Of a stretch of DNA of 64,000 nucleotides, positions 1 through 64,000 are shown one piece after another (within the stretch, counting starts at the first letter, position 1; each line of letters starts with the position of its first letter). The notes beneath the pieces were generated by a model. That model was not told the DNA's origin. It worked only from the letters and a program-made list of their open reading frames with translations, and did not search any database. The position numbers were made by a program, and so were the translations under genes. The DNA comes from Defluviitaleaceae bacterium (lineage in GTDB: Bacteria > Bacillota > Clostridia > Lachnospirales > WQUN01): NCBI GenBank assembly GCA_009779835.1, contig WRBD01000003.1, forward strand, positions 46,867-110,866, read 5' to 3'.

Positions 1-86
1 ATTTCGGACAAGCATCACGCGTAACGGGAATATCACCGGCGGATTTAAGTGTCTTGATGGTTTATGTGAAACAAAAAACGGGGTAG
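1..86 (+). CDS. mnmG: C-terminal end of tRNA uridine-5-carboxymethylaminomethyl modification protein MnmG (GidA), truncated by window edge
   Basis: Frame 3 from base 3 reads FGQASRVTGISPADLSVLMVYVKQKTG*, resembling the MnmG C-terminal '..A.RI.GVSPADISVLLVYL' motif; lies just upstream of rsmG, as commonly seen. Confidence 0.8.
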   Translation, partial: FGQASRVTGISPADLSVLMVYVKQKTG

Positions 87-153
87 CGCATATAGTAAGG
101 GGAAGGCAAAGTGTTTCCTCTGTACATATCCCGATTTATTAGGAGGAATCCCT

Positions 154-555
154 TTGTCTTTTCCAGAATTTCGTATAAAAAGTAGATTTTCAAAGCCTGC
201 GGTGTACAACGACGGAGGCGTAATTTTCATGGGATACAAACCGGAGCAACAGGTTATTTCGCGTTTTCTTGATGCGGTTATGACAAATCCGAATGACGCG
301 TGGAAGTTTGTAAGCAAAGTATATTCTCCGGGGCTGGATTTAAACGAGCTTCGCGAAGTGCTTGGTGTATGTGAAAAAATAAGAGTTAGCAAAGCATTTT
401 ATATGAACGACACAAATAATCGCTTAACACGTTCAATTTATGTAGAAAACCCGGCATTAGATTTACGGCGGCTTTTACATTTGCGAATGGTAAAAGACGG
501 CGGCGCATGGAAAATTTATGGTGTGGAGCAGGAAGAATGCAGAAAACAATCGTAG
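154..555 (+). CDS. hypothetical protein between mnmG and rsmG
   Basis: ORF with TTG start and AGGAGG RBS just upstream; no family recognised. Confidence 0.6.
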   Translation: MSFPEFRIKSRFSKPAVYNDGGVIFMGYKPEQQVISRFLDAVMTNPNDAWKFVSKVYSPGLDLNELREVLGVCEKIRVSKAFYMNDTNNRLTRSIYVENPALDLRRLLHLRMVKDGGAWKIYGVEQEECRKQS

Positions 556-1175
556 AAGCGTGGGCACGTGCAAACGGAATCGAAATAACTGAAGCACGGT
601 TAAACGCGCTTGCAACGTATCAAAATCGTGTTCTTGAAGTAAACAAGCACATGAACCTAACACGAATAACCGATGAAGAAGATTTCGCCGTAAAGCACAT
701 AATAGATTCACTGACATTGCTTCCGTATATCAAGCCGAACGCAAGTCTCATAGATATAGGAACGGGCGCGGGTTTTCCCGGGCTTGTGCTTCGTATTATG
801 AGGCAGGATTTAAAACTCACCTTACTTGATTCATTGCGCAAGCGGGTAAATTTTTTACAAGAAACGGCGGAAATACTGGGCGTGGCCGTTGAATGCATAC
901 ACGCCCGCGCCGAAGACCATGCGAAAACCCACCGCGAAAGCTACGATATATGCACCGCCCGCGCCGTGGCAAGCATGGACAAGCTTGCGGAATACGCACT
1001 ACCGCTAGTGAAAAAAGGTGGCATATTTCTCGCAATGAAAGGCCCCGAAATCTCAGAAGAACTGGATAAAGCAAAGCCTGCCATAAAAAAACACCGCGGG
1101 CAAATTGAAAAATTTGACATTGTTCAACTCACAGAAGGGTTGAATCATTCCATTATCGTAATCGGAAAAGTATGA
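537..1175 (+). CDS. rsmG: 16S rRNA (guanine527-N7)-methyltransferase RsmG
   Basis: SAM motif LIDIGTGAGFPGLVLRI and NRVLEVNKHMNLTRITDEEDFAVKHIIDSL typical of RsmG; ATG at 537 preferred to the ORF start at 507. Confidence 0.95.
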   Translation: MQKTIVEAWARANGIEITEARLNALATYQNRVLEVNKHMNLTRITDEEDFAVKHIIDSLTLLPYIKPNASLIDIGTGAGFPGLVLRIMRQDLKLTLLDSLRKRVNFLQETAEILGVAVECIHARAEDHAKTHRESYDICTARAVASMDKLAEYALPLVKKGGIFLAMKGPEISEELDKAKPAIKKHRGQIEKFDIVQLTEGLNHSIIVIGKV

Positions 1176-1212
1176 TAAAATGCGACCGATACTAATTAAA
1201 AAGGAAAGAGGA

Positions 1213-2577
1213 ATGAACATGAAAAAAACTGCAAAAATTTTGATGGTGTTTGTGCTTTTCAGTTTAACTTTTATGACGATAAAAGTTAACGCGCTTGAAC
1301 CACCGTTGCCGGACTCTATACCGGTGTCTAACAGAGCGGAATTGGATGCGATGCGCAACATATGCCGCATTACTAACAGAAACGGGAATTTCCACTTAGT
1401 CAACGACATTGACCTTTCCGATGGAGCCTGGACACCCATACAGGGTGCGGCCAGTGAGTTTGACGGTACATTTGACGGACAGGGATTTGTTATACGCAAC
1501 CTATCGGTTACTCGTGGTAATTCTAATAATAATGCAGGCCTGTTTGCGCAAACAAGCAACAATACGGTTATAAAAAATCTTGGTTTGGAAAATGTTAATA
1601 TTGACATAAAAGTAGACAGCGGGCCAACTGTATCAGTGGGCGCGATTGTCGGTTTAAACAATGGAACAATAACAAATTCTTTTGTGACAGGGACTGTTTC
1701 AGGTGATTCTACCGGAACAGATGCGTACGCAGGCGGTATTGCCGGCAGTAACAACGGCACAATAAGTGACAGTTTCAGTGATGCAGCCGTTATCGTTTCG
1801 TCACGCGGAAGTGCCTCTGCCGGCGGAATTGTAGGCGATAACAGCGGTTCAATCAGGAACAGTTACAACACAGGCTCTGTAAATGTAAGAAGAGGAATGG
1901 CTGTTGGGGGAGTAGTCGGCGTTAATCGTGACGCAGGCGTAATTCTCAATGCATTTTGGAATTCGGACAGTCTCCAGGAAAGAATCGGAAACCAAATTCC
2001 CCTTGAGCAAAAGCAAGGTATAGGTCAAGGCACAGGAGACACAACGGGTATTTCTACGACGCAAATGCAAGTCGCTTTCTATTTCACCGAATGGAATTTT
2101 GAAACCGTTTGGGAACACGTCACCGGTGTAAACAATGGCCTGCCCGTATTGCGCGTCTTTCGCAATGTACCCGCTCCGGTGCCTACGCCTACGCCTCGGC
2201 CTGTGTTGCCGCCTGCCGGAGAACACATAAATGTAGTCATAAACAACAAGGTTCATGTCTTTGATGTACCCCCGCAAATAATAAACGGACGTACTATGTT
2301 GCCCCTTCGTGCTATAGGCGAAGCTCTTGGTATGACTGTTAATTTTGACCCGGCAACAAACACCGCAATTCTAGCCACTCCGGTCGCAAACATCACCCAT
2401 GTAATTCACAGCAACCAAATCAACGTAAACGGCACACTGCAAACCTTTGACGTAACTTCAACCATATACGAAGGCCGTACTTTGGTTCCCATACGAATGC
2501 TTGCCGAAGCCATAGATGCGGAAGTAGAATGGGATACCGCAACAAGAACGGCAATAATCACCTACTCCACAGAGTAA
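1213..2577 (+). CDS. secreted protein with GLUG-type repeats and C-terminal copper-amine-oxidase-N-like (stalk) domain
   Basis: Signal peptide MNMKKTAKILMVFVLFSLTF; repeated AGGIAGSNNGTISDSFS / AGGIVGDNSGSIRNSYNTGSV; Pro/Thr linker; C-terminus VVINNKVHVFDVPPQIINGRTMLPLRAIGEALGM. Confidence 0.85.
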   Translation: MNMKKTAKILMVFVLFSLTFMTIKVNALEPPLPDSIPVSNRAELDAMRNICRITNRNGNFHLVNDIDLSDGAWTPIQGAASEFDGTFDGQGFVIRNLSVTRGNSNNNAGLFAQTSNNTVIKNLGLENVNIDIKVDSGPTVSVGAIVGLNNGTITNSFVTGTVSGDSTGTDAYAGGIAGSNNGTISDSFSDAAVIVSSRGSASAGGIVGDNSGSIRNSYNTGSVNVRRGMAVGGVVGVNRDAGVILNAFWNSDSLQERIGNQIPLEQKQGIGQGTGDTTGISTTQMQVAFYFTEWNFETVWEHVTGVNNGLPVLRVFRNVPAPVPTPTPRPVLPPAGEHINVVINNKVHVFDVPPQIINGRTMLPLRAIGEALGMTVNFDPATNTAILATPVANITHVIHSNQINVNGTLQTFDVTSTIYEGRTLVPIRMLAEAIDAEVEWDTATRTAIITYSTE

Positions 2578-3734
2578 TCATCAAAATACCCGCGGACCAA
2601 AATAACAGGCGTACCTTTATCGCCGCTTCCGCCGACCAAGTCGCAGAGACTGCCGACAAGGTCGGCGTAAACGCGCGGTGTTGTTCCTTCGCTATACGCA
2701 TCGGGAGCGGCATTTTTTTCTTTTATCATCTTGGTTACGGCTTCGCGTTTTTCGTCACCACGAAGACTGCCAAAAACAGTATCAGCCGCCAGTTTCATTT
2801 TTATTTCCGTGGGCTTTTGCCCGAGACGTTCCGTATAACCGGGCGAAACTACGGGGTCTGCAAGCTCCCATATGCCGCAAACGGGGTCTTTAAACGCGCC
2901 GTCGCCGTAAACCATTACTTCGGGCGATATGCCTGTTTTTTCCCTAAAACCAGCCTGCACCGCGTTTACAAATTCTTGGGATTTATTCGGGAAAAGTTTT
3001 AGCGTGTCGTCAGTGGAAAGATTCGAGCCAAGTACGCCGTACAAAGAATTGAATCCGCTTCCGTTTACGCTTTCGCTTAAAATATCCGAAAGTGTGAAAA
3101 CCTTTTCCGCACCCGCTTTTAAAAGCCTTTCGCGTGTTCTGTTGCGGTTATGGATTTCCGCCACAAGTACATTTTTTGTATACTTTAAGATATCGCGCGG
3201 GTCGTTTGAAAAATACACGCTAATATTTTCGTTCACGTTCTCGTAAATCTCCACATAGTCCATGCCGGTGAAAGTGTGTTTGTATTTGCCCGCAACAGCT
3301 TGAAATTCCTTCGCCGTAACCGATTTCCCCGCAAGTTTGTCGGTAATTTCGTCAAGCAAATCTATATCAATTATCGGGTTTCCGACTTCATCGTGAGGAT
3401 AACTTAGCAATACATGAACCTTTTTTGCTCCAAGCGCGACACCTTTTAATATATTCAAAAAACGATTGCGCGACAAAATAGGGTATACAAGCCCAATCTC
3501 CGTGTCCCCGAATTTCGCACGGATATCGCTTGCGATATCTGAAATTTTGGCGAAATTACCTTCAGATTTCGCAACAATTGCTTCCGTTACGGCTATAATA
3601 TCGTTTTTGTCAAGCTTTTTGCCATCCGAGTCAATTACCCTTAAAACATTTTCGATAATAATTTCAACCAAATCTTCACCCGGGCTAATTATCGGAAGCC
3701 GGATTCCTGATGCAATAGTGCCTGTTAAACGCAT
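2562..3734 (-). CDS. coenzyme F420-0:L-glutamate ligase (CofE)-like protein
   Basis: SGIRLPIISPGEDLVEII...DKNDIIAVTEAIVAKSEGN, matching the CofE/FbiB-like fold signature; ATG at 3734 preferred. Confidence 0.75.
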   Translation of the reverse strand: MRLTGTIASGIRLPIISPGEDLVEIIIENVLRVIDSDGKKLDKNDIIAVTEAIVAKSEGNFAKISDIASDIRAKFGDTEIGLVYPILSRNRFLNILKGVALGAKKVHVLLSYPHDEVGNPIIDIDLLDEITDKLAGKSVTAKEFQAVAGKYKHTFTGMDYVEIYENVNENISVYFSNDPRDILKYTKNVLVAEIHNRNRTRERLLKAGAEKVFTLSDILSESVNGSGFNSLYGVLGSNLSTDDTLKLFPNKSQEFVNAVQAGFREKTGISPEVMVYGDGAFKDPVCGIWELADPVVSPGYTERLGQKPTEIKMKLAADTVFGSLRGDEKREAVTKMIKEKNAAPDAYSEGTTPRVYADLVGSLCDLVGGSGDKGTPVILVRGYFDDYSVE

Positions 3735-3812
3735 AATTTTCGCTCCTTGTTGTTTTGATTTAAGAAAGGTATTGACAAAGTGCATGATTACTTTATAATT
3801 TCATTTGCTTAC

Positions 3813-3885
3813 GCTAACGTAGCTCAGGTGATAGAGCAATTGATTCGTAATCAATAGGTCGGGGGTTTGAGTCCCCCCGTTAGCT
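3813..3885 (+). tRNA. tRNA-Thr (anticodon CGT)
   Basis: Acceptor GCTAACG/CGTTAGC, D-arm AGCTCAGGTGATAGAGCA, anticodon arm ATTGA-TTCGTAA-TCAAT, T-arm GGGGGTTTGAGTCCCCC; CCA not encoded. Confidence 0.93.
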
Positions 3886-3896
3886 CTCGATTTAAC

Positions 3897-3928
3897 AAGG
3901 CTTCCGATGTTTTAATGGAAGCCTTTTG
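3897..3928 (+). terminator. Rho-independent terminator after tRNA-Thr
   Basis: AAGGCTTCC-N11-GGAAGCCTT followed by TT. Confidence 0.75.
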
Positions 3929-4012
3929 TATTAATTTACTAAGTATTTGACTAAATTGTGTCTACTATTGTTAGTATCCGATTTTCTATTTTAGGGTCAT
4001 ATTTCGGCTCTG

Positions 4013-5557
4013 TCAACCAATGCATTTACAAAAATGATGCGCTAGGAAATTTTTATATTCATCGTAAACGGTTAATGTGTCGGTAAGTTCCAAGATATTG
4101 TCTCCTATGATTTCAATTGCTTTTTCATTGATGTTATCCGCAAGAATTTCAAGCATTAAACCTTTGCTGTCGGCAAAGGTTTTTATTTTATTAATATCAT
4201 CATTTTCGGAGAGAATCATTTTCAATGCGGCGAGTTCAGCATCTGATAACTGCGAGAAAAACTGTGCCCAAACATCCCCAAGCTCAGGGACCGGTTGTTC
4301 CTTTAAACCGGAATTGTCCGCACATGCAACCCGGGGCAAAGGGGTTTCATCCTCAACAATAAGTTTTTCCGTAATGTCTTCCGCTTCTACGCGGATTCTT
4401 TCTAAATTTTTCCGGTCTATGTTTACAATGATACGATTTTTTTCTGTGAAAAATTCTGCAATAGATTTTTCAATTACGTTTTCTATTTCGCGAACGGTAA
4501 CACCCATTCCGCCAAGTGCCGCGCTTGCTTTAAGCAAAGTTGACGGGTCGGCGGTTATTTTTGTTTTGAAATCTGCAACCGCTCGTACTTGGGCTTCGGT
4601 TTTTCTTATTATAAACGCCGCCAACTCTTTTTTATGTGCGTAGGGCGCGGTATGAAATGTCAGCCATTCATTGTTTTCGCATATAAAAATTTCCCCGCCG
4701 GGGAGTTCAATCTGCCTGTCTTTCTGACGCAACCACCGGTGAAATAATGCCCGCCGAAACGGAAACCACGGGATTTGTTGGTTGCCGGTGTGAACAAATA
4801 AATCTTTTACGCAGATACCCTTTTCCGCGCATAACGCCGCAAGTCCGCGACCGACGGCTTTAAAACAGTCATCCAAGAGTTTTGTGTTTTCCGCGCTTTC
4901 TGTGTAAAATTTTGATTTGCTTACATCGTAGGCGGAAATTTTATTCCACACGGAAACCTCTGCGTCTCCATCAAATAAAAACAAATCGCTATAAAATTCG
5001 CTCATATTATGTTCAGTAACGAATTCCGTAAAACTGTGCGGCAATTCGTAATAAACATGAAAATCCTTCAACCATTCGGGTAAATACTCATCAAGCACAA
5101 GGAATTTTTTTGAATACGCCCCTCGTAGCGCCCAAAGCCCCACCAAAGATTTAACGGGGCTTTCTTCGCCGATACACGCAAGAAGTTCATATATATACAA
5201 AAAAATATACGACAAACTCGTATCCAAAAATTCGCCGCGCCGTACCGCCGCCCGCCAAGTAAAATAAGTGCGCAGCCGCTCATAACCCATTCGCTGATAA
5301 CACGGGCAGTGCATGGAAAATTCTGCAAAACTTTCGTAGTTGTCCGTGAAATTTTCCATGAACTTCGCCTGTTTATAGAAAAGACGCGCATCATTCCATG
5401 TGTATGGGTTGTCTGAAGCCATGCCCCGCATATCATAAAATTTTTGACGGACAGGGTCTGTCGCGCCGCCCACTATTTGTGCATTAGGCGAAACAGTTTT
5501 CCGCTCAGACGGAGCTTCGGATATTTCAATTTCCGCGAAAATGTCCATTTTTTTCAC
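4013..5557 (-). CDS. TerB-N / TerB-C domain-containing protein
   Basis: YERLRTYFTWRAAVRRGEFLDTSLSYIFLYIYELL is typical of TerB_N; C-terminal helical region consistent with TerB_C. Confidence 0.75.
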   Translation of the reverse strand: MKKMDIFAEIEISEAPSERKTVSPNAQIVGGATDPVRQKFYDMRGMASDNPYTWNDARLFYKQAKFMENFTDNYESFAEFSMHCPCYQRMGYERLRTYFTWRAAVRRGEFLDTSLSYIFLYIYELLACIGEESPVKSLVGLWALRGAYSKKFLVLDEYLPEWLKDFHVYYELPHSFTEFVTEHNMSEFYSDLFLFDGDAEVSVWNKISAYDVSKSKFYTESAENTKLLDDCFKAVGRGLAALCAEKGICVKDLFVHTGNQQIPWFPFRRALFHRWLRQKDRQIELPGGEIFICENNEWLTFHTAPYAHKKELAAFIIRKTEAQVRAVADFKTKITADPSTLLKASAALGGMGVTVREIENVIEKSIAEFFTEKNRIIVNIDRKNLERIRVEAEDITEKLIVEDETPLPRVACADNSGLKEQPVPELGDVWAQFFSQLSDAELAALKMILSENDDINKIKTFADSKGLMLEILADNINEKAIEIIGDNILELTDTLTVYDEYKNFLAHHFCKCIG

Positions 5558-5618
5558 CTGTGTTACATTTTAGCACTGTTTTTCCCTGCTTACAAGAAAC
5601 GTGATATAATACGCAAGG

Positions 5619-6179
5619 GTGAAAATAGTGAAAAACGGCAATGCGTACATTATGGTAGTTGTTGCGTCGTTGGCAGTGCTGACACTTGTTTTAGCGGTAC
5701 TTACAATTACGGCAACAAGCAGAAATATTACGGCGAGTTACGAAAATTTTTTCGGACTTTACGACATTGCGGTTACGGGAAACGAGCAAATATTTTATTT
5801 TATGGAAGAAAAATTTTTTGAACAACGCACAGCAGCACTTGCGTTGTCAGAAGCAAACGGAACTACATTTGTTAATGAAATTACAAAACTTTTGCGTAAC
5901 GAGCTTGATAATGCATTTGAGCTTATTTATTTTGAATATCATCGGCATGAGTGGGGACTTATTGTGGAATTCTCAGATTTGCCCGCAAGCGATTATACTT
6001 TAAGTGATGATTTCCGGGCGGTCACAACCGTTCGCGACAGACAGGGCGGCGGATTTTACATAGAAACAAGTATCCGTAAATATATAAACAATGTTGCGGG
6101 ACATGAAACCGTGGTTCGTTCGCGTATAAATTTTCTTGACGATTATGCTGTTGAAATGGTAGAGTTGTTGAGAATCTAA
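5619..6179 (+). CDS. type IV pilus-associated (PilX-like) single-pass membrane protein
   Basis: GTG start; N-terminal NGNAYIMVVVASLAVLTLVLAVLTITATSRN hydrophobic segment; adjacent to a pseudopilin gene. Confidence 0.5.
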   Translation: MKIVKNGNAYIMVVVASLAVLTLVLAVLTITATSRNITASYENFFGLYDIAVTGNEQIFYFMEEKFFEQRTAALALSEANGTTFVNEITKLLRNELDNAFELIYFEYHRHEWGLIVEFSDLPASDYTLSDDFRAVTTVRDRQGGGFYIETSIRKYINNVAGHETVVRSRINFLDDYAVEMVELLRI

Positions 6180-6203
6180 GAATAGTTCTTAGGAGATAGA
6201 AAA

Positions 6204-6695
6204 ATGCTTGCGCCTGATTATTATTATGAATCGGTTTTTAAAATTCCATATGACGAATTGTGGAAGAAGAATATACGCGGTTTGATTTTTGATATAGACA
6301 ATACTTTAACGCGCTTCGATGAAAAACAACCGTCGGCAAAAGTAGTCGCGCTGTTAAACAGGCTTGAACGTATGGGCTTTCGAATTTGTCTGTGTACGAA
6401 CAACACAAACAGGCGTCTTGGTCATTTTAGCGAAAATTTGAATTATCCCGGAATCGCGAACTCGATAAAACCGTTTACACGCGGGCTTCGTTACGCGATG
6501 AAAACAATGGGAACAAAACCGGCGCACACCGTCATTATCGGCGACCAGCTTCTTTCGGATATTTGGGCGGGAAAAAATGCGAAAATTACCACAATTTTAG
6601 TAAAACCCATTTCAGAAAAAGATTTTATTTTGGTAAAACTAAAAAGAGTTGTAGAGCGTTTAATTCTTAAAAAATATTTTGAAAGTTTAAAATGA
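6204..6695 (+). CDS. YqeG family HAD IIIA-type phosphatase
   Basis: GLIFDIDNTLTRFD motif and IIGDQLLSDIWAGK. Confidence 0.92.
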   Translation: MLAPDYYYESVFKIPYDELWKKNIRGLIFDIDNTLTRFDEKQPSAKVVALLNRLERMGFRICLCTNNTNRRLGHFSENLNYPGIANSIKPFTRGLRYAMKTMGTKPAHTVIIGDQLLSDIWAGKNAKITTILVKPISEKDFILVKLKRVVERLILKKYFESLK

Positions 6696-7144
6696 AAAAA
6701 AACGGCGGACTCACGCTTCTTGAGTTAACCGTAACAATGGCTGTTTTAATGGTAGTTGTTGGCGTGGTTTTAATCGGAACGCGCGGGGATAATAACGACT
6801 ATCGCGCACTTCACAACGCCGCTCTTGTGCTTCAATCAGATTTACGGTACGCGCAACGCAGAGCTGTTACGGAAGGTAGGCGAATAGGAATTCAATTTGA
6901 CCCTGTAAACAATCGTTACAGCATTATAACCATCGAACCCGAATTTCAAACTTTCCGCATCGTTTCCTTTGCGGACGGAATTGAACTTATTCATACGACT
7001 CATCAAGGCGAAAGGGTTATGTATCAGCCCCGCGGAACCGGAAACCCCGGAACGGTAATTCTGCGAAATGGACAGCATTCGCAAAGGATTACAACAACTT
7101 TAAGCGGCGGACAAGTCAGGACTTATGAAATAATTTCCGAATAG
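6692..7144 (+). CDS. prepilin-type N-terminal cleavage/methylation protein (GspH/FimT-like pseudopilin)
   Basis: KKNGGLTLLELTVTMAVLMVVVGVVLIG prepilin signal. Confidence 0.88.
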   Translation: MKKNGGLTLLELTVTMAVLMVVVGVVLIGTRGDNNDYRALHNAALVLQSDLRYAQRRAVTEGRRIGIQFDPVNNRYSIITIEPEFQTFRIVSFADGIELIHTTHQGERVMYQPRGTGNPGTVILRNGQHSQRITTTLSGGQVRTYEIISE

Positions 7145-7156
7145 ACGGAGGTAAAA

Positions 7157-7441
7157 ATGGAACTTGGAATGAGAAATTACATGGAGGATATTATTCGCAG
7201 TAAAATGCCGAGCGTTTTAAAAAATATGCCGGACATTTGCCGTTGCGAACGTTGCGAGATGGACAGGCTCGCATTCGCACTGAACAACAGTCCACCGAAA
7301 TATGTTGTCACATCAAAAGGCAAACTTTATGCAAAATTAAATATTCTGCAAGGACAGTTTGAAGTGGATGTTATCCGCGCAATCACAGACGCGGCGGTGC
7401 GCGTAGACAAACAACCCCGCCACGATGAAGATGATTTCTAG
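7157..7441 (+). CDS. late competence development ComFB family protein
   Basis: [52 protein letters not shown] typical of ComFB. Confidence 0.87.
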
Positions 7442-7452
7442 GAGGATTATTT

Positions 7453-8010
7453 ATGATTTCAGCAGGTGATTTTAAAAACGGACTTACAATTGAATTAGAA
7501 GGCGGCATTTTTATTATCACAGATTTTCAGCATGTAAAGCCGGGGAAGGGCGCGGCGTTTGTGCGTTCTACTTTGAAAAATTTGGAAACAGGCTCAACTG
7601 TTGAGCGCACTTTTCGCCCAAGTGAAAAAATGCCCCGCGCGCACATAGACCGCCGCGATTTACAATACTTATACAACGACGGCACGCTGTACTATTTCAT
7701 GGACAACGAAACATTCGAGCAACTTGAAATAAACGCCGCCGATATCGGTGATTCACTCACCTTCGTAAAAGAAAACGATACGGTTCAGGTTCTCATGCAC
7801 AACGGACGCATTTTCGGCATAGAGCCGCCGCTTTTTGTTGAACTCGAAATAACCGAAACCGAACCGGGCTTCAAAGGCGACACCGCGCAAGGTGCCACAA
7901 AACCCGCAACCGTAGAAACCGGCGCCATCGTTAAAGTTCCGCTTTTCGTCAGCACCGGCGAAAAAATTAAAATAGATACCCGCACGGGCGAATATTTAGG
8001 CCGCGCTTAA
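7453..8010 (+). CDS. efp: translation elongation factor P
   Basis: [46 protein letters not shown] and TGEYLGRA ending. Confidence 0.97.
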
Positions 8011-8111
8011 TTTTCGCGAAATTTCCAGTATACAATTTCTCTCCGTGTTAATAATAGCATTGTAGCTTTTGATATATGCTACGAAACATGAACGAGGGGA
8101 GAAGATTAGTT

Positions 8112-8309
8112 GTGTCTAGGAATAGAAGTGCAGTTCCCGAAGCTAGAGCTGCTTTAGACGCTTTCAAATATGAAGTTGCAAGCGAAATAGGCGTGCCGCT
8201 TTCTAAAGGATACAATGGCGACCTCACATCTTACCAAAACGGTTCCGTTGGGGGCTACATGGTTAAAAAGATGATTGAAGCGCAAGAACGCCAAATGGCA
8301 GGTAAGTAA
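8112..8309 (+). CDS. alpha/beta-type small acid-soluble spore protein (SASP)
   Basis: ALDAFKYEVASEIGVPLSKGYNGDLTSYQNGSVGGYMVKKMIEAQE; GTG start at 8112 preceded by GAGGGGAGA RBS (the longer ORF start at 8076 is unlikely). Confidence 0.95.
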   Translation: MSRNRSAVPEARAALDAFKYEVASEIGVPLSKGYNGDLTSYQNGSVGGYMVKKMIEAQERQMAGK

Positions 8310-8325
8310 CAAGACATAAAAAGGA

Positions 8326-8353
8326 AAGAAGGCGAGAGAAATCTCGCCTTCTT
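8326..8353. terminator. terminator hairpin between convergent SASP and DUF4340 genes
   Basis: Perfect 12-bp inverted repeat AAGAAGGCGAGA-GAAA-TCTCGCCTTCTT. Confidence 0.8.
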
Positions 8354-8355
8354 CC

Positions 8356-9771
8356 CTATAGTATGAGTTCTTTTAACGTGGTAATTAACCGCTCAACATC
8401 CCTGCGGTTTGTTGCGAAGATTATTTCGTTGCCGTCTATGCTTACGGCTAGGAAATTTGCATTGTGATTGTATAAGAGAATTTTTGTATCGGGGTTTTGA
8501 ATTCGGTGGTGTGTGATTATAATTTCAGGGGGCTCGATTGGTATGCGGGGTTCAATTACGGCATCGGCGCGAAGACTTATTATTTGGATGAAAATTCGCC
8601 GAAAGGATTCGGAATCTACCGGGATTCCGTTAATTGTTGGTGAGATTTCGTAGGTTTCGCGAGTGTGATTCATTGTTAGCATGAAGATGTTTTCTGTGGT
8701 TTCGATTGTTACGTGTTCAACATCGGCAATTGGAACCAGCGCAAGGGAACGCTCTGTGATATCAAGGGCTTGTAAGCCTTTTAGGCTTTGTACGTGGTGT
8801 GCTTCGGTGATGAAAACATGCGGTCGGTCGGCAAGTTTTATATAAATAAATTCCTCTCCATCGCGGGTGAATGTATCGCCGAAAATAAAATGAATATCAT
8901 TAAACACAAATTCAATCGCCGGATTTTCCAATCCGAATGGAGCCAAATCTTCGGGGTGAAGCTCCGCAAGTTCAAGCAGCTGCAACTGCGACATCGGGTG
9001 AATTACATATTCAATTAAACGCGAATGGCTTAAAGAAATTCCCGCAAGAGGTTCGTGCATAATTAATTGTTCGCCACCAACCTCTTGCATACCTTCAAGC
9101 GTGGGCGTGTCATTGCCTTCGCGTAGCCCCAAAACAAGCGGCATCGCGTCGCGTTCCGCAATCCTAATATAGATGGCATCGTGCGCACTGATTGGCGGAA
9201 GCGACATTTCCAGCATATCTCCAACTCCGAGCATTAATTTCTGCGCAACGGATTCGCAAATTAAATAAACTGCCGGGTCGTCGTCGAGTATAAAAAAATA
9301 TCGCAGACGGTTTGCGGTTGCGCTTCCCAGCTTAAAAATGTGGCGACTTCCGTCGTGATAAACCGCTTCGGCAATCAAAAGCGGCGGGTCTAGCCCGAAC
9401 TGCGAAAGCTCAAGCTCCTCCCTGTTTTCATGTGCAATCCACTGCGCAAAAAGCCACCACGAAGCGTGCGCCTTGTCACGCATACGCCGCTGCGAAAGAA
9501 TATATCCGCGTGAATCGGAATACTCCCATTTATCCGGATACGCGGTTAAATATGTTCTGTTTCCTTCGTAGTAAAAAGAAATTTCCGCAACATCCGCTCG
9601 TTCGCGATTAACAAGACGAATAGACGGAATTGGATTAAAAGACGAACTTGGATTATTTTCCTTGAATAATTCCTGTGAGCGGCGAACTTCTGAAAAATAA
9701 AAACCTATCATTAGAAGGGCTACAGTCAAAGTTATGCCCAAGGTTAAAAGGTGTTGTGTCTTTTTGCTCAT
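8356..9771 (-). CDS. DUF4340-like membrane-anchored protein
   Basis: N-terminal TM followed by repeated DUF4340-like blocks (LSQFGLDPP...YHDGSRHIFKLGSATANRLRYFFILDDDPAVYLI). Confidence 0.65.
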   Translation of the reverse strand: MSKKTQHLLTLGITLTVALLMIGFYFSEVRRSQELFKENNPSSSFNPIPSIRLVNRERADVAEISFYYEGNRTYLTAYPDKWEYSDSRGYILSQRRMRDKAHASWWLFAQWIAHENREELELSQFGLDPPLLIAEAVYHDGSRHIFKLGSATANRLRYFFILDDDPAVYLICESVAQKLMLGVGDMLEMSLPPISAHDAIYIRIAERDAMPLVLGLREGNDTPTLEGMQEVGGEQLIMHEPLAGISLSHSRLIEYVIHPMSQLQLLELAELHPEDLAPFGLENPAIEFVFNDIHFIFGDTFTRDGEEFIYIKLADRPHVFITEAHHVQSLKGLQALDITERSLALVPIADVEHVTIETTENIFMLTMNHTRETYEISPTINGIPVDSESFRRIFIQIISLRADAVIEPRIPIEPPEIIITHHRIQNPDTKILLYNHNANFLAVSIDGNEIIFATNRRDVERLITTLKELIL

Positions 9772-10307
9772 GTAACAATTTGACCCCTATCCAGCTTTTT
9801 CAACAACGCCGTAAGTGGAATAATTAGAGTTGCTGCCGCGAAATTTCCTATTGCGTGAATTACATCAAAGGGCAAGCCCGCAGCAATCCATGCGAGCATT
9901 CCTTGAAAGCTTAGCCGAAAAAAAAACGCGTGTGCAGGTGCGTACAGCGTACCAAAAGAAAGCCCGTGCAATGCGCATAAAACCATGTAAAGCGGAGCTT
10001 GTACTTTGAGTGGTAAATTTACTTTTCCGGCAATCATGAACGTAAACCAAAGCGGCAACCACACATATAAATACGGCATCCACCAAATAGAAAAACCCCA
10101 ATATACGCCGTCGAGAAGGACGAAAACATAAATCGGGATTAACGCGCGGGTGCGGTATGTTATAGTAATCGACGCGATAAAAAGCCCTAAAACGTGTACG
10201 TTTGGAATCATCGCCATTAAAAGGCGCGACATAAACATAATCGCGCCAAGCATTGCAAAAATTGTTAAATCCCGAACCGACAGCTTACCTTGTAAAGACA
10301 AGCGCAT
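9768..10307 (-). CDS. ECF transporter S component
   Basis: Multi-TM protein with VRDLTIFAMLGAIMFMSRLLMAMIPNVHVLGLFIASITITYRTRALIPIYVFVLLDGV; start at 10307, overlapping the upstream gene. Confidence 0.75.
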   Translation of the reverse strand: MRLSLQGKLSVRDLTIFAMLGAIMFMSRLLMAMIPNVHVLGLFIASITITYRTRALIPIYVFVLLDGVYWGFSIWWMPYLYVWLPLWFTFMIAGKVNLPLKVQAPLYMVLCALHGLSFGTLYAPAHAFFFRLSFQGMLAWIAAGLPFDVIHAIGNFAAATLIIPLTALLKKLDRGQIVT

Positions 10308-10704
10308 ATGCTGTCCCCTCTTCAATATAGGTTGAGTCAACGCCACTTGTCGCAAATTCGCCGTCTATATAAAACGCCCACCATGAACGGTCAGCGTTAT
10401 AATCCGCTGTTACGCCGTTAACAGTTGTTACCATCAGCCCCATCGAAGATTCTTCACCCTCGATAAGCCCAAGCGACAACAACGCCGCGCCGACTGTGGT
10501 TTCATCGGTGCTTACGTTCCACACGATTAAGTTATTTTCATCGTCTGTAACCTCAAGTCGAAATGTGGTTTCGCCATGACCTGTTTCAAAGGTTACGATT
10601 GGTTCGACAGTTGCGTTGACATTATTGACATAGTCGTCGTAACCGCATCCGGCAAATACAATCAGTGTGAACGCGAGTAAAGTCAAAAAAATTTTCATCT
10701 TCAC
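10285..10704 (-). CDS. DUF4430 (transcobalamin-like C-terminal) lipoprotein
   Basis: Lipobox FAGCGY; TVGAALLSLGLIEGEESSMGLMVTTVNGVTADYNADRSWWAFYIDGEFATSGVDSTYIEEGTAYALVFTR. Confidence 0.8.
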   Translation of the reverse strand: MKMKIFLTLLAFTLIVFAGCGYDDYVNNVNATVEPIVTFETGHGETTFRLEVTDDENNLIVWNVSTDETTVGAALLSLGLIEGEESSMGLMVTTVNGVTADYNADRSWWAFYIDGEFATSGVDSTYIEEGTAYALVFTR

Positions 10705-10721
10705 TACTCCTCTCTTGTATA

Positions 10722-11846
10722 TTAGAAATACTGGTAGTAATCTGTTTTAATCATACCGTTAAAAAGCTTGCGCTTTGCGCGGGCATTTTTTTTGTACGCT
10801 GTTTCGAAAAATTCATCGGGGGTTATTACATACACATTCCATTTTGTCGGATTGAAAATGCGCCCAAGTTCGGCGTACAGGGCTTCGGCTTCTTTTATTT
10901 TACCCAAGCGTTCGCCGTAGGGCGGGTTGATTATCGCAATGCCCGTTTCACCGGGAAGAATTGTTTCTTTCACAGCACGGTTCTCGAAAATTATGCAGTC
11001 GTCAACGCCCGCAAGCTCAGCGTTTGCTTTTGCCAATTCCACTGCAGCAGGATCAATATCGGCGGCGTATATTACGGGTTCGGCGTCCGTCCGGATTTTT
11101 GAATACGCGGCGGCACGTTCGTCCTTCCATATTTTTTGCGGAATCCGCTGCCATTTTTCGCAAGCAAATTTACGCGCCAGTCCGGGCGCAATGTTTTTAG
11201 CCATTAACGCGGCTTCTATGGGCAAAGTTCCGCTTCCGCAACATGGGTCTAAAAACGGTTTTTTGCCGTTGTAACGCGAAATCTCTATTAACGCCGCTGC
11301 CATTGTTTCTTTCATTGGCGCGCGGGTTGCGCGGGCGCGGTAACCCCGTTTGTGCAGTCCGTTACCCGCGCCTGTTGTGTCAATCGTAAGCGTTACGACA
11401 TCTTTCAAAATCGCGGCTTGAATTGTAAATTCCGCGCCCGTCTCTTTGAACCATTCGATTTTATATTTTTGCCGCAGTTTTTCCACAACGGCTTTTTTTA
11501 CTATTGACTGAACGTCGGGAACGCTATATAAGCCCGAACGTACACTCTTGCCTGTAACGGTAAATTTTCCGTCGGCGGGAATCCATTCTTCCCACGGAAG
11601 GGCTTTTGTTTTTTCAAATAATTCGTCAAAAGTTGTGGCGGTGAATTCCCCCATTTTTAATAAAACCCTGTCGGCGGAACGCAACCACAAATTCGCACGG
11701 GCTATGCCTTCGTGCAAATTCTCCGACGTGAATTCGACCTTCGCGTCAAGACATTTTATATCGGAAAAATTTAACGCGGCAACTTCGCGCTTTACAACCG
11801 CCTCCAAACCGAACGCGGCTGTTGCAATTAAGCTTAACATTTTCAT
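10722..11846 (-). CDS. THUMP-domain class I SAM-dependent RNA methyltransferase (RlmL/YpsC-like)
   Basis: FLDPCCGSGTLPIEAALMAKNIAPGLARKFACEKW and AIINPPYGERLG. Confidence 0.9.
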   Translation of the reverse strand: MKMLSLIATAAFGLEAVVKREVAALNFSDIKCLDAKVEFTSENLHEGIARANLWLRSADRVLLKMGEFTATTFDELFEKTKALPWEEWIPADGKFTVTGKSVRSGLYSVPDVQSIVKKAVVEKLRQKYKIEWFKETGAEFTIQAAILKDVVTLTIDTTGAGNGLHKRGYRARATRAPMKETMAAALIEISRYNGKKPFLDPCCGSGTLPIEAALMAKNIAPGLARKFACEKWQRIPQKIWKDERAAAYSKIRTDAEPVIYAADIDPAAVELAKANAELAGVDDCIIFENRAVKETILPGETGIAIINPPYGERLGKIKEAEALYAELGRIFNPTKWNVYVITPDEFFETAYKKNARAKRKLFNGMIKTDYYQYF

Positions 11847-12082
11847 TTCCTCAAAACCTGTGCATTCATAGAATTAATACATTTGTTCAAGTCTTCGGTT
11901 TGACGGTTTAATTCTTCGCGTTTAAAGTTATAAACGGCTTGGGTTATTTTTTTATTTGTAAAGTCGGCAATTAGAACCGCGCCTAATTTTGTCAATTCAA
12001 ATTGCCATGCTTGGCAGTATTTTCTTGCTTCATCGCGGCCTTTTTTAGCTTCCATGTTGTAACCTGCCACAGAGCGTGCCAT
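11843..12082 (-). CDS. small hypothetical protein
   Basis: 79-aa ORF overlapping the downstream methyltransferase start by 4 nt, with RBS GGAGAG. Confidence 0.5.
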   Translation of the reverse strand: MARSVAGYNMEAKKGRDEARKYCQAWQFELTKLGAVLIADFTNKKITQAVYNFKREELNRQTEDLNKCINSMNAQVLRK

Positions 12083-12094
12083 AAATGTCTCTCC

Positions 12095-13996
12095 TTACCT
12101 GTTTCTCCATCCGGTTGGGTCATAAATTGCCCAAAAAGCCGGTTTTGGATTATAGAACCTGTCAAAATGGGCTGCGGCATCCGAGCCTCGCCAGCTTGTT
12201 GCGTCTTCGCGCCCCCAAATTGTTACGCGGTCTATATAATCGGCGAATTCTTCATACCACGTGAAAAGCTGCGCATACATTTCGGCTTGACGTTCGGCTT
12301 GTTCGACAGTCATTGTGAACGGCGCCGGAACTACATTGCCAAAATGAATATCCAATTCGGTAACATGAATTCTTGCGCCTGTTTGAACGAAACGCTCTAT
12401 TGCGTCGCGTACATTATCAATGTTTGTGGCATGATTATAATGCGCCTGCATTCCTATTACTTCTATTAATAAACGCCCGTAATCCGGATGCTCCGGGTTG
12501 CCGTATGCCGGATTATTTTCCGCATCGTTATGCCAGCGTTCGTTTAATTCTTCCGTCATGTCCGCCATCGCGTTACGCTTGCGCGGTGCTTCTTCATTGA
12601 AATCGTTGTATATAAGAAACGCGGAAGGCGCGTAACGGCGCGCAAAAACGAATGCGTAATAAATATAATCGTATCCGCGTTCGCCCGCGTCAAAATCCGC
12701 GCCATTTGCAAACGCGTGATACCACGGCACATTATTACGCAGGGCGCGCTGCCATGTGTTCGGTTCGTAAATGGGGCTTCCTTCGGGCCTGTTAGTTACT
12801 ATATTCGGGCCGCCGCCATCTGTGAATGCTTCGTTTACAACGTCCCACGCATGAACGCGCCCTTCAAAAGAGCCCGCGTATTGCTCGATAAACCAACGCA
12901 AATTTTCTTTTGCTTCTTCGCGCGTTAAAGGCGCGCCTGTTTGCGGGTTGTGATACAGCCACGGCGAAGATTGCGAATGCCACACAAGCGCGTGACCCAC
13001 CATATAAAGCTCGTTTTCTTCCGCGAAATCAACGACGGCACGCGCGCCGTCAAGATTTAACGCGGCGGGACGCGAACGCTGATTAGGGCCGCCCGAAACC
13101 GAATCCACTTTCATAACGTTCTCAGCCGTAACCGCGTTATAGTGATGCAAAAACATTTCTATTACACCGCGCGGGTTTTCCCTGATTTGCTGAGGCTCAA
13201 TTATATTTCCAACAATAAAATAATCCGCGTAACGCTCCGCAAGCGACGGCAAAGTCAAATCCCATTCCGGCGTAGATGGCCGCGGGGCATTAGGATCTGC
13301 CGTGGCGGTCATTACAAGTGCGGAACCTGCTTCAAAAAACGGTTCTTTTCTTCCGTCCTCGAAATTATATTTCGCAATCACTTCGCCGGAAAGCGAAACC
13401 GTAAAATTATCAATATAGAAAGTTGTGTTCGCATTTGCGTTTGGTCCGCTGACATGTTTTACTAATTCAAGGTTATCGGGAACGCCATCGAAAGTTAAAT
13501 CCAATTCTCCCGTAAGCGTATGCCATTTCATTTCGGATTCAGTATTAAAAATTTCAGACACCACAACATGCTGCCATAAAGGCCCGCCCGTTTGCAATAA
13601 AAGCCTGACAGGGACATCGCTCTGCGTTACGGGAGTAAAAAGCTCAAAAGAAATTTCATATATATTCCCGCGCTGAAGCCCCAGCATCATAGCCGGAATC
13701 CCCACGCCGTCCCACTGTGTATTTCCCATTGTTTCAACTCTTAGCGAAATACTTCCCTCCGCCGGAACAAATTCCGGAATGGGGCGTGGGGTTGGCTCCG
13801 GCGGTTCGGGTGTTGCCGTCGGTTCGGGAACTTCCTGGTCGCCGCCAATGTCTTCAATTATCGCGGGTATTTCGGAATTTACATAAGAATCGTTTTCTTC
13901 TCCGCCATTGTTGCCTTTGTCACCGCAAGCAGCAACAAGCAAAAAAATAAACATCAACAAAACCAAAATTCGCCCGTCAAAAATTTTATTGCGCAT
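12095..13996 (-). CDS. endo-1,4-beta-xylanase (GH10), lipoprotein with N-terminal carbohydrate-binding module
   Basis: Lipobox LLVAACGD; GH10 motifs GHALVWHSQSSPWL, HAWDVVNEAF, IHVTELDIHF; CBM-like FYIDNFTVSL segment. Confidence 0.93.
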   Translation of the reverse strand: MRNKIFDGRILVLLMFIFLLVAACGDKGNNGGEENDSYVNSEIPAIIEDIGGDQEVPEPTATPEPPEPTPRPIPEFVPAEGSISLRVETMGNTQWDGVGIPAMMLGLQRGNIYEISFELFTPVTQSDVPVRLLLQTGGPLWQHVVVSEIFNTESEMKWHTLTGELDLTFDGVPDNLELVKHVSGPNANANTTFYIDNFTVSLSGEVIAKYNFEDGRKEPFFEAGSALVMTATADPNAPRPSTPEWDLTLPSLAERYADYFIVGNIIEPQQIRENPRGVIEMFLHHYNAVTAENVMKVDSVSGGPNQRSRPAALNLDGARAVVDFAEENELYMVGHALVWHSQSSPWLYHNPQTGAPLTREEAKENLRWFIEQYAGSFEGRVHAWDVVNEAFTDGGGPNIVTNRPEGSPIYEPNTWQRALRNNVPWYHAFANGADFDAGERGYDYIYYAFVFARRYAPSAFLIYNDFNEEAPRKRNAMADMTEELNERWHNDAENNPAYGNPEHPDYGRLLIEVIGMQAHYNHATNIDNVRDAIERFVQTGARIHVTELDIHFGNVVPAPFTMTVEQAERQAEMYAQLFTWYEEFADYIDRVTIWGREDATSWRGSDAAAHFDRFYNPKPAFWAIYDPTGWRNR

Positions 13997-14023
13997 AAAA
14001 CTCTCCTCACAAGTTTATTTCCT

Positions 14024-14076
14024 AAGAATTTTTCTTAGGAATTATACACCATTTCGGAATCTTTGTCGCGTTCTTT
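14024..14076. repeat. short dispersed repeat, copy A (core 14042-14075)
   Basis: TTATACACCATTTCGGAATCTTTG(T/C)CGC(G/A)TTCTTT shared with 19947-19981; preceded by CCTAAGAAtttTTCTTAGG. Confidence 0.75.
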
Positions 14077-14083
14077 ACATCTT

Positions 14084-16834
14084 TTACTGCGCAAGAACTT
14101 TCCGCTTACGAATAAACAATTTTAAAATTTCCACCGCAACAACTTGGAAGAGCGCGAGTGATATCATAATAATCCAGTGAATTCCGCTGACCGGAACGAT
14201 ATTGAAAATGTCCATAAGCGGCGGGAATACTGCAACAAAAAACGTAAACAAAACTACGCCGATAACCGCGTAAAAAACACCTTTGTTGCTTAAAAAGCCC
14301 GCCGTGAAAATGGATTGTTGAGTTCTTGTGTTAAAAGTATCTATTGACGAAGCCCAACTTAAAACAATAAACGCCATTGTCGTTCCTACCGCGAAGTTTC
14401 CGCCGTTTTGTAATGCCTCCAAAGTCCACGCGCCGCACCACGGAACATATAAAATATCGCCGGGCGACGCAGGAATAATTTGCACATACGAGCCGATTAA
14501 AAACGCGCTAAGTGTAATAATTGAAAAAGTAATTGCGCGAACGGTAATAAATAACCCTACGTTATGCGCGAAAACGCCCGAATTTTTCGGAAGAGGTTTG
14601 CGTTTCATTACGCCGGGTTCGGGCATTTCAAACGCGAGAAAAAAGCCCGGTATTCCGTCGGAAATTACATTGATTAGCAGTATTTGCAACGCGGTAATCG
14701 TGGTAACGCCAAGCGTTAACATTCCGAAAAGCAACACGAAAATTTCCGCAAAATTCACACCCAAGAGAAACTGAATTGTTTTTCGGATATTATCATACGA
14801 AGTTCGCCCCTCGGAAATTGCATCAACGATTGTGGCAAAGTTATCGTCGGTGATAATCATGTCTGCCGCGTTTTTTGAAACTTCTGTACCGGTAATTCCC
14901 ATTGCTGCGCCAACGTCGGCTGCTTTAAGTGCGGGCGCATCATTTACGCCGTCGCCCGTCATTGCGATAACTTCGTTGTGTTCTTGCCACGCGTGAACAA
15001 TCCGCAATTTATCTTCGGGACTTACCCGCGCATAAACCGAAATTCCGCGCACTTGCGAAATTAAATCGCTTTCGCTCATTGCCGATAGTTCCGCGCCGGT
15101 TATGGCACGGTCGCCCTCTTCGTAAATTCCGATTTCTTTTGCGATTGCTTTCGCGGTGACAATATGGTCGCCCGTTATCATTACAGTTTTGATGCCGGCT
15201 TCTTTTGCGCGCGCAACAGCCGCCGCGCTTTCGGGACGGGGCGGGTCAATCATTCCAACCATGCCACGGAATTCCTGTTCGCATTCAAGGGCTTCTATGC
15301 TTAAATCCGTGGGTTTCGTATCGAATTTTTTTACGGAAATCGCAATAACACGCAACGCTTTTTCCGCGAAAGAATCGTGAATTTGTTTTGCTTTTTTGTG
15401 AAGTTCAGGATATTTTTTCCAATCTACAGGAATTCGGTCGAACGCGCCTTTTGTTACTGCGATATAACCTTCTTCAGTGCGGTGAACCGTCGTCATTCGC
15501 TTGCGTCCCGAATCAAACGGAAGCTCGTGTACGCGTGGATATTCGCGTTCCGCCAGAACGCGGTCAAGCCCGATTTGGTGCAACAAACGAATTATTGCAA
15601 TTTCTGTGGGGTCGCCGATTGCGGTTTCTGTTTCGTAATTTTTGCCGTCGATGTTTTCATCGTGCGGAAAAATCGTTGCGTTACTGCACGAAGCTAAAAG
15701 TCCGACAAGTTTTTTTTGGTTGGAGTTGAATTCTTCTTTTGTGGAAATCGGTTCGTGGTCAACATGCCAAACCTGTTGAATTTTCATTTGATTAAGCGTA
15801 AGCGTTCCCGTTTTATCGGAACAAATTACGGAAGTGTTTCCGATTGTTTCGATTGCGGGAATTCGGCGAATAATCGCTTTTTTTGAAACAATATTAAAAA
15901 CGCCGTACGAAAGAATCATCGTAACGATAATCGGCAAAGTTTCGGGAACGGCGGCAACCCCAAGCGCAACCGCAAGAAGCAGCATTTCAATCGCGTCATT
16001 TCCCCAAAGTAAAAAGCCTACGAGAAACATTACCAAACCGCTTAAAAGCGCGATTAATGAAATGCGTTTCGCAAGTTGCTGTAAGCGAATTTGCAGCGGC
16101 GTAAGCATTTTTTTTGTTGAATTTAACAAGCGCGCAATTTTTCCCATTTCTGTGTCCATTGCCGTTGCAACAACAACGGCAGTTGCGCGTCCGCTCGTTA
16201 CCAAACATCCCGAATACACCATGTTAATTCTGTCGCCCAACGGAATCGTTTCGGAAATTTCTATGGTTGGATCTTTCTCTACGGGTTGACTTTCGCCCGT
16301 AAGCGCGGCTTCGTCAACCTGCAAAGAGCTTGCTTCGATTAACCGCGAATCCGCCGTGATAACATCGCCCGTATTTAATTCCACGATATCGCCCGGCACA
16401 AGTTGATTTGCTTCGATAATTTGTTTTTTTCCGTCACGAATTACCGTTGTTTTGAACGCGTTCATTTTTTTCAAGGCTTCGAGAGCTTTTTCCGCCTTAC
16501 TTTCCTGATATAACCCTAAAACTACATTTATTATTACAATTGACAAAATTATTAAAACTTTTACCCAATCGGTCGCGCTTCCGTAACCACCGTCCTGCGA
16601 ATTCAAAACTGCGGCAACGGACGCAATTATCGACGCAAATATCAATATCATCGTAGGAATTTCTAATAAATGATGTAAAATTTTTTGAAAAAGCGTTTCT
16701 TTTTTTTCCTCTTCAAATTCGTTAAGCCCGTATTTTTGAATTCGTGTAAGCACATCTGATTCACTTAAACCAAGTTTTGCGTTTGTTTTTAATGATTCAA
16801 TTATGTCGTTTATGTTTTCTTTTACCCATCTCAT
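14084..16834 (-). CDS. cation-translocating (Ca2+-type) P-type ATPase
   Basis: DKTGTLT, TGES, MTGDGVNDAPALKAADVGAAMG motifs and multiple TMs; start ATG at 16834 with GGAGGCGG RBS. Confidence 0.93.
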   Translation of the reverse strand: MRWVKENINDIIESLKTNAKLGLSESDVLTRIQKYGLNEFEEEKKETLFQKILHHLLEIPTMILIFASIIASVAAVLNSQDGGYGSATDWVKVLIILSIVIINVVLGLYQESKAEKALEALKKMNAFKTTVIRDGKKQIIEANQLVPGDIVELNTGDVITADSRLIEASSLQVDEAALTGESQPVEKDPTIEISETIPLGDRINMVYSGCLVTSGRATAVVVATAMDTEMGKIARLLNSTKKMLTPLQIRLQQLAKRISLIALLSGLVMFLVGFLLWGNDAIEMLLLAVALGVAAVPETLPIIVTMILSYGVFNIVSKKAIIRRIPAIETIGNTSVICSDKTGTLTLNQMKIQQVWHVDHEPISTKEEFNSNQKKLVGLLASCSNATIFPHDENIDGKNYETETAIGDPTEIAIIRLLHQIGLDRVLAEREYPRVHELPFDSGRKRMTTVHRTEEGYIAVTKGAFDRIPVDWKKYPELHKKAKQIHDSFAEKALRVIAISVKKFDTKPTDLSIEALECEQEFRGMVGMIDPPRPESAAAVARAKEAGIKTVMITGDHIVTAKAIAKEIGIYEEGDRAITGAELSAMSESDLISQVRGISVYARVSPEDKLRIVHAWQEHNEVIAMTGDGVNDAPALKAADVGAAMGITGTEVSKNAADMIITDDNFATIVDAISEGRTSYDNIRKTIQFLLGVNFAEIFVLLFGMLTLGVTTITALQILLINVISDGIPGFFLAFEMPEPGVMKRKPLPKNSGVFAHNVGLFITVRAITFSIITLSAFLIGSYVQIIPASPGDILYVPWCGAWTLEALQNGGNFAVGTTMAFIVLSWASSIDTFNTRTQQSIFTAGFLSNKGVFYAVIGVVLFTFFVAVFPPLMDIFNIVPVSGIHWIIMISLALFQVVAVEILKLFIRKRKVLAQ

Positions 16835-16985
16835 AATTCCGCCTCCGTATATAAAAAAATCATACTGCCAGAAAACAGCATATACACTAATTACTCTACC
16901 ATTTTTTGTAGGTGCTTGCAAATTTGGAAATGGAACTCATAACAAAGTCATGGAATACATTAATAAGAGTAAAAATGAAAAGTAA

Positions 16986-19166
<2,181 letters not shown>

Positions 19167-19171
19167 CTCTT

Positions 19172-19546
19172 ATGAAAATAAAAAATCTGTTATTGGTCGT
19201 TTTGGGCGTTGTTTCATTAATATTGGGTCTGGTAGGCATTATTTTGCCGGTATTGCCTACCACTCCCTTTGTTTTGCTATCAGCTGCTTGTTTTTCAACA
19301 AGCAACAAGAAACTCGACGATTGGCTACGTCGAAGCCGTATATTCGCCCCTTTCATTGAAAATTACCGCACAGGTCAAGGTATCAGCAGATTGCATAAAA
19401 TCGGCAGTATAACCTTTCTTTGGACAGGTTTGATTATTTCTATGTTAATCACGAGAACAACTTTTATTTTTGCCACTTTGAGTATAGTAGGGATAGGTGT
19501 CACCGTTCATCTTTTGATGATTAAAACGAAAAAAAAGGACGCTTAA
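19172..19546 (+). CDS. DUF454/YbaN family membrane protein
   Basis: GVVSLILGLVGIILPVLPTTPFVLLSAACFSTSNKKLDDWLRRSRIFAPFIENYR. Confidence 0.88.
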   Translation: MKIKNLLLVVLGVVSLILGLVGIILPVLPTTPFVLLSAACFSTSNKKLDDWLRRSRIFAPFIENYRTGQGISRLHKIGSITFLWTGLIISMLITRTTFIFATLSIVGIGVTVHLLMIKTKKKDA

Positions 19547-19571
19547 AAGTAAGCGTCAAGGACTAGATAAT

Positions 19572-19880
19572 GGTGACGACATTCACCTTCTTTTATTTTC
19601 AGTTTTTTGATTTTTTAAGTAAAGCCGGAGTCACGTGCCTCCGGCGGGTTGCCGCAACGCGCATAAAAGGTGCATGCTTAGGTAGCGAAGCCGAGCTGGT
19701 ACCGGAGCCCGGTGCGCTACCCCCTTATATTTGCGTACGGCGGGTAATACAGTTGCAACATTACTCAGAGGCTAAAGCGGAATCGGTGCGGTTCGTTTCA
19801 AGGCGCGAGGCCCCTTCCGAAGTTGGCAAAACCCGTACATGGCTTAAAACGTCTGTTTGATTGTTGCAAATACACAATAC
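19572..19880 (+). repeat. ~300-bp structured dispersed repeat, copy 1 (possible HEARO/omega-RNA-like ncRNA)
   Basis: Aligns along its length with the reverse complement of 57078-57380; shares e.g. GGTACCGGAGCCCGGTGCGCTACCCCCTT and TTGGCAAAACCCGTACAT. Confidence 0.85.
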
Positions 19881-19946
19881 CTCTTTACGTGTAATTCGTC
19901 AACACTTATTTTTCACAAATGTAAGTTCAAAGAATTTTCTTAGAAG

Positions 19947-19981
19947 TTATACACCATTTCGGAATCTTTGCCGCATTCTTT
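19947..19981. repeat. short dispersed repeat, copy B
   Basis: Same core as 14042-14075 with two substitutions. Confidence 0.75.
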
Positions 19982-19999
19982 CATAAATATAATTTCGGG

Positions 20000-20218
20000 G
20001 TGGTTTATATGCGCGAGTTCATGTTTCTAATTTTTGAATTAATGACAGTTGCCGTACTGCAAATGATTCTTGAAAATATTTTAAATGAAACATCTCAAAA
20101 GCGCGTGGTAAAGTTAATAAATATCGCGTGTATATTAATTAGCTATTTCCTCTTGCTCAGATATGTGTATAATCATTTCATAGTAGAAATAACTTCCATG
20201 GTTAATTTTTATTTTTGA
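20000..20218 (+). CDS. small two-TM hypothetical membrane protein
   Basis: 72-aa ORF with hydrophobic segments just upstream of argS. Confidence 0.45.
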   Translation: MVYMREFMFLIFELMTVAVLQMILENILNETSQKRVVKLINIACILISYFLLLRYVYNHFIVEITSMVNFYF

Positions 20219-20239
20219 AACACGAAAGGAAAATGCAAA

Positions 20240-22018
20240 ATGGATTTTTACGAAAACTATGAATCGCTGGCAACAACAAATTTTAAGGGCGAGTTGGCGG
20301 AAATTTTAGCAACGCACACAAATCAAACCCCGGAAAAAGCATTAGCATCAATAGAAACGCCGCCGGATTCAACTATGGGGCATTTTGCGTTTCCGTGTTT
20401 TATGCTGGCGAAGGAATTAAAAAAAGCACCGCCCGCAATCGCGGCAGAAATTGCGGAAAAAATATCAAGCAACCGTCCCACTTGGATGGGACAGGCCGTA
20501 GCAACGGGTCCGTATGTAAATTTCTTTCTTGACCGTGCAGCGTTTGCCGACGCTGTCTTGCAAGAAGTAATGGCAATGGGTGTGGCATACGGCAGCGATG
20601 GCGACGGTCTTGGGCAAACTGTTCTTGTGGAGTATTCGTCACCGAACATCGCGAAGCATTTTCATATAGGGCATCTCGGCTCAACGATTATCGGAAAAAC
20701 GCTGGATAATATCTACCGCTTCTTGGGATATGAAGTCACAAGCATAAACCACATCGGAGACTGGGGAACACAATTTGGAAAACTAATCACGGCGTATTTG
20801 AAATGGGGCAGCGAGGAAGAAATCACAAAAACCGAAATTGACGGCCTTGTAAAGCTTTACGTAAAATTCCACGAAGAAGCCGACAACGACCCGTCTTTAA
20901 ATGATGAAGCCCGCGCTTGGGTAGTAAAAATGCAGAACGGCGATGAAGAAGGCTTGCGAATTTGGAAATGGTTCTGCGATTTAAGTATGAAAGAATATCA
21001 AAGAATCTATGACCGCCTAGATGTAAACTTTGATTTAACACGCGGCGAAAGCTATTACAACGGCAGGATGGAAGCAATAGCCGAGTCGCTTGAAAAAAAA
21101 GGTCTTCTGATAGAAAGCGAAGGCGCGAAAATAGTAAACCTTGAAGAATATAATATGCCGCCGTGTTTGATTTTGCGCTCCGACGGCGGCACACTGTACC
21201 CAACCCGCGACATCGCCGCAGCAATTGACCGATACGAAACATTTGAATTCATAAAATGCTTGTACGTAACGGGCAACGAGCAAAGCTTGCATTTCGCGCA
21301 GTGGATGAAAGTAGTCGAGTTAATGGGCTATCCGTGGGCTTCAGGTCTTGAGCATATCCCATACGGAATGTATCTTTTTGAAAGCGGAAAAATGTCAACA
21401 CGCCGCGGTGAAGTTATAAAAATGGAAGACCTCTTAGAAGAGGCTGTTGCGAAAACTTTGGCAATAATAAACGAAAAAAATCCAAACCTCGCAAACAAAG
21501 AAACCGTAGCGGCACAAGTTGGCGTGGGTGCGTTAAAGTTCAACAAGCTTTACAATTCCCGCATAAAAGACACCATGTTTGACTGGGACAGAATGCTAAA
21601 CTTTGAGGGCGAAACCGGCCCATATGTTCAATACACACACGCCCGTGCTTGCAGTGTTTTGAAAAAATCCCTACCCGACGACAGCCGAATGGATTTCGGT
21701 GCGCTGGGGCTTGCGTTAATCTCCGGCCCAACCTTCGATGCGTACTTGCTAACCGATGACGAAGCCTTTGACGTATTACGCCTAATCCACGACTTCCCCG
21801 AAAAAATAAAAGATGCCGCCGAAAAATACGAACCCTTTATAATAGCGCGTCAATTAGTCGCGCTTGCCCAAGCATACAACGCTTTCTATCATGAACACAA
21901 AGTCCTAACCGACGATGAACCAACACGCCGCGCCCGTCTTGCTCTAACCGCCGCGGTACGGCAAGTGTTAAAAACAGGGCTGGAATTATTGGGAATTTCC
22001 GCGCCTGTTGTAATGTAA
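20240..22018 (+). CDS. argS: arginyl-tRNA synthetase
   Basis: VEYSSPNIAKHFHIGHLGSTIIG (HIGH), MSTRRGEVIKMEDLL, FEGETGPYVQYTHARACSVLKK. Confidence 0.97.
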   Translation: MDFYENYESLATTNFKGELAEILATHTNQTPEKALASIETPPDSTMGHFAFPCFMLAKELKKAPPAIAAEIAEKISSNRPTWMGQAVATGPYVNFFLDRAAFADAVLQEVMAMGVAYGSDGDGLGQTVLVEYSSPNIAKHFHIGHLGSTIIGKTLDNIYRFLGYEVTSINHIGDWGTQFGKLITAYLKWGSEEEITKTEIDGLVKLYVKFHEEADNDPSLNDEARAWVVKMQNGDEEGLRIWKWFCDLSMKEYQRIYDRLDVNFDLTRGESYYNGRMEAIAESLEKKGLLIESEGAKIVNLEEYNMPPCLILRSDGGTLYPTRDIAAAIDRYETFEFIKCLYVTGNEQSLHFAQWMKVVELMGYPWASGLEHIPYGMYLFESGKMSTRRGEVIKMEDLLEEAVAKTLAIINEKNPNLANKETVAAQVGVGALKFNKLYNSRIKDTMFDWDRMLNFEGETGPYVQYTHARACSVLKKSLPDDSRMDFGALGLALISGPTFDAYLLTDDEAFDVLRLIHDFPEKIKDAAEKYEPFIIARQLVALAQAYNAFYHEHKVLTDDEPTRRARLALTAAVRQVLKTGLELLGISAPVVM

Positions 22019-22019
22019 T

Positions 22020-22937
22020 TTAATGTAAACAAACATTAGCGATTTCTAATGTTTCGTTCATCGTTCGGTTTTCGTGGAATTCTTGATGAAGGAATTCTTT
22101 CTCGAAACGGCGGGCGAAGTTTAATGAATTTTTTTCTTCTTCCGATAATTCGTCTTCACCTATTACAGAGGCAAGGGCGCGAGTATCTTCCGCCTCGGCG
22201 TAGGCTGCGAATAATTTCGCAGCTATGCCGGGGTGTTCTTTTGTTGTGAAGTTTTCGCCTATGCCATCTTTCATCAAGCGGGATAGCGAAGGCAATACGT
22301 TAATCGGCGGGTAAATTCCTTTCTGATGCAATGCGCGTGACAAAACAATTTGCCCTTCGGTTATGTAGCCGGTAAGGTCGGGGATGGGGTGAGTTATGTC
22401 TTCGCCCGGCATTGTCAGGATTGGAATTTGCGTAATTGAACCTTTTTTTCCGCGACGGATTCCGGCGCGTTCGTAAATTGAAGCAAGGTCTGAGTACATA
22501 TAACCGGGAAAACCTTTTCGCCCGGGAATTTCGCCACGCGCTGAAGATAATTCGCGCAGAGTTTCGGCGTAAGAGGTCATGTCCGTTAAAATTACCAGAA
22601 CGTGATAATCTTTTTCGTACGCAAGATATTCCGCGGCGGTAAGAGCAAAACGCGGCGTTGCCACCCGTTCAGTCGGCGGGTCGTTTGCCATGTTAAGAAA
22701 CATTACGGTGCGCTCGAACTGTCCGCTTTCGATAAACGAGCGGCGAAAAAATTCCGCCGTATCATGCTGAATTCCCATTGCGGCGAACACAACCGCAAAT
22801 TTTTCGCCATCCACACTTGACTGTACGGCAATCTGCGCCGCAAGTTTATCATGCGGCAGGCCATCCATCGAAAAAATCGGCAGTTTTTGCCCCCGAATCA
22901 GCGTGATTAATCCATCTATTGCAGAAAAGCCCGTATG
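22020..22937 (-). CDS. atpB: V-type ATP synthase subunit B, 3' (C-terminal) portion, separated from its 5' portion by a serine-recombinase element
   Basis: [37 protein letters not shown] continues the N-terminal half at 26579-26965; the first 14 aa of the provided ORF ([14 protein letters not shown]) are element sequence. Confidence 0.93.
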
Positions 22938-23142
22938 TACGGGGTTAACAAAAATGATACACTTCCAACTGAAATGCAAAACATCGGTGTTCGCGCTGAT
23001 AAACTTTACGACAGCCGTGTTTGTCAGCTATCACAGTCTTGAAAAGTTTAGCCCCTTTCGCTCGACAGGGGAGCTATGACCCGGAAATGCGACACAGTTT
23101 TGTTATGGCAAATATTTTCCGAAGAAACATAAAGAGCGGTGA

Positions 23143-24477
23143 TTATAGCTGTTGTAACAACTTTTCCAAATACTCTATACCTTTTTCATAATACCCCGCC
23201 GCCACAGAAAGGATAGGTGCAAGCTGTTCGCTCCGAGCCTCATCAATGCCCCACGGCGAATCCCAAGAAATCAATGGTTTCGCCTTCGCAAGTTCGTCAG
23301 CTTCCTTCTCGAAACTCGTTGCGGCATATTCAAGATTATCCCGAAAATCAGGAGCGTATTTATTTGCAAGTTCACGTAAATATTTTACGGCAGCTCTCCT
23401 TACGGACGAATAAGTGTCATAGCAATAGGAATCGGCAAGACTTCGTTCTTTTCCTGTTTTTGAATAATCCTCAGCCCATTTACGATAAAATTCGATTCCT
23501 TCATATTCAAAATCTTGCTGTCCCTCAGTCAGCGTTTTCCGTGCATGAGCTATCGCGTTTTTCAATGAATTGATTTCTGCTTCTCTTTCATTAAACTCCC
23601 CAATTTTTCTATTAACAAGAACCGCCCCAAATCCGTGTACACTACTGGTTTTAGCCCTATCCCATGACTCGCGGTGATAATCTTCGCGTCCCTTGTGTGT
23701 TCCCCTGCCGATAAACTGCTTGGTATCGTTGTCATAGCCGCAAACTACGTCCCATTCTTCTGTTGTAAAGGCGTGCCAGACAAGGGCAGGTTTTCCGTTG
23801 TCTATGTGTTTTTTTACGGCTTCTATCATTTCATTTGTTTTATCGCTGCCGTCTTCGCCAACGCATGGATACCCCTGTATTTCATAACCCCACATTTTGA
23901 AAAAATCCGCATACATATAATCGCTAACACAAGTGGGTCTGCTTGGGCATCCGCCCGCAATTTTAAATACCGAACCGGAAACCCCTAAAATATATTCGGG
24001 AGAATACTTTTCGCCCATTGCGGATAAAATTATTCTCACCCCTTCAAACAATGGGTCATAATAACGGTACTTATCAACATTTACTAAAATCATATCACTA
24101 TCTCCTTTAATATGGGTTATTGTCAGCGTGAAATAAATACGGTCATATCGTTTTAACGGTGTTTTCTTCGCTAATGAAGGCGTAATGCCGTACAATCTCT
24201 TAAACGCTGTACCGAAAGCATCGGGAGATTCGTATTGGTATTTAAAAGCTATGTCGATTATTTTTGCGTCCGTTTTTAACAAGTCATCAGCCGCGCGCGA
24301 AAGCCTACGCCTGCGTATATATTCGGACACGCTTATTCCTGTCGCAAGAACAAAAAAGCGTTGGAACAACGAAACAGGGCATACCGTAATTTTTGCGATT
24401 TCATTATAATCAATATCTCCTGTTAGGTTTTTTTCGATATAGCCTATCGCTTGGTTTAAGTTTTCAACCCAATCCAT
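23143..24477 (-). CDS. AraC-family transcriptional regulator with C-terminal BtrH_N/C39-peptidase-like domain (element cargo)
   Basis: AraC HTH: LNQAIGYIEKNLTGDIDYNEIAKITVCPVSLFQRFFVLATGISVSEYIRRRRLSRAADDLLKTDAKIIDIAFKYQYESPDAFGTAFKRLYGITPS; then a cysteine-peptidase-like GGCPSRPTCVSDYM..KPALVWHAFTTEEWDVVCGYD region. Confidence 0.85.
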   Translation of the reverse strand: MDWVENLNQAIGYIEKNLTGDIDYNEIAKITVCPVSLFQRFFVLATGISVSEYIRRRRLSRAADDLLKTDAKIIDIAFKYQYESPDAFGTAFKRLYGITPSLAKKTPLKRYDRIYFTLTITHIKGDSDMILVNVDKYRYYDPLFEGVRIILSAMGEKYSPEYILGVSGSVFKIAGGCPSRPTCVSDYMYADFFKMWGYEIQGYPCVGEDGSDKTNEMIEAVKKHIDNGKPALVWHAFTTEEWDVVCGYDNDTKQFIGRGTHKGREDYHRESWDRAKTSSVHGFGAVLVNRKIGEFNEREAEINSLKNAIAHARKTLTEGQQDFEYEGIEFYRKWAEDYSKTGKERSLADSYCYDTYSSVRRAAVKYLRELANKYAPDFRDNLEYAATSFEKEADELAKAKPLISWDSPWGIDEARSEQLAPILSVAAGYYEKGIEYLEKLLQQL

Positions 24478-24520
24478 GCGAACTCTCCCCTTTCGCGATG
24501 ATTATAAATCGCTTTAATAA

Positions 24521-24552
24521 ATAATACCCGTTAGAAGATGAACGGGTATTAT
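24521..24552. terminator. 12-bp perfect inverted repeat (terminator or operator) inside the element
   Basis: ATAATACCCGTT-agaagatg-AACGGGTATTAT. Confidence 0.5.
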
Positions 24553-24708
24553 AGGATTTTAATTTATTATATTATTATCGTACCGCGCAATACAATGGCA
24601 AAAAAGGATTACATAATAAAAATACTGTTACCAGTATATATCAACATACAGGGTGTTTTTAATAGTACGGTTCCACGCTAAAAATTATAATATTGATAAC
24701 AAACATAG

Positions 24709-24894
24709 GTTGACATAACCAAGGAAGCTTGCGGCGATGTAACCGATGTTCATAATCGAATGCCGGTTATCCTCCGCGCAAATCAAATAGAGCAGTGGCT
24801 TAATGGAAAACTTTCGCCCGATAATATAGCAAATATAAATTTTAATGTTTCTGTAACGCCCTGTGAAAATGAGTGTATACAGTTGAGTTTGTAA
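24709..24894 (+). pseudogene. C-terminal remnant of SOS response-associated peptidase (SRAP/YedK-like)
   Basis: Frame reads VDITKEACGDVTDVHNRMPVILRANQIEQWLNGKLSPDNIANINFNVSVTPCENECIQLSL*; 'T.EA......HNRMPVIL....WL' is the SRAP C-terminal signature; preceded by in-frame TAG and lacking the N-terminal catalytic Cys. Confidence 0.7.
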
Positions 24895-24954
24895 TAAGGA
24901 CAATCTCAGGCCTCATACCCTTTAACAAGTATTTTCATTAAAGGGTGACCAGAC

Positions 24955-25140
24955 TTGCGGAAGAAAAACGAGTACATATATGTTAGTGATGATGTCCCTA
25001 CGTTTACACAAGAACAGTATGCCGCCTTCATATTTAATTACCAAAGAGCCATACTTCTCGCTTTGGTAGAACGGAAACTACTTACATATCCACAATTTGA
25101 AAAATGTGTAGAGGCATTAAAACATCTGAAAAAAAAATGA
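24955..25140 (+). CDS. small conserved-looking protein immediately upstream of the serine recombinase
   Basis: 61-aa ORF with TTG start, FTQEQYAAFIFNYQRAILLALVERKLLTYPQFEKCVEALKHLKKK; 16 nt from the recombinase start. Confidence 0.6.
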   Translation: MRKKNEYIYVSDDVPTFTQEQYAAFIFNYQRAILLALVERKLLTYPQFEKCVEALKHLKKK

Positions 25141-25156
25141 TTATGGGGGTATCTTC

Positions 25157-26569
25157 ATGACAAGATACGAACGGATGAATCAAGAAAGGGCATTGTTTGT
25201 AGAAACCAAGAAACGTATAGCAGCTTACTGCCGCGTATCAACTGACAAGCGTGACCAAGCCAACTCATTCGAGAGTCAACAGAGGTATTTCAAGGATTAT
25301 ATCGAAAGAGAGCCGGATTGGGAGCTGTTTGAGATTTACGCCGACAAAGGTATTACCGGCACAAACACCAAGAAGCGCATTGAATTCCAAAGCATGATTG
25401 CCGCCGCAATGTCCGGGAGCATTGATTTAATTGTTACAAAAGAAGTTTCACGTTTTGCAAGAAACACGTTAGACAGCATATATTACACCCGCGAATTAAA
25501 GAGACAGGGTGTATATGTAATCTTTCTGAATGATGGCATAGACACACGCCAACCGGATTCGGAGTTTCGCCTAACACTAATGTCCTCTATGGCACAAGAT
25601 GAAAGTCGAAAAACATCAGAACGCGTAAAGTGGGGTCAAACACGGCGAATGGAGCAGGGCGTAGTTTTTGGCAAGAATTTACTGGGCTATGATGTTAAAG
25701 ACGGCATTCTTTCCATAAATGAAGAAGGCGCAAAGATTGTAAGGCTGATATTCTCAAAGTATGTACATGAACGAAAAGGCACGCAAACGATATCCCGTGA
25801 ACTTAGGGAGTCTGGGTACAAAACCATTACCGGAAACCCCAAATGGTCACGTCCCGCCGTTTGTAAGATTTTACGGAATGAAAAATACTGTGGTGACTTG
25901 GTTCAAAAAAAGACTTTCACCCCCGATTTCTTAACTCATGAAAAAAAGCGTAATAACGGAGAGGAAGAATTCATTATCATCAAAGACCACCACGAGCCAA
26001 TTATAAGTCGTGAGTTGTTCGAGAATGCCAATCGAATATTAGATGAAAATTCCGAATCTCCCGAAGGTAAATCTAAGAGTTCAAAACGCTACGCATTCTC
26101 CGGGAAAATTGTATGCGGCAACTGTGATAATAAGTTTGGAGCGCGTTTTCAAAAAAGGACGAATGGCAGCCAATACAAATATTGGCGATGTTTGGAAGCA
26201 AACCAGAACGGAAAGCCTAAAATAGATGATGCAGGTAACGCAGTAGGTTGTTCCTCTAAAATCATACGCAATGAAGATGCTGAAAATATCATGGCTCTTG
26301 TCTTGAGTAGTTTGAAAGTAGACAAGCAGTCCATAATCAATAGCACGATGAAGGCAATACAATCTATTTCCAAGCAACAGGAAGGGCTTATATTTGATAT
26401 AGCTAATGCGGTTAATGAAATAGTTGCCAATGAGGTTTTAGATGATACCTTTGTCCGAAATATCTTAGACCGCATAGTAATACATAGCAGCGATAACATC
26501 GAGGTGCATCTAAAGATGCTGCCCCACCATTGGCGATACGCTATATCAAAAGTGTGTCATTTACGTTAA
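25157..26569 (+). CDS. large serine recombinase (resolvase + recombinase + zinc ribbon; SpoIVCA/integrase-like)
   Basis: RIAAYCRVSTDKRDQANSFESQQRYFKDYI (catalytic Ser), YADKGITGTNTKKRIEFQSMI, VTKEVSRFARNTLD, zinc-ribbon CGNCDNKF..CLE. Confidence 0.95.
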   Translation: MTRYERMNQERALFVETKKRIAAYCRVSTDKRDQANSFESQQRYFKDYIEREPDWELFEIYADKGITGTNTKKRIEFQSMIAAAMSGSIDLIVTKEVSRFARNTLDSIYYTRELKRQGVYVIFLNDGIDTRQPDSEFRLTLMSSMAQDESRKTSERVKWGQTRRMEQGVVFGKNLLGYDVKDGILSINEEGAKIVRLIFSKYVHERKGTQTISRELRESGYKTITGNPKWSRPAVCKILRNEKYCGDLVQKKTFTPDFLTHEKKRNNGEEEFIIIKDHHEPIISRELFENANRILDENSESPEGKSKSSKRYAFSGKIVCGNCDNKFGARFQKRTNGSQYKYWRCLEANQNGKPKIDDAGNAVGCSSKIIRNEDAENIMALVLSSLKVDKQSIINSTMKAIQSISKQQEGLIFDIANAVNEIVANEVLDDTFVRNILDRIVIHSSDNIEVHLKMLPHHWRYAISKVCHLR

Positions 26570-26578
26570 CCATCTATG

Positions 26579-26965
26579 TATGTAATTTCGCGGATAAATC
26601 CGTTCCACCGGGTTTAACGCCGCGCCGGATATTTCGCGTTTTTCTTCCGCGAAAACTTCTCCAAGACCATCACGCGGTCGCGCAAGCCCATCAAAAACCC
26701 GACCTAAAATTTCTTCAGAAAGCCGCATTTTCAAAAGCCGACCCGTAAACTTTACCTTTGTTTCATCCAGTGTAAGCCCGCGCGTTCCTTCAAACACAAG
26801 CACAACGGCGGTGTCGCCGTCAATTTGAATCACGCGCCCCGCGCGCGGTAATTCGTTCGGCACTTTCACAAAAACAATCTCGTCAAATACCGCGCCCGAA
26901 ACATTTTTCAAAACTACCAAACTGCTTTTTATCTCGTGAAGACCTTCGTATTCTATGCAAATCAC
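26579..26965 (-). CDS. atpB: V-type ATP synthase subunit B, 5' (N-terminal) portion
   Basis: IEYEGLHEIKSSLVVLKNVSGAVFDEIVFVKV..GDTAVVLVFEGTRGLTLDETKVKFTGRLLKMRLSEEILGRVFDGLARPRDG...GAALNPVERIYPRNYI; the last codons of the provided ORF (HRWLT) run into element sequence. Confidence 0.92.
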
Positions 26966-26988
26966 TCCTATCTGAAAAATCCGGTGTG

Positions 26989-27360
26989 TTATTTCTCAAT
27001 CACTCTTTCAAGTAAAGTGACTTCGGGGTGAATAAAATCGCCTTCGATGATAATTGGTACGTTATCATCAACATGACGTTCCGCAATTGCTTTTAACGCC
27101 GGCGCGAATGCTTTACTTACATTAATTAACCAATTTTTGTTTCCTTCGATACCCAAATCCATCCAATTTTCTTTTTTTCCTTCAAACATTTCAGGAAACA
27201 TTTCCTGCGTTGTCATGGCAAAAAATGCTTCCGAAATATCATCTAACTCTAAAACATTTACCCCGTAATGTTTAGAAATTTCATAAGCGAGCGTTGATTT
27301 TCCCGTGCCGGAAGGCCCGCCGATAATTAAAACCGTCCAATTACGCTCGTTATCGCTCAT
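26989..27360 (-). CDS. P-loop kinase/AAA-type ATP-binding protein (2-phosphoglycerate kinase-like)
   Basis: VLIIGGPSGTGKSTLAYEISKHYGVNVLELDDISEAF. Confidence 0.75.
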   Translation of the reverse strand: MSDNERNWTVLIIGGPSGTGKSTLAYEISKHYGVNVLELDDISEAFFAMTTQEMFPEMFEGKKENWMDLGIEGNKNWLINVSKAFAPALKAIAERHVDDNVPIIIEGDFIHPEVTLLERVIEK

Positions 27361-27406
27361 GCAATTTTCTCCTTTGAAAATATATTTTTCAAAGATTATA
27401 ACATGA

Positions 27407-28693
27407 TTACGTTCCGCAAAATGTTTTATATTTGCAATGGGTCGATTCGGGCGGTTGCGAATATTTTTCCGAATTTTCGGAAGGGTTGCACAAAGCCGCC
27501 AATAAATTATTCATTACGGAGAAATCCCCTTGTTCTGCGGCGGCAAGAGCTTCCTCTACATGATGATTCCGCGGAATAACAACCGGGGAAGGAAATGAAT
27601 TTGTGAAATCCAATTTATTTTTTTCCAATGAAGATAAAAATTCTTCAATTGTAAAGATATCTTCCGGCTCGTTGCTCGTGATTCCCAGCTTGGCACGCAT
27701 AACGCACAACCAATTTTCGTTATAACATTTCCAATAATTTTCAATTTCTTTTTCCGCCAACTCCACAGCTTTATTTTTATTTTCGTGAAGCAACGGCAAT
27801 AACGCCGTTGCAAACCGTGATAAATTCCATGCGCCTATGCCGGGTTGATTTTTATATGCGTAACGCCCCTCGGTGTCGATTGAACTGAAAACGGTATTTG
27901 GGTCGTAAATGTCCATAAACGCGCACGGTCCAAAGTCAATTGTTTCGCCGGAAATTGCCATGTTGTCGGTGTTCATTACGCCGTGGATGAAGCCTACGCT
28001 CTGCCATTTCGCAATCAACGACGCTTGGCGTTCGCAGGCTTTCCTCAGAAATGAAACATATTTATTTTCTTCATTTTCAATTTCGGGAAAATGCCGCTGA
28101 ATGCTGTAATCGGCGAGTGTGCGAACGTCTTCTGTTGTTCCGAAAGTGGAAATATAATCGAAAGTTCCCACGCGAATGTGGCTTGACGCAACCCGCGTTA
28201 AGACCGCGCCTTGTAAAATTTTTTCGCGGATAACTTTTTTCCCGGTAAGAACAACCGCTAACGAGCGCGTAGTTGGAATACCGAGATTAAACATCGCTTC
28301 ACTGATGATGTACTCGCGCAGCATAGGCAGTAAAGCCGCGTAACCGTCGCCGCAGCGGGAAAAAGGCGTTCGTCCGGAGCCTTTTAATTGAATATCAAAT
28401 CTTTTGCCGTCGGGTGTGATTTGTTCACCAAGTAAAACGGCGCGGCCGTCGCCAAGCATTGTAAAATGCCCGAATTGATGCCCCGCATATGCCTGAGAAA
28501 TCGGCTTCGCACCGGGCGGCAATTTTGCGCCCGAAAGTATTTCTGCAAAATTTTCTTCGTAATTTAACCCTAAATCTTTTGCAAGACTTTCATTAAAAAT
28601 AACCATTTTCGGATCGGGCGCAGTCTCCGGCTTTTGCTCACGGAAAAAAATTTCGGGAAGTTCAGAATAAGTGTGTTCAAGATTCCAGCTCAT
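27407..28693 (-). CDS. selO: SelO/YdiU family protein adenylyltransferase
   Basis: [67 protein letters not shown] and terminal YKTFCGT. Confidence 0.93.
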
Positions 28694-28827
28694 TTTAGGC
28701 TCATTCCTTTCATTAACATAGAATTAGCCTTACCAATTACGCCGTGAGTATTCCTAAACAGATTACACTTTTCTAAATATATGCTATTCTACGTTTGTTT
28801 TATTTTACAGACAGGGTGTGAATATGC

Positions 28828-29979
28828 ATGTGTGAACATTTCGGAAAATGCGGCGGCTGTACTTATTTAGATATTTCATATGAAGAGGAGCTTTCGCGCA
28901 AAAAGATTTTTTTAACGGAAACACTTGGCGAGTACGCGAAATTTTTCAATGTTTTGCATCCCGCGCCGAGCTGTGAAGGGTATCGAAATAAAATGGAATT
29001 CGCATTTGGCGACGAAGGTAAAGACGGACAACTCACGCTTGGAATTCGCAAAAAGCGCACCTTCTATGAAGTGGCGACCCCAACCGACTGCGTTTTAATT
29101 CACGATGATTTTAAAATAATTGTGCAATGTGTAATAAGTTTTTTTCGTGAAAATGGTGAAACATTTTTTCACAGAAAGCGGCACACGGGTTCTTTGCGGC
29201 ACTTGGTTTTGCGGCGCGGAGAATTTACGGGTGAAATTCTTGTACTTCTTTCCGCATCATCAAATTTGCAAACGCCGCTTAATTTATTTGCAGAAAAACT
29301 TCTCTCGCTCCCACTTGACGGAAAAATCACCGGAATTCTGCACGCAGAAAACGATGGCGTTGCAGACGCAGTTAAAAACGAAAATATTCAACTTTTACAC
29401 GGACGCGATTTCTACTACGAAAAAATATGCGGGTTAAAATTTAAAGTTTCCGCGTTTTCTTTTTTTCAAACAAATTCACGCGCGGCAGAAATTTTATATG
29501 GAGTTGTACGTGAATTTGCAGATACGGGCGCAACCGCATTAGATATGTATTGCGGTACCGGAACTATCGCGCAGATTATTTCTCCCGATTTTCAAGCGGT
29601 TATCGGTGTTGAACTTATCGAAGAAGCAATCATGGCAGCACGGGAAAACGCATCGCAAAATAATCTCACAAACTGCGAATTCCATGCAGGTGACGCATTC
29701 GCAATTTTAGAAAAACTCCCCCAAAGTCTTTCTTCCGATGTCATTATCGTAGACCCGCCGCGTGACGGTCTTCACCCGAAAGCACTTGCGAAAATCTCCG
29801 CGCTTAACGCGCCGCGAATAATTTATGTAGCCTGCAAACCGAAATCACTTGTTCGCGATTTACCCACACTTATTGATGCGGGTTACGCGCTTGAAAAAAT
29901 TGAAGCAGTGGATATGTTTCCGCGCACCCCGCATGTGGAGGCAATTGTTTTATTACAACGGGCAGTCGGTTTTATTTGA
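28828..29979 (+). CDS. rlmD: 23S rRNA (uracil-C5)-methyltransferase RlmD/RumA family
   Basis: CEHFGKCGGCTYLDISYEEEL FeS motif, LDMYCGTGTIAQIIS, IIVDPPRDGLHPKAL, YVACKP. Confidence 0.9.
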   Translation: MCEHFGKCGGCTYLDISYEEELSRKKIFLTETLGEYAKFFNVLHPAPSCEGYRNKMEFAFGDEGKDGQLTLGIRKKRTFYEVATPTDCVLIHDDFKIIVQCVISFFRENGETFFHRKRHTGSLRHLVLRRGEFTGEILVLLSASSNLQTPLNLFAEKLLSLPLDGKITGILHAENDGVADAVKNENIQLLHGRDFYYEKICGLKFKVSAFSFFQTNSRAAEILYGVVREFADTGATALDMYCGTGTIAQIISPDFQAVIGVELIEEAIMAARENASQNNLTNCEFHAGDAFAILEKLPQSLSSDVIIVDPPRDGLHPKALAKISALNAPRIIYVACKPKSLVRDLPTLIDAGYALEKIEAVDMFPRTPHVEAIVLLQRAVGFI

Positions 29980-30036
29980 TAAAATTAACTTGTATAATAA
30001 TTATCATCCCTTCATACTCTAACATAGGGTGATAAA

Positions 30037-30162
30037 ATGGGTATAAATTGTGAAAAGATAATTGGACTACACTATAAAACCACATCTGACAGAAAGAATA
30101 AACGGAGCGGCAGCAAAAAGCATCGCGATGTATCCGGCAATAATAATACACAGAATAGCTAA
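30037..30162 (+). CDS. 41-aa basic small ORF
   Basis: MGINCEKIIGLHYKTTSDRKNKRSGSKKHRDVSGNNNTQNS*, AGGGTGAT upstream; not in the supplied track. Confidence 0.35.
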   Translation: MGINCEKIIGLHYKTTSDRKNKRSGSKKHRDVSGNNNTQNS

Positions 30163-30274
30163 CTGATGATTAAGGCGCGGGGCTTTGCTTCGCGCTTTTG
30201 TCTTGTATCCCGGATTCAAAACAATTGTATAACATTTTTTTTATTACACATCCTATATAAGAGAGGATGTGATT

Positions 30275-30523
30275 AATATGAATAATAGGCATCGAAACAA
30301 TTTAATTGAACAAGTCATAGAAGAATATTCAAATTTTATCGCAAGCAAGCATCAGCAACATTTCCATAATACTACAACCGGAATTACACCTGAAGCATAC
30401 TACACTACATTGCAAAATGCCGTGATTACAGAAATTAATAATGGTAAATTCGACAGTTGTCGCTCAGGCAGGGAAATTGTTAATAAAATTGCTGCTGATA
30501 AATCATTGCTTCCGAATTGGTAG
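30275..30523 (+). CDS. small hypothetical protein
   Basis: RBS GAGAGGATG upstream; MNNRHRNNLIEQVIEEYSNFIASKHQQ... Confidence 0.55.
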   Translation, partial: NMNNRHRNNLIEQVIEEYSNFIASKHQQHFHNTTTGITPEAYYTTLQNAVITEINNGKFDSCRSGREIVNKIAADKSLLPNW

Positions 30524-30549
30524 TAACCTTCTCTTAAGAGGTGAGTCAA

Positions 30550-30708
30550 ATGTCTTATGTAAATCCCAAACTAAGATATCAATTTGAATCTTTGTCTATC
30601 CATTTAAAGAATTGTATTCTTAATAGAAATGTACGAATCGATTCCATTCATGACCTTATGGCTGTTTTAAGTGACATTATTGTTGAGGAATCAAGGGGCG
30701 GCGAGTAA
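30550..30708 (+). CDS. 52-aa small hypothetical protein
   Basis: MSYVNPKLRYQFESLSIHLKNCILNRNVRIDSIHDLMAVLSDIIVEESRGGE* with AAGAGGTGAG RBS; followed by a terminator; not in the supplied track. Confidence 0.5.
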   Translation: MSYVNPKLRYQFESLSIHLKNCILNRNVRIDSIHDLMAVLSDIIVEESRGGE

Positions 30709-30719
30709 CCGCCCTTTTG
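30693..30719 (+). terminator. Rho-independent terminator
   Basis: AAGGGGCGG-cgagtaa-CCGCCCTTTT, overlapping the stop codon of the 52-aa ORF. Confidence 0.6.
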
Positions 30720-30939
30720 CTATGAATGTGAATCAATAACATATAAGAATAAACATCCTGATTATAGGTATACTAAACGAGTGTGTCAGCTGGATTAACC
30801 TGGCGGATTCTATCATAGCTGAAAGTATCAGGGACGCATGGTATATAGATTTAGTACGATAAAGATGGGAATAATAATCATACTTTCGCGCAATACTATT
30901 CTCCAAGAACAAGTTTTTATCTAAAAAGGATGATTGACA

Positions 30940-31245
30940 TTGAAAAAAATAACATTAAATATAGCCGATAATATTGATGATAATGATGCAAAAAAAATAG
31001 CATCTTCACTTAATGATTTATCGGGTGTGGTGGCAGCAGATGTGGTAGCGAGTGAGTCAGTAGCCTATGCTTATGCCGGGGATCAGTTGGATCCTTTTAC
31101 CGCTTCAAATGCGGTTAGAGAGATAGGCTATAACGCGCATGTATTGAATAATGATTACATTACTGACGTGAAAGATTACAAGAAAGATATGTTCCCTCAT
31201 GCTGCGCCGGTTAAAACTATATTATCTGAAAAGATAAACAAGTAA
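30940..31245 (+). CDS. heavy-metal-associated (HMA)-like small protein
   Basis: LKKITLNIADNIDDNDAKKIASSLNDLSGVVAADVV..ASNAVREIGYNAHV; ferredoxin-like pattern but without the CxxC metal site. Confidence 0.55.
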   Translation: MKKITLNIADNIDDNDAKKIASSLNDLSGVVAADVVASESVAYAYAGDQLDPFTASNAVREIGYNAHVLNNDYITDVKDYKKDMFPHAAPVKTILSEKINK

Positions 31246-31263
31246 ACTATCAAGGAGTCCGCA

Positions 31264-31959
31264 ATGAACCATCCGGAAAATTCAATCCAAGATAATGTAA
31301 ACGTAATCATTCATGGCTTTGGTGGAACCACCAATGAAATTACGTACTTGCAAGAATATCTGGATAAACAGGGCATTAATACACATACGATAGTGTTAGC
31401 AGGTCATGGAGGTACCAAAAGAGATTTGCACAAAACATCTCATATGGACTGGATAAAGTCAGCAGAGACAGAAATATCTAAGCTAAGGGATGAGTATAGT
31501 AAAATCAACTTAATTGGATTTTCTATGGGTGGGCTTATCAGTGCTAATCTGTCTGCCTTATTCAAAATTGATAAGATTGTATTTATCAACACACCTATTT
31601 ATTTATGGAATCTGAAAATAAGCGCAAAGAATATTATAACCGACTTACGAAGCGGTGGCATGGAATATATCTCGTTCTTCCGGGATAGCGTCTCAAAGGT
31701 AAGCCCGAAGTCCGGTATTGATTTTTTAAGATTCCTTAGAAAAGCTAAAAGAGTTATCAAAAGCGTACAAAGCAAATGTATTATCCTTCAGTGTACAGAG
31801 GATGAAACCGTTCATTACAGAAGCGCAAAGTACTTAAAAGATAAATTAGGTGAAAAGGCTCTGCTGCGATACTACAAAGGCGGTTGCCATAATGTGTTTT
31901 TAAATGCAACAGATATAAGGGATTCTTTCTGCGATGATATATACCACTTTCTCATTTAA
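31264..31959 (+). CDS. alpha/beta hydrolase (carboxylesterase Est30-like)
   Basis: VIIHGFGGTTNEITYLQEYL, INLIGFSMGGLISANL (GxSxG), CTEDETVHYRSAKYL, GGCHNVF. Confidence 0.85.
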   Translation: MNHPENSIQDNVNVIIHGFGGTTNEITYLQEYLDKQGINTHTIVLAGHGGTKRDLHKTSHMDWIKSAETEISKLRDEYSKINLIGFSMGGLISANLSALFKIDKIVFINTPIYLWNLKISAKNIITDLRSGGMEYISFFRDSVSKVSPKSGIDFLRFLRKAKRVIKSVQSKCIILQCTEDETVHYRSAKYLKDKLGEKALLRYYKGGCHNVFLNATDIRDSFCDDIYHFLI

Positions 31960-31994
31960 AAAAATGTACCCACATAAAAGTGAGTACATTTTTT
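31959..31994. terminator. terminator hairpin after the alpha/beta hydrolase
   Basis: AAAAAATGTAC...GTACATTTTTT. Confidence 0.7.
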
Positions 31995-32182
31995 CATATT
32001 TATCTGAAGTAGACTAGCTATTACTACAATACAAAACCATAACAGCTAGTCTGCCATTTCGTCTGCATTGCCGTCCATTTAGCCTGACACCTCCGATAAT
32101 TTCAAGTGCTAAGTAATCTAGCACAGTAATAGTATTATCTTTTTCTAAGAAATAATACTGGCAATAATAGGTTAGGATCTAC

Positions 32183-34258
32183 TCATTGCCTTGAAAGACC
32201 TTTTTTCTTTTTTTCCATTTTTTCTTCGTATAAAATGCTGTCTGCACTGAGCATTGCGGCTTCAAAGCATTCTTTTGTCAAGTCGTCCAGGATAACGCTG
32301 CCTATGCTGCCGGCAACAAGATATGGGTGCAATTTTTTTGCATTGTATTCATCTAATTTATCTCGGATTCTTTGTACCACAAGTTTGCCGTTTTCAACAG
32401 ATTTTACGGTGGAGAATACGGTAAACTCGTCACCGCCGAGTCTTCCAATTATGTCTTCCTCGCGTAAAACACTACGCAAAACTTGTGCGAACGCTGTAAT
32501 CGCAACGTCGCCTTCTTGGTGCCCGTAAGTGTCGTTTATTGCTTTTAATCCGTCCATGTCCATAAACATTAAAAACGGCAACACGCTTTGACTTCTGCGC
32601 AAATGCTGCATTCTGGAATACACAAACTGGAAGAACCCGCGTCTGTTAAACAAACCGGTAAGCTCATCGGTCACAGACAGCGTTTGAATAGTAGAAAGAA
32701 GCTCTGCACCTTTAATTGCGGCTGCTACGCTAACACGTAAACTTTCATACGAATCCAACGGAATATGACGCTCAAATGGCAGTAAAATAACCCCTACTTC
32801 TTCATCCTCGAAGGCAAGCGGAACGAAAAACATAGTGCGTCTGTAATAATCAAAATCGAAATGCTCAAATGTAGCATAATCGGAGAAAAGAATAGGATTC
32901 CAGCTATTATGCTTCACGTTAAACTTTTTGTCGCCGTCAAAACCAAGCAGTGTTTCAATTATACGGTTGGCATTCGTATCCGCGCTTTTAACCGGATTGC
33001 GGTAAACGCCGATTAACACCGTACTCAGCGATTGGCCCGGCAGCGATGAAAATAATCTATCAATCACAGCATCCATGTTAAACGTAAGAACCAAGCCGGT
33101 TGTTATTCGGCTCATGTAATTTCGCATACCGTCGTGCGCAACTTTTTGGTTCTTTTCTTCCTTATGAATAATATCGTGAACAAACGCCGTTGCGGAAAGT
33201 ATTGTAGAAATAGCAGATTGCGCACTCTCTCTTTCATCATTGTGACGCATATCCATGTTGATGATGTTTTGCGCTTTCTGCCACACAGATAAGTCTCTAT
33301 AAATATGATTGTATTTTGCCAAAGTTTCGTAGAATTTCAATAAAGACTTTTCCGGGCTGTATTCTTCTTCAATGCAACCACATGACTGGCGGTTTACAAA
33401 AACCGGTGGTACATATTTTATTTCTTCCACAGTTTCGCCTGAAACAATTCTAAGCAACATTTCCGCGCCTGTTTTCCCGATTTCAAAAAAATCCTGACGC
33501 GCTGTACTTAGCGACGGAATAAACGTAGCTGAAACAACGTCGTCGTCAAAACCTGTAACCGCAACATCGGCGGGAACTAAAATATCTCTGTTTCTTAGCC
33601 CGGTCAAGACACCCATTGCCATTTGGTCATTGCAAGCAACAATCGCGTCTACGGTAAGCCCGCGCACATCATAAAGCTCATCTGCAGCCTTTAATCCGCT
33701 TTCCCATATAAAAACACCCGGAAATATATAGTTTTCATCAACGTCTATTCCGTTATCCTCTAATGCTTTTTTGTAGCCGGAAAGTCTTTCTTCCGCTTCA
33801 GGATGACCGTCCGGCCCTTTCACAAAAGCAATTTTCTTTTTTCCGTGCGTTTTTATTAAATGTTCAACAGCGTTGTAAATTCCGTTAAAACCGTCCGCCA
33901 AAACACTAGGAATCCCCGGCATCGAATACGAAACAGATACCTTCGGAAGCTCATTGGGAAGTGTTGCCATATGTTCGCTGAACTTCTCAAGACCTACGTT
34001 TTGCGCCAAAAACCCGGACATTAAAATAACACCGTCTAAAATCTTGCTTGTTGAAATGGTATTGAAGCAAGTCTCAAGGAACGATGTAACACTGTTATCT
34101 TCGCTTTGATATGTTCCGATATACGCCGTCAAGTGGATATCATTCTCGTTGGCGAAATCCACTATTCCGCGCCAAATATCATGTTGATTGGTATTGTCCA
34201 TGGTAGAAAACATTACGCCAAAATGGAGCCTTTTCTTTTTTTGCGCCCCGTTTTCCAT
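32183..34258 (-). CDS. diguanylate cyclase with N-terminal LacI/periplasmic-binding-like sugar-binding domain (no TM, no HTH)
   Basis: LacI-like effector domain (KKIAFVKGPDGHPEAEERLSGYKKALEDNGI..DAIVACNDQMAMGVLTGLR..VAVTGFDDDVVSATFIPSLSTARQDFFEIG) and GGDEF domain (MDMDGLKAINDTYGHQEGD..RLGGDEFTVF). Confidence 0.9.
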   Translation of the reverse strand: MENGAQKKKRLHFGVMFSTMDNTNQHDIWRGIVDFANENDIHLTAYIGTYQSEDNSVTSFLETCFNTISTSKILDGVILMSGFLAQNVGLEKFSEHMATLPNELPKVSVSYSMPGIPSVLADGFNGIYNAVEHLIKTHGKKKIAFVKGPDGHPEAEERLSGYKKALEDNGIDVDENYIFPGVFIWESGLKAADELYDVRGLTVDAIVACNDQMAMGVLTGLRNRDILVPADVAVTGFDDDVVSATFIPSLSTARQDFFEIGKTGAEMLLRIVSGETVEEIKYVPPVFVNRQSCGCIEEEYSPEKSLLKFYETLAKYNHIYRDLSVWQKAQNIINMDMRHNDERESAQSAISTILSATAFVHDIIHKEEKNQKVAHDGMRNYMSRITTGLVLTFNMDAVIDRLFSSLPGQSLSTVLIGVYRNPVKSADTNANRIIETLLGFDGDKKFNVKHNSWNPILFSDYATFEHFDFDYYRRTMFFVPLAFEDEEVGVILLPFERHIPLDSYESLRVSVAAAIKGAELLSTIQTLSVTDELTGLFNRRGFFQFVYSRMQHLRRSQSVLPFLMFMDMDGLKAINDTYGHQEGDVAITAFAQVLRSVLREEDIIGRLGGDEFTVFSTVKSVENGKLVVQRIRDKLDEYNAKKLHPYLVAGSIGSVILDDLTKECFEAAMLSADSILYEEKMEKKKKGLSRQ

Positions 34259-34440
34259 ATCCCACGCTCCTAAAAAATTATAAAATGGAGATAGAGGTTT
34301 TTATACAATATCTCCAAAATTTTTCCATCATAAAACCAACCCAAAACGTCGGAGTGGATTTAATCTCCGCTAATGATAACTTGATTTACCGAATAAATCA
34401 ACAGTCAGTGAAGAAAAAATTCAATGAGGTATAAAAAAAT

Positions 34441-34477
34441 AAGCCTGCGACCGGGTAAAAAAACTGACCGCAGGCTT
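34441..34477 (-). terminator. Rho-independent terminator of htpG
   Basis: AAGCCTGCG...CGCAGGCTT flanked by A/T tracts. Confidence 0.8.
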
Positions 34478-34486
34478 TTCTTTTAG

Positions 34487-36412
34487 TTATTTCTTCCCCG
34501 CAGCCATTTCCAAAATTTGATTGCTGCGCTTGATAAAACTTGTCATTTGCTCGGTGGGGAGGGGTTTATGGCTTAGCATCGCAAGGTCAAAGAGGTGGCG
34601 GGCGATTAAATCCACATCCGACTTGCGGTCGTCGCTTGTTGCTATTTCAATAAGCGTTTGAACCAGGGAATGATTTCGGTTAAGCACAAGGGTAAGGTCT
34701 TCCTCGAACATATTCGGTATATTTGCGCCGCCAAACATTTTTGACATCTCCTGCATACGGCGCGATTGCTCGGAAAGCAACATCACAGAGGAAATATCGG
34801 CAGATTTTAACTGCTCTACACTCACTTTTAATTTATCGTTCGCCAGAATTTCGCGGAACTTCGCTTCCAGTCCCTCAGGTTGGACAGATTCTTCGGCATT
34901 TTCCGCGCCATCCTTTAATGCGCTTGTGATATCAGAATCTATGCGGGTGAATTTTACTTCCGGTTCGTACATTTCCAAATAGCTCACAAAGGGCGTGTCA
35001 AGGTTTGTTGTCAAAAGAACCGCCGCAAGCCCCTGCTCTTTGAACATTTGAATGTATTGAGATTGCAATTGCTCGTTGGTTACGTAATGTACGGTTTTTT
35101 TAACAGGTGTTGCGTTTTCGCTTTCGGCGGGTGCGGGTTCGTCCCCGCTTTCCGCAGTGAATTCCTCAAGCGTTTGATATTTACCGTCTGTTGTTTTGTA
35201 CAAAACACTTTTTTTGATTTTATCGTAAAGCTCACGCTCTTTTATACAGCCGTACTTGATAAACGGCGCAATATCGTCCCAATAACCATTGTACGCGTCG
35301 CGGTCTTTCTTAAACAAACCATTTAATTTATCCGCAACTTTTCGGGAAATATATCCGGACATTTTCTTTACGGTTGCGTCATTTTGCAAGAAGCTTCGCG
35401 ACACATTAAGCGGGAGGTCGGGGCAGTCCATAACGCCTTTCAGCAACAAGAGATATTCGGGAATTACTTCTTTTATATTGTCCGCCACAAAAACCTGATT
35501 GTTAAACAGCTTAACTTGCCCTTCGATATATTCCAAATCGTGCTTCATTTTCGGGAAATATAAAATACCTTTGAGCCTGAACGGATAATCCATGTTCAGA
35601 TGAATCCAGAAAAGCGGCTCGTTGAAATCGGTGAAAACCTTACTGTAAAATGCTTTGTATTCTTCGTCGGTGCATTCGCTTGCGGGTTTCAGCCACAACG
35701 GAGAGGTATCGTTAATGGGTTTGGGAGGCTCAGGGGCTTCTTCCGATTTTTCAGCGTCCACGACTTCGTTTTCTTCCGCCGTTTTCACCTCGTCAACATA
35801 AATTGCAACAGGAACAAAGCCGCAATATTTCGTTAAAATTGCGCGAAGCTTCCACACATCCAAAAATTCTTCGCCGCTTTCGCCGATAAACAGCGTAATT
35901 GTTGTGCCGCGTGTGTTTTTTTCGCTCGCGCCCATTTCGTATTCTATGCCGCCGTTGCACTCCCAGCGCGCCGCTTCCGTGCCCTCTTTATACGAAAGAC
36001 TGTCGATTTGAACCTTGTCGCTAACCATGAATGCCGAATAAAATCCCAGCCCGAAATGCCCGATAATTTCGCCGGTGGCATCGGTTTTTTCCTTATACTT
36101 TTCCATAAACGCGTTCGCACCGGAAAACGCTATCTGATTAATATACTCGCGAATTTCATCCGCCGTCATGCCTATTCCGTTATCATCGAAAATAAGCTGC
36201 TTGTTTTCTTTGTCTACCCAAACTTTAATAAAAAATTCTTCGCCCTCGGGAATCTTTGCTTCTCCGAAATCCGAAAGCTTCTTTAATTTTGTAATCGCGT
36301 CCGCGCCGTTTGAAACTAATTCGCGCACAAAAATATCCATATCTGAATACAGCCACCGTTTTATTATCGGCAAAATATTCTCGCTATGGATTGACAGATT
36401 ACCTTTTTCCAT
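34487..36412 (-). CDS. htpG: molecular chaperone HtpG (Hsp90)
   Basis: IFVRELVSNGADAITKLKKLS, IFDDNGIGMTADEI, IGHFGLGFYSAFMVSD. Confidence 0.97.
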   Translation of the reverse strand: MEKGNLSIHSENILPIIKRWLYSDMDIFVRELVSNGADAITKLKKLSDFGEAKIPEGEEFFIKVWVDKENKQLIFDDNGIGMTADEIREYINQIAFSGANAFMEKYKEKTDATGEIIGHFGLGFYSAFMVSDKVQIDSLSYKEGTEAARWECNGGIEYEMGASEKNTRGTTITLFIGESGEEFLDVWKLRAILTKYCGFVPVAIYVDEVKTAEENEVVDAEKSEEAPEPPKPINDTSPLWLKPASECTDEEYKAFYSKVFTDFNEPLFWIHLNMDYPFRLKGILYFPKMKHDLEYIEGQVKLFNNQVFVADNIKEVIPEYLLLLKGVMDCPDLPLNVSRSFLQNDATVKKMSGYISRKVADKLNGLFKKDRDAYNGYWDDIAPFIKYGCIKERELYDKIKKSVLYKTTDGKYQTLEEFTAESGDEPAPAESENATPVKKTVHYVTNEQLQSQYIQMFKEQGLAAVLLTTNLDTPFVSYLEMYEPEVKFTRIDSDITSALKDGAENAEESVQPEGLEAKFREILANDKLKVSVEQLKSADISSVMLLSEQSRRMQEMSKMFGGANIPNMFEEDLTLVLNRNHSLVQTLIEIATSDDRKSDVDLIARHLFDLAMLSHKPLPTEQMTSFIKRSNQILEMAAGKK

Positions 36413-36485
36413 TTATGTCACTCCTTAGTGTATTTTTTTCAAATGGATTATAGAATAAATCAAAAAATATCGCAAGGTGTTTACC

Positions 36486-37613
36486 TCACGAAAGCCTGTT
36501 TTTAAAGTCCTCGTACCCAAAACGGCGCACAATTTGCACTTTACCGTTTGTGCGGCGAATTGCGATTGACGGTAGATTTATGCCGTTAAAGGTTGTATTT
36601 TTTACCATCGAGTAAATTGCCATGTCTTCGAAGATTATTTTTTTGCCCGGCGCAAGCGGGTTTTTGAAAGAGTATTCACCTATGAAGTCGCCGGCTAAAC
36701 AGGTTGGGCCGCCAAGCTTATATGTGTGGGGAAATTCGTTCGGTTTGCCCGCGTTGGTTATTTGAGGGCGGTATGGCATTTCCAAAACGTCGGGCATATG
36801 ACAGGCGGCAGATGTATCAAGAATTGCAATTTTACCGTTGTTGTCGATGACATCAAGAACCGTACATATTAAAAAACCCGCGTTAAGCGCGACGGCTTCG
36901 CCCGGTTCCAAATAAATTTCTATTTCGTATTTTTGTTTGAAATTTTTTATTATTGAAATAAGTTTTTCAATATCGTAATCTTTGCGGGTTATGTGATGCC
37001 CTCCTCCCATGTTAAGCCATGAAATCTTTTTGAAACAGCGCGCGAATTTTTTTTCCGCCGCTTCCAACGTGGCTTCAAGTGCGTCGGAATTTTGCTGACA
37101 CAGCGCGTGAAAATGGATTCCGTTTAATACATCGCTTTTCTCGAATTCATCAAAGCAGAAATTTTCTTGCGTCACACCAAGCCTTGAACCGGGAGCACAT
37201 GGGTCGTAGATTCCACCGCCTTGCGTGGAAAGCTCCGGATTTATGCGAATGCCGAAACTTTTACCGCTTTTTTCTGCGCGTTCCTTAAACCTGTCCCATT
37301 GCGTAAACGAATTAAAAATAATATATTCGCATAACGGCAACACCGCATTGAACTCCTCATCTGAATAAGCTGCGGAAAAAACATGATTTTCTTTTCCCAT
37401 GTATTCGTTGGCAAGCAAGGCTTCGTGCAAGCCGCTTGCGGTGGCTCCGTCCAAATATTCTCCGACTAACGGGTACAACAAAAACATCGAAAACGCTTTC
37501 TGCGCAAGTAAAATTTTGCAACCGGATTCATTTGCAACTTCACGAAGCGTTTTTAAATTTTCGGTTAATAACCTCTCGTCCACGATGTAACAGGGGCTTG
37601 GTAAAGCTTCCAT
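36486..37613 (-). CDS. nspC: carboxynorspermidine decarboxylase
   Basis: PSPCYIVDERLLTENLKTLREV, GIRINPELSTQGGGIYDPCAPGSRLGV, LNMGGGHHITRKDYD, CHMPDVLEMPYRP. Confidence 0.92.
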   Translation of the reverse strand: MEALPSPCYIVDERLLTENLKTLREVANESGCKILLAQKAFSMFLLYPLVGEYLDGATASGLHEALLANEYMGKENHVFSAAYSDEEFNAVLPLCEYIIFNSFTQWDRFKERAEKSGKSFGIRINPELSTQGGGIYDPCAPGSRLGVTQENFCFDEFEKSDVLNGIHFHALCQQNSDALEATLEAAEKKFARCFKKISWLNMGGGHHITRKDYDIEKLISIIKNFKQKYEIEIYLEPGEAVALNAGFLICTVLDVIDNNGKIAILDTSAACHMPDVLEMPYRPQITNAGKPNEFPHTYKLGGPTCLAGDFIGEYSFKNPLAPGKKIIFEDMAIYSMVKNTTFNGINLPSIAIRRTNGKVQIVRRFGYEDFKNRLS

Positions 37614-37670
37614 ATAATATACACATCCTTTTCTTAAATTTAATATAACATAAAGAAGTAAAAATATCTC

Positions 37671-37699
37671 TTGACGGATATATATTAAGAGAGTATATT
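37671..37699 (+). promoter_or_regulatory. sigma-A-like promoter upstream of flagellin
   Basis: TTGACG-N17-TATATT. Confidence 0.5.
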
Positions 37700-37750
37700 A
37701 TTGGAAACATTTTCATGAAACGGTTTTCGGCAATAAGTAAAATTTACTAT

Positions 37751-37777
37751 TAAGTGTTTTCTCCCGGAAGCCGATAA
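37751..37777 (+). promoter_or_regulatory. sigma-28 (SigD)-like flagellin promoter
   Basis: TAAG-N15-GCCGATAA, near-match to TAAA-N15-GCCGATAT. Confidence 0.85.
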
Positions 37778-37900
37778 TGTTATTAGAAACAGAAAACATC
37801 ATGAGCGCGAAACATATAGGGGTACTAAGCTACTGTATCTTTCGCGGTCATGGTGACCAAATATAACAGGGGAACACCCTATCTTCAAGGAGGAAGAAAA

Positions 37901-39223
37901 ATGTCAAACATGGTAGTAAGGACAAACATTTTCTCACTTAACGCGCACAGAAATATGAAAAATGTTGGGCTTCAACAAAAAACAGCTTCCAACAGACTTT
38001 CCAGTGGCTACCGCATCAACAGCGCAGCCGACGACGCAGCAGGTTTAGCAATTTCTGAAAATATGCGCGCACAAATCCGCGGTCTTGACCAAGCATCAAG
38101 AAACGCACAAGACGGTCAAGCAATGCTTCTTACAACAGAAGGCGGCCTGGAAGAAATTGGTAACATGATGCAACGTGTACGTGAGCTTATGGTTCAAGCT
38201 CCCAACGACACAAACACCCAAGGTCAAAGAAACCTTATCGCCCAAGAACTTAACCAACTTGGTCGTGAAGTTGTCAGTATGCAAAATCGTGTTGAATTTA
38301 ACACCAACCGCGTACTTGCAATGGGGCCTGTCATGAAAACCTCTGTAATTGACGCCACAGGAAGATTGGCTATTGATGCCAATAATACACGCGTTATGGC
38401 AGCAACGCTTAATGAAATGCTGAACAGAACCATTGCGGCAAGGGACTTGGTCAGCGAAGTTAACATGGGAGATACAACTTCTCCGGATGCCGTGACACAG
38501 GCTCTTTCCCGTGCGAATATCGCTTTCGGTACGGTTCAAAATGATTTCGGAACCTTAATAGCTAATGGTAGCACCAACGTTGCTACTACCGCCCCAACTA
38601 TTGCAACAGCCGCAACATGGGCAACGAACGCTGCAACAACACTGAATAACTTGAATACCAGAATTGCTAACATTACTACTGCTTTGGCAAACTTGAATAC
38701 AACTCAAGGTCAAAACATGAGAAATACGTTTAATACCGAGTTCAGTAACGCACGGCAATTTGTGAACGCCAACTCATCGGGTCAAAACATCGCGTTTTAC
38801 CAAGTCGGAGCGAATGCTTCCCAAGGTATCTCTTTCGACTTTGAAACCGTATCGCGCGCTGTTTCAGCTGCGGGTTACACGATGCAAATGATGGGTTCCG
38901 CTATGGAAGCACCCGGTGCCGGCAGCGGTATTGGTAATGGTACACGTATTTCACACTATATAAGTTATCTTGACGCTTCCATAAACGACATCAGCAAAGT
39001 ACGCGCTAACTTGGGTGCGGTTCAAAACAGAATGGACTTCACCATGCGTAGCTTGGATATTTCCAGCGAAAACCTGCAAGATTCCGAAAGCCGCGTAAGA
39101 AACGCAGACGTTGCACGAGAAATGATGCGCTTCACCATGTCAAACGTGTTGCAACAAGCCGCTGTTTCCATGCTTTCACAAGCAAATCAAATGCCACAAA
39201 ACTTATTGCAGCTTCTTCGCTAA
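37901..39223 (+). CDS. flagellin
   Basis: N-terminus NIFSLNAHRNM..ASNRLSSGYRINSAADDAAGLAISENMRAQIRGLDQASRNAQDG and C-terminus NLGAVQNRMDFTMRSLDISSENLQDSESRVRNADVAREMMRFTMSNVLQQAAVSMLSQANQ. Confidence 0.97.
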   Translation: MSNMVVRTNIFSLNAHRNMKNVGLQQKTASNRLSSGYRINSAADDAAGLAISENMRAQIRGLDQASRNAQDGQAMLLTTEGGLEEIGNMMQRVRELMVQAPNDTNTQGQRNLIAQELNQLGREVVSMQNRVEFNTNRVLAMGPVMKTSVIDATGRLAIDANNTRVMAATLNEMLNRTIAARDLVSEVNMGDTTSPDAVTQALSRANIAFGTVQNDFGTLIANGSTNVATTAPTIATAATWATNAATTLNNLNTRIANITTALANLNTTQGQNMRNTFNTEFSNARQFVNANSSGQNIAFYQVGANASQGISFDFETVSRAVSAAGYTMQMMGSAMEAPGAGSGIGNGTRISHYISYLDASINDISKVRANLGAVQNRMDFTMRSLDISSENLQDSESRVRNADVAREMMRFTMSNVLQQAAVSMLSQANQMPQNLLQLLR

Positions 39224-39262
39224 AATCTTACGAAGTTTTATACAATGCAATAATAAAGGTGA

Positions 39263-39288
39263 GAGGGACTGCCTTAGTGCAGTCCCTC
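39263..39288 (+). terminator. flagellin terminator
   Basis: GAGGGACTGC-cttagt-GCAGTCCCTC followed by a T-rich stretch. Confidence 0.85.
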
Positions 39289-39340
39289 ACATCTATTTTT
39301 ATGAGAAAATATTTGGCAATAAATAAAGGAGAGTTTCCTT

Positions 39341-40543
39341 ATGGGAAATGCAAAAGTATTCTTGGCAGACAGTGTAATAGACTTTGCGTGTACCATGGGC
39401 GATTGCGAGGATAACTGTTGCCGAAACACTACTTGGAATATTAGTGTGGATGCCGATACATATGAGAAGTACATAAACATAGGCAGCGAGATAGGCCGCC
39501 ATATCGTAGACTGCATCGAAGGAAGTACGGAAATTGGGTACAAGTTTAAGGAATTTGAGCACGGTCACTGTCCATTGCTTACGGATGAAGGGCTGTGTTA
39601 TATCCACAAAAACTTAGGTGCGGAATACCTTTGCACAACCTGCACAACATATCCGCGTATATGGGAAACGCTAAATGGGAAATATGAATATTGGCTCTCT
39701 TTGTCCTGTCCGGACGTGGTAAGATGCGCCTTATACCGCAAGAAAAAAATCACATATACAGAACTCCCTTTTGAAATGGACATGCCGGTTTCGCCCGCAG
39801 AAAGCCACGAAGCCGAAAAACATAAAGTAAGACAGTTTCTTATAGAAATCGTGCAGCACCGTAAATTCTCAATCAAGGAAAAGTTAGTATATATTGGTTT
39901 GTTTATGCGCAGTGTAAGCAAGGTTTCCCTAATCGATAATTTTGAAAAATCCGTAAACGAGATAATTCGCCAATACCGAAGTCAAATGAAAATGAAGGGT
40001 TTTTTAGACAAGCTTATTACAGACATGGGAACGATGCATTCAGACAATCGAACAAATTTTTTCAAGATGTTGGCATCGGTGGCATCCGCTTCCGCCATTC
40101 CTCCAAAAAAAATTCCGGACGGCATAAAAAATTCAGAATTTTATAAACTTATGGCTGGGTTCTACAAAGATATAGAAGACGAAACAGCGGAAAAATATTT
40201 GGTTGATGCCTTTGACAGGCTTATAGTACCATATGTAAACGCTAACAGATATGTTTTTGAAAATTATTTGGCATATTCCTTGGTATCCACTAAATTTTTA
40301 CACAAGTCAGAAAATTTTGCCGAAGCTTTTTCCGGTTTTACGGGCGAATTTTTGACTATGCTCGTTTTTACAGCGGGAATGTTTCACAAAAATAAATATT
40401 TAACCAATGACGAAATGGTCGCCGGCATTTATTTGTTCCATCGCAGGGTAAGCCACAATGCAACCCTGCGCGAATCATTGGCAAAAGCATTCTCAAACGA
40501 CATTTTAAACCTTATGCTTGGCGCATTGGGCGGGATAAATTAA
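39341..40543 (+). CDS. fliB: flagellin lysine-N-methylase FliB family
   Basis: CTMGDCEDNCCRNTTWNISVDADTY, HCPLLTDEGLCYIHKNLGAEYLCTTCTTYPR, LSCPDVVR: FliB Cys-rich pattern. Confidence 0.88.
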   Translation: MGNAKVFLADSVIDFACTMGDCEDNCCRNTTWNISVDADTYEKYINIGSEIGRHIVDCIEGSTEIGYKFKEFEHGHCPLLTDEGLCYIHKNLGAEYLCTTCTTYPRIWETLNGKYEYWLSLSCPDVVRCALYRKKKITYTELPFEMDMPVSPAESHEAEKHKVRQFLIEIVQHRKFSIKEKLVYIGLFMRSVSKVSLIDNFEKSVNEIIRQYRSQMKMKGFLDKLITDMGTMHSDNRTNFFKMLASVASASAIPPKKIPDGIKNSEFYKLMAGFYKDIEDETAEKYLVDAFDRLIVPYVNANRYVFENYLAYSLVSTKFLHKSENFAEAFSGFTGEFLTMLVFTAGMFHKNKYLTNDEMVAGIYLFHRRVSHNATLRESLAKAFSNDILNLMLGALGGIN

Positions 40544-40565
40544 AAACGGAAAAGATAGGTGTATT

Positions 40566-42512
40566 ATGCTTCTTTCAATAGGAATGATAGTCAAGAATGA
40601 AGAAAAAAAGTACCTGTTTGAATGCTTAAACAGCATACAGCCCATTTTGGAAGAAGTGGACAGCGAGTTAATTATTTTCGACACGGGTTCTACAGACGAT
40701 ACAATTGAAATAGCACGGGGGTACACTTCCGAGGTTTATGAAATAGAGTGGCGTGATGATTTTTCGTGGGCGCGAAACCATACTTTAGAGAAAGCGACCG
40801 GAGAATGGTTTATGTATGTTGATGCCGATGAAATTTTTACCGATGTTTCGGATATTATCTCGTTTTTTAACGGCGGCGAATATAAAAAATTCAAAAGCGC
40901 GAGCTACCGCTGGCGCAATGTTATCACAGATACAACATTTAACTACTCCCGCCCAATCAGACTTTTTAAAATGGAGAAAGATATACGGTTTGTGGGAAGG
41001 ATCCACGAAGCAATTCAGCATAAACAACCTTTAAAATATCTTGAAAGCATTGCGGACCATTACGGCTATTACTCTCAGGGCTTGCAGGGGCAGAAAAATT
41101 CCGCGCAAAAGCACGAGAGGAATGTGAAGCTGCTGCTGCAAACGCATAATGAAAACCCCAAAGACGCGAGGACAATTCACGCGCTTGCCAATACCTATCT
41201 TGCCGCGGGGGACAAGATAAAATTCAAAGAGTATTTGGATTTGGGCATGGAAGTGACAAATAGTGATGTGAATAACATTATGTATCATGTTTTTACCGAT
41301 TTGCTTGTAACATATTACAATGAAGTAAACGATAACGGCAATTTAATAAAAACAGCTGAAGAATACATCAAACACAATAAAATAAACCAATGTATTTTAC
41401 CTGTGTACTATTATTATACCTTAGGGTTGATATCAGCAGGCAGAAAAAAAGAGGCGGCGGAATCCGCATTTAAAACACTGGAGTATTTTGATTTAAACAA
41501 ACAAGGGAAGCTTGATTCCGAAGTAGGTTTATACACGGTTTTTCCGTCGGAGCTCACGGATAATCGTGCCGAGTGCGTTAAGATGCTTGCCGTTACAAAT
41601 GCGTTGTGCCATGAATTTGAAGCGGCGTTTAAATGGGTGGCGGAGTATGAAAACGAAACGGGCGAAAGAATTGACACCTTAATAATAGACGCGTATGTTG
41701 GGCATTGCATAGAAAACAAAGACGCGGCAGGCTTGCCGTTGTTGTACGGCTTCGCGCTTAAATACGGCGCGGGTTCCGAAATGTACGATAACATAATTTC
41801 CATATTGGAAAAACATATCTCTGCCGAAGCTAAACCTCATGTGGCGGAAGCAATGGTTAACGAGCCGTCACTTACCAAAGAGGAAGACGATTATATGCGT
41901 TTACAGCGTTTGCGTGCCACAGGAAACACTACAGAGTATAAGTCTCATCTTGATTATTTTTTAAAAACAAACAAACCATTCAACAACTTTTATAGCGATG
42001 TAATTTTCTTTGCCATGAAATGGAACAAAGATTTTTCCGGTTTTATTGAGAATGTATTTATAAGCGACTCTGCTAAATTCATCGAAAGTATATTTCTTAC
42101 CAACCACGGCTTTGCAGACATATTGTTAAGGTTTTTTGAAACGGAAAACCGATTTAACAAAAACCAAGCAATAAAAAGCGCACGAATAATCTCAAGCCTG
42201 TGTATGCACACTTTTATGAAAATAAGTGGAAACAATAATGCGGACAACGTTCGCAAAGTAGCATTGCATGAATTGGCAATGCGTTCCGGCCACAGATACC
42301 TAAGCATGGTATACAAACCGGATGTATATTGTGAAAGTGAGATAGTATCAGTCTCCGAAACAGAAGCGTATATTTTTTTCGCCGGAGAAGCTTTCATCTG
42401 CAAAGACAGTGGAGATATACTGGGCTATGTACGCGGCTTGCGTAAAGCATTGCAGTTTAACCCGGGCATGAACCGTATAATTCAGCTTTGCATGGAAAGC
42501 CTGCAATATTAA
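40566..42512 (+). CDS. glycosyltransferase family 2 with TPR-like C-terminal region
   Basis: LLSIGMIVKNEEKKYLFECLNSIQPILEEVDSELIIFDTGSTDDTIEIARGYTSEVYEIEWRDDFSWARNHTLEKATGEWFMYVDADEIF. Confidence 0.9.
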   Translation: MLLSIGMIVKNEEKKYLFECLNSIQPILEEVDSELIIFDTGSTDDTIEIARGYTSEVYEIEWRDDFSWARNHTLEKATGEWFMYVDADEIFTDVSDIISFFNGGEYKKFKSASYRWRNVITDTTFNYSRPIRLFKMEKDIRFVGRIHEAIQHKQPLKYLESIADHYGYYSQGLQGQKNSAQKHERNVKLLLQTHNENPKDARTIHALANTYLAAGDKIKFKEYLDLGMEVTNSDVNNIMYHVFTDLLVTYYNEVNDNGNLIKTAEEYIKHNKINQCILPVYYYYTLGLISAGRKKEAAESAFKTLEYFDLNKQGKLDSEVGLYTVFPSELTDNRAECVKMLAVTNALCHEFEAAFKWVAEYENETGERIDTLIIDAYVGHCIENKDAAGLPLLYGFALKYGAGSEMYDNIISILEKHISAEAKPHVAEAMVNEPSLTKEEDDYMRLQRLRATGNTTEYKSHLDYFLKTNKPFNNFYSDVIFFAMKWNKDFSGFIENVFISDSAKFIESIFLTNHGFADILLRFFETENRFNKNQAIKSARIISSLCMHTFMKISGNNNADNVRKVALHELAMRSGHRYLSMVYKPDVYCESEIVSVSETEAYIFFAGEAFICKDSGDILGYVRGLRKALQFNPGMNRIIQLCMESLQY

Positions 42513-42526
42513 CGGGGTGATGAAGA

Positions 42527-43612
42527 ATGAAAAAAAGAATAAATATAATGACCTCATGCGACGGCAACCTAGTGAAATATATTCTGCCGCAGTTGACTTC
42601 AATAAATAAAAACCTGAGTGACTACGATATACATTTTTATTTGGCACACAGCCGAATTTTTCCGAAAGAAGTACAAGCGTTAAAGTTATTTGCGCAGGAA
42701 AAAACAAGCATTACCTTTCACGAAGTAAAGGTAACAAAAAATATACCGTTTTATGAAAGCCTTGTAACCGGCGGCGGCGGGCAATGGCCTCAAGAAGCGT
42801 ATTTTACACTAAGGGTACAGGACTATATTCCAGATGATGTTGACAGGATAATGTATATAGACGCAGGTGATGTAATAATAAACGGGGATATTGCACCGTA
42901 TTATTTTGGCGACTTTGAAGGGAAGTCATTAATAGCTTCTCAAATGAATTTTAAAATAAATCCGTCTACCAATGAACGGGAACTTTACACAAAAAACGAT
43001 GTTTTAACAGTTGCTGCCTGTACGCTGTTTAACTCCGGCTCGTATATAATTAACATGGAAAAACTCCGAAAAGAAGGCTGTACGGTCAACGAATATGTAA
43101 AATTACGTGATACATTATTAAAAAACTCAAAAAACGGCCAACCGGCATACTTCGGCGACCAAGGGTTCTTATCCGCCGTCTTTGCGGGAGACATTAATTT
43201 TTTCGGATATCCGCAGTACAAGGATTCAAAATATATGCCGTATAATTTCAGAACATCTTATTGGGGGATGTTCGACGGAGAGCCTGATTATGAACCGGTA
43301 GTTTTGCACTATGCGATTATGTCCAAACCTTGGGTTGTGCGTTTTACCGAAAAAGATATAAATGCGGTTATTGACAAACCGGATTTTGTTGCCAAGCGGC
43401 TTACCGTACCGATACCGACCATAGCGTGTATGACACCGCAGCATTTAAGGCTTGGCGAAGTATGGTGGAAATACGCAAAGGAAACCCCCATATACGAGGA
43501 AGCAAACACAAGGGCGACAATCACCGCAGAAAGCTGGGTGAAACACTACTTACCTCTATGCGCCAGATATGTAGATGTATGCAATCAGATTGCACAGATT
43601 GAAAGAAATTAA
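42527..43612 (+). CDS. GT8-family glycosyltransferase, paralogue 1
   Basis: KKRINIMTSCDGNLVKYILPQLTSINKNLSDYDIHFYLAHSRIFPK...DRIMYIDAGDVIINGDIAPYYFGDFEGKSLIA (DxD). Confidence 0.9.
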   Translation: MKKRINIMTSCDGNLVKYILPQLTSINKNLSDYDIHFYLAHSRIFPKEVQALKLFAQEKTSITFHEVKVTKNIPFYESLVTGGGGQWPQEAYFTLRVQDYIPDDVDRIMYIDAGDVIINGDIAPYYFGDFEGKSLIASQMNFKINPSTNERELYTKNDVLTVAACTLFNSGSYIINMEKLRKEGCTVNEYVKLRDTLLKNSKNGQPAYFGDQGFLSAVFAGDINFFGYPQYKDSKYMPYNFRTSYWGMFDGEPDYEPVVLHYAIMSKPWVVRFTEKDINAVIDKPDFVAKRLTVPIPTIACMTPQHLRLGEVWWKYAKETPIYEEANTRATITAESWVKHYLPLCARYVDVCNQIAQIERN

Positions 43613-43630
43613 TTTTCCCGGTGACAAAGT

Positions 43631-44737
43631 ATGAAAAAAAGAATAAATATAATGACATCCTGCGACGACAACCTTGCTAAATATATTCTGCCGCAGCTTG
43701 TTGCCATAGACAAAAATTTACGTGAGTACGATGTGCATTTTTTTCTTGCACACAGCCGGGTCTTTCCGAAGAATATTAAACTGTTAAAAAATTTCGCAAA
43801 GGAAAAAACAAGCATTACTTTTCACGAGGCAAAGGTGTCAAAGAACATTTCATTTTATGAAAGTTTGGTAAGCGATGGCGGGCCTTGGCCCAGAGAAGCA
43901 TATTTTACCTTAAGGTTACAGGATTATATCCCGGACGACGTAGACAGGATAATGTATATAGATGCAGGGGATGTCATTATAAACGGTGATATTGCACCGT
44001 ATTATTTCGGTGGCTTTGAAGGAAAATCCATAATAGCGTCTATGCATGATTTCAAGTTAAATCCGGCTACCGATGAATATGAATTATATAATAAAGATGA
44101 TTTAATGCATATTTCAAAACACGGTTTATTATTTAATTCCGGCTCTTATGTGATAAACATGGACAAATTCCGAAAAGCCGGTTACTCGGTTTCAGATTAT
44201 TTTAGACTTCGTGATGCTTTGATTGAAAACAAAAAAACCGGTAAACTCGCTTATTTTGGCGACCAGGGTTTTTTAGCCGCCGCATTTGTTGAGGATGTTA
44301 AATTTTTCGGTTACCCGCAATATAAAGGCTCTCCGCATTATATGCCATATAATTTTTGTTCTTTTTATTACGAGATGAACAAAAGTGAACCGGATTATAA
44401 GCCTGTGGTTCTGCATCTTACAAGTCCTGTAAAGCCTTGGGTTGTGCGTTTTTCAGATGAGACAATAAGCATGGTTATTGATAAGCCGGATTTTGTGCAA
44501 AAACGTTTATGGGTAGTCGATTCTTGGGCCATCTCTACAATTACAGGCTTGATTCCGCAACATTTAAAGCTGTGTGAAATTTGGTGGAAATACGCGGAAG
44601 AAACCCCGATATACGAAGAAACAGATATAAAAGCACGAATCACCGCCGACACATGGATAAAGCATTATTTACCATTATGCACACAGTTTGTTGATACCTG
44701 TCATCAACTGGCTAAACTGAAAAATTTGGAGAACTAG
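43631..44737 (+). CDS. GT8-family glycosyltransferase, paralogue 2
   Basis: Same architecture; 5' sequence nearly identical to paralogues 3 and 4. Confidence 0.9.
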   Translation: MKKRINIMTSCDDNLAKYILPQLVAIDKNLREYDVHFFLAHSRVFPKNIKLLKNFAKEKTSITFHEAKVSKNISFYESLVSDGGPWPREAYFTLRLQDYIPDDVDRIMYIDAGDVIINGDIAPYYFGGFEGKSIIASMHDFKLNPATDEYELYNKDDLMHISKHGLLFNSGSYVINMDKFRKAGYSVSDYFRLRDALIENKKTGKLAYFGDQGFLAAAFVEDVKFFGYPQYKGSPHYMPYNFCSFYYEMNKSEPDYKPVVLHLTSPVKPWVVRFSDETISMVIDKPDFVQKRLWVVDSWAISTITGLIPQHLKLCEIWWKYAEETPIYEETDIKARITADTWIKHYLPLCTQFVDTCHQLAKLKNLEN

Positions 44738-44751
44738 CAAGGTGTGAGCGC

Positions 44752-45846
44752 ATGAAAAAAAGAATAAACTTAATGACTTCCTGTGATGATAACCTTGCTA
44801 AGTATATTCTGCCACAGCTTGTTGCCATAGATAAAAATTTACACGAGTACGATGTGCATTTTTTTCTTGCGCACAGCCGCATCTTTCCGAAGAATATTCA
44901 AATGTTGAAAAATTTCGCAAATGGAAAAACAGGCATTACATTTCACGAAGTAAAGGTGACAAAAAATATCTCGTTTTATGAAAGCTTGGCAAGTTTAGGC
45001 GGACCGTGGCCGAGAGAGGCGTATTTTACCCTGCGGTCACAGGATTACTTGCCCTGTGACATAGACAGAATTATGTATATAGATGCCGGCGACGTGATAA
45101 TACATGGTAATATCGCGCCGTATTATTTTGATGACTTTGAGGGAAAGTCCTTAATTGTAACCCCATCGCGATACAAAATAAATCCCGTGACCAATGAGCG
45201 GGAGCTTTTTACAAAAGATGATATGTTTTTGGTGTCCAAGAAAGGTACACCGTTTGGCTCGGGCTCGTTTGTAATGAACATGGGTAAAATCCGAAACGAG
45301 GGCAGTACGGTTAACGATTATGTACACTTGCGCGAAGCGCTTAAGAAAGAAAGGAAACCCGGTGAGTTTGCATTTTTTGGCGACCAAGGTTTTTTGGCGG
45401 CAGCCTTTGTAGGGGATGTTAAATATTTTGGCTATCCGGAACATAAAGATCACCCATGTTATACGCCGTATGACTATACAATGAGTTATTCGATACAGTT
45501 TGAAGGTGAGCCGGACTATGAACCTGTGGTTCTTCATTACATGATTCCGACCAAGCCTTGGGTTGCTCGTTTTTCAGAAGATGACAAAAAAAATATAGAT
45601 ATCTTGGATTTTGGTGTGATTGACCTAAGCATACCTATAATCAGCAAAGCCGATTTCACCCCCCAAGCCTTAAAATTAGCGGAGGTATGGTGGGAATACG
45701 CAAAGGAAACTCCCATATACGAAGAAACAAAAACAAGAGCAGCTATCACCGCCGCTACATGGGTAAAGCATTATTTACCCATGTGCGCGCAATATGTCAA
45801 AGCCCTTCATCAAGTTGAAAAACTAAAAAATCCCAACAAGGCGTGA
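44752..45846 (+). CDS. GT8-family glycosyltransferase, paralogue 3
   Basis: Same architecture; DRIMYIDAGDVIIHGNIAPYYF. Confidence 0.9.
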   Translation: MKKRINLMTSCDDNLAKYILPQLVAIDKNLHEYDVHFFLAHSRIFPKNIQMLKNFANGKTGITFHEVKVTKNISFYESLASLGGPWPREAYFTLRSQDYLPCDIDRIMYIDAGDVIIHGNIAPYYFDDFEGKSLIVTPSRYKINPVTNERELFTKDDMFLVSKKGTPFGSGSFVMNMGKIRNEGSTVNDYVHLREALKKERKPGEFAFFGDQGFLAAAFVGDVKYFGYPEHKDHPCYTPYDYTMSYSIQFEGEPDYEPVVLHYMIPTKPWVARFSEDDKKNIDILDFGVIDLSIPIISKADFTPQALKLAEVWWEYAKETPIYEETKTRAAITAATWVKHYLPMCAQYVKALHQVEKLKNPNKA

Positions 45847-45850
45847 GCGT

Positions 45851-46948
45851 GTGAAAAAAAGAATAAATATAATGACTTCCTGCGATGATAACCTTGCTAA
45901 ATATATTCTGCCGCAGCTTGTTGCCATAGACAAAAATTTGCACGAGTACGATGTGCATTTTTTTCTTGCACACAGCCGTATTTTTCCGAAAAATATTCAA
46001 ATGTTGAAAAATTTCGCAAATGAAAGAACAAGTATTACTTTTCACGAGACAAAAGTGACAAAGAATATTTCGTTTTATGAAAGTTTGGTAAGCAATGGCG
46101 GTATGTGGCCGCGTGAAGCGTACTTCACCTTAAGGGTGCAAGACCATATCCCCAACGATGTAGACAGAATAATGTATATAGACGCGGGGGACGTCATTAT
46201 TAACGGGGATATTGCACCGTATTATTTTGGTGATTTTGAGGGAAAATCCATAATTGCTACCCCTTATATTGGATTTAAAGAAAACCCGGTGACAAAAGAG
46301 TTGGAATTGCACACAAAAGACGATATGCTGAAAGTTGCAAAGAGTGATTCACTGTTTAACTCCGGCTGTTATGTAATAAACGTGGATAAATTTAGAAAAG
46401 AGGGCTACACACTTGACGATTATACACGATTGTGTGGAATATTGGTGGCAAACACGCAATTAGGGGAATATTCATATTTTGGTGACCAGGGCTTTTTGTC
46501 TGCCGCGTTTTGTGGCGATATAAAATTTTTCGGATACCCGAAACACAAAGATCCTTCGTACATGCCCTATAATTTTACGTCATTTTATTGGCATCAATTC
46601 ATAGAGCGCTCGGATTACAAGCCTGTGGTTCTGCACTACGCGACTATGGTAAAACCATGGGGTTTACGTTTTTCTGATGAAGTGATAAACATGGTTTTTG
46701 ACAAACCGGATTTTATGGCAAAGCATCCTGTCGCGGCCAAAGATGCCGCAACCATACCAATAACGTGTTTGCACCCAAAAACTTTAAGGCTTAATGAAAT
46801 TTGGTGGAAGTACGCAAACGAAACACAGATATACGATGAAGCGAATACCCGGGCAAGAATCACCGCCGAAAGTTGGATGAAGCATTACTTGCCGCTGTGC
46901 GCACAACATATTGAAGTTTGCCATAACGGAGGAATTTATGATGAATGA
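45851..46948 (+). CDS. GT8-family glycosyltransferase, paralogue 4 (GTG start)
   Basis: Same architecture; DRIMYIDAGDVIINGDIAPYYFGDFEGKSIIA. Confidence 0.9.
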   Translation: MKKRINIMTSCDDNLAKYILPQLVAIDKNLHEYDVHFFLAHSRIFPKNIQMLKNFANERTSITFHETKVTKNISFYESLVSNGGMWPREAYFTLRVQDHIPNDVDRIMYIDAGDVIINGDIAPYYFGDFEGKSIIATPYIGFKENPVTKELELHTKDDMLKVAKSDSLFNSGCYVINVDKFRKEGYTLDDYTRLCGILVANTQLGEYSYFGDQGFLSAAFCGDIKFFGYPKHKDPSYMPYNFTSFYWHQFIERSDYKPVVLHYATMVKPWGLRFSDEVINMVFDKPDFMAKHPVAAKDAATIPITCLHPKTLRLNEIWWKYANETQIYDEANTRARITAESWMKHYLPLCAQHIEVCHNGGIYDE

Positions 46949-48041
46949 AGCTGAAATAACAGCAATACACACATTTATTGAGTATGGTCTTTTTAATATA
47001 GCATTGGATTTATTGACCATGCACGGGCAAAACAACTCAAAAGACCCTGCACTTCCGCCTTTGTTTGTCCTGCTTCAAGAGCGGATTTCCTTTGCCCAAG
47101 CCGCGGAAAGTGAAGCGGTTGACCCGGGTTTTTATGAATTGATGGAGCGCATCGCCAACCGCTCCGAGGATGAAATATTTACTATGATTTTGAATAATTT
47201 TGTGGATGCTTCCGATGAAATCAAGACAGGGCTGATTATATATTGCACAAGTTTTCAATCGCTTAATTGTTGGGGGAGACTTGACCCTGCAAACAGTGAT
47301 TATCACGACTTTCGCCTTCGCGCAAGCATGGTTAAAAATCATTACGATGATTTGATGTGGCTGCATGAAAGGCTTGCAGATGCCCGCAGCAAAAACGTGC
47401 TGTATGCGGTGCTTGCCAATTGGATTGACTTGGACTGTACCACATTTGAAAAATACAGGGAGCGTGTGTATCCCGAATATTATGACCCTTCTGTTTTTAA
47501 AAAAAATTTTGACGAGGTGTTTTTAGACCTTGGTGCGCTTGGCAGCAGTTCGATGCACTTTATTTGTTCAAACATGGGCAGGTATAAGCGCATTTATTGC
47601 TACGATATAACACCCTCGACTGTCGATGAATTGAAGTGTATCTATAAAAATGCAGAAAATGTAATAATTAATCAAAAAGCGGCATGGAGTAGCTCCGGAA
47701 CAATGTATCTGAAAGAGTTTCCGAGAGGCGAGGCGGGAAATCAAGTGGCAAAAAACGGCGAAATTGCCGTGGAAACCGTGATGATAGACGATGATATTTC
47801 CGAACCCATAACCTTTATTAAAATGGATATAGAAGGCGCGGAAAAAGAAGCCCTGCGCGGCTGTACACGGCAGATACGGGAAAACCGCCCAAAACTCGCT
47901 ATCTGCACATACCACGGATACGAGGATATTTACGCCGTCCCGCGTTTGATTGATGAAATCGCACCGGGATATACCTTTTATATGCGTTACCACGGCACAC
48001 GTAACTGTATCGCAACGGAGTTTTCTTTGCTGGCCGTGTAA
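46938..48041 (+). CDS. FkbM-family methyltransferase
   Basis: EVFLDLGALGSSSMHFICSNMGRYKRIYCYDITPSTVDELK, FIKMDIEGAEKEALRGCTRQIRENRPKLAICTYH; GGAGG upstream of ATG 46938. Confidence 0.88.
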   Translation: MMNEAEITAIHTFIEYGLFNIALDLLTMHGQNNSKDPALPPLFVLLQERISFAQAAESEAVDPGFYELMERIANRSEDEIFTMILNNFVDASDEIKTGLIIYCTSFQSLNCWGRLDPANSDYHDFRLRASMVKNHYDDLMWLHERLADARSKNVLYAVLANWIDLDCTTFEKYRERVYPEYYDPSVFKKNFDEVFLDLGALGSSSMHFICSNMGRYKRIYCYDITPSTVDELKCIYKNAENVIINQKAAWSSSGTMYLKEFPRGEAGNQVAKNGEIAVETVMIDDDISEPITFIKMDIEGAEKEALRGCTRQIRENRPKLAICTYHGYEDIYAVPRLIDEIAPGYTFYMRYHGTRNCIATEFSLLAV

Positions 48042-48077
48042 TTTAATTTTACCGATTAAACAGATAAAAACCAAAAG

Positions 48078-48126
48078 AACCCCCTATGCCGTATTTGAAT
48101 AGGATAAAAAAACGGCAAGGGGGGTT
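48078..48126 (+). promoter_or_regulatory. hairpin + U-tract directly overlapping the RBS of the patatin gene
   Basis: AACCCCC-tat-GCCGT ... ACGGC-aag-GGGGGTT then TTTT and ATG at 48131. Confidence 0.7.
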
Positions 48127-48130
48127 TTTT

Positions 48131-49123
48131 ATGAAAATCGGATTGGCACTTTCAGGCGGGGGGATTCGGGCGGCGATTTTTCATTTAGGAGTGTTGGAAT
48201 ATTTGGCAGAGACGGGGCTATACGGAAAGATTACCAGTATTTCGTCGGTTTCGGGGGCAAGCATTTGCATTGGGCTTATTTTTGCGGCAAATAAAAATAA
48301 ATGGCCGACGGCGGTGGAATTTCAAAAAAATATTCAGCCGCTGGTTCGCCGTTTAATTATTGGGGAAAATATTCAACGCGCCGCTCTTGTTCGTTTGCCA
48401 TTTTCGCCGCTAAAATGGCGGCATCGAGTGGAAATGCTTGCCGATATGCTTGAAAAAAAATGGGGGATAACGGGAGATTTGCAAGACTTGCCGTCGTTTC
48501 CGTTTTGGGAAATAAATTGCACTACTTTTGAAACGGGCAATAGGTTTCGTTTTCGCAGAGATTACATGGGTGACCAAAAAATCGGATATGTGCAGAATCC
48601 GAATTTACCGATTTCGCATATGATTGCAGCATCGGCGGCATTTCCTGTTTTGATAGGCCCGTATGTACTTAAAACCGCCGGGCTGCGCTTTACGAAAGAT
48701 AAAAAAGGCAAACTGCCCGAAGACGAGGTTTTGGATGAATACACCCTTTGGGACGGCGGCGTTTACGATAATCTTGGGCTTGATGCGTTGCATAAAATTG
48801 GCACGGGTCTTGACCGGGAAATAAATTTTGCGATTGTAAGCAACGCAGGCGCGGCAATCGGGGAGCAAGGGCGTAGCAGACCCGTACAAAATTTACGGAG
48901 ACTTTTGGATATTGCAACATCGCAATCGGATGCACTCCGCACACGCGATTTTATTTCTTCCATTGTACACAATCAAAAAGGGTTGTATCTGAAAATCGGA
49001 CACAACCCGGAAAATGAATTTGCGCGAAATTATCCGACAACTTTAAATTCACCATCGGAGAATGATTTCCGCATAATTTTTAATAATGGTTACGAAACCA
49101 TGAAACAGGCGTTTACACGTTAA
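48131..49123 (+). CDS. patatin-like phospholipase family protein
   Basis: KIGLALSGGGIRAAIFHLGVLEYLAETGLYGKITSISSVSGASI and WDGGVYDNLGL. Confidence 0.9.
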   Translation: MKIGLALSGGGIRAAIFHLGVLEYLAETGLYGKITSISSVSGASICIGLIFAANKNKWPTAVEFQKNIQPLVRRLIIGENIQRAALVRLPFSPLKWRHRVEMLADMLEKKWGITGDLQDLPSFPFWEINCTTFETGNRFRFRRDYMGDQKIGYVQNPNLPISHMIAASAAFPVLIGPYVLKTAGLRFTKDKKGKLPEDEVLDEYTLWDGGVYDNLGLDALHKIGTGLDREINFAIVSNAGAAIGEQGRSRPVQNLRRLLDIATSQSDALRTRDFISSIVHNQKGLYLKIGHNPENEFARNYPTTLNSPSENDFRIIFNNGYETMKQAFTR

Positions 49124-50207
49124 ACCGAATTAAAAGCACGTCGCCGTCTTTTACTATATATTCTTTGCCTTCCACGCGCACTTGTCCTTTTTCTTTTGCG
49201 GCGGCGTAGGTTCCTGCCGAGATTAGGTCGTCGTAGGCAACGACTTCGGCGCGAATGAAACCGCGTTCAAGGTCGCTGTGAATTTTTCCGGCGGCTTGCG
49301 GGGCTTTCGAGTTGCGCCGGATTGTCCATGCGCGTACTTCTTTCGGGCCTGCGGTTAAAAAGCTTATTAATCCTAAAAGTTCGTATCCGGCGGATATTAA
49401 ACGGGCAAGGCCGTTTTCGCTTATTCCCATATCCGCAAGGAACATTTCTTTTTCTTCCGCGTCGAGGGTTGCGATTTCGGCTTCGAGTTTTGCGCATGAA
49501 ATAAAAAGTCGTGTGTTTTCCGATTCCGCGAATTCTTCAAGTGCTTTTAACGCGGCATTGCCCGCGCCGTTTTCGATATCGCTTTCGGAAATATTCGCGG
49601 CGTACAACATCGGTTTTTGTGTAATTAATGTGAAACTTTCTACGAGTTTTAAATCGTCCTCGTCATCCCAAACAAGGGAACGTGCGGGTTGTCCCTCTTC
49701 TAGCGTCTCTTTTATTTTTGTAAGGATTTCTTCCTCACGTTTGAAGGATTTATCGGTTCTTGCGGTTTTTTGAACCTTAGCAAGCCGCCGTTCAAGCATT
49801 TCAAGGTCTGCGAAAATTAATTCAAGATTTACTGTTTCGATATCGCGAACGGGGTCGATGGTTTCATGTACATGCGTGACGTTTTCATCTTCGAAGCAAC
49901 GCACAACATGGACAAGCGCGTCCACTTCGCGTATGTGTGAAAGAAACTGATTCCCCAATCCTTCGCCCTGAGACGCGCCTTTTACAAGCCCTGCGATGTC
50001 AACCATTTCAATTGCGGCGGGTACCACAGACTTAGCATTGTAAATTTCATTAAGTTTTCCCAATCGCTCATCGGGGACGGGAACGCGTCCAACGTTTGGG
50101 CTTACTGTGCTGAACGGATAATTTGATGCTTCCGCACCTGTTTGCATAATTGCGTTGTATAATGTACTTTTTCCCGCGTTCGGCAGGCCTACTATTCCTA
50201 ATTTCAT
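49113..50207 (-). CDS. ychF: redox-regulated ATPase YchF (Obg-like GTPase family)
   Basis: KLGIVGLPNAGKSTLYNAIMQTGAEASNYPFSTVSPNVGRVPVPDERL, VDIAGLVKGASQGEGLGNQFLSHIREVDALVHVVRCFE. Confidence 0.97.
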   Translation of the reverse strand: MKLGIVGLPNAGKSTLYNAIMQTGAEASNYPFSTVSPNVGRVPVPDERLGKLNEIYNAKSVVPAAIEMVDIAGLVKGASQGEGLGNQFLSHIREVDALVHVVRCFEDENVTHVHETIDPVRDIETVNLELIFADLEMLERRLAKVQKTARTDKSFKREEEILTKIKETLEEGQPARSLVWDDEDDLKLVESFTLITQKPMLYAANISESDIENGAGNAALKALEEFAESENTRLFISCAKLEAEIATLDAEEKEMFLADMGISENGLARLISAGYELLGLISFLTAGPKEVRAWTIRRNSKAPQAAGKIHSDLERGFIRAEVVAYDDLISAGTYAAAKEKGQVRVEGKEYIVKDGDVLLIRFNV

Positions 50208-50303
50208 TTTAAATTTCCTCTCCGGTACAATTTTTCAACGAGAATTATAGCATGAAAAAACTTTTTTTGTTACAATACAATTACAAATTTTGGGGAGGTA
50301 GCC

Positions 50304-51110
50304 ATGCCGGATTTATTTATAATTATTTGTGCCGGATTGTTTGGGCTTTGCTTTGGTTCGTTTGCGAATGTTGTAATTTATCGTTTGCCAAAGAATCTTT
50401 CCATTATAACTCCGCCGTCGGCTTGCCCTTTTTGCGAAAAACGTTTAAATCTTTTAGAACTGATTCCCGTTTTAAGTCAGCTTTTTTTGCTTGGAAAATG
50501 CCGCGAATGTAAAACAAAAATAAGTCTGCGGTATCCTTTGGTAGAGCTTCTTTGCGGGCTGCTTTTCGCGGCGATGGCGCATTACTCCCCTACCCTTTCC
50601 GTTTTGCCGCTTTCGGTTTTCGCGTTTGTGCTTCTTGTGATTTCTTTTATAGACGCGGACACACAGGAAATTCCCGACGGGCTTGTGATAATCGGTGTGA
50701 TTGCGGGAATAATTTATGTTGCCGGCGGGCATTTTTTCCCCGAGCTTTTCCCCTGCCCTCCACTTTGGCATAACGCGCTGATTGGCGTTATTGCAGGTGC
50801 CGCGCCGCTTTTAATCATCGACAGAATTACGCTTCTCGTTTTGAAAAAAGACGGATTCGGTTACGGCGATGTAAAACTTATGGCGATGGTTGGATTGTTC
50901 ATCGGCTGGCGAATGATGCTTCCAGCATATCTTTTCGCGCTTTTTTCCGCTACGTTTTTCATTATATATTTAATGATAACAGGGAAAACAAAACGCGGTG
51001 CGTATATAGCATTCGGGCCGTTTCTTTGCGCCGGAACGCTTTTCGCACTTTGGTTTGGCGAGTATGTGTTTGCTTTGTATGATTGGTATATAGCTTCATT
51101 AGCTATTTAA
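50304..51110 (+). CDS. prepilin peptidase (A24 family, PilD/ComC)
   Basis: GSFANVVIYRLP, CPFCEKRLNLLELIPVLSQLFLLGKCRECKTKIS, IDADTQEIPDGLV, DGFGYGDVKLMAMVGLFIGWR. Confidence 0.95.
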   Translation: MPDLFIIICAGLFGLCFGSFANVVIYRLPKNLSIITPPSACPFCEKRLNLLELIPVLSQLFLLGKCRECKTKISLRYPLVELLCGLLFAAMAHYSPTLSVLPLSVFAFVLLVISFIDADTQEIPDGLVIIGVIAGIIYVAGGHFFPELFPCPPLWHNALIGVIAGAAPLLIIDRITLLVLKKDGFGYGDVKLMAMVGLFIGWRMMLPAYLFALFSATFFIIYLMITGKTKRGAYIAFGPFLCAGTLFALWFGEYVFALYDWYIASLAI

Positions 51111-51319
51111 ACGTAATAAAAAAAGCGGAATTGTTATTTGAAATTCGGAACGGGAAGCTATGTAATTAAAAAAAACAATTGTTTTTACAGTCCCAATATG
51201 TGGTTGCGGCAATTATGGTCGTATATGCTATAATTAAAGCATAAAATAAATTACAGTGCTAAATGTGACGGCAAATGAAATGATAAAAAGCGGTTTACTC
51301 GCAAGATGGTTGGAATGTT

Positions 51320-53836
51320 ATGAATATAAATACAAACATACCGGCAATTAATGCGCACAGAAATCTTACGAATATCGGAACGCGACAAGCGACAGCATCA
51401 CGGCGGCTTTCAAGCGGCTTCCGTATAAATTCCGCCGCGGACGATGCCGCAGGGCTTGCTGTTTCCGAAAAAATGCGCGCGCAAATCAGAGGGCTTGACC
51501 AATCGCTCCGTAACGCACAAGACGGGATTGCTTTAATTCGCACTGCCGAAGGCGGAATTGCAAGCATAAACGAAATGATTATTCGTATGCGCGAACTTGT
51601 TGTACAAGCCGCAAACGATACATCTTTTCATCCGGGCAAAATAATTATTATTGACGATGAAGAAATACAACATCATTCCAACAGAGATATGATTCAATGG
51701 GAAATAAATCAACTCATTGAAGAAATTGACGCGCTTTCTAAGAGAGTGCAATTCAACACGCGGAATTTATTAAGCGGAGATTTCGCAAAGAAACCACCGG
51801 TCGAAATATACCGCCCGATTATTTTGCCAACGTCTCAACAACTTGCACACAGCGTTATGGCAACGCTTGACCCCGCGCCTGTTTCTCCGTTTAACATTCC
51901 GCCTGTGCCTACAATTATTATTGATTCATCCAATTTCCGCCCGAATGCCGTATGCCCCAGCGGGACGTGGAGTGCAAGCGCGGGTGTGCTTACAATTCAT
52001 AACAGTAACGAAATAATTGAAATCAGAGATACGGATTTATTCGAGTATGGTTTTGAGATTGACCGCATTGTAGTAGCATCGGGTGCAGCCGCAAACATTA
52101 TTTTAAATAACGTGAACATTAACACAAGCACAGGCGCGGCATTAGATATGCGCGAAGCAACTGTGAATTTGTGGCTTGCGCACGGCAGCACCAGTAATAT
52201 GGAAACCACTCACAAAGACCGCGCCGGAATTGAAACAACGGGCGGCAGTCTAACAATAAACGGCACAGGCACACTTTACGCATACGCCACTTGTACTGAG
52301 AATGATGGTGACGATAGCGGCGCGGGGATTGGCGGCGGACTGAACGGAGACAGCGGGAATATTACTATACACGGGGGAAATATCACTGCGCGCAGCCGCG
52401 GTAATGGTGCGGGCATTGGCGGCGGTTCTTATGGAAGCGGCGGCAATATCACAATAACCGGAGGGAATATAACTGCTGTGGGCGGCGACGACGGCGCGGG
52501 TATTGGCGGCGGTTCTTACGGAAACGGCGGTAATATAACGATAACCGGAGGAAATATAAGTGCCGAAAGCAGCTTTGACGGCGCGGGTATTGGCGGCGGT
52601 TTTTACGGAAACGGCGGTAATATAACGATAACCGGAGGAATTATTACTGCATACGGTAGCGCTTTTGGTGCGGGAATTGGCGGCGGAGAACACGGTGACG
52701 GCGGTGATATCACAATAACCGGAGGGAATATAACTGTTCACAATAGCCACAGTAACAATTTTGGTGCGGGTATTGGCGGCGGTTTTCTCGGATACGGCGG
52801 TAATATTAAAATAAGCGGCGGAAATATATTTACCGAAAGCATCCAAGGCGCGGGAATCGGTGGCGGCATGGGTGGAAACGGCGGAATAATAAATATTTCA
52901 GGCGGAATTGTTATGGCAACAAGTGACAGTGCGGCGGCTGTTGGCGGTGGGCAGGATATTGCCGATTGGCTTATTCCGCCCGGCTTGGGTGCGATTTTAA
53001 CAATTTCCGGTGGCGTACTTGAACTTCTTCACCCTCACGACTGGATTGGCGGCGGTGACGAACAAGACCCTGTATCGGGCGGTCGTCACGGCATGACAAC
53101 ATACATCAACGGAAATTTATCATTTCTCGGCAATGCGCCCAAAATTCTCGCCGGCGTTTTTAACAGCATCGGCAATACGCTTTCTTCATATAAAATTCTT
53201 CTTGACACAAATTTACCGCCGCATCAACCCGTGTCGTTTTTGCTGTATACAAGCGGCGACTACAGAAGATTTGATGTAATAACCGACAGCAACGGCGAAG
53301 TTTTTGTATGGCTTACCGAACCGCCTACAGACCCGCCGATAATTATTGCCCCGGACAATAACGATAACAATAACAACGCTCGTGTTCCCAGACCCACGCC
53401 GCAAACGCCGGGCGATGGTTTGTGGATTCAAACCGGCGCGAACGCAAATCAAGGCTTGCGTTTGTACATTGAAGCAACGGATGCTTTAACGTTGGGGCTT
53501 ATTGATGTTGCGGGAAATCCCGTAATCAGCGTTCTTCATGAATCCGGCGTTAATATTTCGCCATTGCTGCAAATTTTAGACGATGCACTTACACACACAA
53601 ATATAGTTCGCGCAAATTTGGGTGCTGTGCAAAACCGTTTGGAATTTACTTCGGAAAGTGTTTTAATTTCTTCCGAAAATTTAAACGAAGCCGAATCACG
53701 CATCCGCAACGCAGATATGGCGCGCGAAATGATGTTCCTTTCCGGAATAAAAGTTTTACAGCAAGCGGCTGTTTCCATGCTTGCGCAAGCTAATCAACTT
53801 ACAAATTCCGTATTACAACTGCTACAGGATATTTGA
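51320..53836 (+). CDS. giant flagellin (838 aa) with glycine-rich beta-helix-like repeat insertion
   Basis: Flagellin N-terminus NINTNIPAINAHRNLTNIGTRQATASRRLSSGFRINSAADDAAGLAVSEKMRAQIRGLDQSLRNAQDG and C-terminus VRANLGAVQNRLEFTSESVLISSENLNEAESRIRNADMAREMMFLSGIKVLQQAAVSMLAQANQ around a ~550-aa insert. Confidence 0.93.
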   Translation: MNINTNIPAINAHRNLTNIGTRQATASRRLSSGFRINSAADDAAGLAVSEKMRAQIRGLDQSLRNAQDGIALIRTAEGGIASINEMIIRMRELVVQAANDTSFHPGKIIIIDDEEIQHHSNRDMIQWEINQLIEEIDALSKRVQFNTRNLLSGDFAKKPPVEIYRPIILPTSQQLAHSVMATLDPAPVSPFNIPPVPTIIIDSSNFRPNAVCPSGTWSASAGVLTIHNSNEIIEIRDTDLFEYGFEIDRIVVASGAAANIILNNVNINTSTGAALDMREATVNLWLAHGSTSNMETTHKDRAGIETTGGSLTINGTGTLYAYATCTENDGDDSGAGIGGGLNGDSGNITIHGGNITARSRGNGAGIGGGSYGSGGNITITGGNITAVGGDDGAGIGGGSYGNGGNITITGGNISAESSFDGAGIGGGFYGNGGNITITGGIITAYGSAFGAGIGGGEHGDGGDITITGGNITVHNSHSNNFGAGIGGGFLGYGGNIKISGGNIFTESIQGAGIGGGMGGNGGIINISGGIVMATSDSAAAVGGGQDIADWLIPPGLGAILTISGGVLELLHPHDWIGGGDEQDPVSGGRHGMTTYINGNLSFLGNAPKILAGVFNSIGNTLSSYKILLDTNLPPHQPVSFLLYTSGDYRRFDVITDSNGEVFVWLTEPPTDPPIIIAPDNNDNNNNARVPRPTPQTPGDGLWIQTGANANQGLRLYIEATDALTLGLIDVAGNPVISVLHESGVNISPLLQILDDALTHTNIVRANLGAVQNRLEFTSESVLISSENLNEAESRIRNADMAREMMFLSGIKVLQQAAVSMLAQANQLTNSVLQLLQDI
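52319..52951 (+). repeat. in-frame ~87-bp tandem repeats encoding GAGIGGG..GNGGNITITGGNITA units
   Basis: Seven GAGIGGG units plus one degenerate AAAVGGG unit in the translation. Confidence 0.9.
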
Positions 53837-53850
53837 AAAATATTTAACGT

Positions 53851-53875
53851 AAAAAAGCGGCTACGCCGCTTTTTT
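53851..53875 (+). terminator. terminator after giant flagellin
   Basis: AAAAAAGCGGC-tac-GCCGCTTTTTT. Confidence 0.88.
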
Positions 53876-53894
53876 ATTTTTTTACGGTTTTTGA

Positions 53895-54473
53895 TTAATT
53901 CTCAATCAGTACCGCTCTCACGGGCGAGCCGTCCGAGTCTTTCATGTTAAGCGGAAACGCCGAAAGAGTATACTCTCCTGTATTTACATTGGATAAATCC
54001 AAACCTTCCAGCGGAATTATTTCTTTTTCCAGTAAAATCAAATGAACATCCAACGGGTGTTCCATGCTTCCGACACTTTGACTCTCTACACCGATTAATT
54101 TTACATGGGAATTTGCGATTAAAACAGCCGCGCTTTCCGTTAACTCATTTTGACCTTTGAAAAGCAAGCGTTTATGGCAATTTTTTAAAATGTCAGCTAT
54201 TTCAGCATCACCGATAGTTCCTTCAAATTCCACGACTGTACATTTTCCGTAAAATGTAGATAAGTCTAATTCATGAATCGCTTTCCCATTTGAAATAAAA
54301 TGATTCGGGGCATCAATGTGTGTTCCGTTGTGAACGCTCATTGAAATATTTGTTAAATTAAATTTATCGTGCTCCACGGAAGCAACCCGTTCGTACATAG
54401 GCAATTTGTCGCCGGGATACACCCGGCAAGAAAATAATTCTTGTGTGATATCAATAATTTTCATTTTACTCAA
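53895..54473 (-). CDS. cyclase family protein (kynurenine formamidase-like)
   Basis: IIDITQELFSCRVYPGDKLP, MSVHNGTHIDAPNHFI (HxGTHxDAPxH). Confidence 0.9.
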   Translation of the reverse strand: MSKMKIIDITQELFSCRVYPGDKLPMYERVASVEHDKFNLTNISMSVHNGTHIDAPNHFISNGKAIHELDLSTFYGKCTVVEFEGTIGDAEIADILKNCHKRLLFKGQNELTESAAVLIANSHVKLIGVESQSVGSMEHPLDVHLILLEKEIIPLEGLDLSNVNTGEYTLSAFPLNMKDSDGSPVRAVLIEN

Positions 54474-55771
54474 CCTCCAAATCCACTTCCATAACCTCTG
54501 TGCCCGCGATACCCATGCCCGCCATAACCGCCGAGTCCACTTCCGCCATAACCGCCGTAACCCCTGTATCCCCTAAAATGTCTGCGGTGGCTGTGGGCTA
54601 CGCCATAATGATAATCATCTAGTTCATCTAACGAACATAAATATTCATCGTTATCTAAACTATGCAATTTTTCATACGCCATAACACCGCGTATCAGCAG
54701 AACAAGAAAACATATAGGCGCGGCAAGCAAAAACAAACCAAAGCCTTCAATCCATTCCATCAAATTGTTAGTCACTGAGTAATATACAACATATATATAA
54801 AACACCGCTGTATCAAAGCCAAAGAAAGATAACGCAGCCGGCATTAGAACACGCCGCTTTTGCGACAGGAAATATAATGCTACATACGCGCCTGTCAATA
54901 TAACGGCAAACACATCCCCGACAATTTCCGGCACCCAAAGGTATGTCAACCACATAATGCTTGGGGCTGTCCAAAATATCGGTTCCTCATGACCAAAAAA
55001 CATAAAGAACAAATTTATAAGAGCCACGCCAATAATAAGTAACAAGCCAAATCTTGCGTTTTCAAATTTGCGAACATCTTCCCGCATTGGTGGAATTATA
55101 ATTGAGCTTGTGTTTAACGAATTCGTTGCTATACCCTGGGCGTTTGGTTGAAACGGCTGTCTTTCGGTGTATGTTTCGATTTCAATTCCACTGTCTTTAT
55201 AGCTTTCAATTATCGGCAGTAAATCATTGCGCGTTTCACCATTTGTCCAAACCATTACACTGTTGATGCTTGCTTGTTTCATATATTCCGCATTGGGCAT
55301 ATCTTCAAAGTCTAAGCTCCAACGATTGTCGTACACTTCCGAGTTTTCAAGAAGAACCATGTCGCGGTTATAATCCAACAAAAACGCAGGCGGGGCATCA
55401 TGCCTGATTGTTGATTTCCGCATATACCCTGCCCCCTCTTTTAGTGCATCAACAATTGGGGTATTGTCAATTGCTTGGAGTAAAGAACCGATTTTTTCTT
55501 CATGTACGCCGTTGTACAGCGGCACCGGCCTGAACCCCTGTTCAGCCAGCGCAATCCCGCTTTCCACGCCGGATGCACCGGGCAAGTCTACAATAATTGC
55601 CGTGGTTTGATTGTTTAACTGGGCAATCTCTAACGGAAGGGGCGGCATTCTAAAAGTTCCGTCGCCAATTAAATATCCTTGAATGTTTGTAAACAATGCC
55701 GGTTTTGCAAATTTTGTCCAGCGTTCCTGCCACGGCGGTGCCCATATTTCAAACAAATCCCGTCCGTTCAT
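54470..55771 (-). CDS. uncharacterised multi-TM protein with novel N-terminal domain and Gly/Tyr/His-rich tail
   Basis: Soluble N-term TAIIVDLPGASGVESGIALAEQGFRPVPLYNGVHEEKIG; several TMs; C-terminus HRRHFRGYRGYGGYGGSGLGGYGGHGYRGHRGYGSGFGG; TAATG overlap with upstream gene. Confidence 0.7.
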   Translation of the reverse strand: MNGRDLFEIWAPPWQERWTKFAKPALFTNIQGYLIGDGTFRMPPLPLEIAQLNNQTTAIIVDLPGASGVESGIALAEQGFRPVPLYNGVHEEKIGSLLQAIDNTPIVDALKEGAGYMRKSTIRHDAPPAFLLDYNRDMVLLENSEVYDNRWSLDFEDMPNAEYMKQASINSVMVWTNGETRNDLLPIIESYKDSGIEIETYTERQPFQPNAQGIATNSLNTSSIIIPPMREDVRKFENARFGLLLIIGVALINLFFMFFGHEEPIFWTAPSIMWLTYLWVPEIVGDVFAVILTGAYVALYFLSQKRRVLMPAALSFFGFDTAVFYIYVVYYSVTNNLMEWIEGFGLFLLAAPICFLVLLIRGVMAYEKLHSLDNDEYLCSLDELDDYHYGVAHSHRRHFRGYRGYGGYGGSGLGGYGGHGYRGHRGYGSGFGG

Positions 55772-56916
55772 TATGCACCCCTTACTAAAATTGGAATCTC
55801 GCTTGCGTCTTCATCAATTTTTGGCGAACTGCTTACCCTTGCATAACACCCGGAAAATTCGCCGTCTGTTACAAACATACCCACATTTACATGAAGCCCG
55901 TCTAGCGGTACACTTTCAAACATCTTTTGTGCGACCCATTGAGTCGGGTTTTCATGTGCGGCTTTGCGAATTTCGTTTTCTTCTTGTGATGACATTGTTC
56001 CGGGTATATTAATGCCCTCACCTACCCTGCCAAACGCAGGTTTCAGAATCCAACCGTTATGGTCGGTTAAAGTACTTGCGCATTTTGTTTCGGGAAGCAG
56101 TTTCTTCCATGTTGCAACGTCCACGCCCAACCTGTCCCATACCAGCGGTAATCGCTTAGATTGCGTTAAAAGCGCGATTGGGTGGTTGCACGACGGTGTT
56201 TCGGAATTTACAAAGCTTAACCAATCAACGCCTTTTGTAAATTCCATCCACTCTACGGGGAAGTATCTGATTATTCCGCCTATATCAAGAGCCTTGTTGT
56301 TTTGCCATTTTATATTCTCCGGCGATGCATACATGGAGTTGTATCCAAAAGTTTCAAGCAAGTCGCCAAGGTAGTGCAGTATTTGATAATCTTCCACAGT
56401 GTGAGTATCATGCAGGTATGCGATTATACAACTTTTCGGGAAAATTTGCGATACTTTTTTTGCAAATACTTCGCCAAAACAACCGCACTTACCATACCCG
56501 GGGAAATAGACCTGCGCCAATTCCGGCAAAATAGATGCTTCGGGATACCCTGCAGGAACGTCGCTGTTTACTTCCGAAATTCGCCAGCCGTCTGTTGTCG
56601 GGTGAAAGTCGAAACGCATGAAGCGTATATGTGCTTTCGGTTTACAATTGCACAGGGCGTAGGTCATTTCTTGTGAAATTCCCGTTTCAAGAACAAGCCC
56701 CGGATTTTTTTGCAATGCACATTCCATTGCAATTGTTTCGTTATACAGCGCGACAGCGTCTTTAATTAAAGATGAGATTTCGTTTGGCTCAAATAATAGA
56801 ACCTTATCGCTTATTGTGCTTTGTTCCCCCGCTTGTAAGTCCCATTTGTATCCATCGAACATTACGTTCATGCGGTATTGCGGGTAATGCTCTTCGGGAA
56901 TGCTTTTTATTTTCAT
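55771..56916 (-). CDS. glutathionylspermidine synthase-like ATP-grasp protein
   Basis: FMRFDFHPTTDGWRISEVNSDVPAGYPEAS, WILKPAFGRVGEGINIPG, VAQKMFE. Confidence 0.75.
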   Translation of the reverse strand: MKIKSIPEEHYPQYRMNVMFDGYKWDLQAGEQSTISDKVLLFEPNEISSLIKDAVALYNETIAMECALQKNPGLVLETGISQEMTYALCNCKPKAHIRFMRFDFHPTTDGWRISEVNSDVPAGYPEASILPELAQVYFPGYGKCGCFGEVFAKKVSQIFPKSCIIAYLHDTHTVEDYQILHYLGDLLETFGYNSMYASPENIKWQNNKALDIGGIIRYFPVEWMEFTKGVDWLSFVNSETPSCNHPIALLTQSKRLPLVWDRLGVDVATWKKLLPETKCASTLTDHNGWILKPAFGRVGEGINIPGTMSSQEENEIRKAAHENPTQWVAQKMFESVPLDGLHVNVGMFVTDGEFSGCYARVSSSPKIDEDASEIPILVRGA

Positions 56917-57077
56917 CTATTTACCTCATTATATTATGTACTTTAACTTCGCGCCCTTTTATCACAATGTACCATATATGGCGCATTTCTTCAATCTCTA
57001 TTGCAAGGAAGACGCGGATTTGTTGCATAAACCGGATGAATAAACATGTATTGACAAGATACTCATTGCGTGATATC

Positions 57078-57380
57078 ATGGATTCGCAACAGTCGAACAG
57101 ACGTTTTATGCTATGTACGGGTTTTGCCAATTTCGGAAGGGGCTTCGCGCCCTGAAACGAACCGCACCGCTTCCGCTCTAACCTCTGCATTATGTTGCAA
57201 CTGCTTTACCCGCCGCACCACATAAAAGGGGGTAGCGCACCGGGCTCCGGTACCGGCTCGGCTTTGCTACCCACGCATGCACCTTTAATGTGCGTTGCGG
57301 CACCCGCCGGGGGCACGTGACCTCGGCTTTACTTAAAAATTAAAAACCGCAAATAAAAGTAGATGAATGCAACGACAAGC
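57078..57380 (-). repeat. ~300-bp structured dispersed repeat, copy 2 (inverted relative to copy 1)
   Basis: Reverse complement aligns with 19572-19880 over its length. Confidence 0.85.
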
Positions 57381-57422
57381 ATCGCCAGCGCATTCGTCGC
57401 GCTTCGTGTGCACACCCCGTTG

Positions 57423-58364
57423 TCAAGGCACCGGAAAGACACACAATTCCGCCTGCTCTTGAGGTTCGTTAATTTCCATCTTATCAAGTGCATTTTCACT
57501 GTGTTTTGATGTATCCTCCACAGGATATGAACCTATCAACTCCACAGTCGTAGTAAACAGTTCCTCAAACATTGAAAAATCCCCGGCACTCCATGCTGCA
57601 ATGTTATTTTCATTTTGCAAATCTACGGCAACTGTTTCGGTAAATTTTAGCATATCACGGACGTTGATTTCTGTCCCAGGCCCTAATTCTTCGGCAGTAA
57701 GTCCTGATGAATCATTGTTTTCGTGTGCGAGAATAGGCAATGTTAGCCTAAAACGATTGCTACCCTGTGCCCAGTACAAATTGCGTGTGGATTCGTAAAA
57801 TAAATACTTTCCATCAATAAAATCTTTTTCCGTAAAACCGAATTGTCCCATAATGCCATTAAGTGGAGAATTATCCCCCCATGACTCCAAATCTTCATAT
57901 GTCCAACGAGTAACCATAAGCTCAAAATACTGATGATTGCGGAATGCATCGCTCCACGTTTCCCAAGTAACTTCTTCCGCAATAGGAATATACCAAATAG
58001 TTATGAATGTTTTATGAACCCTGATTTCGGCAATATGAAATTCCTCCGGAACGTTTGCAAGCAGATGAATTGTATCAAGTGATGCGAAATCTATATATTC
58101 CGTTATAATTTCGGTTTTTAAATCCGGGGAGATTCTGCCTTCTCTTGCTGCAGCATAATCATATAAAAACTCGTCAAGCGAAGTAAACCATAAGCGATTT
58201 ATTCGCGGGTCAGAAGAATACCTTCGCACTTGTGACGTATCATCCGTATGATATGAAGCCATAGATTCCTCAGTCGCGGCATTTTCGGGTTCATATTCCA
58301 TACACCCTGTTATTGATAGTAGTGCAAAAAGCATGGCGAGCATTGTTAAAAATCGTTTTAGCAT
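57423..58364 (-). CDS. hypothetical lipoprotein, paralogue A
   Basis: MLKRFLTMLAMLFALLSITGCMEYE lipobox; ~40-residue-scale identity blocks shared with the 58444-59292 product (IPIAEEVTWETWSDAFRNHQYFELMV). Confidence 0.75.
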   Translation of the reverse strand: MLKRFLTMLAMLFALLSITGCMEYEPENAATEESMASYHTDDTSQVRRYSSDPRINRLWFTSLDEFLYDYAAAREGRISPDLKTEIITEYIDFASLDTIHLLANVPEEFHIAEIRVHKTFITIWYIPIAEEVTWETWSDAFRNHQYFELMVTRWTYEDLESWGDNSPLNGIMGQFGFTEKDFIDGKYLFYESTRNLYWAQGSNRFRLTLPILAHENNDSSGLTAEELGPGTEINVRDMLKFTETVAVDLQNENNIAAWSAGDFSMFEELFTTTVELIGSYPVEDTSKHSENALDKMEINEPQEQAELCVFPVP

Positions 58365-58380
58365 AATACATAGCCTCCTA

Positions 58381-58437
58381 AAAAAAGGGGGAAGCCGAGT
58401 ACACACAAACCCGAAAGGAATGTTTCTACCCGGCTTC
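58381..58437 (-). terminator. terminator between the two paralogous lipoprotein genes
   Basis: GAAGCCG...CGGCTTC, with a TTTTTT tract on the minus strand. Confidence 0.7.
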
Positions 58438-58443
58438 TATGCC

Positions 58444-59292
58444 TTATTCAAATTCCGTAGTTGTGATTATTTCGTATTGCAACATTTCCTCAATCATTGT
58501 AAAATCCCCGGCGCTCCATGCTGCAATGTTATTTTCATTTTGTAAATCTACGGCAACTGTTTTTGCAAATTTTAGCATATCACGGACGCTCATTTCTGTC
58601 ACAATCCCTAATTCTTCGGCAGTAAGCCCTGATGAATCATTGTTTTCGTGTGTGAGAATAGGCAATCTTAGCATAAAACGATTACTGCCCTGCATCCAGG
58701 ACAATTTGCGTGTGCGTTCGCAAAATAAATACTTTCCATCAATTAAATCATTTTCCGTAGAACCGGTTTGCCGCATAATGCCATCCATAGGAGAATTGTC
58801 CTCCCATGACTCTAAATCTTCATTTGTCAAACGAATAACCAGAAGCTCAAAATATTGATGATTGGAGAACGCATTACTCCACGTTTCCCAAGTAACTTCT
58901 TCAGCAATAGGAATGTACCAAATACTTATTGCTGTTTCATGAACATGGATTGCGGCAATATGAAATTCCTCCGGAATGTTTGCAAGCAGATGAATTGTAT
59001 CAAGTGATACAAAATCTATATTTCTCATTATTGCCGCAGTGTTCAAATCCGAAGAATCTCTGCCTTCGCGTGCCGAAACATAAACATCTAAAAACTCGTC
59101 AAGCGAAGCAAAGCTTAAATGATTTATTCGCGAGGAAGAATATATAGGTTCACTATATTGAGAGACATCCTCTGCATGGCTTGAAGTCACCGGTTCTGTA
59201 TTTGATGTGCTTTCGGATCTGTATTGTATGCACCCTGTTATTGTTGATACCGTAAAAAGCATTGCGAACATTGTTAAAAATCGTTTTAGCAT
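58444..59292 (-). CDS. hypothetical lipoprotein, paralogue B
   Basis: MLKRFLTMFAMLFTVSTITGCIQYRSES; parallel to paralogue A. Confidence 0.75.
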   Translation of the reverse strand: MLKRFLTMFAMLFTVSTITGCIQYRSESTSNTEPVTSSHAEDVSQYSEPIYSSSRINHLSFASLDEFLDVYVSAREGRDSSDLNTAAIMRNIDFVSLDTIHLLANIPEEFHIAAIHVHETAISIWYIPIAEEVTWETWSNAFSNHQYFELLVIRLTNEDLESWEDNSPMDGIMRQTGSTENDLIDGKYLFCERTRKLSWMQGSNRFMLRLPILTHENNDSSGLTAEELGIVTEMSVRDMLKFAKTVAVDLQNENNIAAWSAGDFTMIEEMLQYEIITTTEFE

Positions 59293-59351
59293 AATATATA
59301 GCCTCCTAAAATTATATTATCCTGCAATCAGGCGGGTCACATTATGGGTGA

Positions 59352-60323
59352 TTATTTAGCACCGAAAGATGCTATGTCTTTTAAGCAAGTATCGCACCAT
59401 TCATCGAAGCTAAGTCCATTCATCACGCAAGCTTCACCGGGCCTGCATCTATCATCGCGTGCGCCAAGCAGATGTGATATTTCATGCGCAGTAAATACAA
59501 GATGCTTCGTAAAATCATACGTAAGCGATACAATCATATCATTGCCCCCATGAACTGCCAATCCAGCCACTTCAAAATGAGGCGGGTTTGCATTTGAGTC
59601 GAACCGGCATATCCGGTAGTTAACAAACCTAAAGGTATTTGTATTGCTCTCGGAAAATAGACCCATTAAATGCCCTGCCGACCTGTGGTGGGGGCGGGTA
59701 TGGCAATTTGAGCCATTTTGATTTAATAGTCCTCCACATCTTCGGGGGTCACAGATTGCATTATTTTCGGGAACAGAGCAACCGTCAATCATATTAAGGT
59801 CATTTGACAAGTTAATAGATTGTCGGATTAAATTTACATTTAAATTATTCCTGAATCCGGGCTTTATATAGTCCAAAACATTTATTGCTCTGCTAACGTT
59901 CGCTTCACCCCCGTCAGGATTTACAAAAATTCTGTAGCTCATATTTAAAAGGGGAATAGGAGTAGGCGTTGGTCTTGGGGTGGGAGTAGGAATGGGCGTT
60001 GGAGCAGGTCCAAGAGTTACCCTATGCCCCACTAACGCCCTTGCGATAAGTACAACGTCAGCTACATCTATCCGCCCATCCATATTAACATCAGCAGCCC
60101 GTTTGTTGATTCTATTACAATTACCAAGCCTACAAGGGTTGAGCAGATATTGCGCAAGAGCCGTCGCGTCATCACTTGTAATGCGGCCATCCCCATTAAT
60201 ATCACCCCATAGAATTCCACCCATAGAATATCCCTCACCTCCCGACTCTATAGCTAACAAAACGCCGGAAAACACTAGCGTAACTGTCAGCGCAAAGACA
60301 AGGAAATTCTTAGTCATTTTCAT
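59352..60323 (-). CDS. secreted zinc metalloprotease with N-terminal type I dockerin
   Basis: Dockerin: GDINGDGRITSDDATALAQYLL ... ADVNMDGRIDVADVVLIARALVG; PT linker; HEISHLLGARDD metzincin-like zinc site. Confidence 0.9.
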   Translation of the reverse strand: MKMTKNFLVFALTVTLVFSGVLLAIESGGEGYSMGGILWGDINGDGRITSDDATALAQYLLNPCRLGNCNRINKRAADVNMDGRIDVADVVLIARALVGHRVTLGPAPTPIPTPTPRPTPTPIPLLNMSYRIFVNPDGGEANVSRAINVLDYIKPGFRNNLNVNLIRQSINLSNDLNMIDGCSVPENNAICDPRRCGGLLNQNGSNCHTRPHHRSAGHLMGLFSESNTNTFRFVNYRICRFDSNANPPHFEVAGLAVHGGNDMIVSLTYDFTKHLVFTAHEISHLLGARDDRCRPGEACVMNGLSFDEWCDTCLKDIASFGAK

Positions 60324-60482
60324 TTCAAAACCTCCTACTTTTGTATATTCGCGTCACAATTAATGCGTGATTCGCACAGTGTGCAGTCAATATACACCAA
60401 GATGATGCATTTGCAAAGGTTTTGTTTGCTTTTATCTTGACGCTAACACATTTAATAGTGTATAAATAAGAAAAATTATATA

Positions 60483-60522
60483 GACAGTTCGAGACCATCC
60501 TGTCGTAAAACAAAACTACGGA
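60483..60522 (+). ncRNA. preQ1-I-like riboswitch aptamer
   Basis: GACAG-UUCGAGACCAUC-CUGUC-GUAAAACAAAACUACGGA: short P1, UUC/AG/CA-CC loop and A-rich tail with ACUA-GG; directly upstream of a queuosine-precursor transporter. Confidence 0.78.
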
Positions 60523-60526
60523 TTGC

Positions 60527-60553
60527 AAATGCCTTTGGCATTTCTGTTTTGTT
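60527..60553 (+). terminator. riboswitch expression-platform terminator
   Basis: AAATGCC-TTT-GGCATTT followed by CTGTTTTGTT. Confidence 0.75.
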
Positions 60554-60587
60554 GTGCCTCGTGCTGTTTATGCAGGAGGTATTTTTT

Positions 60588-61265
60588 ATGAAATCTTCAC
60601 CGCTTTTAATGTACTTATCCGTGATGTTTGTTGCCGTGTTGGTAATTTCCAATGTGATAGCAAACCACATGATTCAGCTTGGGCCGTTTTCGGTTGACGC
60701 GGGAACACTTACGTTTCCCGTAACTTATATTTTATCCGACGTTATATCGGAAGTGTATGGATATAAGTGGTCGCGGCGAATCGCTTGGACGGCATTGGGA
60801 CTTAACGCCGCGTTTGCGCTTCTGATTATTCTTATAGTGCGACTGCCACAACCGGAATGGTATGACGGAATTTATTTCGCAAACGCGCTTTCAAATTCAT
60901 GGCGGATAGTAATTGCATCGCTTCTTGCGTTTTGTATCGGCGACCTTGTGGACGACAGAATCTTTCGTTATTTCCGCGAAAAAAATCGTGTGAAGTATGA
61001 AGGAAAAGAAAATATGCGCGGTTTTGCGTTTCGCGCACTTATTTCGTCGTTAGCGGGGCATATTATTGATTCAAATATTTTTGTATTCATAGCTTTTGCG
61101 CCCGTTGTTTTCCTTGCAGACACCGGAATTCCCTGGTACGCATTGCCCGGAATGATTCTTGTAAATATTTTATTAAAATGGGGATATGAATGGGCGGTTA
61201 TTCCAATCACCTACCGCGTTACAAAATGGGTCGGCACGAAAGAAGATAATTTTGCAGATAAATAA
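60588..61265 (+). CDS. queuosine precursor transporter (YhhQ/VUT family)
   Basis: SPLLMYLSVMFVAVLVISNVIANHMIQLGPFSVDAGTLTFPVTYILSDVISEVYGYKWSRRIAW; AGGAGG RBS before ATG 60588. Confidence 0.92.
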   Translation: MKSSPLLMYLSVMFVAVLVISNVIANHMIQLGPFSVDAGTLTFPVTYILSDVISEVYGYKWSRRIAWTALGLNAAFALLIILIVRLPQPEWYDGIYFANALSNSWRIVIASLLAFCIGDLVDDRIFRYFREKNRVKYEGKENMRGFAFRALISSLAGHIIDSNIFVFIAFAPVVFLADTGIPWYALPGMILVNILLKWGYEWAVIPITYRVTKWVGTKEDNFADK

Positions 61266-61309
61266 TTTTTGCGGTATAATGTCCCAAATTCATTTGGGAG
61301 GTGTCTGCA

Positions 61310-62812
61310 ATGGCTTTTTATTACGAAAAAGAGTCGCGCACATTCAACGAGTATTTGTTGGTTCCGGGGTATTCTTCCATCGAGTGCGTCTCGAAAAATG
61401 TGTCTCTGAAAGTGCCACTTGTTAAACACTTACGCGGCGAAAATCCTAAGCTAGAATTAAATGTTCCGCTGGTTTCGGCAATAATGCAATCGGTATCTGA
61501 CGACAAGATGGCGATTGCGCTTGCGCGAGAAGGCGGAATTTCTTTTATCTTCGTGTCGCAGTCCGTAGAGAGTCAGGCGGCAATGGTGCGCCGCGCGAAA
61601 AATTATAAGGCGGGTTTTGTGCAAAGTTCGTTGAATGTACACCCGAATCAAACCCTTGCAGACATTTTAAAATTAAAAGATGAAACGGGTTACACAACCG
61701 TTGCGGTTACGGAAGACGGCACAACCGGCGGAAAATTTGTGGGACTTATAACAAGCAAGGATTACCGTGTAACCCGAATGTCGCCCGATACTCCCGTTTC
61801 CGAATTTATGATGCCTCTTGAAAAATTAATTACTGCGTGGGAAGGCACAACTTTAAGCCAATGCAATGATATTATTTGGGACAACAAATTAAACGTGCTG
61901 CCCATTACCGACCACGAAGGACGGCTTGCGTCGTTTGTTTTCCGCAAGGATTACGACAGCCACAAAGAAAACAAACTAAGTCTTTTTGATGATAGCAAGA
62001 GGTACTTGGTAGGCGCGGGTGTAAATACTCACGATTACGAACAGCGCATTCCCGCGCTTGTTGAAGCGGGCGCGGATGTTCTTTGCATAGATTCTTCCGA
62101 AGGTTTTTCCGAATGGCAAAAGCGTGTACTGTCTTTCGTTCGCGAAAAATACGGCGACACGGTAAAAATAGGTGCGGGCAATGTTGTATGCCGCGAAGGT
62201 TTCCGATTCCTTGCTGAAAGCGGCGCGGATTTCGTGAAGGTAGGTATAGGCGGCGGCGCGATTTGTATTACCCGCGAAGCCAAAGGAATAGGGCGTGGAC
62301 AAGCAACGTCGATAATGGAAGTTGCTGCCGCACGCAATGAATATTTCAACGAGACAGGAATTTACGTGCCAATCTGCTCTGACGGCGGTATTGTTCACGA
62401 TTATCATATTACGCTCGCGCTTGCGATGGGCGCGGATTTTTGTATGCAGGGCCGCTACTTCGCCCGCTTCGACGAAAGCCCCACAAAGCGCGTAAACATC
62501 GGCGGTAACTATATGAAGGAATACTGGGGCGAAGGAACCGAGCGCGCCAGAAACTGGCAACGCTACGAGGGCGGTGGTGCTTTACCGTTCGAGGAAGGCG
62601 TTGACGCATATGTACCCTACGCCGGAAGTCTGCGCGACAACTTAAATATAACTTTAAGTAAAATAAAAGCCGCAATGTGCAACTGTGGTGCTTTAACCAT
62701 TGCGGAATTCCAAGCAAAATCCCGCCTAACCCGCGTTTCACCGTCCAGCATAATCGAGGGCGGAGCGCACGATGTTTACTTGAAAGACAGCGGCATAACG
62801 TCGCGGGCATGA
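61310..62812 (+). CDS. guaB: IMP dehydrogenase
   Basis: [32 protein letters not shown] region, [57 protein letters not shown]. Confidence 0.93.
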
Positions 62813-63273
62813 CAACCGATATTTTTTATATGCAAGAAGCCCTGGCGGAAGCGCGCCGGGGCTTTGACATGGGCGAAGTGCCAATCGGCTGTGTGATTGT
62901 GTATGACGGGCAAATTATCGGACGTGCCGCAAACGAACGCGCCACCCGCAAAAATGTACTTTTTCACGCGGAAATTACGGCAATCAATCAAGCCTGCGAA
63001 GCTCTCGGAGACTGGCGGCTTGAGGGTTGCCGTTTGTATGTAACGCTCGAGCCTTGCCCCATGTGTGCCGGCGCGATTGTTCAGGCGCGTATTCCTGTTG
63101 TAATTTTCGGCGCGAAAAGCCCCAAAGCCGGTTGCGCCGGTTCCATTTTAAATCTTTTAAACGAGCCGCGGTTCAATCATCGCGCCGAAATAATTTCCGG
63201 CGTATGCGAAGATGAATGCGCGGCTTTAATGTCAGAGTTCATGCGGACACTTCGCACGGCAAATAAATCCTGA
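62809..63273 (+). CDS. tadA: tRNA-specific adenosine deaminase TadA
   Basis: [47 protein letters not shown] overlap with guaB stop. Confidence 0.95.
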
Positions 63274-63457
63274 TAATATACATAAACATCATACTCAAAG
63301 AATCGGTACAGCACCGCAAAAATATATATATTTTGACATAATATCTTCTTGAAGATATGTCGAATACAACATATTTGAGTTTAATACCGGTTTCACCGGA
63401 AACATTATAGAAAAATGGAGGTTATTCTTCATTTTTTTCACCCCTGTCCTGCCTTTT

Positions 63458-63895
63458 CTAGGGGCCACCTCCCTTGCGTACATGAACTTCGATTAGGTTT
63501 CCGTCTCCGTCAAAACCCCAAGTAACACCTACTCTTATTACATCAATAAATAATAAATTATGCCAAGAGCGGTAATGCCCAATGCCCGCAGACACTGACA
63601 TTTCCCCAATTACAGGAAAACGGGGTTCTACACCCGGCGGTGGAGGTCTTGCCGTTGTTTGACGATAAAACCCCCTTTCGTAATCAACAGAAGGTCTACT
63701 CCAGTCATCTCTGCTTTCAATAACCTTAATAACATCCTCTATATTTGTTCCCAATGGCGTGATTCTTAAGATATAATTCCTTACCATATCTAAGGGCCTC
63801 CGTTTAGGGGTTATTAACATAGGCATAAATGTAACCAATGTTATAAAAATTAACAGAGACAATACAATCACAATAAATTTCCTCCATGTTTTCAT
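63458..63895 (-). CDS. hypothetical membrane-anchored protein
   Basis: N-terminal TM MKTWRKFIVIVLSLLIFITLVTFMPMLI. Confidence 0.6.
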   Translation of the reverse strand: MKTWRKFIVIVLSLLIFITLVTFMPMLITPKRRPLDMVRNYILRITPLGTNIEDVIKVIESRDDWSRPSVDYERGFYRQTTARPPPPGVEPRFPVIGEMSVSAGIGHYRSWHNLLFIDVIRVGVTWGFDGDGNLIEVHVRKGGGP

Positions 63896-63901
63896 ATCAT
63901 G

Positions 63902-64000
63902 TCACCCTCCAAAAAAGCTAGCTGGAACAGGATTATTCCAACCATGAGCTGTTTGTGATAAACCTCCGGGATGAAGATTTGTATAGTGAAGCAAACCGGA
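63902..64000 (-). CDS. C-terminal end of an unidentified protein, truncated by window edge
   Basis: Minus-strand frame reads SGLLHYTNLHPGGLSQTAHGWNNPVPASFFGG* up to the start of the downstream gene. Confidence 0.5.
   Translation of the reverse strand, partial: SGLLHYTNLHPGGLSQTAHGWNNPVPASFFGG

Follow-up and report, generated by a model that had tools for sequence, protein, structure and literature searches.

The 64,000-nucleotide stretch of DNA analysed here (the window) contains two copies of a repeat. They align over their whole length once one of them is reverse-complemented, and thus are inverted copies of a single element. The alignment confirms the preliminary description, made from the sequence alone, of two inversely oriented segments that share long identical blocks. 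The same description had called the element GC-rich, and its GC fraction is indeed 0.54-0.55 versus 0.43 for the window. The repeat is larger than was described, because it extends through a conserved promoter located at 19874-19902 in copy 1 and at 57051-57079 in copy 2. Both copies are oriented toward convergent genes and run into them.

The source genome is a metagenome-assembled genome (MAG) from termite gut, of Defluviitaleaceae type, with 2.32 Mb in 58 contigs and approximately 80% completeness. Termite-gut genomes are the subject of a 589-MAG study (PMC7024585). The genome-wide nucleotide search that had been proposed earlier as a check was performed with BLAST, and it yielded 16 full-length copies in this genome (81-90% identity, with an E value of 1e-78 for the weakest) along with about five partial copies. 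This copy number is far beyond chance.

Boxes resembling TTGAC(A)-17-TATTAT head all 16 full-length copies of the genome in one orientation of the alignment, and are followed by about 245 conserved nucleotides. Many of these copies also carry a CACG-N3-CGTG dyad between the -35 and -10 boxes. This arrangement establishes a predicted sigma-70-type promoter that belongs to the RNA gene itself. Its conservation places transcription on the minus strand for copy 1 (19902-19624) and on the plus strand for copy 2 (57051-57327), and the features of both copies are listed in Table 1. The earlier proposal of a structured, dispersed, stand-alone RNA stands, now with support from covariation, but the reading was made on the wrong strand relative to the predicted transcript. 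Since the copy 1 transcript lies on the minus strand, what had been taken for a T-rich leader, TTTTTTAAGTAAAGCC, complements the 3' end of the RNA. On the plus strand, as originally read, the segment folds no better than shuffled sequences (z -0.32), whereas on the transcript strand z is -1.3 (copy 1) and -2.6 (a full-length copy called L015).

Table 1. Predicted features of the two repeat copies in the window.
Feature	Position	Strand	Basis
Copy 1 -35 box TTGACG	19897..19902	-	Promoter scan; box conserved in 16/16 copies of the genome
Copy 1 -10 box TATTGT, 17-nt spacer	19874..19879	-	Alignment and promoter scan
Copy 1 predicted RNA body	19624..19867	-	16-copy alignment; 5' end inferred about 7 nt past the -10 box, 3' side at terminal hairpin D
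Copy 1 5' domain, match to covariance model R1 (101 bits)	19776..19871	-	Model match; core covariation
Copy 1 palindrome B GGTACC, apical loop of hairpin 2	19698..19703	-	Palindrome extraction
Copy 1 palindrome C GCATGC, bulge 3' of hairpin 2	19672..19677	-	Palindrome extraction and covariation
Copy 1 palindrome D CACGTG, terminal hairpin loop	19632..19637	-	Palindrome extraction and folding
Copy 1 terminal hairpin D followed by TTTACTT, weak terminator-like end	19624..19645	-	Promoter/terminator scan
Strong intrinsic terminator downstream of copy 1, also closing convergent gene 19172-19546	19538..19557	-	Terminator scan
Copy 2 -35 box TTGACA	57051..57056	+	Promoter scan
Copy 2 -10 box TATCAT, 17-nt spacer	57074..57079	+	Promoter scan
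Copy 2 predicted RNA body	57086..57327	+	16-copy alignment and model match
Copy 2 5' domain, match to covariance model R1 (101 bits)	57082..57177	+	Model match
Copy 2 palindrome B GGTACC	57249..57254	+	Palindrome extraction
Copy 2 palindrome C GCATGC	57275..57280	+	Palindrome extraction
Copy 2 terminal hairpin D, loop palindrome CACGTG at 57314-57319	57306..57327	+	Palindrome extraction and scan
Copy 2 remnant of the ORF1 start, first ~13 codons	57361..57406	+	Alignment with full-length copy L015

Terminators are found within 400 nucleotides downstream of 21 of 59 copies, compared with 7-8 in upstream controls, indicating that a terminator of its own is not universal for the element. The upstream regions differ between genomes. 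The promoters of L122, L123, L118 and L119 (genomes G031 and G061) carry other inverted repeats, such as GTTCGGACATGTCAATATTAATATGCCCGAAC, and thus regulator sites seem to vary by genome. In G004, copies L091-L114 have a -35 region unlike that of the window's genome, and repeated GGAAAAATTCC-type units ending in GGAACGGTTC are located 5' of the promoter.

On comparative grounds, the repeat encodes a structured RNA that had not been described before, about 245 nucleotides in length and longer in some genomes. No Rfam family matches either strand of the repeat, including the models for ROOL, GOLLD and OLE RNAs. The conserved 5' domain is a hairpin inside a hairpin with a GAA/GAAA internal loop. 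Among 30 diverse sequences of its 14-pair core, 98.3% of the pairing cells hold standard pairs, and in 27 cells both partners have changed. The covariation score of the core is 0.336 versus no more than 0.126 for slid partners, and 0 of 500 shuffles reach it. One core helix varies among copies (UCCG/CGGA, UUCG/CGAA, UCAG/CUGA or CCCG/CGGG), and the inner core stem is capped interchangeably by UUCG, GAAA, GCAA or GCGA tetraloops. The first two helix variants are both present already among copies of the window's genome, which argues that solo copies evolved as RNA.

The 5' domain is followed by a variable linker rich in N-CACC units, whose length is 54-59 nucleotides in G000 and 73-150 nucleotides in G004. 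The 3' domain then comprises an outer stem, hairpin 2, a bulge and a terminal hairpin, in that order. Hairpin 2 has a covariation score of 0.466 versus 0.164 or less for slid partners, although in the window's genome it folds no better than shuffled sequences, and hairpin D does only modestly better. A covariation analysis had been suggested as a check at the outset, and its outcome, with core and hairpin 2 well above the slid-partner controls, demonstrates selection on the predicted RNA structure.

One copy does contain an open frame of 96 amino acids (19570-19860, plus strand), as might be expected if the repeat were a small protein-coding gene present many times. However, no frame on that strand is fully open in more than 2 of the 16 copies, in agreement with the preliminary remark that the copies do not share a reading frame. 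In addition, the stems covary, insertions and deletions fall in loops, and tetraloops are swapped. The absence of a kept frame across 16 copies together with stem covariation rules out a protein-coding repeat, whose probability we regard as negligible.

A second RNA type, seen in L117, L120, L212 and L222 (G061, G031 and G036), has the same 5' domain joined to another 3' half. The latter forms a CCTTGGTCAG...CTGACCAAGG stem around GATATGCGCATATC, followed by a strong terminator.

The 3' domain of the first type carries 6-nucleotide palindromes at three sites: the apical loop of hairpin 2 (B), the bulge (C) and the loop of the terminal hairpin (D). Site B, within a 10-nucleotide loop, is palindromic in 51 of 53 copies, although copies within a genome are kin and independent events are fewer than this and the following counts. 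The two copies scored without B (L094 and L219) are wrongly picked hairpins, and the palindrome is present in both. Among distinct B loops, 14 of 16 are palindromic versus 1.6 expected from shuffled loops. The B sequence is GGUACC in G000, CGGCCG in G004, GGAUCC in G034 and G021, and GAGCUC in G031 and G036, while single copies of G061 have GGAUCC, GAGCUC or GGGCCC. Site C is palindromic in 47 of 48 copies (12 of 13 distinct sequences versus 1.4 expected from shuffling), and includes GCAUGC, GCUAGC, GUGCAC, UCGCGA, GACGUC, GCGCGC, GGUACC, ACGCGU, UGUACA and UGCGCA. Site D is palindromic in 38 of 53 copies (12 of 26 distinct loops versus 2.4 expected from shuffling), with CACGUG, CCCGGG and UCCGGA among its sequences. 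In total, there are about five distinct palindromes at B, at least eight at C and at least four at D.

Within one genome, B and D are nearly uniform, whereas C varies among copies. The covariation score of C is 0.839 versus no more than 0.177 for slid partners, and its adjacent central bases are GC in 11 cases, AU in 8, CG in 4 and UA in 4. Folding of hairpin 2 from four genomes leaves the palindrome in an open loop, and CCCGGG in hairpin D of G004 can close into the stem instead of staying open. L015, the only full-length copy with genes in its genome, has the non-palindromic sequence GCTAAC at C. The alignments establish that B, C and D, as predicted RNA sites, keep their self-complementarity while their sequence changes between copies and between genomes. 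Because adjacent covarying bases cannot pair within one strand, this pattern argues for homotypic pairing between RNA molecules, and we infer that the molecules pair with one another. Thus, the RNA exhibits both conserved intramolecular stems and covarying symmetric loop contacts, two features that mark self-assembling ornate RNAs as a kind.

The covariance model R1, which represents the 5' domain and finds copies at an E value of 1e-28, has matches in 9 of the 38 genomes from the taxonomic family of the window's genome, in a patchy distribution (20, 50, 10, 6, 6, 5, 5, 5 and 3 matches). Three of ten genomes from the window's genus carry the RNA, its own included. A single weak additional match (E value of 4e-4) was obtained from 392 genomes of the order, and 391 genomes of the class gave none other than the window's genome. 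In sum, approximately 750 genomes of the order and class gave this model no reliable match outside the taxonomic family. When 85,462 species genomes were scanned with a sequence pattern, matches were found solely in Defluviitaleaceae bacterium MAGs, which we take from their record names to be termite-gut MAGs, and a scan of IMG/VR did not find the pattern.

This distribution also bears on the preliminary identification of the repeat as a HEARO RNA, the omega-RNA of IscB elements, or a TnpB counterpart. The length is similar, and both RNAs are structured and dispersed. The Rfam model for HEARO (RF02033), suggested as a check, does not match the repeat, though it performs well in related genomes: 5 of the 38 family genomes are positive (G023, G010, G012, G026 and G030), with 46 matches in G023, 10 in G010, and E values to 3e-34. 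The nine carrier genomes have none. TnpB-type proteins (PF07282) are encoded in 13 of the 38 genomes and in 0 of 9 carriers. Since RF02033 is blank in carriers but positive in relatives, which serve as a working positive control, the HEARO reading is rejected, and the two results together refute either type of omega-RNA, a reading that we now consider extremely improbable. The IscB profile (RRXRR, PF14239) had no match in the window's genome, nor in any control genome. As a separate observation, HEARO and TnpB are both absent wherever the new RNA occurs, and HEARO is abundant in some family genomes, G023 above all.

Copies from G000, G004 and G034 form one clade per genome, indicating amplification within lineages. 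A classic transposon or MITE was rejected as the vehicle: flank repeats indicative of target-site duplication were not above control in six copies, and the 3' ends are heterogeneous rather than fixed. A clean empty site for two G031 copies was sought in the sister species G036 and was not found, as the loci are rearranged. The flanks 5' of sister copies L004 and L005 (near 56990-57010 of the window) are alike (AGGAAGACGCGG.TTTGTTG.ATAAA), which suggests segmental duplication rather than transposition.

Palindromes are also features of DNA, and promoters hold inverted repeats as well. The element could thus serve as DNA, with the palindromes acting as sites for dimeric proteins or as part of a REP/MITE-like mobile repeat, and with an incidental transcript. 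Its dispersed, patchy and multicopy occurrence and its amplification within genomes would suit such a role. However, a dimeric-protein site would conserve sequence and not only symmetry, whereas the palindrome sequence at C varies even among copies of one genome. Moreover, the palindromes reside in RNA loops with covarying stems, and neither a target-site duplication signal nor a uniform 3' end supports a mobile repeat. We therefore consider a function at the DNA level quite unlikely.

The form of the element that includes genes points to its origin. A full-length unit consists of the promoter, the RNA, ORF1, a DUF2922 gene and a terminator. ORF1 encodes about 70 amino acids and has no Pfam match, the DUF2922 gene is intact (Pfam E value of 1e-9), and ribosome-binding sites are present. 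The RNA runs on into both genes in L015, L033 (G034), L118 (G061), L122 and L214 (G031) and several G004 copies, and a terminator-like hairpin follows the gene pair in L015 and L033. Overall, ORF1 and DUF2922 lie 3' of the RNA in G000, G004, G031, G034 and G061, and ORF1 does so in G021. Many solo copies of the window's genome are still followed by the first ~13 codons of ORF1. In L007 and four G034 copies, the RNA directly adjoins the terminal part of the DUF2922 unit, an arrangement that we read as internal deletion. Full-length units, remnants and deletions together suggest that the RNA by descent was probably the leader of an ORF1-DUF2922 operon, and that most copies later lost the genes.

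Carriers have extra DUF2922 matches, with 12 in G004, 8 in G034 and typically 2 elsewhere. The predicted DUF2922 protein has a beta-beta-alpha-beta arrangement (pLDDT 70). Foldseek gave no convincing fold relative (best E value of 0.2), and the PDB contains no sequence relative. The ORF1 model is unreliable (pLDDT 49). Our literature search on DUF2922, a widespread family of small proteins, found no information on its function. Flagellin-like genes adjoin two copies, downstream of L013 and upstream of L015.

Perhaps the RNA acts exclusively in cis, as an attenuator or riboswitch-like leader of ORF1-DUF2922, with solo copies as decaying leftovers. The full forms of at least five genomes place the RNA directly 5' of these genes with a ribosome-binding site, ORF1 remnants lie behind most solo copies, and hairpin D with its short T tract could be a conditional terminator. 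However, solo copies have kept the promoter, compensatory stem changes and palindromes after gene loss, loops kept self-complementary between molecules would serve no purpose in a leader, and both window copies point into convergent genes. We find this explanation unlikely.

Instead, we think it likely that the element is a multicopy structured-RNA gene with its own promoter, which arose as a leader, was amplified within single lineages and pairs homotypically through B, C and D. Through these sites, RNA molecules that are identical or related would make loop-loop contacts and create homodimers or larger assemblies, and differences at C could sort classes of copies. Most copies would have lost the genes and persisted as stand-alone RNA genes. 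The assembled RNA might be a scaffold or a sequestering or regulatory RNP, possibly with the ORF1 and DUF2922 proteins, and a trans-acting scaffold is our preferred guess. More tentatively, these RNAs may constitute a new family that amplifies in genomes and builds homotypic assemblies by means of as many as three palindromic contacts. Two of these would be common to nearly every copy in a genome and the third (C) would sort self-recognizing copy classes, and the RNA would have a variable CACC-rich linker and two small proteins as partners.

Protein-free assembly is known for only a few natural RNAs. If our proposal is correct, this would be a small, promoter-driven and very multicopy self-assembling RNA whose contacts have been rewritten repeatedly yet remain self-complementary. 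Because the predicted transcripts are short and the palindromes swap clearly, pairing between molecules lends itself to direct tests, and the association with DUF2922 offers a handle on a widespread protein family.

Kissing loops of the HIV-1 DIS type have an apical loop in which AA precedes and A follows a 6-nucleotide palindrome. The CAA-GAGCUC-A loop of G031 and G036 is similar, a likeness of the loop alone, as the host here is bacterial and the RNA non-retroviral. HEARO RNAs share a length of about 200-300 nucleotides, structure and dispersal, whereas RF02033 recognizes related genomes and not this repeat, and an RNA-guided nuclease was not found in carriers. As in DUF1659/DUF2922 small-protein operons, full-length elements have an intact DUF2922 gene after a small ORF1. 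Unlike canonical operons, the carriers hold extra, divergent copies with the RNA as leader; genomes with the canonical DUF2922 operon only lack the RNA according to R1.

The closest parallels are the structured bacterial noncoding RNAs OLE, ROOL and GOLLD, for which a cryo-EM study reported that adjacent-base covariation backs symmetric kissing loops between molecules (PMC12286853). The RNA described here shares a variable linker with ROOL and switching palindromes with OLE, whose L9.3 palindrome changes from GGCC to GAUC or AGCU (PMC12286853). It differs in having no Rfam match, a much shorter length (about 245-350 nucleotides) and an oligomer that is predicted here. It differs further in its 6-nucleotide palindromes at up to three sites, its 3-50 dispersed copies per genome, its own promoter and its tie to ORF1-DUF2922.
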